Below are positions 1 to 42,881 of a stretch of DNA of 42,881 nt, piece by piece. A program made the translations under genes and the position numbers. The DNA lies in the NCBI GenBank assembly GCA_035540375.1, contig DATLGO010000100.1, positions 1-42,881 of the forward strand, read 5' to 3'. Position 1 is the stretch's first letter; each line of letters starts with the position of its first letter. The notes beneath the pieces were generated by a model. That model searched no databases. It worked only from the letters and a program-made list of their open reading frames with translations, and was not told where the DNA came from. This stretch comes from Candidatus Thermoplasmatota archaeon. GTDB taxonomy: Archaea > Thermoplasmatota > SW-10-69-26 > JACQPN01 > JAJPHT01.

Positions 1-157
1 GGGGAAGGGGGGCGGGGCAACGGTCGGAGGAAGGGGCCCGGAGGCGGATCCTTGAGCCGCGTTCCGCCGACCGACACGAAAGCGCTACGCGAATCGGGCC
101 GGGGCCGAAGGGCCCCAGGGGACGCCGCTCGGGACGGGTCCGGCCCGCAAACGTCGA
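1..157. other. Non-coding start of window, downstream of sufD
   Basis: No convincing gene is seen here. It lies beyond the stop codon of sufD, which is on the minus strand. A short GC hairpin (arms 101-106 and 111-116, loop gaag) lies about 40 nt past the sufD stop. It has no T run, so a role as transcript end is only a guess. Confidence 0.4.
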
Positions 158-1488
158 TCAGGCTTCGCGCGCCTCGCGGTCGAGCCAGCCCGCGACGAGC
201 GCCTCGACGCGCTCGCGGACCGCCGGGTGCTTGATGCGCGCGAGCACGTCGCCCGCGAACGCGCGAACGAGGATCGCGCGCGCCTCGCCCTCCGGGATGC
301 CGCGGGCGCGGAGGTAGAACAGCGCATCGGCGCTGATCTGCCCCGTCGTGGACCCGTGCGTGCACTTGACGTCGTCCGCATAGATCTCGAGCTGGGGCGT
401 CGAGTCAATGAGCGCGTCTTTCGACAGGATCAGGTTCTTGTTGGTCTGCTTCGCGTCGGTCTTCTGGGCGTCCGGCCGCACGATGATGCGCCCGAGGAAG
501 ACGCCGCGCGCGTGGCCGGTCGCGACGCCCTTGTAGAACTCGCGGCTTCCGCAGTGGGGCTTCGCGTGGTCGATGAGTGTATGGTTGTCGACGTGCTGCC
601 GACCCGTGACGAGGAAGAGGCCGTCCAGCTCCGCGTACGCGCCTTCGCCGTCGAGGACGTTCACGAGATTGTGCCGCGCGAGCGATGCGCCGATCGAGAC
701 GGAGTTCGTCGTGACCGTGCTCGAGCGGCCCTGGCGGACCGCGGTGCGCGCGACGTGCGTCGCGGCGTCCGATTCGCGCTGCACGCGAAGATGCTCCACG
801 ACCGCGTTCTCGCGGGCAAGGATCTCGGTGACCGCGGTCGAGAGGTACGCGCCCGCGGGGCCTGCGTGCGTCTCGACGACGCTCGCCTGGCTCGAAGCCT
901 CGGCGACGACGAACACCCGCGAGGCGACGAATGCGCGCTCCGCGCCCGTCTGGTAGTGGACGACGTGGATGGGCCGCTCGGCGACGGCGCCGCGCGCGAC
1001 GCGGACCACGACGCCGTCGGCGAAGAACGCCGTGTTGAGCGCTTCGAAAGCGTCGTCCTCGTCGACCGGCTCGGAGCCGAGAAGGCCCTCGAGCGACTTC
1101 GGGTCCTTCGCGAGGACCGAGGAGAGCGACTCGACGGTGACGCCCGCGGGAAGCCGCGAGACGTCGGAAAGGGTGGGCGCGTGGCGGCCGTCCACGAGGA
1201 CGATGCGCGCGCCCTCGTCGGCGCCCGGGAACAGGTACGGCGCGAGCGCTCCGTGGTCGGCGCGCGCGGGGCCCGCCGGCGTCCACGCCGTCTTCGCGAC
1301 CGCGGAGACGTCCGTGTACTTCCACGCCTCGACCTTGGTGGTGGGAAAGCCCTTCGCGAGGAATCGGGCGAGGGCGGCCTGGCGGAGCTTCGCGACCCAG
1401 GCGACCTTCGCGCCGGGAAGCGCGGCCTCGAGCGCGCGGAAGCGCTCGGCCCAGAAGTCGGTCTTCGTGACGGCCTGCGACATGGCGA

Positions 1489-1492
<4 letters not shown>
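158..1492 (-). CDS. sufD: Fe-S cluster assembly protein SufD
   Basis: SufD is the catalytically minor partner of SufB in the SufBCD scaffold that builds iron-sulfur clusters in the cytoplasm. The 444-residue product has the SufBD beta-helix core. Near its C-terminus is the conserved CTHGSTTGQ segment, with Cys377 and His379; the His matches the residue implicated in cluster building in Escherichia coli SufD. The start is a GTG at 1492 that overlaps the sufC stop (GTGA); an ATG four codons in (1483) is an alternative. It is the last gene of the Rrf2-sufB-sufC-sufD unit. No sufS or sufE is in the window, so the cysteine sulfur donor must be encoded elsewhere. Confidence 0.95.
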
Positions 1493-2247
<755 letters not shown>

Positions 2248-2268
2248 GGTCATGAAAGTCACATCCGC

Positions 2269-3713
<1,445 letters not shown>

Positions 3714-3717
<4 letters not shown>

Positions 3718-4199
3718 GGGCGGGTCCTCCGGGGTTCGGGAGAGGCGGCGATCGGGTGCGCGGCGAGACCGCCGAGCGCCACGAAGCGCGGGCCGCTCGG
3801 GGCGGCCATGTCGGCGAGCGTGACGGATTCGAACGCGCCGCGGATGGCGTCGTTCAACGCCTGCCACTTGCTGTGCGCGGGGCACGCATCCTCGAAGTCG
3901 CAGCGGCCGGCGCCTTCCGTGCAGAGCGTGAGCGCGATCGGGCCGTCGAGCGCCGTCACGATGTCCGCGACGGTCGTTTCGCGCGCCGCGCGGGCGAGGC
4001 CGTAACCGCCCGCGACGCCGCGGTGCGAGGTCAGGATGCCGGCGCGCGCGAGGGCCTTGAGGAGCTTGCTCACGGTGGGCAGCGGAAGCTCGGTCTCGCT
4101 CGCGAGGTCGCGCGCCGTGTGCATCGGGCGCCCGGGGTGGGCGGCGATGTGGACCAGCAGCATCAGGCCGTAGTCCGTGAGGCGCGAGACGCGGATCAT
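3714..4199 (-). CDS. Rrf2-family regulator of the suf operon
   Basis: This is a 161-residue winged-helix repressor of the Rrf2 family (relatives IscR, SufR). The DNA-binding part is residues 2-68 ([11 protein letters not shown], then [16 protein letters not shown] and the wing [12 protein letters not shown]). Three cysteines (93, 100, 106; spacing C-x6-C-x5-C) form the expected Fe-S sensing site, so it probably senses cluster supply. Its stop overlaps the sufB start, so it is the first gene of the suf operon and likely autoregulates it. The N-terminus resembles the proteobacterial SUF-system regulator subfamily more than typical archaeal regulators, which hints at transfer from bacteria; that is from memory of family consensus, not a search. 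Residues 132-161 look like a non-conserved tail. Confidence 0.92.
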
Positions 4200-4210
4200 G
4201 CAGCTCTCCA

Positions 4211-4239
4211 AATGGGACAAAAGCGGTCCAGTATAAAAA
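4211..4239 (-). promoter_or_regulatory. TATA box and candidate operator of the Rrf2-suf operon
   Basis: On the minus strand a TTTTTATA box (4232-4239) lies about 36 nt upstream of the Rrf2 ATG. Directly downstream, 4213-4230 carries an imperfect inverted repeat (TGGGAC, 7 nt, GTCCA). A repressor bound there would block the transcription start, fitting autorepression by the Rrf2 protein. A weak GGAG follows at 4206-4209. The TATA box is clear; the operator is inferred. Confidence 0.6.
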
Positions 4240-4297
4240 GGCTCAGCCATTACAGGCTTCCGAACGCGGAATCTCGCTGGAATCGCGTTAGCACGTG

Positions 4298-5224
4298 TCA
4301 GGCTCGCCCGCCCGGCGCGGGCGCCGCGGCGGCGGGTGCCGGGCGGGGCCTGGAAAGCGCCCCCAGCCACACGCCGGCGAGCGTCACCGCGCCCCCGAGC
4401 GCGAGCGCCGGGGTGAGCGGCTCGCCCGTGAGCGCCGCGGCGACGGTCACGGTCACGAGCGGCATGAGCACGGCCGTGTAGCTCACCGCGGACGCGGACC
4501 AGCGGGCGAGGATCCAGACGAGCAGCCCGAAGCCAATGATCGAGGACGTGACGAGCCACGCGAGGACGCCCCACGTCAAGGGCAGCGCGGGGAACACGAT
4601 CGGCTCGCGCGCGACGAGCGAGAGCGCGAGGAGCGAGACGGCGCCGATGGGCATCGCGACCGCGTTGGCGGCGAGCGGATGCATGCGCGGCGCGCGCTTG
4701 AGGAGCACGGTGGCGAGGGCCCCCGCGGCCGCCCCCGCGAGCACGGCGAGGAGCGACGCGAGCGGCACCTCCGTCGTGAGCTGCTCGCGGAAGACGAGGG
4801 CGATCCCAGCGACCGCGAGGAGGCCGCCCGCGACGCCGCGGCCCGTGAGACGCTCGAGCCCGAAGGCCGCCGCGATGACGAGAGTAAGGAGCGGCATCGT
4901 CGCGAACGCGACGGACGCGACGCCTGCGGGCGCCGCGAGGAGGGCGTAGTAAAGGAAGGCGTACGACGCGCCGAAGGAGAGGAGGCCGAACCAGCCGGCC
5001 GCCCGGAGCCCGGAGCCCGAGGGGAGCGGCACGCGCCGGAGGCGGACGAGGGCAAGAAGGATCGCCCCCGCGATGAAAAACCGAAGCGCCGCGCCCCAGA
5101 AGGGGGCGAGCTCGCGGTTGCTCACGCGGACCGCCACGAAATTCACGCCGAGGAACACGACCACCGCCGCGAAAGCCGCGACGATGAGGGCGGTCGGCGT
5201 CGCGCGGGGGGAGGCGTCGTGCAT
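4298..5224 (-). CDS. EamA/DMT-family transporter
   Basis: This 308-residue membrane protein of the drug/metabolite transporter superfamily has about ten hydrophobic helices in two EamA repeats (roughly residues 10-145 and 155-290). Family members export amino acids, nucleotides or other small metabolites; the substrate cannot be read from sequence. The ATG at 5224 was chosen because a GGGG-type ribosome-binding sequence lies just upstream and the frame before it lacks membrane character. The N-terminus MHDASPRATPTAL precedes the first helix. The tail is Pro/Ala-rich. The next gene upstream, on the same strand, ends 37 bp away, so co-transcription with the HxlR-like gene is possible. Confidence 0.88.
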   Translation of the reverse strand: MHDASPRATPTALIVAAFAAVVVFLGVNFVAVRVSNRELAPFWGAALRFFIAGAILLALVRLRRVPLPSGSGLRAAGWFGLLSFGASYAFLYYALLAAPAGVASVAFATMPLLTLVIAAAFGLERLTGRGVAGGLLAVAGIALVFREQLTTEVPLASLLAVLAGAAAGALATVLLKRAPRMHPLAANAVAMPIGAVSLLALSLVAREPIVFPALPLTWGVLAWLVTSSIIGFGLLVWILARWSASAVSYTAVLMPLVTVTVAAALTGEPLTPALALGGAVTLAGVWLGALSRPRPAPAAAAPAPGGRA

Positions 5225-5261
5225 GCCCCTGCATCGTCGCGGGGACGGATAAGGCAGGAAG

Positions 5262-6104
5262 TCAGGCTGCGTGGAGCGACGCGAGGAGCGGGATCGGGAG
5301 CCCCATCGCCACGTCGAACCGGCCCTCGGCGGTGATGGCGTAGGCGCCCCCCGTCCGCTCGACGGCGCGCAGGCGCGAAAGTTCCGAGAGCGCGCGCGTG
5401 AGCGCCTCGTCGCCGGCGCCCAAGCGCGCGCGGATCCCGGTGAAGCGCAACGGTCCCGCGAAGGCGAGAGCGGCGAGCGTCTCCCCGTGCCATCGACGCA
5501 CGCACGTCTTTGCGAACCGCCGCGCCGTCGCGAGCCCGTCCTCGAGCCCTGCGGGCGGGGCGCGCGCCCCGTGTTCGCGGGCGAATCGGGCGGTGCAGGC
5601 GACGAAACGACGCAGGGCGCGCGCGGATCCGAGGCCGGCGACGGGCGCGGGGGCGCGAACCGCGCTCGACGCGCCCGCGAGGAGACGCGCATGCTCGGAT
5701 TTCGCGATCACGAGCGCGTACGTCGCGCACGCGAGGCGCTCGCCGCGCGGCGTGAGGCCGAGACGCACGCGCCGCGCGGGCCCCGGGAGACGCTCGCGCT
5801 CGAGGAGGCCGTGGAGCGCGAGGTCGTCGAGCTTCGATGCGAGGCTCTCGCCCGCGAGTCCGCCGAGCGCGCGGCGCAGGTCGTTGAAGCCCATCGGGCC
5901 GCGCGCTCCCAGGACAAGGAGCGATTCCAGCACCCATCGGCGGTAGACGAACCGCGCGCCGCGACCCGCGACCGCCGGGTCGGGCCCGCCCGGGGCGCCG
6001 AGGCGCGCCGCGAGCGTCGCGCCCGCGTCGGCGGCCTCGCCGAGGAGCGCCGCGCCCTTGGCGTCGAGCGGCGCGACCGACCGGGTCGAAAGGACGAGAC
6101 CCAC
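5262..6104 (-). CDS. Protein with two HxlR-like winged helices
   Basis: The 280-residue product appears to carry two winged-helix domains. Residues 50-125 (YRRWVLESLLVLGARGPMGF ... LTPRGERLA) match the HxlR/MarR-like pattern closely. Residues 202-265 (VRRWHGETLAALAFAGPLRF ... AITAEGRFDVA) repeat the same arrangement in a more diverged form. HxlR proteins normally act as dimers, so this may be a single-chain pseudo-dimer. The GTG at 6104 is favoured because GAGAGGC lies just before it and a TATA-like ATTTAA sits near 6150; the upstream extension is low-complexity Arg/Ser. The ligand and targets are unknown. Confidence 0.75.
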   Translation of the reverse strand: MGLVLSTRSVAPLDAKGAALLGEAADAGATLAARLGAPGGPDPAVAGRGARFVYRRWVLESLLVLGARGPMGFNDLRRALGGLAGESLASKLDDLALHGLLERERLPGPARRVRLGLTPRGERLACATYALVIAKSEHARLLAGASSAVRAPAPVAGLGSARALRRFVACTARFAREHGARAPPAGLEDGLATARRFAKTCVRRWHGETLAALAFAGPLRFTGIRARLGAGDEALTRALSELSRLRAVERTGGAYAITAEGRFDVAMGLPIPLLASLHAA

Positions 6105-6145
6105 GCCTCTCGAGAGGGGGGCGGCGGGATCAACGTTCGCTTCAG

Positions 6146-6155
6146 GGTTAAATCC
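6146..6155. promoter_or_regulatory. Shared divergent TATA element
   Basis: ggttaaatcc reads as a TATA-like box on both strands. On the plus strand its centre is 27 nt before the GTG at 6178. On the minus strand it is about 46 nt before the GTG at 6104. One element could therefore serve both divergent genes, coupling their expression. Confidence 0.45.
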
Positions 6156-6177
6156 GGGGCGCGCCCTTGGGAGGCCC

Positions 6178-6603
6178 GTGCCCGAGCCACGTCGCCGGCT
6201 CACCCCCGAGGAGCGCCGCGAGAAGGAGGAGGAGGCGAAGCGCCTGCGCGAGCGCCGCGAGCGCGAGCTCGCGGGCGTCACGACGCCGTCCTACGCCCCG
6301 GACGCCCCCCGGCGCGCCCCGGGCGCCGCGCCGCCCGCGACCGTCGCGACGCGCGATCCGCGCAAAGCCGCCGCGGAATCGCGCGCCGCGAAGCGCGAGG
6401 AGGAGAAGGCGCTTCGCGAGCGGCGCGAGCGTGAACTCATCAAGGCGAAGTCGCTCGAGCGGGCGCGCGGCGTCATGCACCGCGACGACCCGTGGTCGCG
6501 CGCGGAGGCCCCTCCGCTCAGCGCCCGCTTGAAGGAGCTCTTCGGCGACGAGCCGATCGAGCCCGGGCGTCAACGCGGCCCCGCTCGCCGGCACAAACCC
6601 TGA
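6178..6603 (+). CDS. Highly charged coiled-coil protein, unknown function
   Basis: The 141-residue protein is dominated by Arg/Glu/Lys helices. Residues 10-35 (EERREKEEEAKRLRERRER) and 75-100 (REEEKALRERRERELIKAKS) are related charged segments, probably coiled coils. The C-terminus is shorter and less charged (SARLKELFGDEPIEP). No catalytic motif or membrane segment is seen. The GTG start at 6178 is inferred from a TATA-like box centred 27 nt upstream (leaderless), and from the unlikely composition of the frame before it. It is convergent with the secreted-protein gene at 6674. A nucleic-acid or ribosome-associated role is conceivable but unsupported. Confidence 0.6.
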   Translation: MPEPRRRLTPEERREKEEEAKRLRERRERELAGVTTPSYAPDAPRRAPGAAPPATVATRDPRKAAAESRAAKREEEKALRERRERELIKAKSLERARGVMHRDDPWSRAEAPPLSARLKELFGDEPIEPGRQRGPARRHKP

Positions 6604-6673
6604 ACACGGAGGCCAGGCGCGGGCGGCCACGACTCGCACGCCGTCTGGCGAAGGCTTCAGCCCGCCCGTCGCG

Positions 6674-8221
6674 TCAGCTGCTCTCGTCTGGGTCCCACAG
6701 GCTTTCGCAGTCGGGGTCGAGGGGCCAGTCCGGGTAGATGTCGCCATCGTTGTTGTAGCCGTCCCAGCATTCGGGATCGGGGCTTTCGCTCCCGCTCTCC
6801 CAGCATCCGCCGTCCACGATGTCGATGCGACCGTCGCCGTCGTTGTCGCGGAGGTCGTCGCAGGGGTTGGAGTTCTGACCGTCTTCTTCTGTGACGAAGC
6901 GATATTCCGACGAACCGGTTCCGGCGCTTCGCCACTCGACACGACCCGAGAGTGGATGGACCGACGCTCCATGGACGTGCCACGTGTCGGCGATGCCGGA
7001 CGGGGTCGGCGCGTAGCTCACGTCGCCTTCTTTGGTGGCGTGGTTCACGGAGCATACGTGTCGGTAGGGTGTGAGTTCGAACGTTCCCGTCCGAACGTCG
7101 GCTTCCCGGCCTTCGGCGGCGGCGAGAGCCGCGCGATCCGCGTGCTCGGCGCAGGCGACCATTTTTCCTTCGTAATACGAGAACGGCCTCATGGGGAGGC
7201 CGTAGGAGGCGGTCCCCTTCCAGACGACGAAGGGCAGCGCGCCGGGGGCGGCCGCCTTGTGGATCAAGGCGCTTCGCCCTTCGTGGCCGACGGCGTAGAC
7301 GAGCGACCAGGAAAAGACGGTATCATGGCCCGTTCGGGTCGGCTCCATGAATTCGCGGGCGAACACCGGGTCCTCAACGTCGTAGGTCGCCTTGACGAGG
7401 TAGGCTTCGGGGTTTGCCTCCATCCACGTCGCGAACGTCGCCCGGAAGGCGGCGACGGCCTCTTGCAACGTGAAACCCGCACGCATCGGCTCAGCGGGGC
7501 CGTCGCGCGTCAGGGGGACCCACGTCGCGTCCACGTGGACGGCGGGGAAGGGTTGGGCAGGATTCTTCGGGGCGAGTCGCGGGGCGTCGGGGTCCCCGCC
7601 GACCGAGGTGAGAAGCCGGAGATATTGGCCGAACCAGAGACCGCGCGAAGGCACGGGATGCTCACCATCGTACCAGAACGTGTGACGGGACGTAACCCCC
7701 CAAAGCTCGTGTTCAACCTCGACGCGGAAGAGGCGTTTCCCCTCGACGTCCTCCCATCCAACGGCCACGTAACGGCCGTTCCATTCGTGGCCCGGCGTGG
7801 TCGAGACGATGTCCCCGGGGGCGATCGTCTTCCCCATGAGGCCCAGCGTGATGTGACCGTGTCGCACGTAGGCGAGTCCTTCGACGTCGGTGGCGCGTCG
7901 GTCGCGGAAGTGGGATATGTCCCTCGAATTTTGGTTATCCGTCTGGACGACCGTGGCCACCGAGACGGCGTGGTGGAGCGAAACGAAGGCCGGGGGCAGG
8001 TGGCTCAGATCCAAGGCCACGACTTCACGGCGGACGCCCCACGCATCTTCGAGTTCGAGGATTTCGTCGCCCCAAGCCCAGGTGTGGGGACCCACGACGT
8101 GCACTTGACCCGCCCTCGGATAGGGGATCGTGATCCCGTCCTCGTTCGAACCGGCCGCGACGCCGATCACGTTCGAGAAAGCGATGAGGCCCGCCATGGC
8201 GACGAGTCCGAGCTTCGGCAT
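6674..8221 (-). CDS. Secreted protein with Asp-rich calcium-binding-like C-terminus
   Basis: The 515-residue product starts with a signal peptide (MPKLGLVAMAGLIAFSNVIGVAAG, about residues 1-24). The central 400 residues are not recognised. The last 64 residues (452-515) carry DNDGDGRID, GGC, PDPEC, NNDGD and DPDC motifs, a repeated C-x-D-G/N-N-D-G-D pattern known from exported proteins and resembling thrombospondin type 3 calcium-binding loops. The ATG at 8221 was chosen over the TTG at 8233 because CAGGGGG precedes it and the signal peptide then begins normally. Likely exported and stabilised by calcium; function unknown. Confidence 0.8.
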   Translation of the reverse strand: MPKLGLVAMAGLIAFSNVIGVAAGSNEDGITIPYPRAGQVHVVGPHTWAWGDEILELEDAWGVRREVVALDLSHLPPAFVSLHHAVSVATVVQTDNQNSRDISHFRDRRATDVEGLAYVRHGHITLGLMGKTIAPGDIVSTTPGHEWNGRYVAVGWEDVEGKRLFRVEVEHELWGVTSRHTFWYDGEHPVPSRGLWFGQYLRLLTSVGGDPDAPRLAPKNPAQPFPAVHVDATWVPLTRDGPAEPMRAGFTLQEAVAAFRATFATWMEANPEAYLVKATYDVEDPVFAREFMEPTRTGHDTVFSWSLVYAVGHEGRSALIHKAAAPGALPFVVWKGTASYGLPMRPFSYYEGKMVACAEHADRAALAAAEGREADVRTGTFELTPYRHVCSVNHATKEGDVSYAPTPSGIADTWHVHGASVHPLSGRVEWRSAGTGSSEYRFVTEEDGQNSNPCDDLRDNDGDGRIDIVDGGCWESGSESPDPECWDGYNNDGDIYPDWPLDPDCESLWDPDESS

Positions 8222-8305
8222 GGCCCCCTGCAAGAGTCGGGGCCTTCATGACAGTATCACTCCGATGAACCCGACCTCTCGCTTCCGATCCGTACGGGGC
8301 AGGTC

Positions 8306-8896
8306 TCAGAGGCCATCCTTCAGGACGAGGAGGTCCGCCTCGACGAGCGCGATCCCGGAGGCGACGTGATGCGTCTCCCAGAGCCCGCTCTCGCGCACGG
8401 CCTTCGCGCCCGAGGCCAGGCCGCGCCAGACGGGCGACGGTCGCACCCGGGCGAGCGCGAGCGTGCGCGTCGCGCGCGCGGCGAGCTGCCGGCGCATCTC
8501 CGGGCTGTCGACGACGAGCGTCCTGAACGCGACGCGCTCGCGCATCCACGTCGACACCTCGGCTTCGAGGTCCGCGGTCGCGGCGTCTTCGCCGGGCCGC
8601 GCCCACCGCTCCGCGAGCGCCTTGTCGCCGCGGCCGCGCGCGAGGGCGTCGCCGACGAGCCGGCGGAAGGCCCACCGGTCGCGCATCCCCGCGTAGGCGC
8701 CGAGCACGACGTCCGCGACGGCGCCGCGGGGCGACGAGGCCTCGACGCGGACGATGCGGGGCGCGCCATCCGCGAGCGTCTCCCCGGCCTCGTACGCGAA
8801 CGCCAAGCCTGGAAACGCGAGCGCCTCCCGCGCGGCGTCGGGCCCGTGGACCGGCGCCCGGGCGAGGAGCGCGTGCAGGCGCGGCGCGAAGTTCAC
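8306..8896 (-). CDS. Unknown soluble protein
   Basis: The 196-residue protein has no motif I recognise. It looks globular and mixed alpha/beta, with Arg-rich helices (MRDRWAFRRLVGDALARG; MRRQLAARATRTLALARV) and no membrane segment or signal peptide. The open frame runs further upstream, but that part is Ser/Arg/Pro low complexity. The GTG at 8896 (NFAPRLHALLARAP) gives a sensible N-terminus 37 bp after the upstream membrane-protein gene. The two probably share a transcript. Confidence 0.6.
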   Translation of the reverse strand: MNFAPRLHALLARAPVHGPDAAREALAFPGLAFAYEAGETLADGAPRIVRVEASSPRGAVADVVLGAYAGMRDRWAFRRLVGDALARGRGDKALAERWARPGEDAATADLEAEVSTWMRERVAFRTLVVDSPEMRRQLAARATRTLALARVRPSPVWRGLASGAKAVRESGLWETHHVASGIALVEADLLVLKDGL

Positions 8897-8933
8897 GCGG
8901 CGGGAGCGTCCCGTCCGCTCTTGGGGCTGCCGG

Positions 8934-9278
8934 TCACGGCCGCCAGGCGAAGCCCGCCTTCGCCGCCCACGACGGGAGCACGGAAGCGACGGCGACGGCG
9001 GCGGAGAGCGCGACGGCGGCGTCGCCGGCCCTCGCCGCGACGAAGACGAGCGGCTGCAGGACGCCGAGGACGACGGCGAGCGTCGGGACGAAGCTCGCGC
9101 GCGACTCGAGGAGACGACCCGCGCCCCAGGCCTCAAGCGCGGAGAGGATGCCGGCCCACACGAAAAGCAGCTCGAAAAAACCGGGGCGGCCGCTGACGAC
9201 GACGTAGACGACGGCGAGGTTGAGGAGCGAGGCGGCCACGAGCGCGAGGGCGGGCTTCGAGGGCGTCCGGACGCGCAC
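8934..9278 (-). CDS. Small four-helix membrane protein, unknown
   Basis: The 114-residue product is almost entirely hydrophobic, with four probable transmembrane helices (about residues 8-28, 34-54, 62-82 and 86-106). The N-terminus is positively charged (MRVRTPSKP), suggesting it is cytoplasmic. No family is recognised. The start is a GTG at 9278. It sits between the oxidoreductase gene upstream and the unknown soluble protein downstream, all on the minus strand. Confidence 0.65.
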   Translation of the reverse strand: MRVRTPSKPALALVAASLLNLAVVYVVVSGRPGFFELLFVWAGILSALEAWGAGRLLESRASFVPTLAVVLGVLQPLVFVAARAGDAAVALSAAVAVASVLPSWAAKAGFAWRP

Positions 9279-9314
9279 GGGGATCCAAGGCCTCCGCTCG
9301 GTTTCAAGCCCGCG

Positions 9315-10577
9315 TCAAGCCGGGTTGACCTTCACGCTCGCGGCGAGGCCCTTGAAGTCGAAATCGGCCTTGAGGAACTCCTGCTTCAGGTTCGTGCAGT
9401 CGATCCGGCCGATGACGATCTTCTTGAGGTGCGGCAGCGCCTTCGCGTCGCCGATGAGCACGGCGCCGATGAGCTTGTTGTCCTTGAACACGAGGCGGCG
9501 GTAGGCGCCCTCGCCCACGACCGCCTCCGTGAACTCGTCGCCCATGATGTTCCCGACGCTCATCACGGGGAATTTGAAGTGCGAGATGGTGTAGGTGTCC
9601 ACGAACTCGAACGGCGTGGGCTCGCCGATGCCGGTCGAGGCCTGGAGCATGTTGAGCGCCGCGACCTCGCCCTGGCGCTTCGCGCTCGCCCACGAGCCGT
9701 TGATGTTGAGGCGGTTGAGGAGCGGATCGAAGTACTGCGCGATGTCGCCCGCGGCCCAGACGTCCGGCACGCTCGTGCGGAGGAACTGGTCGCAGAGGAT
9801 GCCTTCGCCCGTCTTCACGTTCGAGGACGCGACGGGGCGCAGGTTCATGTTGAGGCCGATCGCGACGCCCACGATGTCGGCGGGGTATTCCTTGCCCTTG
9901 TCCGTGACGAGGCCGCGCACGTGGTTGCGGTCGTCGACGCGGAACTCGGTCGGCGTCTCGAAGAAGAGACATTCGACGCCCATGTCCGCGAGCGCCTTCT
10001 CCACGATCTCCGAGCCTTCCTTGTTGATGCCTTCGCGCCACCAGCGGTTGCCCCGCATGATGTACTTCGTGGGCACCTTGTTCTTCGCGAAGATGACGGC
10101 GAGGTCGATGCCGAGGAGACCCGCGCCGATCGCGACGCCGTGCTTCGCCTCCTGGGCCGCGGCGCGGATCGCGCGCGCGTCCGCGAACGTCCAGAAATTG
10201 TAGACGCCGTCGGCCTGCCCGTTCGGGACGGGGTACTTGCGCGGGGTGCCCCCCGTCGCGACGAGGAGCTTCGTGTAGTCGAAGCGGGAGCCGTCCTCGC
10301 AGATGACGACCTTGTTCTTGTCGTCCACCATCGCGACGGTCGTGTACAGGTGCAGGTCGATCCGCCGGTCCGTGTACCACTTCACGTCGTGGATCTTGCA
10401 CTTGTCCTCTTCCTTCTCCCCCTTCGCGTAGTCCTTGATCATCACGCGGTTGTAGAGGGGCTCGCCCTCGTTCGTGATGATGGCGATCTCGGAGTCGGCG
10501 TCGCGGGACCGGAGCGTCTCCGCCGCGGTCGCGCCGGCGATGCCGTCGCCGATGATGAGGTACTTCTCCTTCGCCAT
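9315..10577 (-). CDS. FAD/NAD(P)-dependent oxidoreductase
   Basis: A 420-residue flavoprotein of the pyridine nucleotide-disulfide oxidoreductase superfamily, closest in layout to rubredoxin/ferredoxin reductases and NirB-type N-terminal domains. The FAD site is IIGDGIAGATAAE (8-20), the NAD(P) site VAIGAGLLGIDLA (148-160), and the second FAD contact VWAAGDIAQ (273-281). There is no redox CxxC, so it is not a thioredoxin reductase or disulfide reductase. The ATG at 10577 is supported by a TATA box CCTTTATGG at 10616-10624. The electron partner is unknown; no rubredoxin or ferredoxin gene is adjacent. Confidence 0.9.
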   Translation of the reverse strand: MAKEKYLIIGDGIAGATAAETLRSRDADSEIAIITNEGEPLYNRVMIKDYAKGEKEEDKCKIHDVKWYTDRRIDLHLYTTVAMVDDKNKVVICEDGSRFDYTKLLVATGGTPRKYPVPNGQADGVYNFWTFADARAIRAAAQEAKHGVAIGAGLLGIDLAVIFAKNKVPTKYIMRGNRWWREGINKEGSEIVEKALADMGVECLFFETPTEFRVDDRNHVRGLVTDKGKEYPADIVGVAIGLNMNLRPVASSNVKTGEGILCDQFLRTSVPDVWAAGDIAQYFDPLLNRLNINGSWASAKRQGEVAALNMLQASTGIGEPTPFEFVDTYTISHFKFPVMSVGNIMGDEFTEAVVGEGAYRRLVFKDNKLIGAVLIGDAKALPHLKKIVIGRIDCTNLKQEFLKADFDFKGLAASVKVNPA

Positions 10578-10641
10578 GGGGATCGACCGGGCCGATCGTC
10601 TGACTTGGAGTAAAGCCATAAAGGTTTGGAGGCCGGAAGGC

Positions 10642-10664
10642 GGCGTGGCACGGTGTGCCACGCC
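10642..10664. terminator. 10-bp hairpin after the subtilase gene
   Basis: Perfect inverted repeat: arms 10642-10651 and 10655-10664, 3-nt loop ggt. It lies 11 nt beyond the subtilase stop codon and upstream of the TATA box of the oxidoreductase gene, so on the minus strand it separates the two genes. There is no T run next to it; it could be a processing/stability hairpin or a protein-binding palindrome. Confidence 0.5.
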
Positions 10665-10674
10665 ACGTGGGGCC

Positions 10675-12528
10675 TCAGGGGAGACCGTCATCGTAGACGA
10701 ACGTGTGGGTCACGTCCGTCGCGGGGTCGACGACGCCGTCGCCGTTCACGTCCAGTTCGAGCGTGACGCGGACGTCGCCGTCGACGCCGTACGCATAGGC
10801 GAGCGTCGGGGTCTGGAACCACGTGCCCGTCGGCGAGCCCGCGCGGGACGTCGCGGGTTCGTGGGCGATGCCGCTCCCGAGATATTCGATCTTCGCCCGG
10901 ACCGTCACGTTGGCGCCCACGGTGCCGAGCGCCGTGACGCCCGCGTCCTCCGCGAACACGCGCACGCTCAAGAACCGCGCCCCCGGAACGAGGACGTCCG
11001 TCGACGGCACAGGCTTGCCGAGACCCTCGAGGTCCGTGATCGCGTTCGCCTGAAGGCTCCCGGCGCCCGGGTTCAGCGAGCCGGCCGTCGGGCCGCTGAA
11101 GACGACGCCCCATACGCTGTTCGTGTTGACCGCGAGCGCGGCGTCGCGCGGCGTGAGGGGCGCTGCAAGCGCGGCATCGACGGCCGCCCGCGCATCGACG
11201 AGGCCGTGGCCCGCATGGCGGTTCGGGTACGGCGCGTAGTTCGCGAACGGGTACGCCGTCGCTTTCAGCATCGCTTCGACGGTCGCGGGCGACAGGGGGG
11301 CGACGTTGGCCGCAAGGCGCGCCGCCTGCATGAGGGCAACGACGCCCGCGACGTGCGGGGCGGCCATGCTCGTGCCACTTGTGATCATATAATGCACGGG
11401 ATCTGTTTCCGCGTACTTTCCTGAATAAACAGGCGAGCCTGCCACGAAAGCTGTGCGGGAGCGCGTGGACTCGATCCAATTGCCGGGCGCGGCGACGTCC
11501 GGCCACGATGACATGTCCGCGCCGCCGAGACCGCGGCTCGACGATGTGTCGAGGCCGCCCTCCGTCGAGCCCACGCCGCCATCAGCGTAGTTCGCGACGC
11601 AGACGACGCCGGGAAGGTTTGCGTTGTTCCCGGCCTTGATCTTGCACAGCCGGTTCACGCTGTCCGTGCCCTCCCCGCCGTCACCGTTGTTGCTGGCGGA
11701 AAAGACGACAGTCATCCCGGCGTTCACCATCGCGCGGATGGCCGTCGTCTCGGCAACGGTTGGGTTTCCGGTGCCGCCGAACGAGTTCGTCACCACAAGA
11801 ATGGGGGGCTCGCCTGCCGCCTTCGGGTTTGCGAGGACATGGTTCCAAGCGCTCGTGGAGCCGAGGATGCTGTTGCCGGCGCCCAAACCGTATGTGTAAA
11901 GCCGAGCCCCAGGGGCTACGCCTTTCACGCGCCCGCTCGAGGCGACGCCTTCGCTCCCGACGATGCCCGCCACATGCGTTCCGTGCCCGCTGTGCTCGTC
12001 GGAGTTCTCGACGGCGACCCATACCCCTTGCCCGCCGACGTTTCGGAGGTTGCGGGCGCAGCGGCCCTGGAGATCGGGATGCCCACAGTCGACGCCGGTA
12101 TCCACGACGGCGACGCCAACGCCCGTCCCGTCGACGCCGAGCGCCGTGTGGACGGCGCGCGCCCGGGTCGCGGTAGTGGCGGTCGAAAGGTGATAACCGA
12201 AGGGCTCGTCGCGCTCCACGGCGAGGACACCCGGTGTCGAGGCGAGAACGCGCCAAGCGGCCGCGGGACCCGCGGCATACGCGATCGGAAAGGATTCGAA
12301 AACGATCCGGGCTTCGAGCCCTGCATCCGCGAGCGCGGCCTCGCGGTCCACGCCGGGCGCGAACGTGACAATGAAGGCGCCCGCGCCGTCCGCGCGAAGA
12401 GCGTCCGCGACAGGTGGTGCGAGAACGGAGGAATAGGCGGCCGACGGAGCGGCGAGGGCAAGGGTCGAAACAAGAGTCATGACAGCGATCGCAACGGTGA
12501 CCTGACGGTGCAAGGCGGAGCCTCCCAC
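10675..12528 (-). CDS. Secreted subtilisin-like serine protease (S8)
   Basis: The 617-residue preproprotein has a signal peptide (about 1-31), an I9-like propeptide (48-110) and an S8 catalytic domain. The triad is Asp143 (VVDTGVDCGHPDL), His182 (HGTHVAG) and Ser387 (SGTSMAAPHVAG), with the oxyanion Asn280 in SASNNGDGG. Residues 460-617 form a beta-rich C-terminal part ending in an EF-hand-like DVNGDGVVDPATD loop that may bind calcium. The GTG at 12528 is 25 nt from the centre of a TATA-like gcTAAAAA (12549-12556), so the mRNA is probably leaderless. Likely an extracellular protease for nutrient peptides or envelope turnover. Confidence 0.93.
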   Translation of the reverse strand: MGGSALHRQVTVAIAVMTLVSTLALAAPSAAYSSVLAPPVADALRADGAGAFIVTFAPGVDREAALADAGLEARIVFESFPIAYAAGPAAAWRVLASTPGVLAVERDEPFGYHLSTATTATRARAVHTALGVDGTGVGVAVVDTGVDCGHPDLQGRCARNLRNVGGQGVWVAVENSDEHSGHGTHVAGIVGSEGVASSGRVKGVAPGARLYTYGLGAGNSILGSTSAWNHVLANPKAAGEPPILVVTNSFGGTGNPTVAETTAIRAMVNAGMTVVFSASNNGDGGEGTDSVNRLCKIKAGNNANLPGVVCVANYADGGVGSTEGGLDTSSSRGLGGADMSSWPDVAAPGNWIESTRSRTAFVAGSPVYSGKYAETDPVHYMITSGTSMAAPHVAGVVALMQAARLAANVAPLSPATVEAMLKATAYPFANYAPYPNRHAGHGLVDARAAVDAALAAPLTPRDAALAVNTNSVWGVVFSGPTAGSLNPGAGSLQANAITDLEGLGKPVPSTDVLVPGARFLSVRVFAEDAGVTALGTVGANVTVRAKIEYLGSGIAHEPATSRAGSPTGTWFQTPTLAYAYGVDGDVRVTLELDVNGDGVVDPATDVTHTFVYDDGLP

Positions 12529-12566
12529 ATCGTGACACGTCGTCGCAGGCTAAAAACCATGGGTGT

Positions 12567-13241
12567 CTAACGGCGGGGCGCGACCTGCACCGCGCGCGCG
12601 AGGTCGGCCGCGACGGCCCGCACCGCGCCCTCGACCGCCACCCGCACGATGCCCGTCGCCGCGTCGCGCTCCACCATGCGGACGCCCGTGTTCGGAAAGA
12701 GCCCAAGATCGGCGAGGCGCCGCAGCACGCCCGGGTCGCGATCCGACACGCGGCCCACCACCGCCTCCGCGCCCGGCGCGAGGTCCGCGAGGCTCACGAG
12801 GCCGCCCGGGCGGTACTCTAGCTCCTTCGTCGGGATCGGGTCCCCGTGCGGATCGAACCGGGGGTCCTTGAGCGCCGCCGAGATGCGATCCTCGAAGGCC
12901 TCCGAGATGACGTGCTCCAGGCGCTCCGCCTCCTCGTGCACCTCGTCCCACCCCATCCCGAGGGCCTCCACGAGGTACAATTCGATGAGCCGGTGATGCC
13001 GGATGATCTCGAGCGCGATCTTCCGCCCCGCCGACGTCAGCACCACGCCGCGGTACGGCTCGTGCTGCACGAGCTCCAGCTCCGCGAGCTTCTTCAGCAT
13101 GTTCGTGACGCTCGCCGGCGCCACCGCGAGACGCTCCGCGAGACCCGTCGTCGACACCGTTCCGCCCTTCTCCTCCGTCAGCTGGAAGATCGCCTTCAGG
13201 TAATCCTCCATCGCGTGCGTTACGGCCGGCGGGCGGGGCAC
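12567..13241 (-). CDS. DtxR/MntR-family metal-dependent regulator
   Basis: A 224-residue metalloregulator: winged helix (11-70), dimerisation/metal domain (75-140) and C-terminal FeoA-like SH3 domain (148-224). The residues aligned with the DtxR primary-site Met10 and Cys102 are Asp13 and Glu106 (EDYL; EEAERLEH, with Glu109 and His110), as in manganese-responsive MntR, so manganese sensing is plausible though not certain. Start choice is open: GTG 13241 is 27 nt from a TATA box (TTTATGG near 13268), while ATG 13211 (MEDYLKAIF) gives the classical N-terminus. No metal transporter gene is adjacent. Confidence 0.85.
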   Translation of the reverse strand: MPRPPAVTHAMEDYLKAIFQLTEEKGGTVSTTGLAERLAVAPASVTNMLKKLAELELVQHEPYRGVVLTSAGRKIALEIIRHHRLIELYLVEALGMGWDEVHEEAERLEHVISEAFEDRISAALKDPRFDPHGDPIPTKELEYRPGGLVSLADLAPGAEAVVGRVSDRDPGVLRRLADLGLFPNTGVRMVERDAATGIVRVAVEGAVRAVAADLARAVQVAPRR

Positions 13242-13290
13242 GAAGGCGCTACGAAGCCCGACCGCCATAAACCGCGCGGCGAGGAAGAGG

Positions 13291-13541
13291 GGGGACCGGG
13301 CGCCGGGCGCCGGGCATCGGGCGTCGGGTGCCGGGACCGGGGACCGGGGGCCGGGTGCCGGGCATCGGGCCCGGGACCGGGCGCCGGGACCGGGTGCCGG
13401 GCATCGGGCGTCGGGTGCCGGGACCGGGCGCCGGGACCGGGCGCCGGGTGTCGGGTGCCGGGACCGGGCGCCGGGTGCCGGGCATCGGGCCCGGGTCCGG
13501 GCGTCGGGACCGGGACCGGGACCGGGACCGGGTCCGGGACC
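13291..13541. repeat. G-quadruplex-type minisatellite (GGG every 6-7 bp)
   Basis: About 250 bp of mixed 6- and 7-mers, GGGACC and GGGNNYC (GGGCGCC, GGGTGCC, GGGCATC, GGGCGTC), roughly 37 units in all. Higher-order repeats are visible, for example the series GGGTGCC-GGGCATC-GGGC recurs several times. Runs of three G separated by 3-4 nt persist over the whole array, which meets the usual rule for G-quadruplex formation on the plus strand and i-motif on the minus strand. It fills the gap between the dtxR-type gene promoter and the plus-strand genes from 13593. A short palindrome (13541-13555) closes it. The remaining bases of the 13242-13592 gap hold only the regulator's TATA box. Confidence 0.9.
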
Positions 13542-13592
13542 GGACGTCGCGTCCGAAAGGTACGTGTCGCATGACGCGCAACGGGGAGAACG

Positions 13593-13943
13593 ATGCGCTA
13601 CGCCGACGTGCAGCGCGCGCTCGATGCGCTTCCGCCCGGGGCGCCGCTCGCCGTGCCGAGGGCCGAATTCGGCCCGCCGCATCCGCGGTGGCGGCGGTCG
13701 ATCGGGCTGCCGAGGACGGGCGCCCGGTGGCTCACGCAGTGGCGCGACGGCGTCGTGCACGTCCACGTCACGCCGACGCACTACGTCTTCCACCGCGACC
13801 GGCACGACCCGATGCGCGCGCCCCTCGCGCATCTGCGCGACGACGTCGCCACCGTGGTCTTCGGCGCGCTCGCCGCGCGGCGCCGCCGCAACCGGTTTTC
13901 CCTGGCGCGCCTTGCGCACGCCTTAAGACGCAGGTCCGGATAG
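13593..13943 (+). CDS. Unknown small basic protein
   Basis: The 116-residue protein has no family I recognise. It is Arg/His-rich, with a middle beta-like part (WLTQWRDGVVHVHVTPTHYVFHRDRHDPM) and an Arg-rich C-terminal helix (AALAARRRRNRFSLARLAHALRRRSG). The ATG at 13593 follows a purine-rich ggggaga. The stop is 8 nt before the thioredoxin GTG, so the two genes are probably co-transcribed. Confidence 0.6.
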   Translation: MRYADVQRALDALPPGAPLAVPRAEFGPPHPRWRRSIGLPRTGARWLTQWRDGVVHVHVTPTHYVFHRDRHDPMRAPLAHLRDDVATVVFGALAARRRRNRFSLARLAHALRRRSG

Positions 13944-13951
13944 GCGACGCC

Positions 13952-14296
13952 GTGGACGTCCTCACCGAGGCCGACTTCGACGGCGCGCGCCTCAAGCGCG
14001 CCGGGCCGGTCGTCGTGACCTTCGTCGCCGACTGGTGCGGCTCCTGCCGCCGATTCGCCCCGATCGCGACCGCCTACGCGGAGAAGCACCCCGACGTCCC
14101 CCACGCGTTCGCGGACGCCTCGGACGACGACGGGCCCCTCTGGGACGCTTTCGGTCTCGAGATCGTGCCCTCCATCGCCGCGTTCTACGACGGCGAGCTC
14201 GTCGCCCGCCGCGACGGCAAGCGCGGGTGGGGCCTGCCCGAGGACGCGCCCGCCGAGATGGCGGCGGCGCTTCGCAGGCGCATGCGCGGCGGCTGA
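13952..14296 (+). CDS. Thioredoxin-like protein
   Basis: The 114-residue protein has the thioredoxin fold pattern: VVVTFVADWCGSCRRFAPI (20-38) with active site Cys29-Gly-Ser-Cys32, then the cis-Pro strand IVPSIAAFYDGELV. The canonical WCGPC is WCGSC here, a common variant that usually raises redox potential. The GTG at 13952 is inferred from the N-terminus MDVLTEADFDGARL, which matches the thioredoxin start, and from the 8-bp gap to the preceding gene. Presumably a cytoplasmic disulfide reductant; the reductase partner is not obvious. Confidence 0.88.
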   Translation: MDVLTEADFDGARLKRAGPVVVTFVADWCGSCRRFAPIATAYAEKHPDVPHAFADASDDDGPLWDAFGLEIVPSIAAFYDGELVARRDGKRGWGLPEDAPAEMAAALRRRMRGG

Positions 14297-14346
14297 CGCC
14301 TCCGGGCGGCCAAAGACTCTTGATGCGTGGCCCCTTTCCGCGGCCC

Positions 14347-15603
14347 ATGCAGGCCGCCGCGACGCCCGCGCGCAAGACGAGCGCCGTCCCCGAGGACGCG
14401 CGCCTCATCCTGAAGCCGGTCGGATTCATCGTCCGCCGACCCTCCCGCGCCGACGACGTGAGCATCGTGAACGGCGCCCGCGCGTCGTTCGCGAAGCACA
14501 AGGCCGCGCTCGGCCCCGAGGACGTCCGCACGCCGGAGGAGACCGCCGCGCTCAACGCGGACGCCGCGTGGGTCGCGCAGAACGGCGGCCGCCCCGCGCA
14601 GGCAGGGCTCGTGTACCGCCTCCTCGGGCAAGGCCACGAGACGCCCTGCGAGCAGCACGGGATGCTCCTCCGCATCCGCCGAGCGCCGCGCGGGCTGCGC
14701 AACCTCGTGCCCGACGAGATCGACTGCGAGGACGACGCGCTCTCGGGGACGATCAGCTTCCCCTGGACGCTGAACTTCCGCCATGCGATGACGCTCCATC
14801 GAAGGGCCCGCCGCGCGGGGGACGAGGACGCGTTCGCGATCGCCTCGGCGATCCTCATGCGGTTCCACGAGCAGGGCGTCGTGCACGGCACGAGCGCGTA
14901 TCTCCGGAGCGCGGGCATGACGCTCGAGGGGTTGCGCCGCGACGCGCTTTCCGGCCTCGCTCACGTCGAGATGGTCGCGAACCCCCCGACGGAGCGGGAC
15001 GCGGTCGCCGCCATTCGCGCGCACCTGGGGAACTCGGTCGAGGGCCTCGACGACGCGGGCGTCGTCGCCTACTGCTACGACCGCCGGCCGGCGCTCCTCA
15101 ATCTCTGGGTCTTCACGTGGCAGATGCGGGCCATCATCCACGTTTTCTGGGACCTCGTTCGCCACCGCAAGAGCAGCCCGAACGGCGAATCGGGCCGGTA
15201 CAGCGTCCTCTACGACGAATGGATCCAGCTCGAGCCGCACGAGGTGCGCACGCAGGTCGGCTCGCCGCTTTCGTACGAACGCGGGTCGGCCTCGCCCGAG
15301 ATGGGCCGCGAGTTCCAGGAGGACCTCGACCGCTTCAACGCGCTCGGCGCGGAGCTCTACCACAAGTGGGTGGACCGCAAGGTCGCGCGCGAGATGGCGT
15401 CGTGGTTCGAGACGCTCGCGAAGTTCCGCACGTTCGTGTGGACCTTCCGCGGCCTCGGCCTCGTGAACATGGTGGGCCTGCGCAACCATCCGACGGCGCT
15501 CAAGGAGCTCGCCCTCTACGCGGCGGCGATGGAGGACGACCTCAAGGCCGAGGCCCCCCACCTGCACGCGGCGCTCGCGGCGCGCGACCGCCATGCTCCG
15601 TGA
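14347..15603 (+). CDS. thyX: ThyX-family thymidylate synthase with large insertion
   Basis: ThyX makes dTMP from dUMP using methylene-tetrahydrofolate and FAD. The 418-residue protein keeps the diagnostic RHRX7S motif (R272-H-R, S282, then R284-Y285), a GHETPCEQH segment (96-104) matching the family HxSPxEH substrate motif, and a C-terminal half (350-410) aligning with the arginine-rich dUMP-binding helices (LRNHPTALKELALYAAAME). ThyX is normally 220-250 residues with about 25 residues between the first two motifs; here the gap is about 170, so roughly 140 residues are inserted or the N-terminal half is duplicated. The ATG at 14347 has only a weak upstream cTTGA box. Activity is likely but not certain. 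folD at 25674 supplies the same folate pool. Confidence 0.82.
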   Translation: MQAAATPARKTSAVPEDARLILKPVGFIVRRPSRADDVSIVNGARASFAKHKAALGPEDVRTPEETAALNADAAWVAQNGGRPAQAGLVYRLLGQGHETPCEQHGMLLRIRRAPRGLRNLVPDEIDCEDDALSGTISFPWTLNFRHAMTLHRRARRAGDEDAFAIASAILMRFHEQGVVHGTSAYLRSAGMTLEGLRRDALSGLAHVEMVANPPTERDAVAAIRAHLGNSVEGLDDAGVVAYCYDRRPALLNLWVFTWQMRAIIHVFWDLVRHRKSSPNGESGRYSVLYDEWIQLEPHEVRTQVGSPLSYERGSASPEMGREFQEDLDRFNALGAELYHKWVDRKVAREMASWFETLAKFRTFVWTFRGLGLVNMVGLRNHPTALKELALYAAAMEDDLKAEAPHLHAALAARDRHAP

Positions 15604-15648
15604 TCTCCAACCGGCATGCTTTATCGGCCGAGGGTCGCTGCCCCCGCC

Positions 15649-16176
15649 ATGGCGGATTACGTCCAGCTGCTCGTCCGTTTGATCCACGTCTTCTTCGGGC
15701 TCGTCTGGGTCGGCGGGCTCGTGTTCTTCGGCCACGCCGTCGGCGGCGCCATGCGGAAGCTGCCCGGCCCGATCGCGGGTCCGGCCTCGCTCGCGATCGG
15801 CAAGCGCATGTCGAACCTCTTCGCCATCGCCGCGCCGGTCACTGTCGTGTTCGGCGTGATCAATCAATACATGATCGCGGGGAACATCGCCTACGAGGGG
15901 AGCCTCTGGAACATCTCGCTCGGCGCCTCGCTGATCATCGGTGTCGTGATGCTCATCCTCGGCTTCGGCGTCTCCCGCCCGTCGCTCATGAAACTCATCG
16001 CGCTCGTCGAGGCCCGCCCCGCGCCGGCGCCCGGGACGCCGCCCGCGCCTCCGACCCCGGAGATGGTTGCGATCCAGCAGCGCATGATGAAGGCCGGCAT
16101 GACCGTCACGGCCCTCGGGGTCATCGCGGTCGTCCTCATGGTCGTCGCGGTCCTCGCGCGCAACGGGATGCTTTGA
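15649..16176 (+). CDS. Four-helix membrane protein (DUF2269/CopD-like)
   Basis: The 175-residue product has four transmembrane helices: 5-30, about 58-82, 88-112 and 150-171. The first carries IHVFFGLVWVGGLVFFGH, with His13 and His29; the H-x-x-x-G-x-x-W-x-G-G pattern resembles DUF2269 and CopD-like proteins in which histidines may bind haem or copper. A Pro/Ala-rich loop precedes helix 4. The ATG at 15649 is 27 nt from the centre of a TATA box (CTTTATC, 15619-15625), so the mRNA is probably leaderless. Function unknown. Confidence 0.78.
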   Translation: MADYVQLLVRLIHVFFGLVWVGGLVFFGHAVGGAMRKLPGPIAGPASLAIGKRMSNLFAIAAPVTVVFGVINQYMIAGNIAYEGSLWNISLGASLIIGVVMLILGFGVSRPSLMKLIALVEARPAPAPGTPPAPPTPEMVAIQQRMMKAGMTVTALGVIAVVLMVVAVLARNGML

Positions 16177-16198
16177 GGCGACTCGAAAGGCAAGCTTC

Positions 16199-16681
16199 AT
16201 GGCCGCGCCCGCGGTCGAAGGTCTGGATGGGTTAGCCATGGCCAAGACCGCGGGCGCAAGCCACGCCTCCCAGATCCTCGCGACGCTCGCGACGTCGGGC
16301 ATCGTCGTCGCCTTCCTTCTCCCCTGGACCCTCGTGGGCGCCCCGGGCGCGCGCGTCGAGCACGCTCTCTGGGATGGGACGGGCGACGTCTGGTCCATGC
16401 CCCTCAAGGAGGTCGTCGGCCCCGTCGTGCTGCCCACGCTCGTCGTCATGACGAGCTTCGTCCTTTTCCTCTGGAGCCTGCGCGGCAACGCGATGTACCT
16501 CCGGGTCGGATCCGTCATGCTCTTCGCGGCCGCCGTCGCGTTCTACCTCGCCCGCTTCGTCCCCCTCAAGGCCGCCGATCCCACGGCGGCCCTCGGCGCC
16601 GGTTTCTACGGCGCGCTCCTTGCGAGCTTCGTCGGCGTCGCCGCCGCCTCGCGCGCGGTCCGGGCGGGCAAGCTCGCCTGA
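16199..16681 (+). CDS. Membrane protein, unknown
   Basis: The 160-residue protein has four probable transmembrane segments (about 25-46, 72-93, 99-120 and 132-150). The loop WDGTGDVWSMPLKE between helices 1 and 2 is likely extracellular. No family is recognised. The ATG at 16199 is 22 bp after the upstream membrane-protein stop, so the two may form an operon; the internal ATG at 16238 is an alternative start. Confidence 0.7.
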   Translation: MAAPAVEGLDGLAMAKTAGASHASQILATLATSGIVVAFLLPWTLVGAPGARVEHALWDGTGDVWSMPLKEVVGPVVLPTLVVMTSFVLFLWSLRGNAMYLRVGSVMLFAAAVAFYLARFVPLKAADPTAALGAGFYGALLASFVGVAAASRAVRAGKLA

Positions 16682-16727
16682 CGATGCGGCCGGATCCTTG
16701 ATCCGTGTCGCCGCGCGAGCCCGTTGC

Positions 16728-16901
16728 ATGAAGCAACCCAAGAAGCCGAGCCCCTGGCCCGAGGACCGCCGGGCGGACGAGCCGAAGAATCCCGAGACGG
16801 AGAAGAACGTCCCCAGGAACGTCGGCGACGAGGAGCGCGGCGAGCGCGACATGAAGCTCGGCGAAGGCGAGCGGAAACCCTCGCGCGAGGAGCGCGTCTG
16901 A
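16728..16901 (+). CDS. Small charged, probably disordered protein
   Basis: A 57-residue protein made almost wholly of Lys, Arg, Glu, Asp, Pro and Gly (MKQPKKPSPWPEDRRADEP), with no hydrophobic core. A weak TTGATC box lies about 30 nt before the ATG at 16728. Such short, charged, Pro-rich proteins are common in high-GC archaea, but coding is not proven; the balanced amino acid usage and sensible start favour it. Confidence 0.5.
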   Translation: MKQPKKPSPWPEDRRADEPKNPETEKNVPRNVGDEERGERDMKLGEGERKPSREERV

Positions 16902-16952
16902 CCGGGTGCGCCGACCTCGACGCATGCGTCGCCTGCATGGCCGTCCGGCCGC

Positions 16953-16994
16953 AGGAGGAAGGATATGCCATGGCCGCCGAAAGGCGGTCATGGC
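16953..16994 (+). promoter_or_regulatory. Ribosome-binding site and GAAA-capped hairpin over the ferritin-like start codon
   Basis: AGGAGG (16953-16958) is followed by a 12-bp hairpin: arms 16967-16978 and 16983-16994, one G-U pair, loop gaaa (16979-16982, a GNRA tetraloop). The 3' arm contains the ATG at 16990 used by the ferritin-like gene; the 5' arm contains an out-of-frame ATG at 16970. In RNA read through from upstream, the start would be buried. A TATA-like gatatgc at 16962-16968 could instead start a leaderless mRNA at 16990 that lacks the hairpin. Confidence 0.65.
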
Positions 16995-17442
16995 CCTTCC
17001 CGAGACGAGCGAGGTCGAAACGTATCGTCGCCATCTCGCGAACCTCCATACCGTGCGCCTCGTGAAGGAGCGCGTGTCGACCGAGCGGATGCCGAAGCTC
17101 CTCGCGCTCGCGCCCGACGAGCCGGCGGAGCGGACCCTCCAGGGCATCATCATGGACGCCCTGCGTCAGAAGGACGAATTGGAGGACATCCTCATCCAAT
17201 GGCGCCGCATGCTCCCGGGCGCCCGCGAGCACCGTGACGAGCGCCCCCGGGCGCCCAACACGGGCTTCCGTGAAATGTTGGGAAGCCTCGCCGAGGTGAA
17301 GCGCAATGCCGTCCTTCTCTACCTCCAGGCTGCAGCGGATTGCCCGAATCCCGCGCTCGCCGAGCGCCTCCGCCGCCTCGCCGCCGAGGACGGGGAGCAT
17401 GCCCTCATCCTGGACGAGCTTCTCGAGCGCGCGATTCTCTGA
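16990..17442 (+). CDS. Ferritin-like helical protein
   Basis: The 150-residue protein is all alpha-helical. The second half, EVKRNAVLLYLQAAADCP ... LAAEDGEHALILDELLE, has the spacing of a rubrerythrin/ferritin helix pair, with Glu and an ExxH-type metal ligand pair. The first half (SEVETYRRHLANLHTVRLVKERV ... LRQKDELEDILIQW) supplies two more helices, but I do not see a full set of di-iron ligands, so it may be a degenerate member. The ATG at 16990 lies inside a strong hairpin. The phosphatase gene starts 45 bp downstream. Confidence 0.65.
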   Translation: MALPETSEVETYRRHLANLHTVRLVKERVSTERMPKLLALAPDEPAERTLQGIIMDALRQKDELEDILIQWRRMLPGAREHRDERPRAPNTGFREMLGSLAEVKRNAVLLYLQAAADCPNPALAERLRRLAAEDGEHALILDELLERAIL

Positions 17443-17486
17443 CCCGTCTGGGCAAGATTCTTGACGGGTCGCCGCCTGACGAGGGC

Positions 17487-18890
17487 ATGCGGCGCCTCGC
17501 CTTCTTGGTCGCATTCCTCGCGCTCGCCCCTGGCGTGCTTGCGCAACTTCCCCCGGGTTGGTCGGTCGCGCCGTCCGGGCTCCACGTGGCGCTCGACGCG
17601 GACCCGACCGCGGCGCGCATCGTGTGGCTCATGGCCTCCGACGCGCCGGGTCCCTCGCCCGCGCCCGTCGTGCAGTACGGGCCTACGACTGCGTATGGCT
17701 CGGTCGCGACGGGCACGTCCGCGCGCCTCCAGGGCGAGTGGTCCATCGTCTGGAGCGCGCGCCTTGCGGGCCTTCCTCCCGCGACCGACATCCATTACCG
17801 CGTCGGGTCCGATCTCCACGGATGGACGGAGGACCGCGTCTTCACGACGCCGCCGATACCGGGGACGGATCATTTCGTCGTGACCGCGTACGGCGACCAG
17901 GGGAGCGCCTACGACCGCACGACCGTCGCGGGTTCGAGCGTCAACGGCGTCGGGGCCCGCTACAACGAATCCGACCCCACGGGCAAAGTCGTCAAGGCTG
18001 TGCTCGCGCGGAATCCGGACCTGCATCTTCACCTCGGCGACGTGAGCTATGGCGCCTGGGACGGCTGGCAGCTCACCACGGAGCCGCTCGCCTCGACGGT
18101 CCCGTACATGGCGGCGATCGGGAACCACGACATCGACAAGACGATCGATGTCGAGAACTACGTCGCGCGCCTTCCGATGCCATCCGCTCCCGGCGAACAC
18201 CACTACGCGTTCACGTTCGGGACCGCCCGCTTCATCGCGCTCGACTCGGAGAACGCGTGCGTTCGCCGCGTGATCCCCGGCGCGACGCCCATGCAGACGG
18301 GCTACACCAAGTGCACGGACGAGGCAAACGACGCGCAAGTCGAATGGATCGAGCGCGAGCTCGCCGCCGCCCGCTCGGACCCCGCCATCAAGTGGGTCAT
18401 CCCGTTCTTCCACCGGCCGATGGTGAGCGACGGCAAGCACGGACCCAATGCGATCCTGAATGCGCTCTGGCTTCCCGTGTTCGAGCGGCACAAACCCGAT
18501 CTCGTGCTCCAAGGCCACGACCACCTCTACGAGCGCTCGAAGCCGCTTCTCGATTGGAAACCCCATCCCGATGGCATCGTGTATGTCGTGAGCGGCGGCG
18601 CTGGCCGCGCCCTCTACGAGTTCCGCAACGAGACCCCGCCCGCTTGGGAGGCGGCGCGCGCGCGGGCGTTCCACTACCTCTCGCTGGCCTTCGACGGCGA
18701 CCGGCTGACGGTCGAGGCCGTCGACCTCGACGGCAAAGTCCTCGACGCATTCACCCTCGAAAGCCGCGCCTCGCGCGCCGCTTCGCGGTCAGGCGGCGCG
18801 GACGAGGATCCGAAGGCGACGCCCGCCGGGCCCGTCGGTTTCGCGGCGCTCGCGATCCTCGTTGCGGCCTGGGTCGCGCGGCGCGCGTGA
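17487..18890 (+). CDS. Secreted purple-acid-phosphatase-like metallophosphoesterase
   Basis: The 467-residue protein has a signal peptide (1-19), an N-terminal fibronectin-III-like domain (22-122) and a calcineurin-like metallophosphatase domain. Metal ligands are all visible: GDQG (136-139), GDVSYG (184-189), GNHD (212-215), FHRP (308-311) and GHDHLYER (343-350); this set and the FN3-like domain fit purple acid phosphatases. A C-terminal hydrophobic helix (about 446-463) ends in ARRA, suggesting membrane anchoring or a processing signal. The ATG at 17487 follows GAGGGC. Likely releases phosphate from organic esters outside the cell. Its stop abuts the TraB stop on the other strand (TGATCA). 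Confidence 0.9.
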   Translation: MRRLAFLVAFLALAPGVLAQLPPGWSVAPSGLHVALDADPTAARIVWLMASDAPGPSPAPVVQYGPTTAYGSVATGTSARLQGEWSIVWSARLAGLPPATDIHYRVGSDLHGWTEDRVFTTPPIPGTDHFVVTAYGDQGSAYDRTTVAGSSVNGVGARYNESDPTGKVVKAVLARNPDLHLHLGDVSYGAWDGWQLTTEPLASTVPYMAAIGNHDIDKTIDVENYVARLPMPSAPGEHHYAFTFGTARFIALDSENACVRRVIPGATPMQTGYTKCTDEANDAQVEWIERELAAARSDPAIKWVIPFFHRPMVSDGKHGPNAILNALWLPVFERHKPDLVLQGHDHLYERSKPLLDWKPHPDGIVYVVSGGAGRALYEFRNETPPAWEAARARAFHYLSLAFDGDRLTVEAVDLDGKVLDAFTLESRASRAASRSGGADEDPKATPAGPVGFAALAILVAAWVARRA

Positions 18891-20051
18891 TCAGAAGAAC
18901 CCGGCCGGCACGACATACGTGAGCGCGAGGAGGAAGCCGATCTGCGCTCCCAAGCCCGTGAAGGCCGCGACGAGAAGGACGCGCAGCACGCGGTTGCGAT
19001 AGAAGTCGCCGAGCTTCTCGACGCGCCGGACGGCCTGGAAATCCCCGATCGTGGGCTTGCGCAGCCAGGCCTCGATGAATCCGACGATGGGCCCCGTGCC
19101 GATCGTCGGCCTCAGGGGCTTGAGCGGCGCGACGACCATCGCGGAGAGGATCGAGAGCGGATGCGCGAGCGCCGCGAGAGCGCCGAGCGCGGCCCCGCCG
19201 CCCGTGAAGAGCGCCCACGTGACGGCGATGTCCTTGAGCTTCTCGAAGTCGCCCGTCGTGACGCCGAGATAGAGCTGCCATGCGAAGACCGCGATCACGA
19301 GGCCGATGAGCGCGAAGCCGATCGCCGCGCCGAGGGGAAACCCCTTGGGGGGCACCGTCTCGAGGGGCGCTCGCTCGGGGATGGTCCGGGGATCCTCGAG
19401 GTATTTCGCGACGCCCGCGACGTGACCCGCGCCGAGCACCGCCACGACCTTCCCGCCCTTCGCGCGGGCCTCCTGGATGCGGGAGGCGAGAACCGCGTCG
19501 CGCTCGTCGAGGACGACCGTCTTGACCGAGGGGGCGATCCGCGCCAGCTCCTCCATCATCGCGGAAAGGGCGTCCTCCTCCATGATCTCGTCCGTGTCGA
19601 GCACCTCGTCGGCGCCCGAGAACGCCTTCATGAATTCCCACGAGATCCGACCCTTCTCGCGCGCGCCCATGCGCCGCCAGGCCCGCTTGAACGTCACTCC
19701 GATGTCGCGGTCCGCGAGGACGAGATCCTTCTTCGAGCCCTCCGCGAATCGGACGGCCTCGAGCATCTCCGCGCCGGGATCCGCGCCGCCCTCCTTCGAC
19801 ATCCGCTTCTGGTGGCTCGCGAGAAGCGTCTGCGCGAGCACGAAGTACGCCTGACCCCCCTTGAGAAGCGCGCTCATGGGCGTCTCCTCCCAGGCCTGCT
19901 TGTCCATGAGAGCCTTGTAACGGGGCGGGTCGAGCTCCACGACGACGGTGTCGGGCTGCACCTCGGCGAGCACCTGCTTCACTTCCTCGACGCTCTTCGC
20001 GGAGACGTGCGCGGTGCCGACGAGAACGACGCCCGGAAGATCGACGCGCAT
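18891..20051 (-). CDS. TraB-family membrane protein
   Basis: The 386-residue protein matches the archaeal/eukaryotic TraB family: GTAHVSAKSVEEV (12-24), TVVVELD (35-41), LADRDIGVTFKRAW and GAGHVAGV, which form the conserved soluble domain (about 1-225). The C-terminal 150 residues have three or four transmembrane helices, as in other archaeal TraB proteins. The ATG at 20051 is preferred over a longer frame, with a TATA box CTTTTAAGTG (20087-20096) giving a leader of about 15 nt. The biochemical role in archaea is not established; related proteins are proposed peptidases or pheromone-shutdown factors. Confidence 0.9.
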   Translation of the reverse strand: MRVDLPGVVLVGTAHVSAKSVEEVKQVLAEVQPDTVVVELDPPRYKALMDKQAWEETPMSALLKGGQAYFVLAQTLLASHQKRMSKEGGADPGAEMLEAVRFAEGSKKDLVLADRDIGVTFKRAWRRMGAREKGRISWEFMKAFSGADEVLDTDEIMEEDALSAMMEELARIAPSVKTVVLDERDAVLASRIQEARAKGGKVVAVLGAGHVAGVAKYLEDPRTIPERAPLETVPPKGFPLGAAIGFALIGLVIAVFAWQLYLGVTTGDFEKLKDIAVTWALFTGGGAALGALAALAHPLSILSAMVVAPLKPLRPTIGTGPIVGFIEAWLRKPTIGDFQAVRRVEKLGDFYRNRVLRVLLVAAFTGLGAQIGFLLALTYVVPAGFF

Positions 20052-20346
20052 GGGGAGGGGACCTTCGGGCACGTTAAGTTCCGGCTCACTTAAAAGTTGG
20101 GAAAAGAGGAAGGCGTCCCCTCCGTCGACGTTCGAACCTTGAACCGACACCGTCATCCTCCGGCGGGAGGGCGCCGCGACCCATGCCGACGCTACGCATG
20201 GGCTCCGTCGGCTGCTCGCCCGTGTGGCCCGGACCGCAAGGCGCGGCTCGAGGGCCGCCGTCGCGACGCGCTCGGCGTGGGCGCCTCGGTTTCGCGCCCG
20301 CGCGGCCGAAGTCGCCGGCGTTTCGGCCGGATCGCCGAACGGACGG
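20052..20346. other. Intergenic gap with a short hairpin
   Basis: No gene is convincing in these 295 bp. Apart from the TraB TATA box, there is a 7-bp inverted repeat (CCCATGC 20180-20186 and GCATGGG 20196-20202). It could belong to a transcript end of the minus-strand gene at 20347 or be a protein site. Short open frames here have the Arg/Pro/Ser composition of chance GC-rich frames. Confidence 0.4.
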
Positions 20347-20874
20347 TCACACCGATTCCTGTCGCGCCTTGATCCCCGTGGGATCGATGCCGTCGCGACA
20401 CAGGGAAGGGATGAGCGCCCGCGCCGTCACGCGCCGCGATCCTTCGGCGGCGTCGAGCGGCGTCACGGAGGCGGTCGTCCGTCCGCGACACGCCACCTCG
20501 AGCGCGAACATGACGACCCGCAGGAGATCTTCGTGAGGGCCTTTCAGCGCGGCCTCCGCATCGTCCTCCTCGATTCCGGTTCCGAACCGCTCCAGGGTCT
20601 CGAACGAAAGCTCGACGTCGCCCCCGGCGCGATCGCGCGTGGTGAAGCAGACTGCCGATCCGGGGACGGCGCGCGCCGGAACGATGCGGACGATGGTTTC
20701 GAGCGCCTTCCGGATCGCGCGATCGTGGTTGGACACTTCTCCGCGCGCCTCGAGGTCGAGAACGACCGTCAGGCCCTTCTCGACATACCGAGAGGCCTCG
20801 GCCGCAAGGGCGGCGCGCAGGATGTCGTCCACCACGGCCGGCGTCATGATGCCCTTCGATCCCGCTTCACGCAT
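20347..20874 (-). CDS. Possible degenerate HATPase-domain protein
   Basis: The 175-residue protein resembles a histidine-kinase ATPase domain that has lost key residues. AIRKALETIVRIVPARAVPGS (about 65-85) matches the N-box region but lacks its Asn. GGDVELSFETLERFGTGIEED matches the G1 region but lacks the Asp. The ending VTARALIPSL matches the last strand. No dimerisation or sensor domain is attached. It is divergent from the MEDS-domain gene at 20910, and starts lie only 36 bp apart. The ATG at 20874 is preferred; ATGs at 20883 and a longer frame are alternatives. Assignment is by eye and tentative. Confidence 0.55.
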   Translation of the reverse strand: MREAGSKGIMTPAVVDDILRAALAAEASRYVEKGLTVVLDLEARGEVSNHDRAIRKALETIVRIVPARAVPGSAVCFTTRDRAGGDVELSFETLERFGTGIEEDDAEAALKGPHEDLLRVVMFALEVACRGRTTASVTPLDAAEGSRRVTARALIPSLCRDGIDPTGIKARQESV

Positions 20875-20879
20875 AAGCA

Positions 20880-20890
20880 CCATACATACC
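20880..20890 (+). promoter_or_regulatory. TATA box of MEDS gene inside a compact divergent promoter
   Basis: ccatacatacc is centred 26 nt before the ATG at 20910, giving a leaderless mRNA. It lies only 6 nt from the start codon of the divergent minus-strand gene, so the two transcription complexes would overlap and probably exclude each other. Confidence 0.55.
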
Positions 20891-20909
20891 GCGGCCGCAA
20901 AGCTCACCA

Positions 20910-21524
20910 ATGGAGGAAATCGATCGTCGTTTCATGCCGCTGAACACCCTCGAGGGGCGATCGGACGTCCGGCCACACATGCACGCGGTCAACGTCTATC
21001 GGGATGGCGACGGGTTGCTCAGGGCCATCACACGCTTCATCGACGACGGCATCGCGGCGGGGGACGTCATGGTATTCGTCCACGCCTTCCGGGACGACGA
21101 GGAAGCCTGGGCGTTCCTCGATCGGGCTCGGCCCGGAGCGCGGACCCTCGCCGAGGACCGGCTCGTGCTCGTGAGCTTCTACCAGACCGCTTTCGAGCGG
21201 GACGGCTCGATCGATGTCGAGCACGTGGCGAGGACCGTTTCGACGCTCATCGACGCGGCCGTGGAGGAGGGGCGATCGGGCCTCCGTTTGTTCGTTGACG
21301 CAAGCCGGACCTACTTCGACTCGGATCGTGTGGACGAGTGGTTCGAGTTCGAGGCCTGGCTCGGCCGTCGCCTCGATTCGGAAGCCGGCCTTGTCTGCGC
21401 CTACCGGGAGCCGGACCTCCGCGATCCCGACGTCGTCGCGCGCGTTCTCGAAACGCACGGCTACCGGTTCGAGCCGGAGCCGCGCCAGCCTTCGACGACA
21501 AGATGGCACGACCGGGCAGTTTAA
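20910..21524 (+). CDS. MEDS-domain sensory protein
   Basis: The 204-residue protein matches the MEDS domain (methanogen/methylotroph DcmR sensory), a RecA-like fold: HMHAVNVYRDGDGLLRAITRFIDDGIAAGDVMVFV (23-57), then LVLVSFYQTAFERDG, and SGLRLFVDASRTYFD near the middle. In bacteria and methanogens the domain occurs in DcmR-type regulators and two-component proteins, where it senses small molecules. There is no DNA-binding domain here, so the output must be a partner, perhaps the divergent HATPase-like protein. Its TAA stop is part of the TATA box (gtttaag) of the next gene. Confidence 0.78.
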   Translation: MEEIDRRFMPLNTLEGRSDVRPHMHAVNVYRDGDGLLRAITRFIDDGIAAGDVMVFVHAFRDDEEAWAFLDRARPGARTLAEDRLVLVSFYQTAFERDGSIDVEHVARTVSTLIDAAVEEGRSGLRLFVDASRTYFDSDRVDEWFEFEAWLGRRLDSEAGLVCAYREPDLRDPDVVARVLETHGYRFEPEPRQPSTTRWHDRAV

Positions 21525-21549
21525 GAGAACCCGTCCTCTTCGCCGGCCG

Positions 21550-22227
21550 ATGGCGACCGGCGGCCCGAGGTACCTCCCTCACGACCCTGTCGAACGCTAC
21601 GCGCTCCTCGCCGGCCTTGCCCTTTCGCTCGCCTTCTTCGTCGTACTGGCCATCGTCTGGGCGGCGGACGAGGCCGCCGGGCGCGCCATGCTCGTGCAGG
21701 CCGTCTCCCACTTCTTCATCGGCCGCGAGACGAGTGTGTCGGTCGGCCTCGCGGGCGGCCTCTCGCCGCTCCTCACCGCGTTTGGCGCCGTTGCGCACGA
21801 CGCCGCGGTGCTCCTCATCGGCTACCCGATGGCCTGCGCCCTCGGTCGGGGCGCCCTGAAGATCCCGTTCATCCACCGCTTCATCGAGAAGCCTGGGGAC
21901 AAGCTCGATGCGTTCGCCCAGCGGACCGAGGCCGCGGGCATCACCATCCTCGCGCTCAGCCTCTGGATCCCGTTCTTTCCAGGCGGCGCCCTCATCGCGA
22001 GCCTGATCGGCCGCGCCGCGGGTTACCGTCCCGCGATCCTCGTGCCGGTGCTCGCGGCGAGCGCCATCATCTCGGTCGCGGCATGGACGCTCTTCGCCGC
22101 CTACGTGTTCGAGAGCGTCGAATCGCCGACGCTCAAATGGGGTCTCGTGGGCGTCGCGGCCGCGATCGGCGCGATCGTGGCCGTCGCGATCGCGATCCGG
22201 AAACGCCGGGCCGCGAAGGCTCAGTAG
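21550..22227 (+). CDS. Small multidrug export protein family (DedA-like)
   Basis: The 225-residue membrane protein matches the Sm_multidrug_ex family: the core SHFFIGRETSVSVGLAGGLSP (51-71), GAVAHDAAVLLIGYP and ITILALSLWIPFFPGGALIASLIGRAAGY show the reentrant-loop pattern that links this family to DedA/VTT proteins. Four to six membrane segments are seen, with a basic C-terminus (RKRRAAKAQ). The ATG at 21550 is 28 nt from the TATA centre at 21522. True transport substrate unknown; the family name overstates what is known. Its last codons overlap the convergent wecB stop by 7 bp. Confidence 0.82.
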   Translation: MATGGPRYLPHDPVERYALLAGLALSLAFFVVLAIVWAADEAAGRAMLVQAVSHFFIGRETSVSVGLAGGLSPLLTAFGAVAHDAAVLLIGYPMACALGRGALKIPFIHRFIEKPGDKLDAFAQRTEAAGITILALSLWIPFFPGGALIASLIGRAAGYRPAILVPVLAASAIISVAAWTLFAAYVFESVESPTLKWGLVGVAAAIGAIVAVAIAIRKRRAAKAQ

Positions 22228-23279
22228 CCGCCCGCTTCCAGGATCTCCCGGATGCGGCGGGACGCGTCGCCCGCGCCGAAACGCGCGCTCGGGGGCTTGG
22301 CCGGCGTGAACGAGCGCCCGGCCTCGACGATCCTGCGGCGATCGCTCCCGACGAGCACGTTCCAGCCGTCTTCGACCGTCTCCGTCCACTCCGTGTTCTC
22401 GCGGAGCGTCACGCACGGCACCCGCAGGAAGTAGGCCTCCTTCTGCACGCCGCCCGAGTCCGTCAGGATGCGCTTCGCGCCCGCTTCGAGCGCGACGAAC
22501 TCGAGATAGCCAGCGGGGGGCACGATCCGCACGTTTCGCGGAATCGCGAGACCGAACTGGTCGATGCGGGCCTTCGTCCGCGGGTGGAGCGGGAAGACGA
22601 TCGTCTCGCCGATCTCGCCGAAGGCCGCGAGGATCTCCTTGAGCGCGGCCGGGTCGTCCGTGTTCGACGGGCGGTGGATCGTGGCAAGGAGGTAGGATTT
22701 GGGCGCGAGGCCGTGGGATCCGAGGACGTCGCGCTTGCGCGCGGCCTCGGCGGCGTCGCGGTGCGCCTCGATCATGACGTCGCCGACGAGATGAACGTTC
22801 TTCGTGATCCCCTCCGCGGCGAGGAGCCGCACCGCCGTCTCCGTCGGCGCGAAGAGCACGTCGGAGGCGTGGTCCGTCAGGATGCGGTTGATCTCCTCGG
22901 GCATCGCGCGGTCGAAGCTGCGCAGCCCCGCCTCGACGTGGGCGACCTTGATGTGCAGCTTCGCGGCCGCAAGCGCCGCCGCGATCGTTGAGTTCGTGTC
23001 GCCGTAGACGAGGACAAGGTCGGGCTTCTCGGCGACGAAGACGCGCTCGAGGCCGGCGAGCATCTCGCCCGTCTGGGCGCCGTGCGACCCGGACCCGACG
23101 CCGAGGTTGTGGTCCGGGCGCGGAATGCCCAGCTCATCGAAGAAGACCTGGCTCATCGCATGGTCGTAATGCTGGCCCGTGTGGACGAGCACCACGTCGT
23201 GCTTCGTGCGGAGCTCGCGCCCGACGGGCGCCTCCTTGATGAACTGCGGGCGCGCGCCGACGACGCTCGCGATCTTCAA
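22221..23279 (-). CDS. wecB: UDP-N-acetylglucosamine 2-epimerase
   Basis: WecB interconverts UDP-GlcNAc and UDP-ManNAc. The 352-residue product matches bacterial and archaeal non-hydrolysing epimerases: MKIASVVGARPQFIKEAPV (1-19), HTGQHYDHAMSQVFF, VYGDTNSTIAAALAA, HVEAGLRSFDRAMPEE, HPRT and LTDSGGVQKEAYFL, which carry the UDP and catalytic residues. The start is a TTG at 23279 overlapping the wecC stop (TTGA), chosen because KIASVVGARPQF is the invariant N-terminus and no ATG or GTG is nearby. It acts with wecC to supply UDP-ManNAcA for surface glycans or N-glycans. Confidence 0.95.
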   Translation of the reverse strand: MKIASVVGARPQFIKEAPVGRELRTKHDVVLVHTGQHYDHAMSQVFFDELGIPRPDHNLGVGSGSHGAQTGEMLAGLERVFVAEKPDLVLVYGDTNSTIAAALAAAKLHIKVAHVEAGLRSFDRAMPEEINRILTDHASDVLFAPTETAVRLLAAEGITKNVHLVGDVMIEAHRDAAEAARKRDVLGSHGLAPKSYLLATIHRPSNTDDPAALKEILAAFGEIGETIVFPLHPRTKARIDQFGLAIPRNVRIVPPAGYLEFVALEAGAKRILTDSGGVQKEAYFLRVPCVTLRENTEWTETVEDGWNVLVGSDRRRIVEAGRSFTPAKPPSARFGAGDASRRIREILEAGGY

Positions 23280-24616
23280 GCCGAACCCCCTTCGAGGCCG
23301 CGACCGACCGCAGAAACGGCGAAGCCCGCCTTGCGCGCGGCCTCCGCGGAAACCGTGTTTCGGCCGTCGACGAGGACACGCGTGCGCGCGAGCTTCGCGA
23401 GGCGGCCCCAATCGAGCGCGCGGTACGCGGCGTGGGCCGTCGCGAGGACGATGACGTCGGCGTCCTTCACGACCGTCTCGAGGTCGGCCTCCACGGGGAA
23501 TTCCTCGAGCCGCTTCGCGAACGGATCGTGGATCGCGACCGTCGCGCCCTTCGCCGCGAGCGCCCGCGCGAGCGGGAGGGTCGGGGCGTGGCGCGTGTCG
23601 TCGGAATCGGGAAGATACGAGGCGCCGAGGATCGCGACACGGCTCCCCGCGACCGACCCGCCCGCGCGGACGAGGGCGCGCTCGACGAGCGCGGCCGCGG
23701 CCTGCGGCGCGGCCTCGTTCACGGCGCGGGCGCGCACGATGAGCTCCGGCGTATAGCGGCCCTTCGTGCCGTGCGCGAGGAGCCACGGGTCCTTCGGGAT
23801 GCAGTGCCCGCCGACGCCGAGGCCGGGGAGATGCACGTGCCTCTCGGGCACCTTGTTCACGAGCTCGCGCACGCGCCACGCGTCCGCGCCAAGCGTCTCC
23901 GCGATGCGGGCGAGCTCGTTCGCGAACGCGATCTGCACGTCGCGGTACGTGTTCTCGGCGGTCTTCACGAGCTCCGCCGTGAGCATGTCCGTCGTGTCCA
24001 GGTCGGCCGACACGATGCGGCGGTAGATGCGCGACGCGCGCTCGGCCGCCGCGGGGGTGACGCCGCCCACGACGCGCGCGAGCGTCGTGAGATTCTTGAG
24101 GAGCTTCCCCGGCATGACGCGCTCGGGGCAGTGCACGAGGTCGAAGTCGCGACCCGCGACAAGGCCCGACGCCTTCTCGAGCGTGGGCCGCGCGAGCCGG
24201 TCCATCGTCGTCGGCGCGATGGTGCTTTCGACGATGACGAGCATACCCTTCCGCAGCCGCTTCCCGACGTCGCCGAGCGCGGCGGCGAGGTGGGTGTAGC
24301 GGGGCTCGAACGCCTCGACGTCGAACGGCGTCTGCACGTTCACGAACACGACGTCCGCCTGCGCGATCGCTTCCGGGTCCGTCGTCGCGCGGAGGCGTCC
24401 CGCGGCGACCACGCGGGCGAGCAGCTCCGGAAGGCCCGGCTCGTTACCCTGGATGGGGTATCGGCCCGCGTTCACCGCGTCGACCTTCGCGCGATCGAGG
24501 TCGAGGCCCGTCACGTCGTACCCGACGTCCGCGAGCTTCGCGGCGACGGGGATGCCGACGTAACCAAGGCCAATGACGACGACGCGCCGGTCTTCCACGG
24601 CGACGCGATGCGCCAT
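23276..24616 (-). CDS. wecC: UDP-N-acetyl-D-mannosamine dehydrogenase
   Basis: WecC oxidises UDP-ManNAc to UDP-ManNAcA in two NAD-dependent steps. The 446-residue protein has the NAD site VVVIGLGYVGIPVAAK (12-27), the catalytic cysteine Cys272 in GVGGHCIPKDPW (267-278), and the UDP-binding C-terminal domain (GASYLPDSDDTRHAP; SRVAILG). The ATG at 24616 is preceded by GGGAG and gives the normal N-terminus; longer in-frame starts add unconserved sequence. It is first in a two-gene operon with wecB, with 4-nt overlap. Confidence 0.94.
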   Translation of the reverse strand: MAHRVAVEDRRVVVIGLGYVGIPVAAKLADVGYDVTGLDLDRAKVDAVNAGRYPIQGNEPGLPELLARVVAAGRLRATTDPEAIAQADVVFVNVQTPFDVEAFEPRYTHLAAALGDVGKRLRKGMLVIVESTIAPTTMDRLARPTLEKASGLVAGRDFDLVHCPERVMPGKLLKNLTTLARVVGGVTPAAAERASRIYRRIVSADLDTTDMLTAELVKTAENTYRDVQIAFANELARIAETLGADAWRVRELVNKVPERHVHLPGLGVGGHCIPKDPWLLAHGTKGRYTPELIVRARAVNEAAPQAAAALVERALVRAGGSVAGSRVAILGASYLPDSDDTRHAPTLPLARALAAKGATVAIHDPFAKRLEEFPVEADLETVVKDADVIVLATAHAAYRALDWGRLAKLARTRVLVDGRNTVSAEAARKAGFAVSAVGRGLEGGSA

Positions 24617-24720
24617 CGCTCCCTTAAGCGTTGGTGGTTCTTCCGCTCGGATGCCGAGCATCGACGGCGGGGTCAGAACGGCCTTCCGGGGGGCGCGCGT
24701 GAGTCCGCCCGGTGAGCCGC

Positions 24721-24822
24721 ATGAAGCTCTCACGTTGGATGATGGTCGCGGCCCTCGCGGGGGCCGCGTGGAACTGGTATCGGAAGAACCGGGCCGAGGA
24801 GCGCGTCGAGACGACCGTCTGA
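24721..24822 (+). CDS. Micro-membrane protein, 33 residues
   Basis: MKLSRWMMVAALAGAAWNWY is a single hydrophobic helix, followed by a charged tail (RKNRAEERVETTV). This looks like a small membrane protein with a cytosolic charged C-terminus. GGTGA lies 5 nt before the ATG. It sits between the divergent wecC and the alanine-rich secreted protein gene. Coding is supported only by composition and the ribosome-binding-like sequence. Confidence 0.5.
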   Translation: MKLSRWMMVAALAGAAWNWYRKNRAEERVETTV

Positions 24823-24879
24823 CGCTCGATCAAAGCCTCCATCCACGGAGTTGAAGGCGGGCGGCGCGGAACCCCGGGC

Positions 24880-25677
24880 GTGGTGCCCGTGTCCGCCCGC
24901 TCGGCCTTCCGCTCCGCGCTCCTCGCGCTCGTCCTTCTCACGCCGCTCGCCGCCGCGCAGGACCCCGTCGCGTACGCCGCCGGGGCCGCCGCGGAGGCCG
25001 CCGCCGACCCCGCCGGCTTCGCGCAGGGCCGCGCCGCCGACCCCGCCCAGGACGTCGTCTTCGCGCTTTGCGTCGCGCACCGCGCAACGGGCCTCACCCC
25101 TGACACCTGTCCCATCCCCCCGGCCCCGAGCGACGAGCCGCCCGCCGCCGAACCCGCGCCCGTCGACCCGGTGAGCGAGCCCGTCGCCGGCGCGCAGGAC
25201 GTCGCCGACGCCGCCCAGGACGCCGTCGACCGCATCGCCAAGGATCCGACCTCGGCCCCCGACGTCCTCGTGGGCCTCGTTGCGACGGTCCGCCAGTTCG
25301 TCACCGACCTCCTCGGCCTCCCGCTTGCCGCCCTCGATGCCGCCACGGCGTCGGCGCGCGGCGCCGCCGACGGCGCGCTCGCCGCCGTCGCGGGCCTCGC
25401 GGGCGCCGGCGCCGACGCGCGCGACGCGACGCTCGGCGCGTCCGACGCGGCCACGGCCGCGGCGAAGGGCGCGCTCGCGGGCGGCGCGGACGCCGTCGCC
25501 GCGGTCGCGGAGGCTGCGCTCGACGCGGTGAAGGGCGCCGTCGAGACGGTGAAGGCGCTCCTTTCGCCCGCCCGCGGCGCGGCGCCCGACCGGGTCATCC
25601 GCGACGGGGCGCCGGTCGACGGCGCGACGCGCGAGGCGAACGGGCTCCTCGAGGGCGCGCTTGGGCTCGTCGGCTAG
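24880..25677 (+). CDS. Secreted alanine-rich helical protein
   Basis: The 265-residue protein has a signal peptide (about 1-26, ending LTPLAAAQD). The rest is over one third Ala, with a Pro-rich hinge (92-115) and a long amphipathic helical region (about 145-235) of imperfect 11-residue periods (DAATASARGAADGALAAVAG; DAATAAAKGALAGGADAVAA), similar in style to LEA or phasin-like helices. Two Cys (64 and 77) may form a disulfide. GTG codons at 24880, 24883 and 24889 are all possible starts. The TAG stop overlaps the folD stop on the other strand (CTAG). Function unknown; a surface or stress-protective helix bundle is a guess. Confidence 0.7.
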   Translation: MVPVSARSAFRSALLALVLLTPLAAAQDPVAYAAGAAAEAAADPAGFAQGRAADPAQDVVFALCVAHRATGLTPDTCPIPPAPSDEPPAAEPAPVDPVSEPVAGAQDVADAAQDAVDRIAKDPTSAPDVLVGLVATVRQFVTDLLGLPLAALDAATASARGAADGALAAVAGLAGAGADARDATLGASDAATAAAKGALAGGADAVAAVAEAALDAVKGAVETVKALLSPARGAAPDRVIRDGAPVDGATREANGLLEGALGLVG

Positions 25678-26549
25678 GCGCGTCGCATCCGCGCCGCGTC
25701 GAGCGTGTTCGCGAGGACCATCGCGATGGTCATCGGGCCCACGCCGCCCGGAACGGGCGTGATCGCGGAGGCGACGGCCGAGACGGGCGCGAAATCCACG
25801 TCGCCGACGAGGCGCGAGCCCTTCGGCGCCGTGGCGTCGGGCACGCGGTTGATGCCGACGTCCACGACGACGGCGCCGGGCTTCACCATGTCCGCCTTCA
25901 CGAACCCGGGGACGCCGATCGCCGCGACGAGGACGTCGGCGCGGCGCGTGTGCGCGGCGACGTCGCGCGTGCGCGAATGGGCGACGGTCACCGTCGCGTC
26001 GATGCCCTTCGTGAGGAGAAGGGCCGCGAGGGGCTTCCCGACGATGGTGGAGCGGCCGAGGACGACGACGTCCTTGCCTTCGAGCGGGACGCGCTCGCGC
26101 GCGAGGAGCTCCACGACGCCGCGCGGGGTCGCGGGCACGAAGCGCGGGTGGCCTTCGAGGAGGAGGCCCTGGTTGATCGGGTGGAAGCCGTCCACGTCCT
26201 TCCCGGGGGAGACGGCGGCGAGGACCTTGCGCGCGTCGATCTGTTTCGGGAGCGGCATCTGCACGAGGATGCCGTCCACCGCGTCGTCCGCGTTCAGGCG
26301 CGCCACGACGTCGAGCACCTCGCGCTCGGTCGCGGTCGCGGGGAGCTTGATCGTCGAGGCGCGGATGCCCGCTTCGCGGGCGGCGCGGTCCTTGCTCGCG
26401 ACGTAGACTTCGCTCGCCGGGTCGTTCCCCACGAGGACGACCGCGAGGCCCGGCGCCGCGCCGCTCCCGGCGAGTCGCTTCACGCCCTCCGCGACCTCCG
26501 CGCGCACCGTCTCGGCGACGCGGCGGCCGTCGAGGAGGCGCGCGCTCAT
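25674..26549 (-). CDS. folD: Methylenetetrahydrofolate dehydrogenase/cyclohydrolase
   Basis: FolD interconverts methylene-, methenyl- and formyl-tetrahydrofolate. The 291-residue protein is full length: VGNDPASEVYVASKDRAA (41-58, with the catalytic Tyr/Lys of the YxxxK motif), DGILVQMPLPKQID, PGKDVDGFHPINQG, VVVLGRSTIVGKPLAALL (NADP site) and ITPVPGGVGPMTIAMVL. The ATG at 26549 overlaps the stop of the zinc-ribbon gene (ATGA), so the two are co-transcribed and probably coupled. The folate produced would also feed the ThyX-type enzyme at 14347. Confidence 0.97.
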   Translation of the reverse strand: MSARLLDGRRVAETVRAEVAEGVKRLAGSGAAPGLAVVLVGNDPASEVYVASKDRAAREAGIRASTIKLPATATEREVLDVVARLNADDAVDGILVQMPLPKQIDARKVLAAVSPGKDVDGFHPINQGLLLEGHPRFVPATPRGVVELLARERVPLEGKDVVVLGRSTIVGKPLAALLLTKGIDATVTVAHSRTRDVAAHTRRADVLVAAIGVPGFVKADMVKPGAVVVDVGINRVPDATAPKGSRLVGDVDFAPVSAVASAITPVPGGVGPMTIAMVLANTLDAARMRRA

Positions 26550-27370
26550 CGCCCGCGGCCTCCGCGGCGGTCGGCGCTGCGGGCCGCGCGCTCCTCGTCC
26601 TTGTCGAGCGTCTCCTCGGGGGGACGCAGCGGGATGCCGAGCGCCTTCGCGCGCTTGTAGTTGCGCTCCTTGCGGGCCTTCTCGCTCTCGGGGAGCTGCG
26701 TGGGCCGCGCGAAGAGGCGCGTGACGTCGCGCGCGACGGCGGTGCCGCGGCGCATGAGGCGCTGCGTGGTCTTGATGCCGTGGACGGTGACGCGGAGGCG
26801 GCCGAGGACGAACTCCTGGCCGACCGCGACCTCGGTCGCGGGATCCACGACGATGTCCTTCGCGATCGTCTTGTCGCCCATGTTCACCGTGAAGCGCAGG
26901 CGGACCTCCTCGAAGTCCTTGAGCCAGAGGGTGAGGATGCGCGAGGCCTCGGCGCTCCCGACGCGCTTCGCGCCCGCAAGCTCGATGCCCGTGACGACGG
27001 CCGCGCGGCCGTCCACGATGAAGTCGTCGCCCTCGGAGACGACGTCGTCCCCCGGGATCTCGATGGAGGTGCGCGCGCTCGTGGCGCCGCGGCTCACGAT
27101 GGCGGGGATCTTGACCTCGGGCGCCTCCTTGACGACGACGCGGTGCGTGGTGCCGCATTCCTCGCAGGTCACGGTCGCTTCGAGGGTGAAGCCGCGGCGC
27201 GCGCCGACGCGGCCCGAGACGACCTTGTGGACGGTCTCCTCGCCGCAGCCCTTGCAGCGGACCTCGACGGACTTCGGTACGCCGGGGGCGGACCCTTCGT
27301 CCTCCTCGTCGACCTCCTCGACCTCGAAATCCTCGAAGTCTTCCTCGGCCGGGGTCTCGCGACGGGGCAT
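26546..27370 (-). CDS. HVO_0476-family zinc-ribbon protein
   Basis: The 274-residue protein starts with an acidic stretch (9-26), then a zinc ribbon: Cys39-x2-Cys42 (CKGC) and Cys69-x2-Cys72 (CEEC). Beta-rich domains follow, and the C-terminus is basic (RKERNYKRAKALGIPLRP). This matches the archaeal HVO_0476 family, whose function is not known. A TATA box CCTTATCG (27394-27401) is centred 28 nt before the ATG at 27370, giving a leaderless mRNA. Overlap with folD suggests a folate- or translation-linked role, which is an inference only. Confidence 0.82.
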   Translation of the reverse strand: MPRRETPAEEDFEDFEVEEVDEEDEGSAPGVPKSVEVRCKGCGEETVHKVVSGRVGARRGFTLEATVTCEECGTTHRVVVKEAPEVKIPAIVSRGATSARTSIEIPGDDVVSEGDDFIVDGRAAVVTGIELAGAKRVGSAEASRILTLWLKDFEEVRLRFTVNMGDKTIAKDIVVDPATEVAVGQEFVLGRLRVTVHGIKTTQRLMRRGTAVARDVTRLFARPTQLPESEKARKERNYKRAKALGIPLRPPEETLDKDEERAARSADRRGGRGR

Positions 27371-27416
27371 GGGCGCGCCTAGGAGGGTGCCTGCGATAAG
27401 GCTTTGGGCGGCCGCA

Positions 27417-28139
27417 TCACCGCGCCCAGGGGCGGCCCCGGAGCACGCCGCGGTCCCGGTCGAGCCGGTCGAGCGCCTGGCGCGCGAACGGGTTGAGCGT
27501 GACCTCGTAGGCCTCGCGGGCGGGCATCCAGCGAGCCTCGGCGATCTCGTCCGGGTCGAGGTCGAGCGCTTCCGTGACGGCGCGCGCGAGAAACATGTGG
27601 CCGCGCATGAAGTAGGGGCTCGCGAAGCGCTCCGAGTAGACCCCCAGGAGGGCCTCGACCTCGATCGCGAGGCCCGTCTCCTCCTCGATCTCCCGGACCA
27701 CGCTCTCCTCGGGGGACTCGCCGTACTGGACGAAACCGCCCGGGATGTTCCACATCCCCTTCGTGAAGCCGCGGCTCGCCTTCACCATGAGGACCTCCGC
27801 CGTCCCGTCGCGGCCCGCGCGCACGACGAGGGCGCCGCTCACCTCGCGGACGAGGCTCGCGTTCACAGCCCTCTGGACGAGGGGGTCCACGTTCGAAAGG
27901 GCCGGGACGCGGTCCTTCGGGATCCAGTGCCGGGGCCACGCGTCGAGCCGGGGGACGCAGTACCAGACCACCGTGTCCTCGAAGCGCATCTCGACCTTCC
28001 GGTCCGCCTCGAACGGGATCTCCTCCGGGCGCGGGAAGGTGAGGACGCCGTCGCGCTCGACGAGGTACACCATCCCGTCGTGCTCGACGTAGAGGAGCGT
28101 CCGGCCCGGCACGAATCGGCCATCCGTGGCATGGCACAA
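27417..28139 (-). CDS. Nudix hydrolase
   Basis: The 240-residue protein has a perfect Nudix box, GX5EX7REUXEEXGU, at 135-157 (GFVQYGESPEESVVREIEEETGL). The N-terminal 95 residues form an extra domain (LYVEHDGMVYLVERDGVLTFPRPEE) seen in some archaeal Nudix proteins; there is no NudC-type zinc site. The substrate is probably a nucleotide diphosphate derivative such as ADP-ribose or NADH. Starts are ambiguous: TTG 28139 (used here) or GTG 28112 with a weak TATA-like CTTTTGT upstream. It lies 46 bp upstream of the zinc-ribbon gene on the same strand but that gene has its own TATA box. Confidence 0.86.
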   Translation of the reverse strand: MCHATDGRFVPGRTLLYVEHDGMVYLVERDGVLTFPRPEEIPFEADRKVEMRFEDTVVWYCVPRLDAWPRHWIPKDRVPALSNVDPLVQRAVNASLVREVSGALVVRAGRDGTAEVLMVKASRGFTKGMWNIPGGFVQYGESPEESVVREIEEETGLAIEVEALLGVYSERFASPYFMRGHMFLARAVTEALDLDPDEIAEARWMPAREAYEVTLNPFARQALDRLDRDRGVLRGRPWAR

Positions 28140-28199
28140 AAGGACGACGGGCGCCCGAGGGCCGGCGGTCCGCGGCGCCCGCGGGGCCGTTGCGCGCGG

Positions 28200-28207
28200 A
28201 CATATAG
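28200..28207 (+). promoter_or_regulatory. TATA box of the 36-residue membrane protein gene
   Basis: acatatag is centred 26 nt before the GTG at 28229, the spacing seen for leaderless genes elsewhere in this window. On the minus strand the same element could also contribute to the Nudix gene, though the distance is then longer. Confidence 0.5.
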
Positions 28208-28228
28208 GGGGCGCGCCGAGTCGGGGGC

Positions 28229-28339
28229 GTGCGTCGCGACGCCCGCGGATTCGTGCTGTTCCTGGCGGCCCTCGCCCTTCTCGCCTGGGCCGGGGCGAAC
28301 GGCGGCCCCGCGGCGCGCGCCTTCATGGGCCTCCCGTGA
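28229..28339 (+). CDS. Micro-membrane protein, 36 residues
   Basis: MRRDARGFVLFLAALALLAW is followed by AGANGGPAARAFMGLP: a basic N-terminus, one hydrophobic helix and a short Gly/Ala tail. The GTG at 28229 is 26 nt from the centre of a clear TATA box, which is the main support. No family is recognised. It lies in the gap between the divergent Nudix gene and the surface-protein gene. Confidence 0.5.
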   Translation: MRRDARGFVLFLAALALLAWAGANGGPAARAFMGLP

Positions 28340-28403
28340 CCGCGGGCCCCGGTTCCCATTGTTCCCCTCGGGGCGGTTGGCCGGATCACACGATCGTCGG
28401 CGC

Positions 28404-28467
28404 TTCATAAGGCATGCCCGGGGAACACCCTCTGTGTCCGTCCGAACGCTCGGGCGGACCGAGGTGG
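28404..28467 (+). promoter_or_regulatory. Promoter, leader hairpin and ribosome-binding site of the surface-protein unit
   Basis: TATA box ttcataag (28404-28411), predicted start near 28432, then a hairpin of 10 bp (arms 28436-28445 and 28450-28459, one G-U pair, loop acgc), then GAGGTGG (28461-28467) 7 nt before the ATG. The hairpin sits at the extreme 5' end of the mRNA and next to the ribosome-binding site. It may stabilise the transcript, tune translation, or be the operator palindrome of the ribbon-helix-helix protein encoded downstream. Confidence 0.7.
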
Positions 28468-28474
28468 AAACCGC

Positions 28475-31400
28475 ATGAACACCAGGCTCGTCATCCTCGC
28501 CGCGGCCGCGCTCTTTGTCACGAGCGCCTTCGTGCCGGCGGCCAGCGCTCAATCGCAACTGAACGTCCGGAGCGTGGGCGAGATCTTCGTCGATGCCGCG
28601 GGTCTCGCGAGCGGCTCCAACGTCGCCGCGAGCATCACCGAATCGCGCGGCGTGCTCGAAGGCTACCAGGCCCTCGCGCTCGGCGTCAAGGTCTTCAACA
28701 AGGTTTCCATCGACGGCTTCTCGCAGGCCGAGAAGATCCGCGGCGTCGGATCCTCCGCCCTCACCCTCAAGGGCTCGAACGCGATCGTGTCGATGCACGA
28801 CAACATCAACGGCGCGATGCGGATCGAGGCCGTCTCGGACGCGATCGTCCGCTACGACCTCGCGCACGCCATCCAGCCCGAGCTCAGCGCGTCCCGCAAG
28901 ATCGCCGACCTCTGGAGCGGCGCTTCCTACGTCGGCAGCCTCGTCGTCGTGGGCGCGAACGGCCCCGCGAGCGAGGCCGAAGGCTTCCGCATGGACGCCC
29001 GCGGCAACCTCGTCGCGACCCTGAAGCCCGGAAGCGAGGTCGCCTTCCAGGCCCGCCCCGTCTACCTCGCCGACAAGGCGTACGTGAACGCGCTCACCTC
29101 GGCGCTCGCGAACGGCCGGCTTTCGAGCCACGTCGTCACGGAGCTTTCGGGCAACACGCAGGCCCACTCCGCGATCGACTACCTCGCCGGCTTCCAGACC
29201 TCGACCTCGACGGCGGTCCCCGGATCCGTCGAGACGTCGCTCCGTGCGACGGCCGCGAGCGCGAAGCCCGCGATGCTCTCCTACGATCTCGCCTACGAGT
29301 CGCTCGGCGCGCCGGCCTCCTCGGCGGCCGTGTACGTGAACGGCGCGCTCGCGAAGCGCGTCGACTCGGCGGCCCGCGTCGAGGACGCGCTCCGCCAGGG
29401 CCAGGCGGCCTTCTTCGCCGAGACGCACGGCGGTCGCACGCTCGTCCTCGTCTCGACGCCCTCCTTCTCCGCGTCGGCCCAGCACCAGATCTCGATCACG
29501 GCGAATCCCCTCCGCGAGGGCGACGCCTCGAGCGCTGTTCAGGCCCGATCCGAGGCCCGCGCCGCGCGCGAGGCGGCCGTCTCGGGCTCCTTCAGCCTGT
29601 TCGACAACGGCAAGCTCGCGGGCGCCTTCGCCACCGGCCTCGTGAACAAGTCCGTGGTCGCGGTCCACGACTTCACGATCCTCGAGACGCGCACGAACGT
29701 CTTCGAGAGCGTCAAGGTGGACGACTCGGGCATCGCGTCCTTCGGCGTCGACGGCGCCCACGCGATCTCGATCCGCGGTCTCAAGGCGGACCTCAAGCTC
29801 TACGACGACGCCTACGCCACGCTCGTCCTCGACGCGCGCGGCGAGGCGAAGGGCGCGTTCACGCTCGCAAAGGACGTCAAGGCGCGCCTTGTGTCCGAAA
29901 GCGTCGCCTTCCTCGAGGGCCCGAACGGCTTCGAGGGCCACATCGTCCTCGTGCGCTCCGACGGCGCCCCGACGGCGTCGTCCCGCTTCATGCTCTCGGG
30001 CGCCTCGCGGCTCGATGCCGAGCTCGAAGAGGGCGCGCGCGTCATCTTCCGCTCCGGCCACGCGGCCGAGGAGCGCGCGACGGACGCGATCCTCGCCCAG
30101 GCGGTCGCCGACGGCAAGATCGGCAGCCACGTGCTCGCGGGCTTCAACTCCGACAAGATCGCGCACCACGCGATGGCGTACTACGAGAGCGCCGAGCTCA
30201 AGATCAACAAGGCCCAGCGCGGCGCCTTCGAGATCGACTACCACGCGGGCACCCGCGCGGCCTCGAGCTTCGTGTTCGACAGCCGCGGGTCGAGCCTCGC
30301 CGCGAAGTCGCCCCGCGACATCGCGGTGACCGTCGCCGGCAAGGGCGCGGTCGCGGTGGGCTCGCTCGACGAGGTCCTCGCCCAGACGCCGTATCCCAAG
30401 TACTTCGTCGACACGACGCTCAGCGCGGACCCGCGGATCGTCGTCAACGCCGGCGAGGCCGCGGCGGGCAACGCGCTCGTCGTCATCCGCAGCCGCATCG
30501 ACGAGACGGCCGCCGCGCTCACGCGCTCGGACGCCTTCGGCGCGTTCAAGCTGTTCTACGACGGCCGCGCGGTCGGCAACTTCGTGAGCCTGAAGTCCGA
30601 CCAGAAGGCCGGCATCGTGAACGACTTCACGATGATCTCCACCGGCACGAAGGTCTTCGCCTCGATCGCCTCGGGCTCGAGCGGCTTCATCTCGTCCGGT
30701 TCGGACGGCGCGCCGCAGCTCCTCCTCGAGAACGCGGAGAGCAAGCTCGAGTTCAGCGACACGACGAGCGCCTACATGCGTGTCGTCGCGAAGAAGGCGA
30801 ACGACGTCGGCTTCACCCTCGCCTCGGGCATCGAGGCGACGCGCGCGAGCCCGTCGGTCGTCGAGATCGCCTCGGCGAACGGCGCCTACCTCGGCTCGAT
30901 GATCATCACCAACCTCGACGGTCGCCCCGCCCCGGGCAGCGCCTTCGAGCTGCTCTCGATGGGCCGCGTCAAGGCCCACCTCGAGGAGGGCAGCCAGATG
31001 ATCTTCCGCACGCACTTCGGCATCGAGACGGAGCTCTCGAACGCCGAGCGCTCGATGATCAACGACGCGGTCGCGCGCGGCGCGGTCGCGGGCCACGTCC
31101 TCGTGCAGAGCGGCCACGCCCTCTCCGCGAAGGGCATCCCGCGCGCGGCGAGCGGCGCGGCGAGCCTCGAGGCCGTCACCGGCCTCGATGCGGCCGGCCT
31201 CGACCTCGGCGCCGTGTCGAGCGTCGCGGCGGGCCACGAGGGCACCGTCACGACGGCGGTCACCTCGTCGTACTACAACACGATCCAGATGGTCACGGCG
31301 GCCACGAAGGACCGCGTGGACGTCACCGTGTCGAGCGCGGTCTCGGCCGGCAAGACGCTCATCGTGAGCCTCGACCGCGAAACCATCCAGGGCCTCGCGA

Positions 31401-31678
31401 CCGGCGACGCGGAGATCCTCGTCGACGGCAAGCCCGTGAAGCAGGCTGCGAACTACGCCGACGTGCTCACCCCCGAGGGGAAGACGGACCCCGTCTACTA
31501 CATCCTCGCGGGCGAGATGGGCACGCAGGTGCTCGTCGTCATCCCGCACTTCAGCACGCACACCGTGACGCTGAAGGAGCGCGACGCCGGCGCGCCGCCG
31601 ATCTTCATGTACGCGACCATCTTCCTCGGCCTCCTCGTGGCGGCCGAGACCGTCCTGCTCGTCCGCCGGAGGGCGTAA
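28475..31678 (+). CDS. Three-repeat membrane-anchored surface protein
   Basis: The 1067-residue protein has a signal peptide (1-25, ending ASAQ), a large Ala/Ser/Val-rich ectodomain and a C-terminal helix (1042-1063) with the tail RRRA, so it is an anchored surface protein. The ectodomain is built of three diverged copies. Matching signposts are VFNKV/VFESV/VFASI (73, 409, 727), AIVSMHDNINGAMRI/ADLKLYDDAYATLVL/SKLEFSDTTSAYMRV (103, 438, 756), GSLVVVGANGP/GHIVLVRSDGA/GSMIITNLDGR (154, 488, 807), then a long helix and a sandwich-like tail. There is almost no Cys. Start is set by GAGGTGG and ATG 28475. It may be an S-layer-like or matrix protein; no known family was recognised. A ribbon-helix-helix gene follows after 1 nt. 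Confidence 0.88.
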   Translation: MNTRLVILAAAALFVTSAFVPAASAQSQLNVRSVGEIFVDAAGLASGSNVAASITESRGVLEGYQALALGVKVFNKVSIDGFSQAEKIRGVGSSALTLKGSNAIVSMHDNINGAMRIEAVSDAIVRYDLAHAIQPELSASRKIADLWSGASYVGSLVVVGANGPASEAEGFRMDARGNLVATLKPGSEVAFQARPVYLADKAYVNALTSALANGRLSSHVVTELSGNTQAHSAIDYLAGFQTSTSTAVPGSVETSLRATAASAKPAMLSYDLAYESLGAPASSAAVYVNGALAKRVDSAARVEDALRQGQAAFFAETHGGRTLVLVSTPSFSASAQHQISITANPLREGDASSAVQARSEARAAREAAVSGSFSLFDNGKLAGAFATGLVNKSVVAVHDFTILETRTNVFESVKVDDSGIASFGVDGAHAISIRGLKADLKLYDDAYATLVLDARGEAKGAFTLAKDVKARLVSESVAFLEGPNGFEGHIVLVRSDGAPTASSRFMLSGASRLDAELEEGARVIFRSGHAAEERATDAILAQAVADGKIGSHVLAGFNSDKIAHHAMAYYESAELKINKAQRGAFEIDYHAGTRAASSFVFDSRGSSLAAKSPRDIAVTVAGKGAVAVGSLDEVLAQTPYPKYFVDTTLSADPRIVVNAGEAAAGNALVVIRSRIDETAAALTRSDAFGAFKLFYDGRAVGNFVSLKSDQKAGIVNDFTMISTGTKVFASIASGSSGFISSGSDGAPQLLLENAESKLEFSDTTSAYMRVVAKKANDVGFTLASGIEATRASPSVVEIASANGAYLGSMIITNLDGRPAPGSAFELLSMGRVKAHLEEGSQMIFRTHFGIETELSNAERSMINDAVARGAVAGHVLVQSGHALSAKGIPRAASGAASLEAVTGLDAAGLDLGAVSSVAAGHEGTVTTAVTSSYYNTIQMVTAATKDRVDVTVSSAVSAGKTLIVSLDRETIQGLATGDAEILVDGKPVKQAANYADVLTPEGKTDPVYYILAGEMGTQVLVVIPHFSTHTVTLKERDAGAPPIFMYATIFLGLLVAAETVLLVRRRA

Positions 31679-31679
31679 A

Positions 31680-32033
31680 ATGACCAAGAAGCTGAGCAAC
31701 TACAACGCCGACGACCCGAACTGGGGACTTTTCGTCCACCAGGGCAACCGCGACCTCGAACAGCGCAAGAGCATCAAGGTGAAGCTCCCGATCCGGCAGC
31801 ACATCAAGCTGCACGCGCTCAAGCTGTTCTCCGAGAACAACATCTCGGAGACGGTCGAGCGCGCGCTGGACGCGTACTTCGCGGAAATGAAGACGGACGG
31901 CGCGCCCGCCTCCGAAGGCTCGGGCGCCTCGCCCGGCCCCGGCGCGGTGGCGAACGCCCTCCCGCCGCACGGCGCGGTCGGCGCGAGCGGTCCCGCGACG
32001 GGCGGCGCCTCCCGCCCCGAGCGCTCCGGCTAG
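31680..32033 (+). CDS. Ribbon-helix-helix protein paired with the surface protein
   Basis: The 117-residue protein has an N-terminal arm (1-29), a ribbon-helix-helix core (30-71: RKSIKVKLPIRQHIKLHALK and then SENNISETVERALDAYFAEM) and a disordered Gly/Pro/Ala/Ser tail (72-117). The ribbon is SIKVKLP; the helix A/B pattern fits MetJ/Arc-type DNA binders. The ATG lies 1 nt after the surface-protein stop, so they are translationally linked. Such proteins usually repress their own promoter; the inverted repeat at 28436-28459 is a possible target. A membrane-associated or adaptor role for the N-terminal aromatic arm (SNYNADDPNWGLFVHQ) cannot be excluded. Confidence 0.78.
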   Translation: MTKKLSNYNADDPNWGLFVHQGNRDLEQRKSIKVKLPIRQHIKLHALKLFSENNISETVERALDAYFAEMKTDGAPASEGSGASPGPGAVANALPPHGAVGASGPATGGASRPERSG

Positions 32034-32048
32034 ACGACGAACGCTAGA

Positions 32049-32095
32049 CCCCCGCGGCGGCTCCAACACGCCGCGGGGGCTTGCCCCTCTTTTTT
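32049..32095 (+). terminator. Intrinsic-like terminator of the surface-protein unit
   Basis: Perfect 11-bp GC stem: arms 32049-32059 and 32069-32079, 9-nt loop, followed by a pyrimidine-rich stretch ending in six T (32090-32095). Archaeal termination mostly needs only a T run, so the combination is unusually strong. It begins 15 nt after the stop of the ribbon-helix-helix gene. Confidence 0.8.
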
Positions 32096-32219
32096 CTGGA
32101 CGCGCCCGGCCAGCCGCGGCGCCGATGTCCCGCGACGTCAGGGCGTGGATCCGCCCCGCCGCCTCGCGCCACATCCATCGCCCTCATATCGGGGAAGCGC
32201 CCGAGCAGGCGCCGAAGCC

Positions 32220-32552
32220 ATGCGCGCCGTGCACGTGAGCATCGAGTGGTGGTCGCCGCCCGCGAACGCGACCACGACGAGACGCGAGGTTCCGAACGAG
32301 CGCGTGCGGAAGAAGGTCGAGTCGATGCTCGCGGAGATCGCGCCCCTCCTCAACGAGTACGAGGCCTCGCTCTACGACATGTCGAACCTCGCGTCGAACG
32401 GGCTCGACTACCTCATGCCAAAGATCGAGCTGAACATCCCGCTCTACGAGGAGCGCGTGTCCTTCCGCCTCCGCATGATCCGGCTGGACCAGACGCAGAT
32501 CTTCCTCGAGACGAAGAAGGGCGACGCGATCGCCGAGATCCGGCTGACGTGA
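32220..32552 (+). CDS. Unknown small protein
   Basis: The 110-residue protein has an N-terminal strand (MRAVHVSIEWWSPP), a central helix (RVRKKVESMLAEIAPLLNEYEAS) and a beta-rich C-terminal half (IELNIPLYEERVSFRLRMIR, then IFLETKKGDAIAEIRLT). No family is recognised. A TATA box tcatatc (32184-32190) lies about 33 nt before the ATG, leaving a very short leader. Its stop abuts the convergent gene's stop (TGATCA). Confidence 0.68.
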   Translation: MRAVHVSIEWWSPPANATTTRREVPNERVRKKVESMLAEIAPLLNEYEASLYDMSNLASNGLDYLMPKIELNIPLYEERVSFRLRMIRLDQTQIFLETKKGDAIAEIRLT

Positions 32553-32810
32553 TCAGACCGGGCCGAGGATGCCGACGCGCAGGACAATGTCGAGCATCGA
32601 GAAGATGCAGAGCCCGATGAGCGCGAGCATCGGAATCGAGTCCTCGCGCGCGGCGATGCCGCCGACGAACGCGAGGAGGCCGAGCGCGTAGGGCCAGCCG
32701 CCGACCTCGCGCTGCGTGACGCCCGCGAGGAGGACGATGACCAGGAACGCGACGAGGGCGCTCCACGCGAGGACCGCCTTGGGCTCGCTCAGGGTTGCGA
32801 ACCGTGCCAT
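32553..32810 (-). CDS. Small membrane protein, unknown
   Basis: The 85-residue protein has two to three transmembrane helices (about 14-31, 38-52 and 58-76), with no recognised family. The ATG at 32810 is chosen because a strong TATA box, GTTATATAC (32833-32841), is centred 27 nt upstream (leaderless). An ATG at 32828 lies too close to the box to be the start of that mRNA. Confidence 0.72.
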   Translation of the reverse strand: MARFATLSEPKAVLAWSALVAFLVIVLLAGVTQREVGGWPYALGLLAFVGGIAAREDSIPMLALIGLCIFSMLDIVLRVGILGPV

Positions 32811-32832
32811 GATCCGGCGGAGTCGCATGGCC

Positions 32833-32841
32833 GTATATAAC
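32833..32841 (-). promoter_or_regulatory. Strong TATA box
   Basis: Minus-strand GTTATATAC, centred 27 nt before the ATG at 32810. It is the closest match to the archaeal consensus in this part of the window and fixes the start codon of the small membrane protein. Confidence 0.7.
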
Positions 32842-32884
32842 GGTTCGCGAGCGGCGGCCAAGCCCGCGCCCCGCGCGGATCGGC

Positions 32885-33376
32885 TCAACCCTCGGGGGGG
32901 CCGTCCGGAATCGAGGGCTCGACGAGGGCGGCGAGCTGGAGGAGGGATTCCTGCCAGCCCATCGTCGCAAACTCGACCGGGATCGCGGACGGGATGCCCG
33001 TCTGGGTGATCTGGACGAAGCAGCCCGCGCGCGTGGGACGGAGGTGGATCGAGACCTCCATCTCGCCCGGCAGGCCGGGGTCGTCGAACCGATCGACGTA
33101 GCGGATCGTGCGGTGGGGCTTCAGCTCGACGTAGTCTCCGCGGAAGCTGTGGCTCGTCCCCGTCCCGAAGTTCGTGAAGCTCATGCGATAGGATCCGCCG
33201 ACGCGCGCGTCGATCTCGTGCACCTTGCCCGTGAAGCCATGGGGTGGCAGCCACTTCTCCATCGCGTCGGGTTCGAGGAACGCCCGGTACACGCGCTCGG
33301 GCGGCGCGCGCAGATGGCGCTCGAGAACGACCGTGTTCGCCGTCGCAGCCTCGTCGGATCTCGTCGTTGAACGCAT
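32885..33376 (-). CDS. AHSA1/SRPBCC-domain protein
   Basis: The 163-residue protein matches the AHSA1 (activator of Hsp90 ATPase homologue) branch of the SRPBCC fold: LERHLRAPPERVYRAFLEPDAMEKWLPPHGF (18-48), then GGSYRMSF, GDYVELKPHRTIRYVDRFDDPG and the last helix GWQESLLQLAALVEP. These small proteins bind hydrophobic ligands in a cavity; the ligand is unknown. ATG at 33376; no clear TATA box or ribosome-binding site was seen. Confidence 0.88.
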   Translation of the reverse strand: MRSTTRSDEAATANTVVLERHLRAPPERVYRAFLEPDAMEKWLPPHGFTGKVHEIDARVGGSYRMSFTNFGTGTSHSFRGDYVELKPHRTIRYVDRFDDPGLPGEMEVSIHLRPTRAGCFVQITQTGIPSAIPVEFATMGWQESLLQLAALVEPSIPDGPPEG

Positions 33377-33539
33377 GACGTCACGTCCCGGAGCCTTCGG
33401 TCGGCGCCCGCTTCGCGCAAGGCGCCCCGCGACAGGGGGCGGGAGGATGCTTCAGGATTTCTGGACGCCGACCGGCAAGGCCTCGCGCCGGGACGGCGAG
33501 CGACCTCGCGTCGACGAGCAAGCGCGCGCTGGCGTCAGC

Positions 33540-34100
33540 TCAGGAGGGCGACCCGGGCCCGCCCCCGAGGGAATCGAGCTGCAGGATCGGGCCTTGACCG
33601 TCGAAGGCGCGGCCCATGCGCTCGGGCGCGATCTCGCGGATGCCCCGGTATTCGAGGTCCACGATGAGGCCGCGCTCGCCGATGAACTTCACGTTCCAGC
33701 CGTAGCGTTGCGCGACCGCGTTGAACAGCACGAACTTCGAGGTGTTCGCCTGGATGCCGGCCCAGCGGCCCTCCTCGACCTTCGGGGGACCCGAGACGAT
33801 GAGGTAGTTGTAGAGCGGACGGTTGCGGGCGCGCACGACGAGGAGGCGTTCGAGGTTGTACACCTCGTTCACCTGGGGGTTGAGGTAGCGGTTGACCTCG
33901 TCCTTCGAGATCCCGCTGCGCTCCGCGATGAGACGGAGCGTCTGGTCCTCGCCCGAGCGCTGGATCTCGCTCAGCGTGTCGATGAGCTTGAGGCAGTCGC
34001 GCTCCAGCTTCTCGACCGCGGGATTCGAGGCGGCCGGGGAGCCGGCCGGCGCCCTGGGGCGCATCACGCCGCCGCCGGGGGCCAGGGGCCGAGGGGACAT
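33540..34100 (-). CDS. HTH-containing protein, unknown
   Basis: The 186-residue protein has a flexible Pro/Gly/Ala N-terminus (1-25), a helical part (26-48) and a likely helix-turn-helix (QTLRLIAERSGISKDEVNRYL, about 53-73, with its end in a winged arrangement). A strand-rich C-terminal half follows (NYLIVSGPP; VKFIGERGLIVDLEYRG), then a disordered tail. It may be an archaeal transcription factor with a ligand-binding region. TATA box CTTTATAG (34123-34130) is centred 27 nt before the ATG at 34100 (leaderless). Confidence 0.7.
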   Translation of the reverse strand: MSPRPLAPGGGVMRPRAPAGSPAASNPAVEKLERDCLKLIDTLSEIQRSGEDQTLRLIAERSGISKDEVNRYLNPQVNEVYNLERLLVVRARNRPLYNYLIVSGPPKVEEGRWAGIQANTSKFVLFNAVAQRYGWNVKFIGERGLIVDLEYRGIREIAPERMGRAFDGQGPILQLDSLGGGPGSPS

Positions 34101-34168
34101 GCGTCACCATGGGTTTGAGCGACTATAAAGATTCATTCCCTCCGGGAAACGACCATGGACAGAAGCCT

Positions 34169-34879
34169 TCATCGTCGGCGCCAGAGGACGCCGCCGAGCC
34201 CGAGGGCGACGACCGCGAGCGCGCCCGACGCCCACGTCCAGAGCCCCATCTCTTCGAAGCCCGCGCCGAAGGCCTGGCCCCCCGAGCGCGGCGCGGGCGC
34301 GAGCGTGACGATGCGCATCGCGGCGGCCTCGTAGGCGTGCACGGTGATCACGACGTCGAAAGAATTGCCCTTGTCCACCTCGGCGCGGTGCGGGTTGCCG
34401 ACATCCTCGAGGCGGACCTCGAGGTGCCATGCGCCCGAGCCCGAGGACGACGCATAGGAAGCGAGCTTGGCGCGGAGGTCGTCCGCGTCTCGGGCCCGCA
34501 CCGACATGGACTCGGGCGGTCTCGCGACGACGGCGCGCACGTCGAGCTTCCCCGACGCGGAAGCCACGGGCGACCCGGGCGCGCGGGACTTGTCGGGCAT
34601 GTAGAGCGACGCGCTGAACGTGTCCGGGCCGGAGAGACCGACGGGGTCGTCCGTCTCGTTCCACGACACCGTGGCGGAGACCTGCGTGACGTTCATCGTC
34701 TCGACGCGCAGGCGCAGGAGCCGCGTCTCCCCCGGAACGAGATGGCCCGTCGCGGTGTACGTTTCGCGGGAAACGGACCACGTCACCTCGTAGGTCGCGA
34801 GGCTCTCGCCCTGGGCGAGCGCGCTGGGCGCGACGAGGAGGAGCGCGAGCGCGAAGGCTCGGAAGGGTCGGCAGGCCAC
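34169..34879 (-). CDS. Secreted protein with C-terminal membrane anchor
   Basis: The 236-residue protein has a signal peptide (1-22, ending SALAQ), a beta-rich ectodomain with several N-x-S/T sites (for example NVTQ, NETD), and a C-terminal helix (about 212-232) followed by RRR. The signal-beta domain-TM-Arg tail layout matches other exported proteins in this window. The start is a GTG at 34879, without a strong promoter; it lies 57 bp after the stop of the upstream minus-strand gene and may be part of its transcript. Function unknown. Confidence 0.72.
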   Translation of the reverse strand: MACRPFRAFALALLLVAPSALAQGESLATYEVTWSVSRETYTATGHLVPGETRLLRLRVETMNVTQVSATVSWNETDDPVGLSGPDTFSASLYMPDKSRAPGSPVASASGKLDVRAVVARPPESMSVRARDADDLRAKLASYASSSGSGAWHLEVRLEDVGNPHRAEVDKGNSFDVVITVHAYEAAAMRIVTLAPAPRSGGQAFGAGFEEMGLWTWASGALAVVALGLGGVLWRRR

Positions 34880-34936
34880 GCGGAGAGGTCGGCCCGCGCG
34901 GTCATGAGCCCCGCGGGACGTCCGGAGGGCCCTAGT

Positions 34937-35557
34937 TCACCAGGCCCGCGAGACATCGAGCGCGTGATGCACCTCGACGAGCGCATCGCGCGACGGGTCC
35001 GAGAGCGTGAGGTCCGTGTGGCGCGCGATGTCCGCGAGCACGCGACGCGCCGCGGGGTCGCCGACGAGCCTCTCCACGAAATGCGCGTCGGGCGCGCCGA
35101 CGACGAGGAACGCGTCTTCGTCGCCCGCGAAGAGCGCCGCTTCGCTCGCCCCCGCCCCGAGGAACGGGTCGGCGCGCCAACCGAGGGCGGCCGCCCGGAA
35201 CGCCGCCGCGTGGCCCGGGAGGATGCGGAGGCCGAAGGCGAGCGGGATGCCTGCGCCCGCCGCGCCTTCGTGGAACGTCTCGGCGACGGCGAGGGACGCG
35301 GCGCGATCGGCCGAAAAATCGGAGTGGGCCGCCATGGCCTCGGCCGCCTTGCGCGTCTTCGAGGATTCGAAGAGGGCTTTCGCCGGCTCCTCGACCGCGC
35401 CTTCGAGGAGAAGCCACGCGGTCGATCCCTGGTAGAACAGGGCGAATCGGTCGAGCCCGACCTCCCGCGCGACGTCTTCCGTCAGCCCCACGGCGGCCTT
35501 GCGGAACGTGCCTTCCTCGCCCGGCCGCACGGCGATGCGGTAGAGACGGCGCGTCAT
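34937..35557 (-). CDS. Tandem alpha/beta-barrel-like protein, unknown
   Basis: The 206-residue protein appears to contain two related ferredoxin-like (dimeric alpha/beta barrel) halves. The first begins LYRIAVRPGEEGTFRKAAVG and ends GSTAWLLLEGA; the second begins IPLAFGLRILPGHAAAFRAA and ends DAFLVVGAPDA. This layout recalls rhamnose-mutarotase-like and ABM-type monooxygenase folds, but no catalytic motif is evident. ATG at 35557, 37 bp after the pelota stop, so it is probably the third gene of the rqcH-pelota operon. Confidence 0.68.
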   Translation of the reverse strand: MTRRLYRIAVRPGEEGTFRKAAVGLTEDVAREVGLDRFALFYQGSTAWLLLEGAVEEPAKALFESSKTRKAAEAMAAHSDFSADRAASLAVAETFHEGAAGAGIPLAFGLRILPGHAAAFRAAALGWRADPFLGAGASEAALFAGDEDAFLVVGAPDAHFVERLVGDPAARRVLADIARHTDLTLSDPSRDALVEVHHALDVSRAW

Positions 35558-35594
35558 GCGTCGGCGTCGGATGCGGCGATGCTTCAGCCTTGCC

Positions 35595-36662
35595 TCACGT
35601 TTCGAGGCGGTAGCGCAGGGTCGCGCCCGCGCCGCCGAGGGCCGCGAGCTTGAGGCCCGCCTCGTGGACGGCGCTCACGACGAGCGTGCGGCCGCCCGAG
35701 CGCTTCGCGAGCGCGAGCCATCGCTCCGCCGGTGTTTCGCCCTCGCCCCCGCCGCGCAGCATCGCGTCGGTGACGAGGAGCAGGTCGACGGCGCCCGCCT
35801 CGAGCGCGCGCTCTATCGCGACCGGACCGTAGGCGGCGGGCGCGTTCGTCGCGAGCGCCTCGAGGAAGCTCTCGACGGCGCGCGTCTCGAGCGCGACACG
35901 ATTCTCCTTCGCGACGCGGTCCACGACGCCGCGACGGATCGCCTCCTGCACGCCCGCCATGCCGGCCTGGCCCGTGCCCTCGACCGCGGCGCCCTTCACG
36001 AGGTCGGGCTGCTTCGCGCGGGCGTGGTCCATGAACCGCTCCTTCGCGAACCCCGGCCCGACGATCATGAGCGGCGAGCTCTCGCCCCGGTAGTCCCTGA
36101 GCGCGAGGAGGATCTCGTCGAAGAACGCCTCCTCGTCGCGTCCCGACGACGCGAAGCGCTTGCCGGACTGGTGGCCGACGATGTCCGCCATCTTCTGCAC
36201 GCCGTACTGGCGCAGGACCGCGACCACGGCCTCGTTCTCCTCGATCGCGAGGAAGGTGACGCGCGGCTTCTCGGTCGCGTCGATCGATTCCTTGAGGCGC
36301 AGGAGCTCGTGATCGCGCCAGCCGGACGGCTTCACGATCGCGAGGTCCACCCGCTCCTCGACGTTGAGGGTGTGGTACATGCCGAGGTCCTGCGGGCCCT
36401 CGACGATGGGGCCGAGCAGGCGAAGCCGGTTCGAGAACACGGCGAATTCGATCGTCTCCACGCGGATGGTGAGCGTCATCGTGCGCTTCTCGGCCTTGCC
36501 GGCGCGCGCCTTGTCCTTGTCTCCGAGATCGGGCGTGCGCTGCGTCACCGCCGTCGCGAGGTCGCCCTTCCGCACGATCTGCGCGAGATGGTAGAGATCG
36601 TCCATCGAGTCGGGACGCACGCGGACGAGGTTCGCCTGCGCGTCCTGATGGAGGATCCTCAT
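35595..36662 (-). CDS. pelA: Archaeal Pelota (Dom34), ribosome rescue factor
   Basis: aPelota enters the A site of stalled ribosomes and, with ABCE1, splits them. The 355-residue protein has the three eRF1-like domains: Sm-fold N-terminal domain (1-130, MRILHQDAQANLVRVRP, then MTLTIRVETIEF and LGPIVEGP), central domain (about 131-250, HELLRLKESID, VTFLAIEENEA) and C-terminal domain (255-350, GPVAIERALEAGAVDLLLVTD). There is no GGQ motif, as expected for Pelota. Start ATG at 36662 overlaps the rqcH stop (ATGA), so the two ribosome-rescue genes are coupled. Confidence 0.96.
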   Translation of the reverse strand: MRILHQDAQANLVRVRPDSMDDLYHLAQIVRKGDLATAVTQRTPDLGDKDKARAGKAEKRTMTLTIRVETIEFAVFSNRLRLLGPIVEGPQDLGMYHTLNVEERVDLAIVKPSGWRDHELLRLKESIDATEKPRVTFLAIEENEAVVAVLRQYGVQKMADIVGHQSGKRFASSGRDEEAFFDEILLALRDYRGESSPLMIVGPGFAKERFMDHARAKQPDLVKGAAVEGTGQAGMAGVQEAIRRGVVDRVAKENRVALETRAVESFLEALATNAPAAYGPVAIERALEAGAVDLLLVTDAMLRGGGEGETPAERWLALAKRSGGRTLVVSAVHEAGLKLAALGGAGATLRYRLET

Positions 36663-38671
36663 GCGTCGACTCCCTGCGAGGCGACGACGCGGAGCGGCCC
36701 GGGCGGCAGGAGCGGCTGGATCTCCTCGACGGGCACGTCGAAGACCTTCGAGAGCGCGTTCGCGAGGTCGTTCGCGCCGCGCTCGCCGGGCTCGATCTCC
36801 AGCCACCGCTTCGCGCGCGTCTTCACCGCGGGCGGCGGTCCGCCCATGATCTTGCGGACGCCGTCGATCTCGACCTCGCCGACCGCGAGGCGGACGGAAT
36901 GGTTCGCGTAGTTGCGCTTGCCGCGGATGATGAAGGCGCCCTTCGCGAGGAATTCGCCCGGGTTGGGCGTGCGCGACACCTGGGTCGGCGCGACCCAGTA
37001 GGCGTCCCCCGAGGCGAGGCCCGAGGCCCACGCCTTCGACATCGACACGGCGAAGGCCCCCGCCTCCGCGAGCGCCGCGTCGGAAACCCCGCCTTCGGCG
37101 TCCGCCTTCACGACAACGCTCGGCGCCCCGTGGATGTCGGCGTGCACGTAGCGATCGGCGTCGCCGAGGTGCTTCTTCACGAGCTTCTCGTTCGAGGACG
37201 CGTCGCGGCCGCCGAGGACGAGGTGGCCCGTGCTCGCGAGGAACCAGCGGTAGCCTTCGTACCAGAAGCGTTTCGTCGCCTTCGGCTTCGTGCGCGCGCG
37301 CTCGACCTCCGCGAGCACCTTCGCGCCCTCGGCTTCGAGGCGCCGCTTCTTGTCCTCCGTCATCGCGAGCGCGGTCGCGGCGCCCGCGAGCTTCTCGCGC
37401 GCCTTCTTCGCGCGCTCGTAGCAGGCTTCGGCGTTCTCCTGGACGCTCTTCGTGAGGTCGACCTTCACCCGCATCGGCCTTCCCTCGTAGTCCTCGACCG
37501 CGAGGGTCGCGGTGCCGTCGGCCGGATTCACCGATTCGATGGTCTTCGCGTCGGGGTGGCCGGCCTTGCGCGCCTCCTTGAGCTTGGCCTGCACGTCGGG
37601 CCAGCCGGACGCGCGCGCGGCCTCGATGAGCTTCGTCGCCACGCGCGAGACGACGTCGAAGTGCGCGTAGAGAAGGTCGCCCTTCTCGCGGTATTCGACG
37701 CCTTCGCGCTCGAACTTCTCGACCGCGGCCTTCTGGACCGCGAGCATGCGGTCGAGGCGGGCGCGCTCCTCGTTGAGCTTCTTCACGCGCGGGTCGACGC
37801 GTTCGATCACGGAGGGCGCGCCGAAGTAGGCGTCGAGCGCGTCGTTGAACGTCGGGAACGTCTCGACCTCGGCGCCCTCGTGCTCGGCGAGGCGAAGCGG
37901 CGCGACGTCCACCTTCTTGCCTTTCCGCTTGACGAGCACCGGCTCGAGCTCGCCGCGCTCGAACCGCGCGACGATGGCCTTGAGCGCGGCGAAGAGCGCC
38001 TCCTCGGCCTCGGGCGCGAGCTCCGCGACAGGCGTGTTCTTCGCGACGCCCGCGCGGGCGCAGATCTCCTCGGCCCATTGTCCGCCGAGGTTCAGCTCGG
38101 TCGCGAGCGTGCGAACGGCGTCGCTCGTGGATCCGCGGACCTTCTCGCGGAAGGCTTCGCGCGTGATCGTGAAGGGGTCGATGCGCTCGGGCGGAAAGAC
38201 GAGGTCGGCCCCCGGGCGGATCTCGCGCGTCGCCCACGACTGGTGGCTCAACGGGACGATGATCTTCCCGCCTTTCGACAGGATCAGGTTGCCGTCGCTG
38301 AAGAACTCGAGGACGAGCGTGAAGACGCCCTCCTTGCGCTCGATCTCGATCTCGAGGACGCGGTCGAAGGCGTGCTGGCGGATGCCGATCACGCGCCCCC
38401 CGGAGAGATGGCGCCGCAGCGACATCGCGAACGGCGGCGGCTCGGCCGGGTTCTCGCGCGGGGTGCGCGTCAGGCACGCCCAGCGGCCGACGGCGACCGC
38501 GAGCTCGCGCTTCGTCGTGTCGTCGTCCGCGACCGCCCCCGAGGAGAGCCGGAAGCGCAGGAGCACCTCCTGGCGGGCCGGCTGGAACGCCTTGTCGAAG
38601 CGGCCGCCGACGAGCTGGCTCAGCTCGAGGGCAAGGGCCCGCACGTCGAAGGCGTTCATCTCCTCCTTCAT
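36659..38671 (-). CDS. rqcH: RqcH/NEMF (NFACT) ribosome quality-control protein
   Basis: RqcH-type proteins bind 60S/50S-tRNA-peptide complexes and direct alanine tailing of stalled chains. The 670-residue protein begins MKEEMNAFDVRALALELSQL, with the NFACT-N domain (through about 200), a middle helical-coiled-coil part (about 300-480: KKLNEERARLDRMLAVQKAA) and the NFACT-R (DUF814) domain: FWYEGYRWFLASTGHLVLGG, DRYVHADIHGAPSVVVKA, AYWVAPTQVSRTPNPGEFLA. ATG 38671 or 38659 are both possible; the first is used because the second leaves no room for a ribosome-binding site. It heads an operon with pelota (4-nt overlap). Confidence 0.95.
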   Translation of the reverse strand: MKEEMNAFDVRALALELSQLVGGRFDKAFQPARQEVLLRFRLSSGAVADDDTTKRELAVAVGRWACLTRTPRENPAEPPPFAMSLRRHLSGGRVIGIRQHAFDRVLEIEIERKEGVFTLVLEFFSDGNLILSKGGKIIVPLSHQSWATREIRPGADLVFPPERIDPFTITREAFREKVRGSTSDAVRTLATELNLGGQWAEEICARAGVAKNTPVAELAPEAEEALFAALKAIVARFERGELEPVLVKRKGKKVDVAPLRLAEHEGAEVETFPTFNDALDAYFGAPSVIERVDPRVKKLNEERARLDRMLAVQKAAVEKFEREGVEYREKGDLLYAHFDVVSRVATKLIEAARASGWPDVQAKLKEARKAGHPDAKTIESVNPADGTATLAVEDYEGRPMRVKVDLTKSVQENAEACYERAKKAREKLAGAATALAMTEDKKRRLEAEGAKVLAEVERARTKPKATKRFWYEGYRWFLASTGHLVLGGRDASSNEKLVKKHLGDADRYVHADIHGAPSVVVKADAEGGVSDAALAEAGAFAVSMSKAWASGLASGDAYWVAPTQVSRTPNPGEFLAKGAFIIRGKRNYANHSVRLAVGEVEIDGVRKIMGGPPPAVKTRAKRWLEIEPGERGANDLANALSKVFDVPVEEIQPLLPPGPLRVVASQGVDA

Positions 38672-38711
38672 GGGCGGGCGTAGAAGGGGGGACGGCAAGA
38701 AGGTTTGGAGA

Positions 38712-38906
38712 TCAGGCGGACACGCGACGCCCCGCGCGCGCGAACGCGGCGAGCGCCGCGGCGAGGTCGTCGAGGCACGCGTCGGGGACGTAGAGCTCCT
38801 GTCCCCCGCGGCGCACGAGGCGCACGCCGCCCGCGCGCGATTCGACGAGGACCGTCTCGTTCCCGTGGCCGACGACCTGCTTTCCGACGAGGAGGGTGGT
38901 GGACAT
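38712..38906 (-). CDS. Small unknown protein, 64 residues
   Basis: MSTTLLVGKQVVGHGNETVL starts a short beta-rich protein ending in an Ala-rich helix (DDLAAALAAFARAGRR). No family is recognised. The ATG at 38906 gives a well-formed N-terminus. It is 40 bp upstream of rqcH on the same strand and could be the operon's leader gene. Confidence 0.6.
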   Translation of the reverse strand: MSTTLLVGKQVVGHGNETVLVESRAGGVRLVRRGGQELYVPDACLDDLAAALAAFARAGRRVSA

Positions 38907-39025
38907 GCGCGTCCCTCGGATGCCGGGCCACCAACCGCGCGCGTCAAGACCGTCGCGGCGGGGGTAGGGAGAAAGTGCCCGGCCGGGAAGGGCAGGGTTT
39001 AGGCTCCCTCGGCCGATGCGGCCGC

Positions 39026-39544
39026 ATGCCCTCCTCGCTTCCCGGCAAGGAGCTTCCGACCGACCCCGGCGACAATCCATGCTGGGTGTGCGGGCCGCGC
39101 AACCCCCTCGGCCTCCGCCTGAGGATGTTCGACGACGGGAAGGTCGTCCGCGCCCGGGCGGAGCTCGACGACCGCTACTGCGGCTGGCCCGGCACCGTCC
39201 TCGAGGGGGTCGTGTACGCGGCGATGGACGACGTCCTCTACTGGACGGCGTGGGCGCGGCTCCGGGAGCTCGTCCACACGGACGGCAAGCCCGAGGTCGC
39301 GTTCCCGGGCCGCGTGCGCACGAACGAGCCCTTCGTCATCGAAGCCCTCCACGTGGGCGCGCTCGCGGACGGGTGGCACCGCTTCGAGGCCGTCGTGCTC
39401 CAGCGGGAGACGGCGCAGGCGCGCATGGCGGTCCGCGCGCGGCTGCGCACCGTCGACGAGCTGAAGGCGCTCCTCGAGCTGCCCGACATGCCCCGCAGCC
39501 TCCAGGGGGACCTCGAGGCTGCGCTCGCGGCGCGCGGGTCCTGA
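39026..39544 (+). CDS. Hotdog-fold thioesterase-like protein
   Basis: The 172-residue protein has the signature CWVCGPRNPLGLRLRMF (19-35), GWPGTVLEGVVYAAMDDVLYW and AQARMAVRARLRTV of the PaaI-like hotdog family (relatives are acyl-CoA thioesterases). The usual catalytic Asp/Glu is within the DD of the central helix. ATG 39026 is 26 nt from the TATA-like GTTTAGG (38997-39003), giving a leaderless mRNA. Substrate unknown. The stop is 3 bp from the convergent secreted-protein gene. Confidence 0.85.
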   Translation: MPSSLPGKELPTDPGDNPCWVCGPRNPLGLRLRMFDDGKVVRARAELDDRYCGWPGTVLEGVVYAAMDDVLYWTAWARLRELVHTDGKPEVAFPGRVRTNEPFVIEALHVGALADGWHRFEAVVLQRETAQARMAVRARLRTVDELKALLELPDMPRSLQGDLEAALAARGS

Positions 39545-39547
39545 CCC

Positions 39548-40720
39548 TCACGGGCAGATCTGGCGCCACGAGTTGATCCACGTGTTGTAGAAGTTGTCCT
39601 GGCCATTCCACGTGTACTCGCGCCACTCAGCCTTGTTCGTGAAGGGGATGTAGAGACACTGCCCCTGGGTGGTGCGGACCGTGAAGCCCGGATACGTGGA
39701 CATCTGGTACGTCGTGGGCCCGCCGCCGTAGTCGAAGTCGTGGCGGACGTAGACGTCGCTGTACTGCGTGTTCGAGGCCTGGGCGACGCCCATGGACTCG
39801 ATGTAGTACGACCAGCTGAGGAGGTCCGTGAGGACCGCGCCGTGCGTGCCGCTGCGCGGGCCGACGGCGACCGAGAGCGTCGAGCCGCCGCTCGCGTAGG
39901 CGTTCGCGGGACCCCAGTCGACGAGGAGGTGCGAGCCGGGGTTGTAGTAGTTCACGTCGGACGTCATCCACGTGGTCGACGTGCGCCACTCGGTCCAATA
40001 GAGGTTGTAACCGGGGTTCGTGAGCGTCTCCATGTCGACGTTCCACCAATCGTAGGTGGAGGATCCGTCGGCGTTGTTCTGGTAGAAGCGGGCCGAGTAG
40101 CAGAGCTTGCCGTACGGCTCCAGCTCGTAACAGAAGGAGGCGGTCTGCTTGAGGGTCCAGTGCGCGGCGTGCGCCTGCGCCGTCCCGGTGGTCGTGCGCT
40201 CGGCGAGGGCGTGGCCCTCGAACCAGGCGACGGCGTCCGAGGCGAACTTCGCCGCGCGGATCTGCGGCGTGGCGTACGCGTGCGTGTAGGTCGCGATCGT
40301 GCCGGATGCGAGGACCGCGTAGGCCTTGCCGGCGTGGGCGGGCAGCGGGCGGCCCTCGGCGTCCATCGGGACGTCGCCCGAGGGGGAGACGCCGAGGTAG
40401 CCGTCAACCGAGCCGTCCGTGACGGCGAGGAGACGGTTCGACGCGAAGGCGGAGCCGAGGACTTCGCGGGCGCGGCCGCGGGCCTCGAGCTTCTCGACAG
40501 CGTCGGCGGTCAGGAGGAGACCCTTGTACTTCGAGACGGAGGTCCGCGTGAGCGTCGCCGGATCGACCTTCTCGGTCTTGCGACCCTTGACGTTCACGGC
40601 GTCCGAGACGCCATAGATGGACGAGTCCTCGTTCGCGCCGGCGGCCGGGAACTGGAACGCGGCGACGAGGAGCCCGATGGCGACCGCGGCCCAGAGGCCA
40701 CGGAGGTTCGTGGTTCGCAT
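39548..40720 (-). CDS. Secreted protein of unknown function
   Basis: The 390-residue protein has a signal peptide (1-30, LLVAAFQFPAAGAN), an N-terminal region of about 100 residues, and a Trp/Tyr-rich beta region (about 190-380) with Cys-containing motifs (FCYELEPYGKLCYS, GQCLYIPF, RQICP), likely disulfide-linked. Aromatic residues are abundant, as in carbohydrate-binding or surface-adhesion domains, but no family is recognised. The start ATG at 40720 is preceded by GGGGGCAAC. TATA box CTTTTATG (40789-40796) gives a leader of about 48 nt. It is divergent from the beta-helix regulator. Confidence 0.78.
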   Translation of the reverse strand: MRTTNLRGLWAAVAIGLLVAAFQFPAAGANEDSSIYGVSDAVNVKGRKTEKVDPATLTRTSVSKYKGLLLTADAVEKLEARGRAREVLGSAFASNRLLAVTDGSVDGYLGVSPSGDVPMDAEGRPLPAHAGKAYAVLASGTIATYTHAYATPQIRAAKFASDAVAWFEGHALAERTTTGTAQAHAAHWTLKQTASFCYELEPYGKLCYSARFYQNNADGSSTYDWWNVDMETLTNPGYNLYWTEWRTSTTWMTSDVNYYNPGSHLLVDWGPANAYASGGSTLSVAVGPRSGTHGAVLTDLLSWSYYIESMGVAQASNTQYSDVYVRHDFDYGGGPTTYQMSTYPGFTVRTTQGQCLYIPFTNKAEWREYTWNGQDNFYNTWINSWRQICP

Positions 40721-40788
40721 CTGATGTTGCCCCCAATACGAGCCCACCCGGGATCCGGGCGAGCAAGCATGGATACTTCCCGGGGGAG

Positions 40789-40878
40789 CATAAAAGCCTT
40801 CTCAGCCAAGTTCTAGACATACCCCGCATTTGACAGGCTTTTTGATCGTCAAAAGGGTGCATGACAAAGTGCATATGG
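40789..40878. promoter_or_regulatory. Divergent promoter with palindrome and direct repeats
   Basis: Minus-strand TATA box CTTTTATG (40789-40796) serves the secreted-protein gene. Plus-strand catatgg (40872-40878), centred 26 nt before the ATG at 40901, serves the regulator (leaderless). Between them lies a perfect palindrome, TTTTGA-tcg-TCAAAA (40840-40854), then two GTGCAT copies (40857-40862 and 40869-40874). These are good candidate binding sites for the tandem winged helices of the regulator, which would then control both genes; the link is inferred. Confidence 0.55.
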
Positions 40879-40900
40879 CCCGCTCGCCTACCTGAGGGCC

Positions 40901-42658
40901 ATGGTAGGCCGCTCGCTGCGACGGACCGGATGGACCGTCGCCCTGGCCCTTCTGACGATGATCGCCCTCGTGGGACCCGCCGGGGCCCAGACCGGTTCAG
41001 GTCGCGCAACGCTGAGCGGCCCGATCGAGCTGGCGCAGGACCTCGTCGTCGGGTCGGGCGAGACCCTCGTCATCGCGCCCGGCGCGACGCTGACGGGCCC
41101 CGGCGCCCTCGTCGTGCACGGCGTCCTCGTCATGGACGGCACGGCCCAGAAGCCCATCACCTCCGCCGTCCAGGTCCGCCTGCTCTCCCACGCGGCCGAG
41201 ACCTCGACGATCCGCCACACGCGCTTCTTCGACGTCCCCGGCGACGCGGTCGTCCTCCTCGAGGGCGCCCTCGTGATCGAGCACGCGCGCTTCGAAGGCG
41301 CCGGATCCGGCGTGCGCGCGACGCCCACGGAAACCTCGACCCTCACGATCACCGACAGCCTGTTCTCGACCCTTGCCGGCCATGCGGTCGCGCTCGCGGG
41401 CCCCATCGAGGCGACCCTCGCGTCCAACGTCTTCGACGGCAATGGACGCGGCCTCGTCGCGACGCTCGACGCGCCCGGCGCCATCGTGGCGCGCGGGAGC
41501 ACCTTCGAGCGCAACGGCCAGGACGTGACCGCGACCGTCGCCGCCGCGACGGGCGGGGGCGCCACGCTCCTCCTCGCGGACAACGTCTTCAAGGGCATCC
41601 GCGCCACGGACCTGGGCGTCTCGCGCGATCACGCCGCGATCAGCGTCCAGTCCGACCTGCGCGCCCCCGCCGGCGCCTCGGCCCCGGCGGCCGAGGTCCG
41701 CCTCGTGAACAACCTCATCGCCGCGAACCCCATCGGCGTCCACCTGAGCGGCGCGGGCTTCCGCTTCGCAAGCGACCGCGACGTGTACGCGGGCAACGCG
41801 ATCGGCCTCTCCGCGTACCTCTCGCAGGGCGCGGTCGCGAACGCGACGTTCACGAGCACGAAGTACGACCTCCACCTCCCCGGCCCCGCGACCGCGCTCG
41901 CGATCCGCGACAGCGCCTTCGACCCGTCGAAGGTCCACGTCGAAGGCCAGGGCGTCGCCGTCACGGACATCGCGGGCGAGATCCGCGCGGTCGTGGTGGC
42001 GACGGCCGTCACGGGCGGCGCGCTCGCGACGCTCTTCATCACGCTCACCGACGCGGGCCGTCAGCTCGCGTTCCGCGTGGCGCTGCCGTTCTACACGCGC
42101 ATCCAGGCGAACGACCTCCTCGCGCACGACAAGCGCCGCAAGATCCTCGATTACATCGCCGCGAACCCCGGCATCCACATGCGCCGCATCGGACGCGCGC
42201 TCGAACTCTCGTACGGCACGCTCTCGTACCACCTGTACCGCCTCGAGCGCGAGGGCATCCTCACGACGCAGGAGTCCGGCCTCTTCAAGCGCTACTACAC
42301 GGCCGCCGGCCGCCCGCGCGAGGCGGCGCGCGAGGCCCCGCCCGTCGCGGCGCTCCGCAAGATCGAGCGCGACGTGTTCGAGGACATCGCCGCGAACCCC
42401 GGCTCGACGCAGGCGCGCATCGCCGAGCGCCTCGGCCTCTCGCGCCAGGCGCTCCACTACCACATCAAGAAGCTCGAGCGCATGGGCTACATCTCGAAGG
42501 TCGCGCAGGGCCGAGAGACGTACTGCTACCCGAAGTCGCCCGACGGCGCGCCCCTCCTCGGCGATGCCGGCCAGGCGCCGCGGCTCCACAGCGACGAGCC
42601 GACGCCCGCGCCGCCCGCGGCGCTGCCCCGCCCCGCACAGAAGAACGAGGACGCCTGA
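40901..42658 (+). CDS. Transmembrane one-component regulator: extracellular beta-helix plus two winged helices
   Basis: The 585-residue protein has a signal peptide (1-29), an extracytoplasmic right-handed beta-helix of the NosD/CASH style (about 40-350; repeated NVF/SLF/STF-type turns such as TDSLFSTLAGHAVALAG and ASNVFDGNGRGLVATLD), one transmembrane helix (361-383), then two cytoplasmic winged helices (405-468, RRKILDYIAANPGIHMRRIGRALELSYG; 483-545, VFEDIAANPGSTQARIAERL) and a disordered Pro/Ala tail. It is thus a membrane-bound transcription factor that could sense a surface polymer or sugar. ATG 40901 is leaderless. Similar double winged-helix tails occur in archaeal membrane regulators, but pairing with a beta-helix is unusual. 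Confidence 0.9.
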   Translation: MVGRSLRRTGWTVALALLTMIALVGPAGAQTGSGRATLSGPIELAQDLVVGSGETLVIAPGATLTGPGALVVHGVLVMDGTAQKPITSAVQVRLLSHAAETSTIRHTRFFDVPGDAVVLLEGALVIEHARFEGAGSGVRATPTETSTLTITDSLFSTLAGHAVALAGPIEATLASNVFDGNGRGLVATLDAPGAIVARGSTFERNGQDVTATVAAATGGGATLLLADNVFKGIRATDLGVSRDHAAISVQSDLRAPAGASAPAAEVRLVNNLIAANPIGVHLSGAGFRFASDRDVYAGNAIGLSAYLSQGAVANATFTSTKYDLHLPGPATALAIRDSAFDPSKVHVEGQGVAVTDIAGEIRAVVVATAVTGGALATLFITLTDAGRQLAFRVALPFYTRIQANDLLAHDKRRKILDYIAANPGIHMRRIGRALELSYGTLSYHLYRLEREGILTTQESGLFKRYYTAAGRPREAAREAPPVAALRKIERDVFEDIAANPGSTQARIAERLGLSRQALHYHIKKLERMGYISKVAQGRETYCYPKSPDGAPLLGDAGQAPRLHSDEPTPAPPAALPRPAQKNEDA

Positions 42659-42660
42659 TC

Positions 42661-42682
42661 CTGTCGCCCACGCGGGCGACAG
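42661..42682 (+). terminator. Hairpin after the regulator gene
   Basis: CTGTCGCCC and GGGCGACAG form a 9-bp stem with a 4-nt loop acgc, right after the TGA at 42656-42658. No T run follows, so termination is not certain; it may only stabilise the 3' end. It overlaps the first arm of the inverted repeat described above. Confidence 0.45.
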
Positions 42683-42734
42683 CGGAAGGTTGACTCCCGA
42701 AGGCCGGTCGCAGAGCCGGTCTTCGGAGAAACCC

Positions 42735-42740
42735 TTTATA
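42735..42740 (+). promoter_or_regulatory. TATA box of the terminal secreted-protein gene
   Basis: TTTATA within ccctttatagcc, 31 nt upstream of the ATG at 42771, a near-consensus archaeal TATA box. Confidence 0.6.
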
Positions 42741-42770
42741 GCCTGACGCGGAAGCCCGGCCGGCTGTTCC

Positions 42771-42881
42771 ATGTCGCTCCATCGCGCGATCACGCTCGGC
42801 GTCGTCCTCCTCGCGCTCGGCGCCGTCGCGCTCCCCGCGGCCGTCGCCGTCCCCCCGCCCGCGTGGGCGACAGGATCAGGC
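42771..42881 (+). CDS. Secreted protein, 5' fragment only
   Basis: The reading frame opens with a signal-peptide-like sequence (SLHRAITLGVVLLALGAVAL, then PAAVAVPPPAWATGSG) and runs off the window end. A TATA box is placed for a short leader. Only 37 residues are visible, so the product cannot be named. The last 26 bases are part of an inverted repeat, so the end of this fragment may be unreliable. Confidence 0.6.
   Translation, partial: MSLHRAITLGVVLLALGAVALPAAVAVPPPAWATGSG

Follow-up and report, generated by a model that had tools for sequence, protein, structure and literature searches.

In the widely conserved cdrS-ftsZ2 operon of archaea, the small ribbon-helix-helix (RHH) regulator CdrS is co-transcribed with ftsZ2 and activates it (Darnell et al., 2020, PMC7439475). 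As an analogy, this operon is the closest known parallel of the gene pair described here, and in both cases a small RHH gene is joined to a gene of cell structure. The partner in the present pair is a predicted exported surface protein and not the division tubulin FtsZ, and the RHH gene lies downstream and belongs to no Pfam family, whereas CdrS is encoded upstream and matches Pfam RHH_1. The strand-helix-helix core of the new RHH protein is like that of the Omega repressor and the Arc-MetJ superfamily, to which it has weak profile matches; unlike these, it falls into a distinct family that has expanded in a lineage-specific way.

For the surface protein, the nearest architectural parallel, again by analogy and with a different domain, is the DUF1608 S-layer protein of Methanosarcina. 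In the part of the report cited here (PMC3361143), MA0829 and Mbar_A1758 contain tandem DUF1608 domains in two copies and a C-terminal membrane helix, and that part mentions no linked RHH gene. Our candidate protein shares with the proteins described there the signal peptide, the tandem copies of one module and the single C-terminal membrane helix, but it has three copies instead of two and matches neither DUF1608/PF07752 nor any other known S-layer domain. The Thermoplasmatales are reported to be devoid of S-layers and to carry an unordered exterior protein layer whose protein is unidentified (PMC12448462). The would-be coat considered below would resemble this layer as a protein coat of the same broad lineage, a comparison made on coat type and lineage.

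Little is known about how archaea control the amount of their surface coat. The pair offers concrete candidate genes for this question, and also for the nature of the coat in a lineage whose best-studied members, the Thermoplasmatales, have no S-layer (PMC12448462). With cdrS-ftsZ2 as the first case, it would be the second in which an archaeal RHH factor is tied to a gene of cell structure, and the constant pairing suggests that the cells control their coat with a dedicated regulator encoded next to its gene. What is new is an order-specific, triplicated form of a phylum-wide family of anchored beta-modules, tied to its own RHH protein; no published account of this arrangement was found in a literature search.

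The locus

The window, that is the whole stretch of 42,881 nucleotides that was analyzed, comes from a 3.13-Mb archaeal assembly (G000; 97% complete, with a full-length archaeal 16S match) of a member of a little-known soil-type archaeal group. Both open reading frames of the pair lie on the plus strand (Table 1) and are separated by 1 nt (TAA-A-ATG), exactly as had been read from the sequence at first sight. Their third-position G+C content of 0.97 (surface protein) and 0.95 (RHH protein) argues that both are real genes. A search of the window against Rfam gave zero matches.

Table 1. Features of the surface-RHH locus (positions in the window)
Feature	Position	Strand	Basis
15-bp element CCCCTCGGGGCGGTT, -111 to -97 from ATG, candidate regulator site	28364..28378	+	genome-wide occurrence
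TATA-like box CTTCATAAGG, about -71	28403..28412	+	sequence
Leader hairpin GTCCGTCCGA-ACGC-TCGGGCGGAC	28436..28459	+	fold z -2.72
Triplicated membrane-anchored surface protein, 1067 aa	28475..31678	+	ORF, self-alignment, hydropathy
Module 1, residues 33-350	28571..29524	+	alignment, tree
Module 2, residues 366-674	29570..30496	+	alignment, tree
Module 3, residues 684 to about 1028-1045	30524..31558	+	alignment; AlphaFold
C-terminal transmembrane helix + RRRA tail	31586..31678	+	hydropathy run from residue 1038
Ribbon-helix-helix (RHH) protein, 117 aa	31680..32033	+	profile-profile alignment, AlphaFold
Terminator hairpin + T-run	32049..32090	+	fold z -3.5

Further downstream (32553-34100) follow two genes, one for a small membrane protein and the other for a protein of 186 aa. 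Their order beside the pair is kept in the related genome G001, and different genes are found there in G002. The G001 record (JAJPHT010000051.1) is titled 'Proteobacteria bacterium isolate Centralia_MAG_189', yet it is placed in one family with the window genome and is probably a mislabelled archaeal MAG.

The triplicated surface protein

The 1067-aa protein is made up of a signal peptide, three modules of ~320 residues and a single C-terminal helix. Self-alignment of its thirds gave scores of 179 (N-M, z 18.8), 152 (N-C, z 14.3) and 258 (M-C, z 29.1), compared with a maximum of 73 in shuffled sequences, and phmmer comparisons of the modules with each other gave E values of 2.4e-14, 1.3e-10 and 1.1e-23. 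The triplicated ectodomain proposed by the sequence-only reading is thereby confirmed, with corrected boundaries: the copies, which had been placed at residues 70, 370 and 690, start near 33, 366 and 684, so that the first proposed start falls within module 1, and the matching 'tails' represent the second domain of each module. The proposed signal peptide and C-terminal anchor correspond to hydrophobic stretches at residue 1 and residue 1038, and a signal peptide with one C-terminal helix is present in all four orthologs.

In the large ectodomains of the window protein and its orthologs, N-glycosylation sequons are nearly absent (0-1 per protein) and cysteine is scarce, which is unusual among archaeal surface proteins.

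Searches of Pfam, NCBIfam and PDB sequences with the surface protein returned no usable family; SUMO-like and bactofilin matches of the module were set aside as weak or due to one member. The AlphaFold model of module 3, built from 33 sequences, reached a mean pLDDT of 87.6 and a pTM of 0.84 and shows two beta domains with helices between them, and apart from these linker helices it is all-beta. Its best PDB neighbours are beta-domains of the glycoside hydrolases GH81, GH92 and GH63/YgjK at TM-scores of 0.27-0.40, a likeness that, judged from the model, is one of fold and not of family membership. Foldseek gave no hit to viral structures at E values under 0.001.

Every module can be aligned over its full length with single-module proteins that occur phylum-wide, measure about 340-480 aa and comprise a signal peptide, the two-domain module and a C-terminal helix; the window genome encodes one of its own (G000:C98, L002). 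At E 0.001, relatives were detected in 44 of 145 genomes, mostly through the C-terminal domain. Maximum-likelihood analysis placed the single-module proteins in one group and sorted the modules of the triplicated proteins by position into three supported groups (modules 1, 2 and 3), each of which holds the RHH-linked orthologs together with the unlinked paralogs G001:C11 and G002:C25. A single triplication older than the order accounts for the three modules, and the grouping implies that triplication came first, that gene duplication followed and that the RHH link belongs to one of the two daughter lineages.

Codon adaptation was calculated with ribosomal proteins as the reference set. The surface gene ranks in the 97th percentile in G000 (93rd once amino-acid make-up is corrected for) and in the 98th in G003, resembling ribosomal proteins in both; in G002 it is average (about 52nd-61st percentile). 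These values suggest high expression in two of three genomes. Together with the anchored, repeated ectodomain they make a surface-layer role of the triplicated protein plausible, and all three features of the S-layer type (export signal, repeated ectodomain, membrane anchor) are present. An alternative, rather unlikely, is that the protein serves as a receptor or adhesin or binds sugars, under a regulator of its own, and is not a coat or matrix subunit. Such a role would fit the glycoside hydrolase domains as nearest structures (for all their low TM-scores), the phylum-wide single-module relatives and the chemotaxis-looking genes that adjoin the triplicated paralog of G002, but no catalytic or ligand domain was recognised in the protein, and the ribosomal-protein-like codon adaptation in two of three genomes speaks against it.

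The RHH protein

The 117-aa protein is genuinely of the RHH (MetJ/Arc) type, in agreement with the sequence-only reading. Its core (residues 30-74) comprises the strand KSIKVKLP and two helices. Against RHH_1 proteins from related genomes, HHalign aligned 51 columns with a score of 32 (probability 90%, P 1.5e-6), far above the controls (at most 13.2 in 50 column-shuffled profiles and 8.8 for the reversed profile), and AlphaFold predicts both expected helices, 38-50 and 55-74, at a pLDDT of about 86-92. Pfam and NCBIfam gave no match above cut-off. Weak profile matches were obtained to Omega_Repress (E 0.008), an Rv0623-like family (0.007) and a PHROG transcriptional repressor (1.6e-4); Fis was rejected as the identity of the profile, its matches spanning one helix only. 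Foldseek with the monomer model returned no matches; the ribbon forms in the dimer only.

This RHH family is class-wide and was found in 8 of 145 searched genomes at 5-12 copies apiece, mostly at loci unrelated to surface genes and often alone, and it seems to be made up of many locus-bound copies. Separate RHH_1 proteins are also encoded in the same genomes. The surface-linked members and an ortholog in G005 have the near-invariant core RKSIKVKLPIRQHIKLHALKL, with a Ser in the strand position that is mostly Glu in other paralogs, and an N-terminal W-G-L-F/Y motif is present in the surface-linked members.

RHH antitoxins often sit in two-gene units, and the small protein could on this ground be taken for the antitoxin of a toxin-antitoxin pair. 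The partner in a type II system is a small cytoplasmic toxin; here it is a 1067-aa exported, anchored beta protein that matches no toxin family, and this reading has a negligible probability.

Conservation of the pair

The same pair recurs in three further genomes of the order, G001 (L062), G002 (L063) and G003 (L003), always on one strand and with gaps of 36, 30 and 32 nt compared with 1 nt in the window. Four genomes of the order, from three families, encode a full-length ortholog, and in this sample of four genomes all four have the pair. No full-length ortholog is present in G004, the fifth genome of the order, which is 76% complete, and outside the order the pair was not found among the 145 genomes searched. 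The arrangement is real and conserved, and taken alone it is evidence of neither an S-layer nor autoregulation.

The flanking genes vary, with DnaK/DnaJ-like genes adjoining the G002 pair; the tblastx synteny run was noisy, and its strongest matches alone were usable. A membrane-anchored protein of 427-435 aa is encoded upstream of the surface gene in G001 (L062 2708-3991) and G002 (L063 7758-9065, divergent), and its relatives in G000 and G003 lie on other contigs; adjacent in two genomes and on a different contig in the window genome, it was rejected as a conserved upstream partner.

Unlinked triplicated paralogs occur in G001 and G002, which also hold the linked pair. No RHH core was found next to the G002 paralog (L064) or beside the G001 paralog (L065), whose contig has only 270 bp past the stop. 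Related surface genes with no RHH neighbour, named beforehand as evidence against the proposed unit, do exist in the form of these two paralogs, but not within the linked ortholog group (4/4), which indicates that the linkage is specific to one ortholog group. Overall, the earlier interpretation is strengthened by the aligning repeats and the recurring pair and weakened by the unlinked paralogs. These paralogs, which manage without an RHH protein, and the further downstream genes common to G000 and G001 could also speak for an adjacency inherited by chance and devoid of functional meaning. This is improbable, as in three families whose proteins are about 40% identical the two genes have stayed together after flanking synteny was lost, always on one strand and with no more than 36 nt between them.

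At L064 (G002:C25:286000-298000), the unlinked paralog is preceded by genes that, on inspection by eye, resemble CheB and CheC, and an RHH_1-family protein is encoded about 3.2 kb downstream.

Promoter, leader and terminator

Both G000 and G001 contain a single exact copy of the 15-bp element, in each case ~100 bp upstream of the orthologous surface gene; one-mismatch versions number none in G000 and five in G001. Its presence in both promoters is compatible with an operator and makes it a candidate site. A motif common to all four ortholog promoters did not emerge above shuffles. The other three orthologs also have TATA-like runs, between -62 and -86.

None of 200 shuffles was as stable as the leader hairpin of the window. 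The leaders of the other orthologs fold with z values of -1.2 to -1.8 and are unrelated in sequence, so the hairpin noted earlier holds for the window (z -2.7) and was rejected as a conserved element; every ortholog can fold one, but clearly beyond chance in the window only. The strong terminator that had also been proposed was recovered, and its hairpin and T-run come after the RHH gene, not after the surface gene.

A putative feedback operon

With a probability of roughly 0.55, the locus is a two-gene operon of an envelope protein and a co-made RHH regulator that feeds back on its own promoter. The first gene would encode a major protein of the cell envelope, in which the phylum-wide two-domain surface protein is fused three times in tandem; the product would be exported via its signal peptide, held by its C-terminal helix and assembled into a coat. 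The second gene would be translated from the shared mRNA into a DNA-binding protein acting as a dimer via its Ser-Lys-Lys strand. Made in proportion to the coat mRNA, this protein would report the output of the coat gene and adjust the operon promoter, most likely at the 15-bp element, which precedes the TATA-like box by about 35 bp. At this position an activator or homeostatic switch would be no less fitting than a roadblock repressor.

We infer such a self-regulated operon, as the sequence-only reading did, from several observations. The pair is kept in 4/4 orthologs despite differing flanking genes, and the linked RHH proteins have their near-invariant core with Ser in the strand. The terminator is placed after the RHH gene, and the 15-mer is unique and similarly sited in two genomes. 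The high codon adaptation in G000 and G003 and the confident module model point the same way. The missing four-promoter motif and the average codon adaptation of the G002 surface gene argue against it.

The RHH protein may have other targets, given its unlinked G005 ortholog (L036), located away from any surface relative, and its paralogs at many unrelated loci. It could even be a regulator of global or distal targets that just happens to share its expression with an abundant envelope gene, its level tracking growth or envelope synthesis. The number and varied contexts of the paralogs, the G005 ortholog and the lack of a common promoter motif are in line with this, but the linked subgroup stays with one gene across three families and the promoter carries the unique element in two genomes, which leaves such a role doubtful. 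Beyond the feedback operon itself, it is a tentative suggestion that the main envelope layer of this Thermoplasmatota-type order is an undescribed triplicated family and that a dedicated RHH regulator from the same mRNA determines its amount, in a lineage where the cultured Thermoplasmatales are devoid of S-layers.

Neighbours of the RHH paralogs

Four RHH paralogs from four genomes (L051, L057, L058 and L060, on G002:C15, G005:C26, G004:C201 and G000:C58) are divergent from a PadR-like regulator. Four others (L038, L041, L042 and L046) have a Bat/HTH-like regulator or a biotin-ligase-like gene nearby; all these gene names were assigned by eye.
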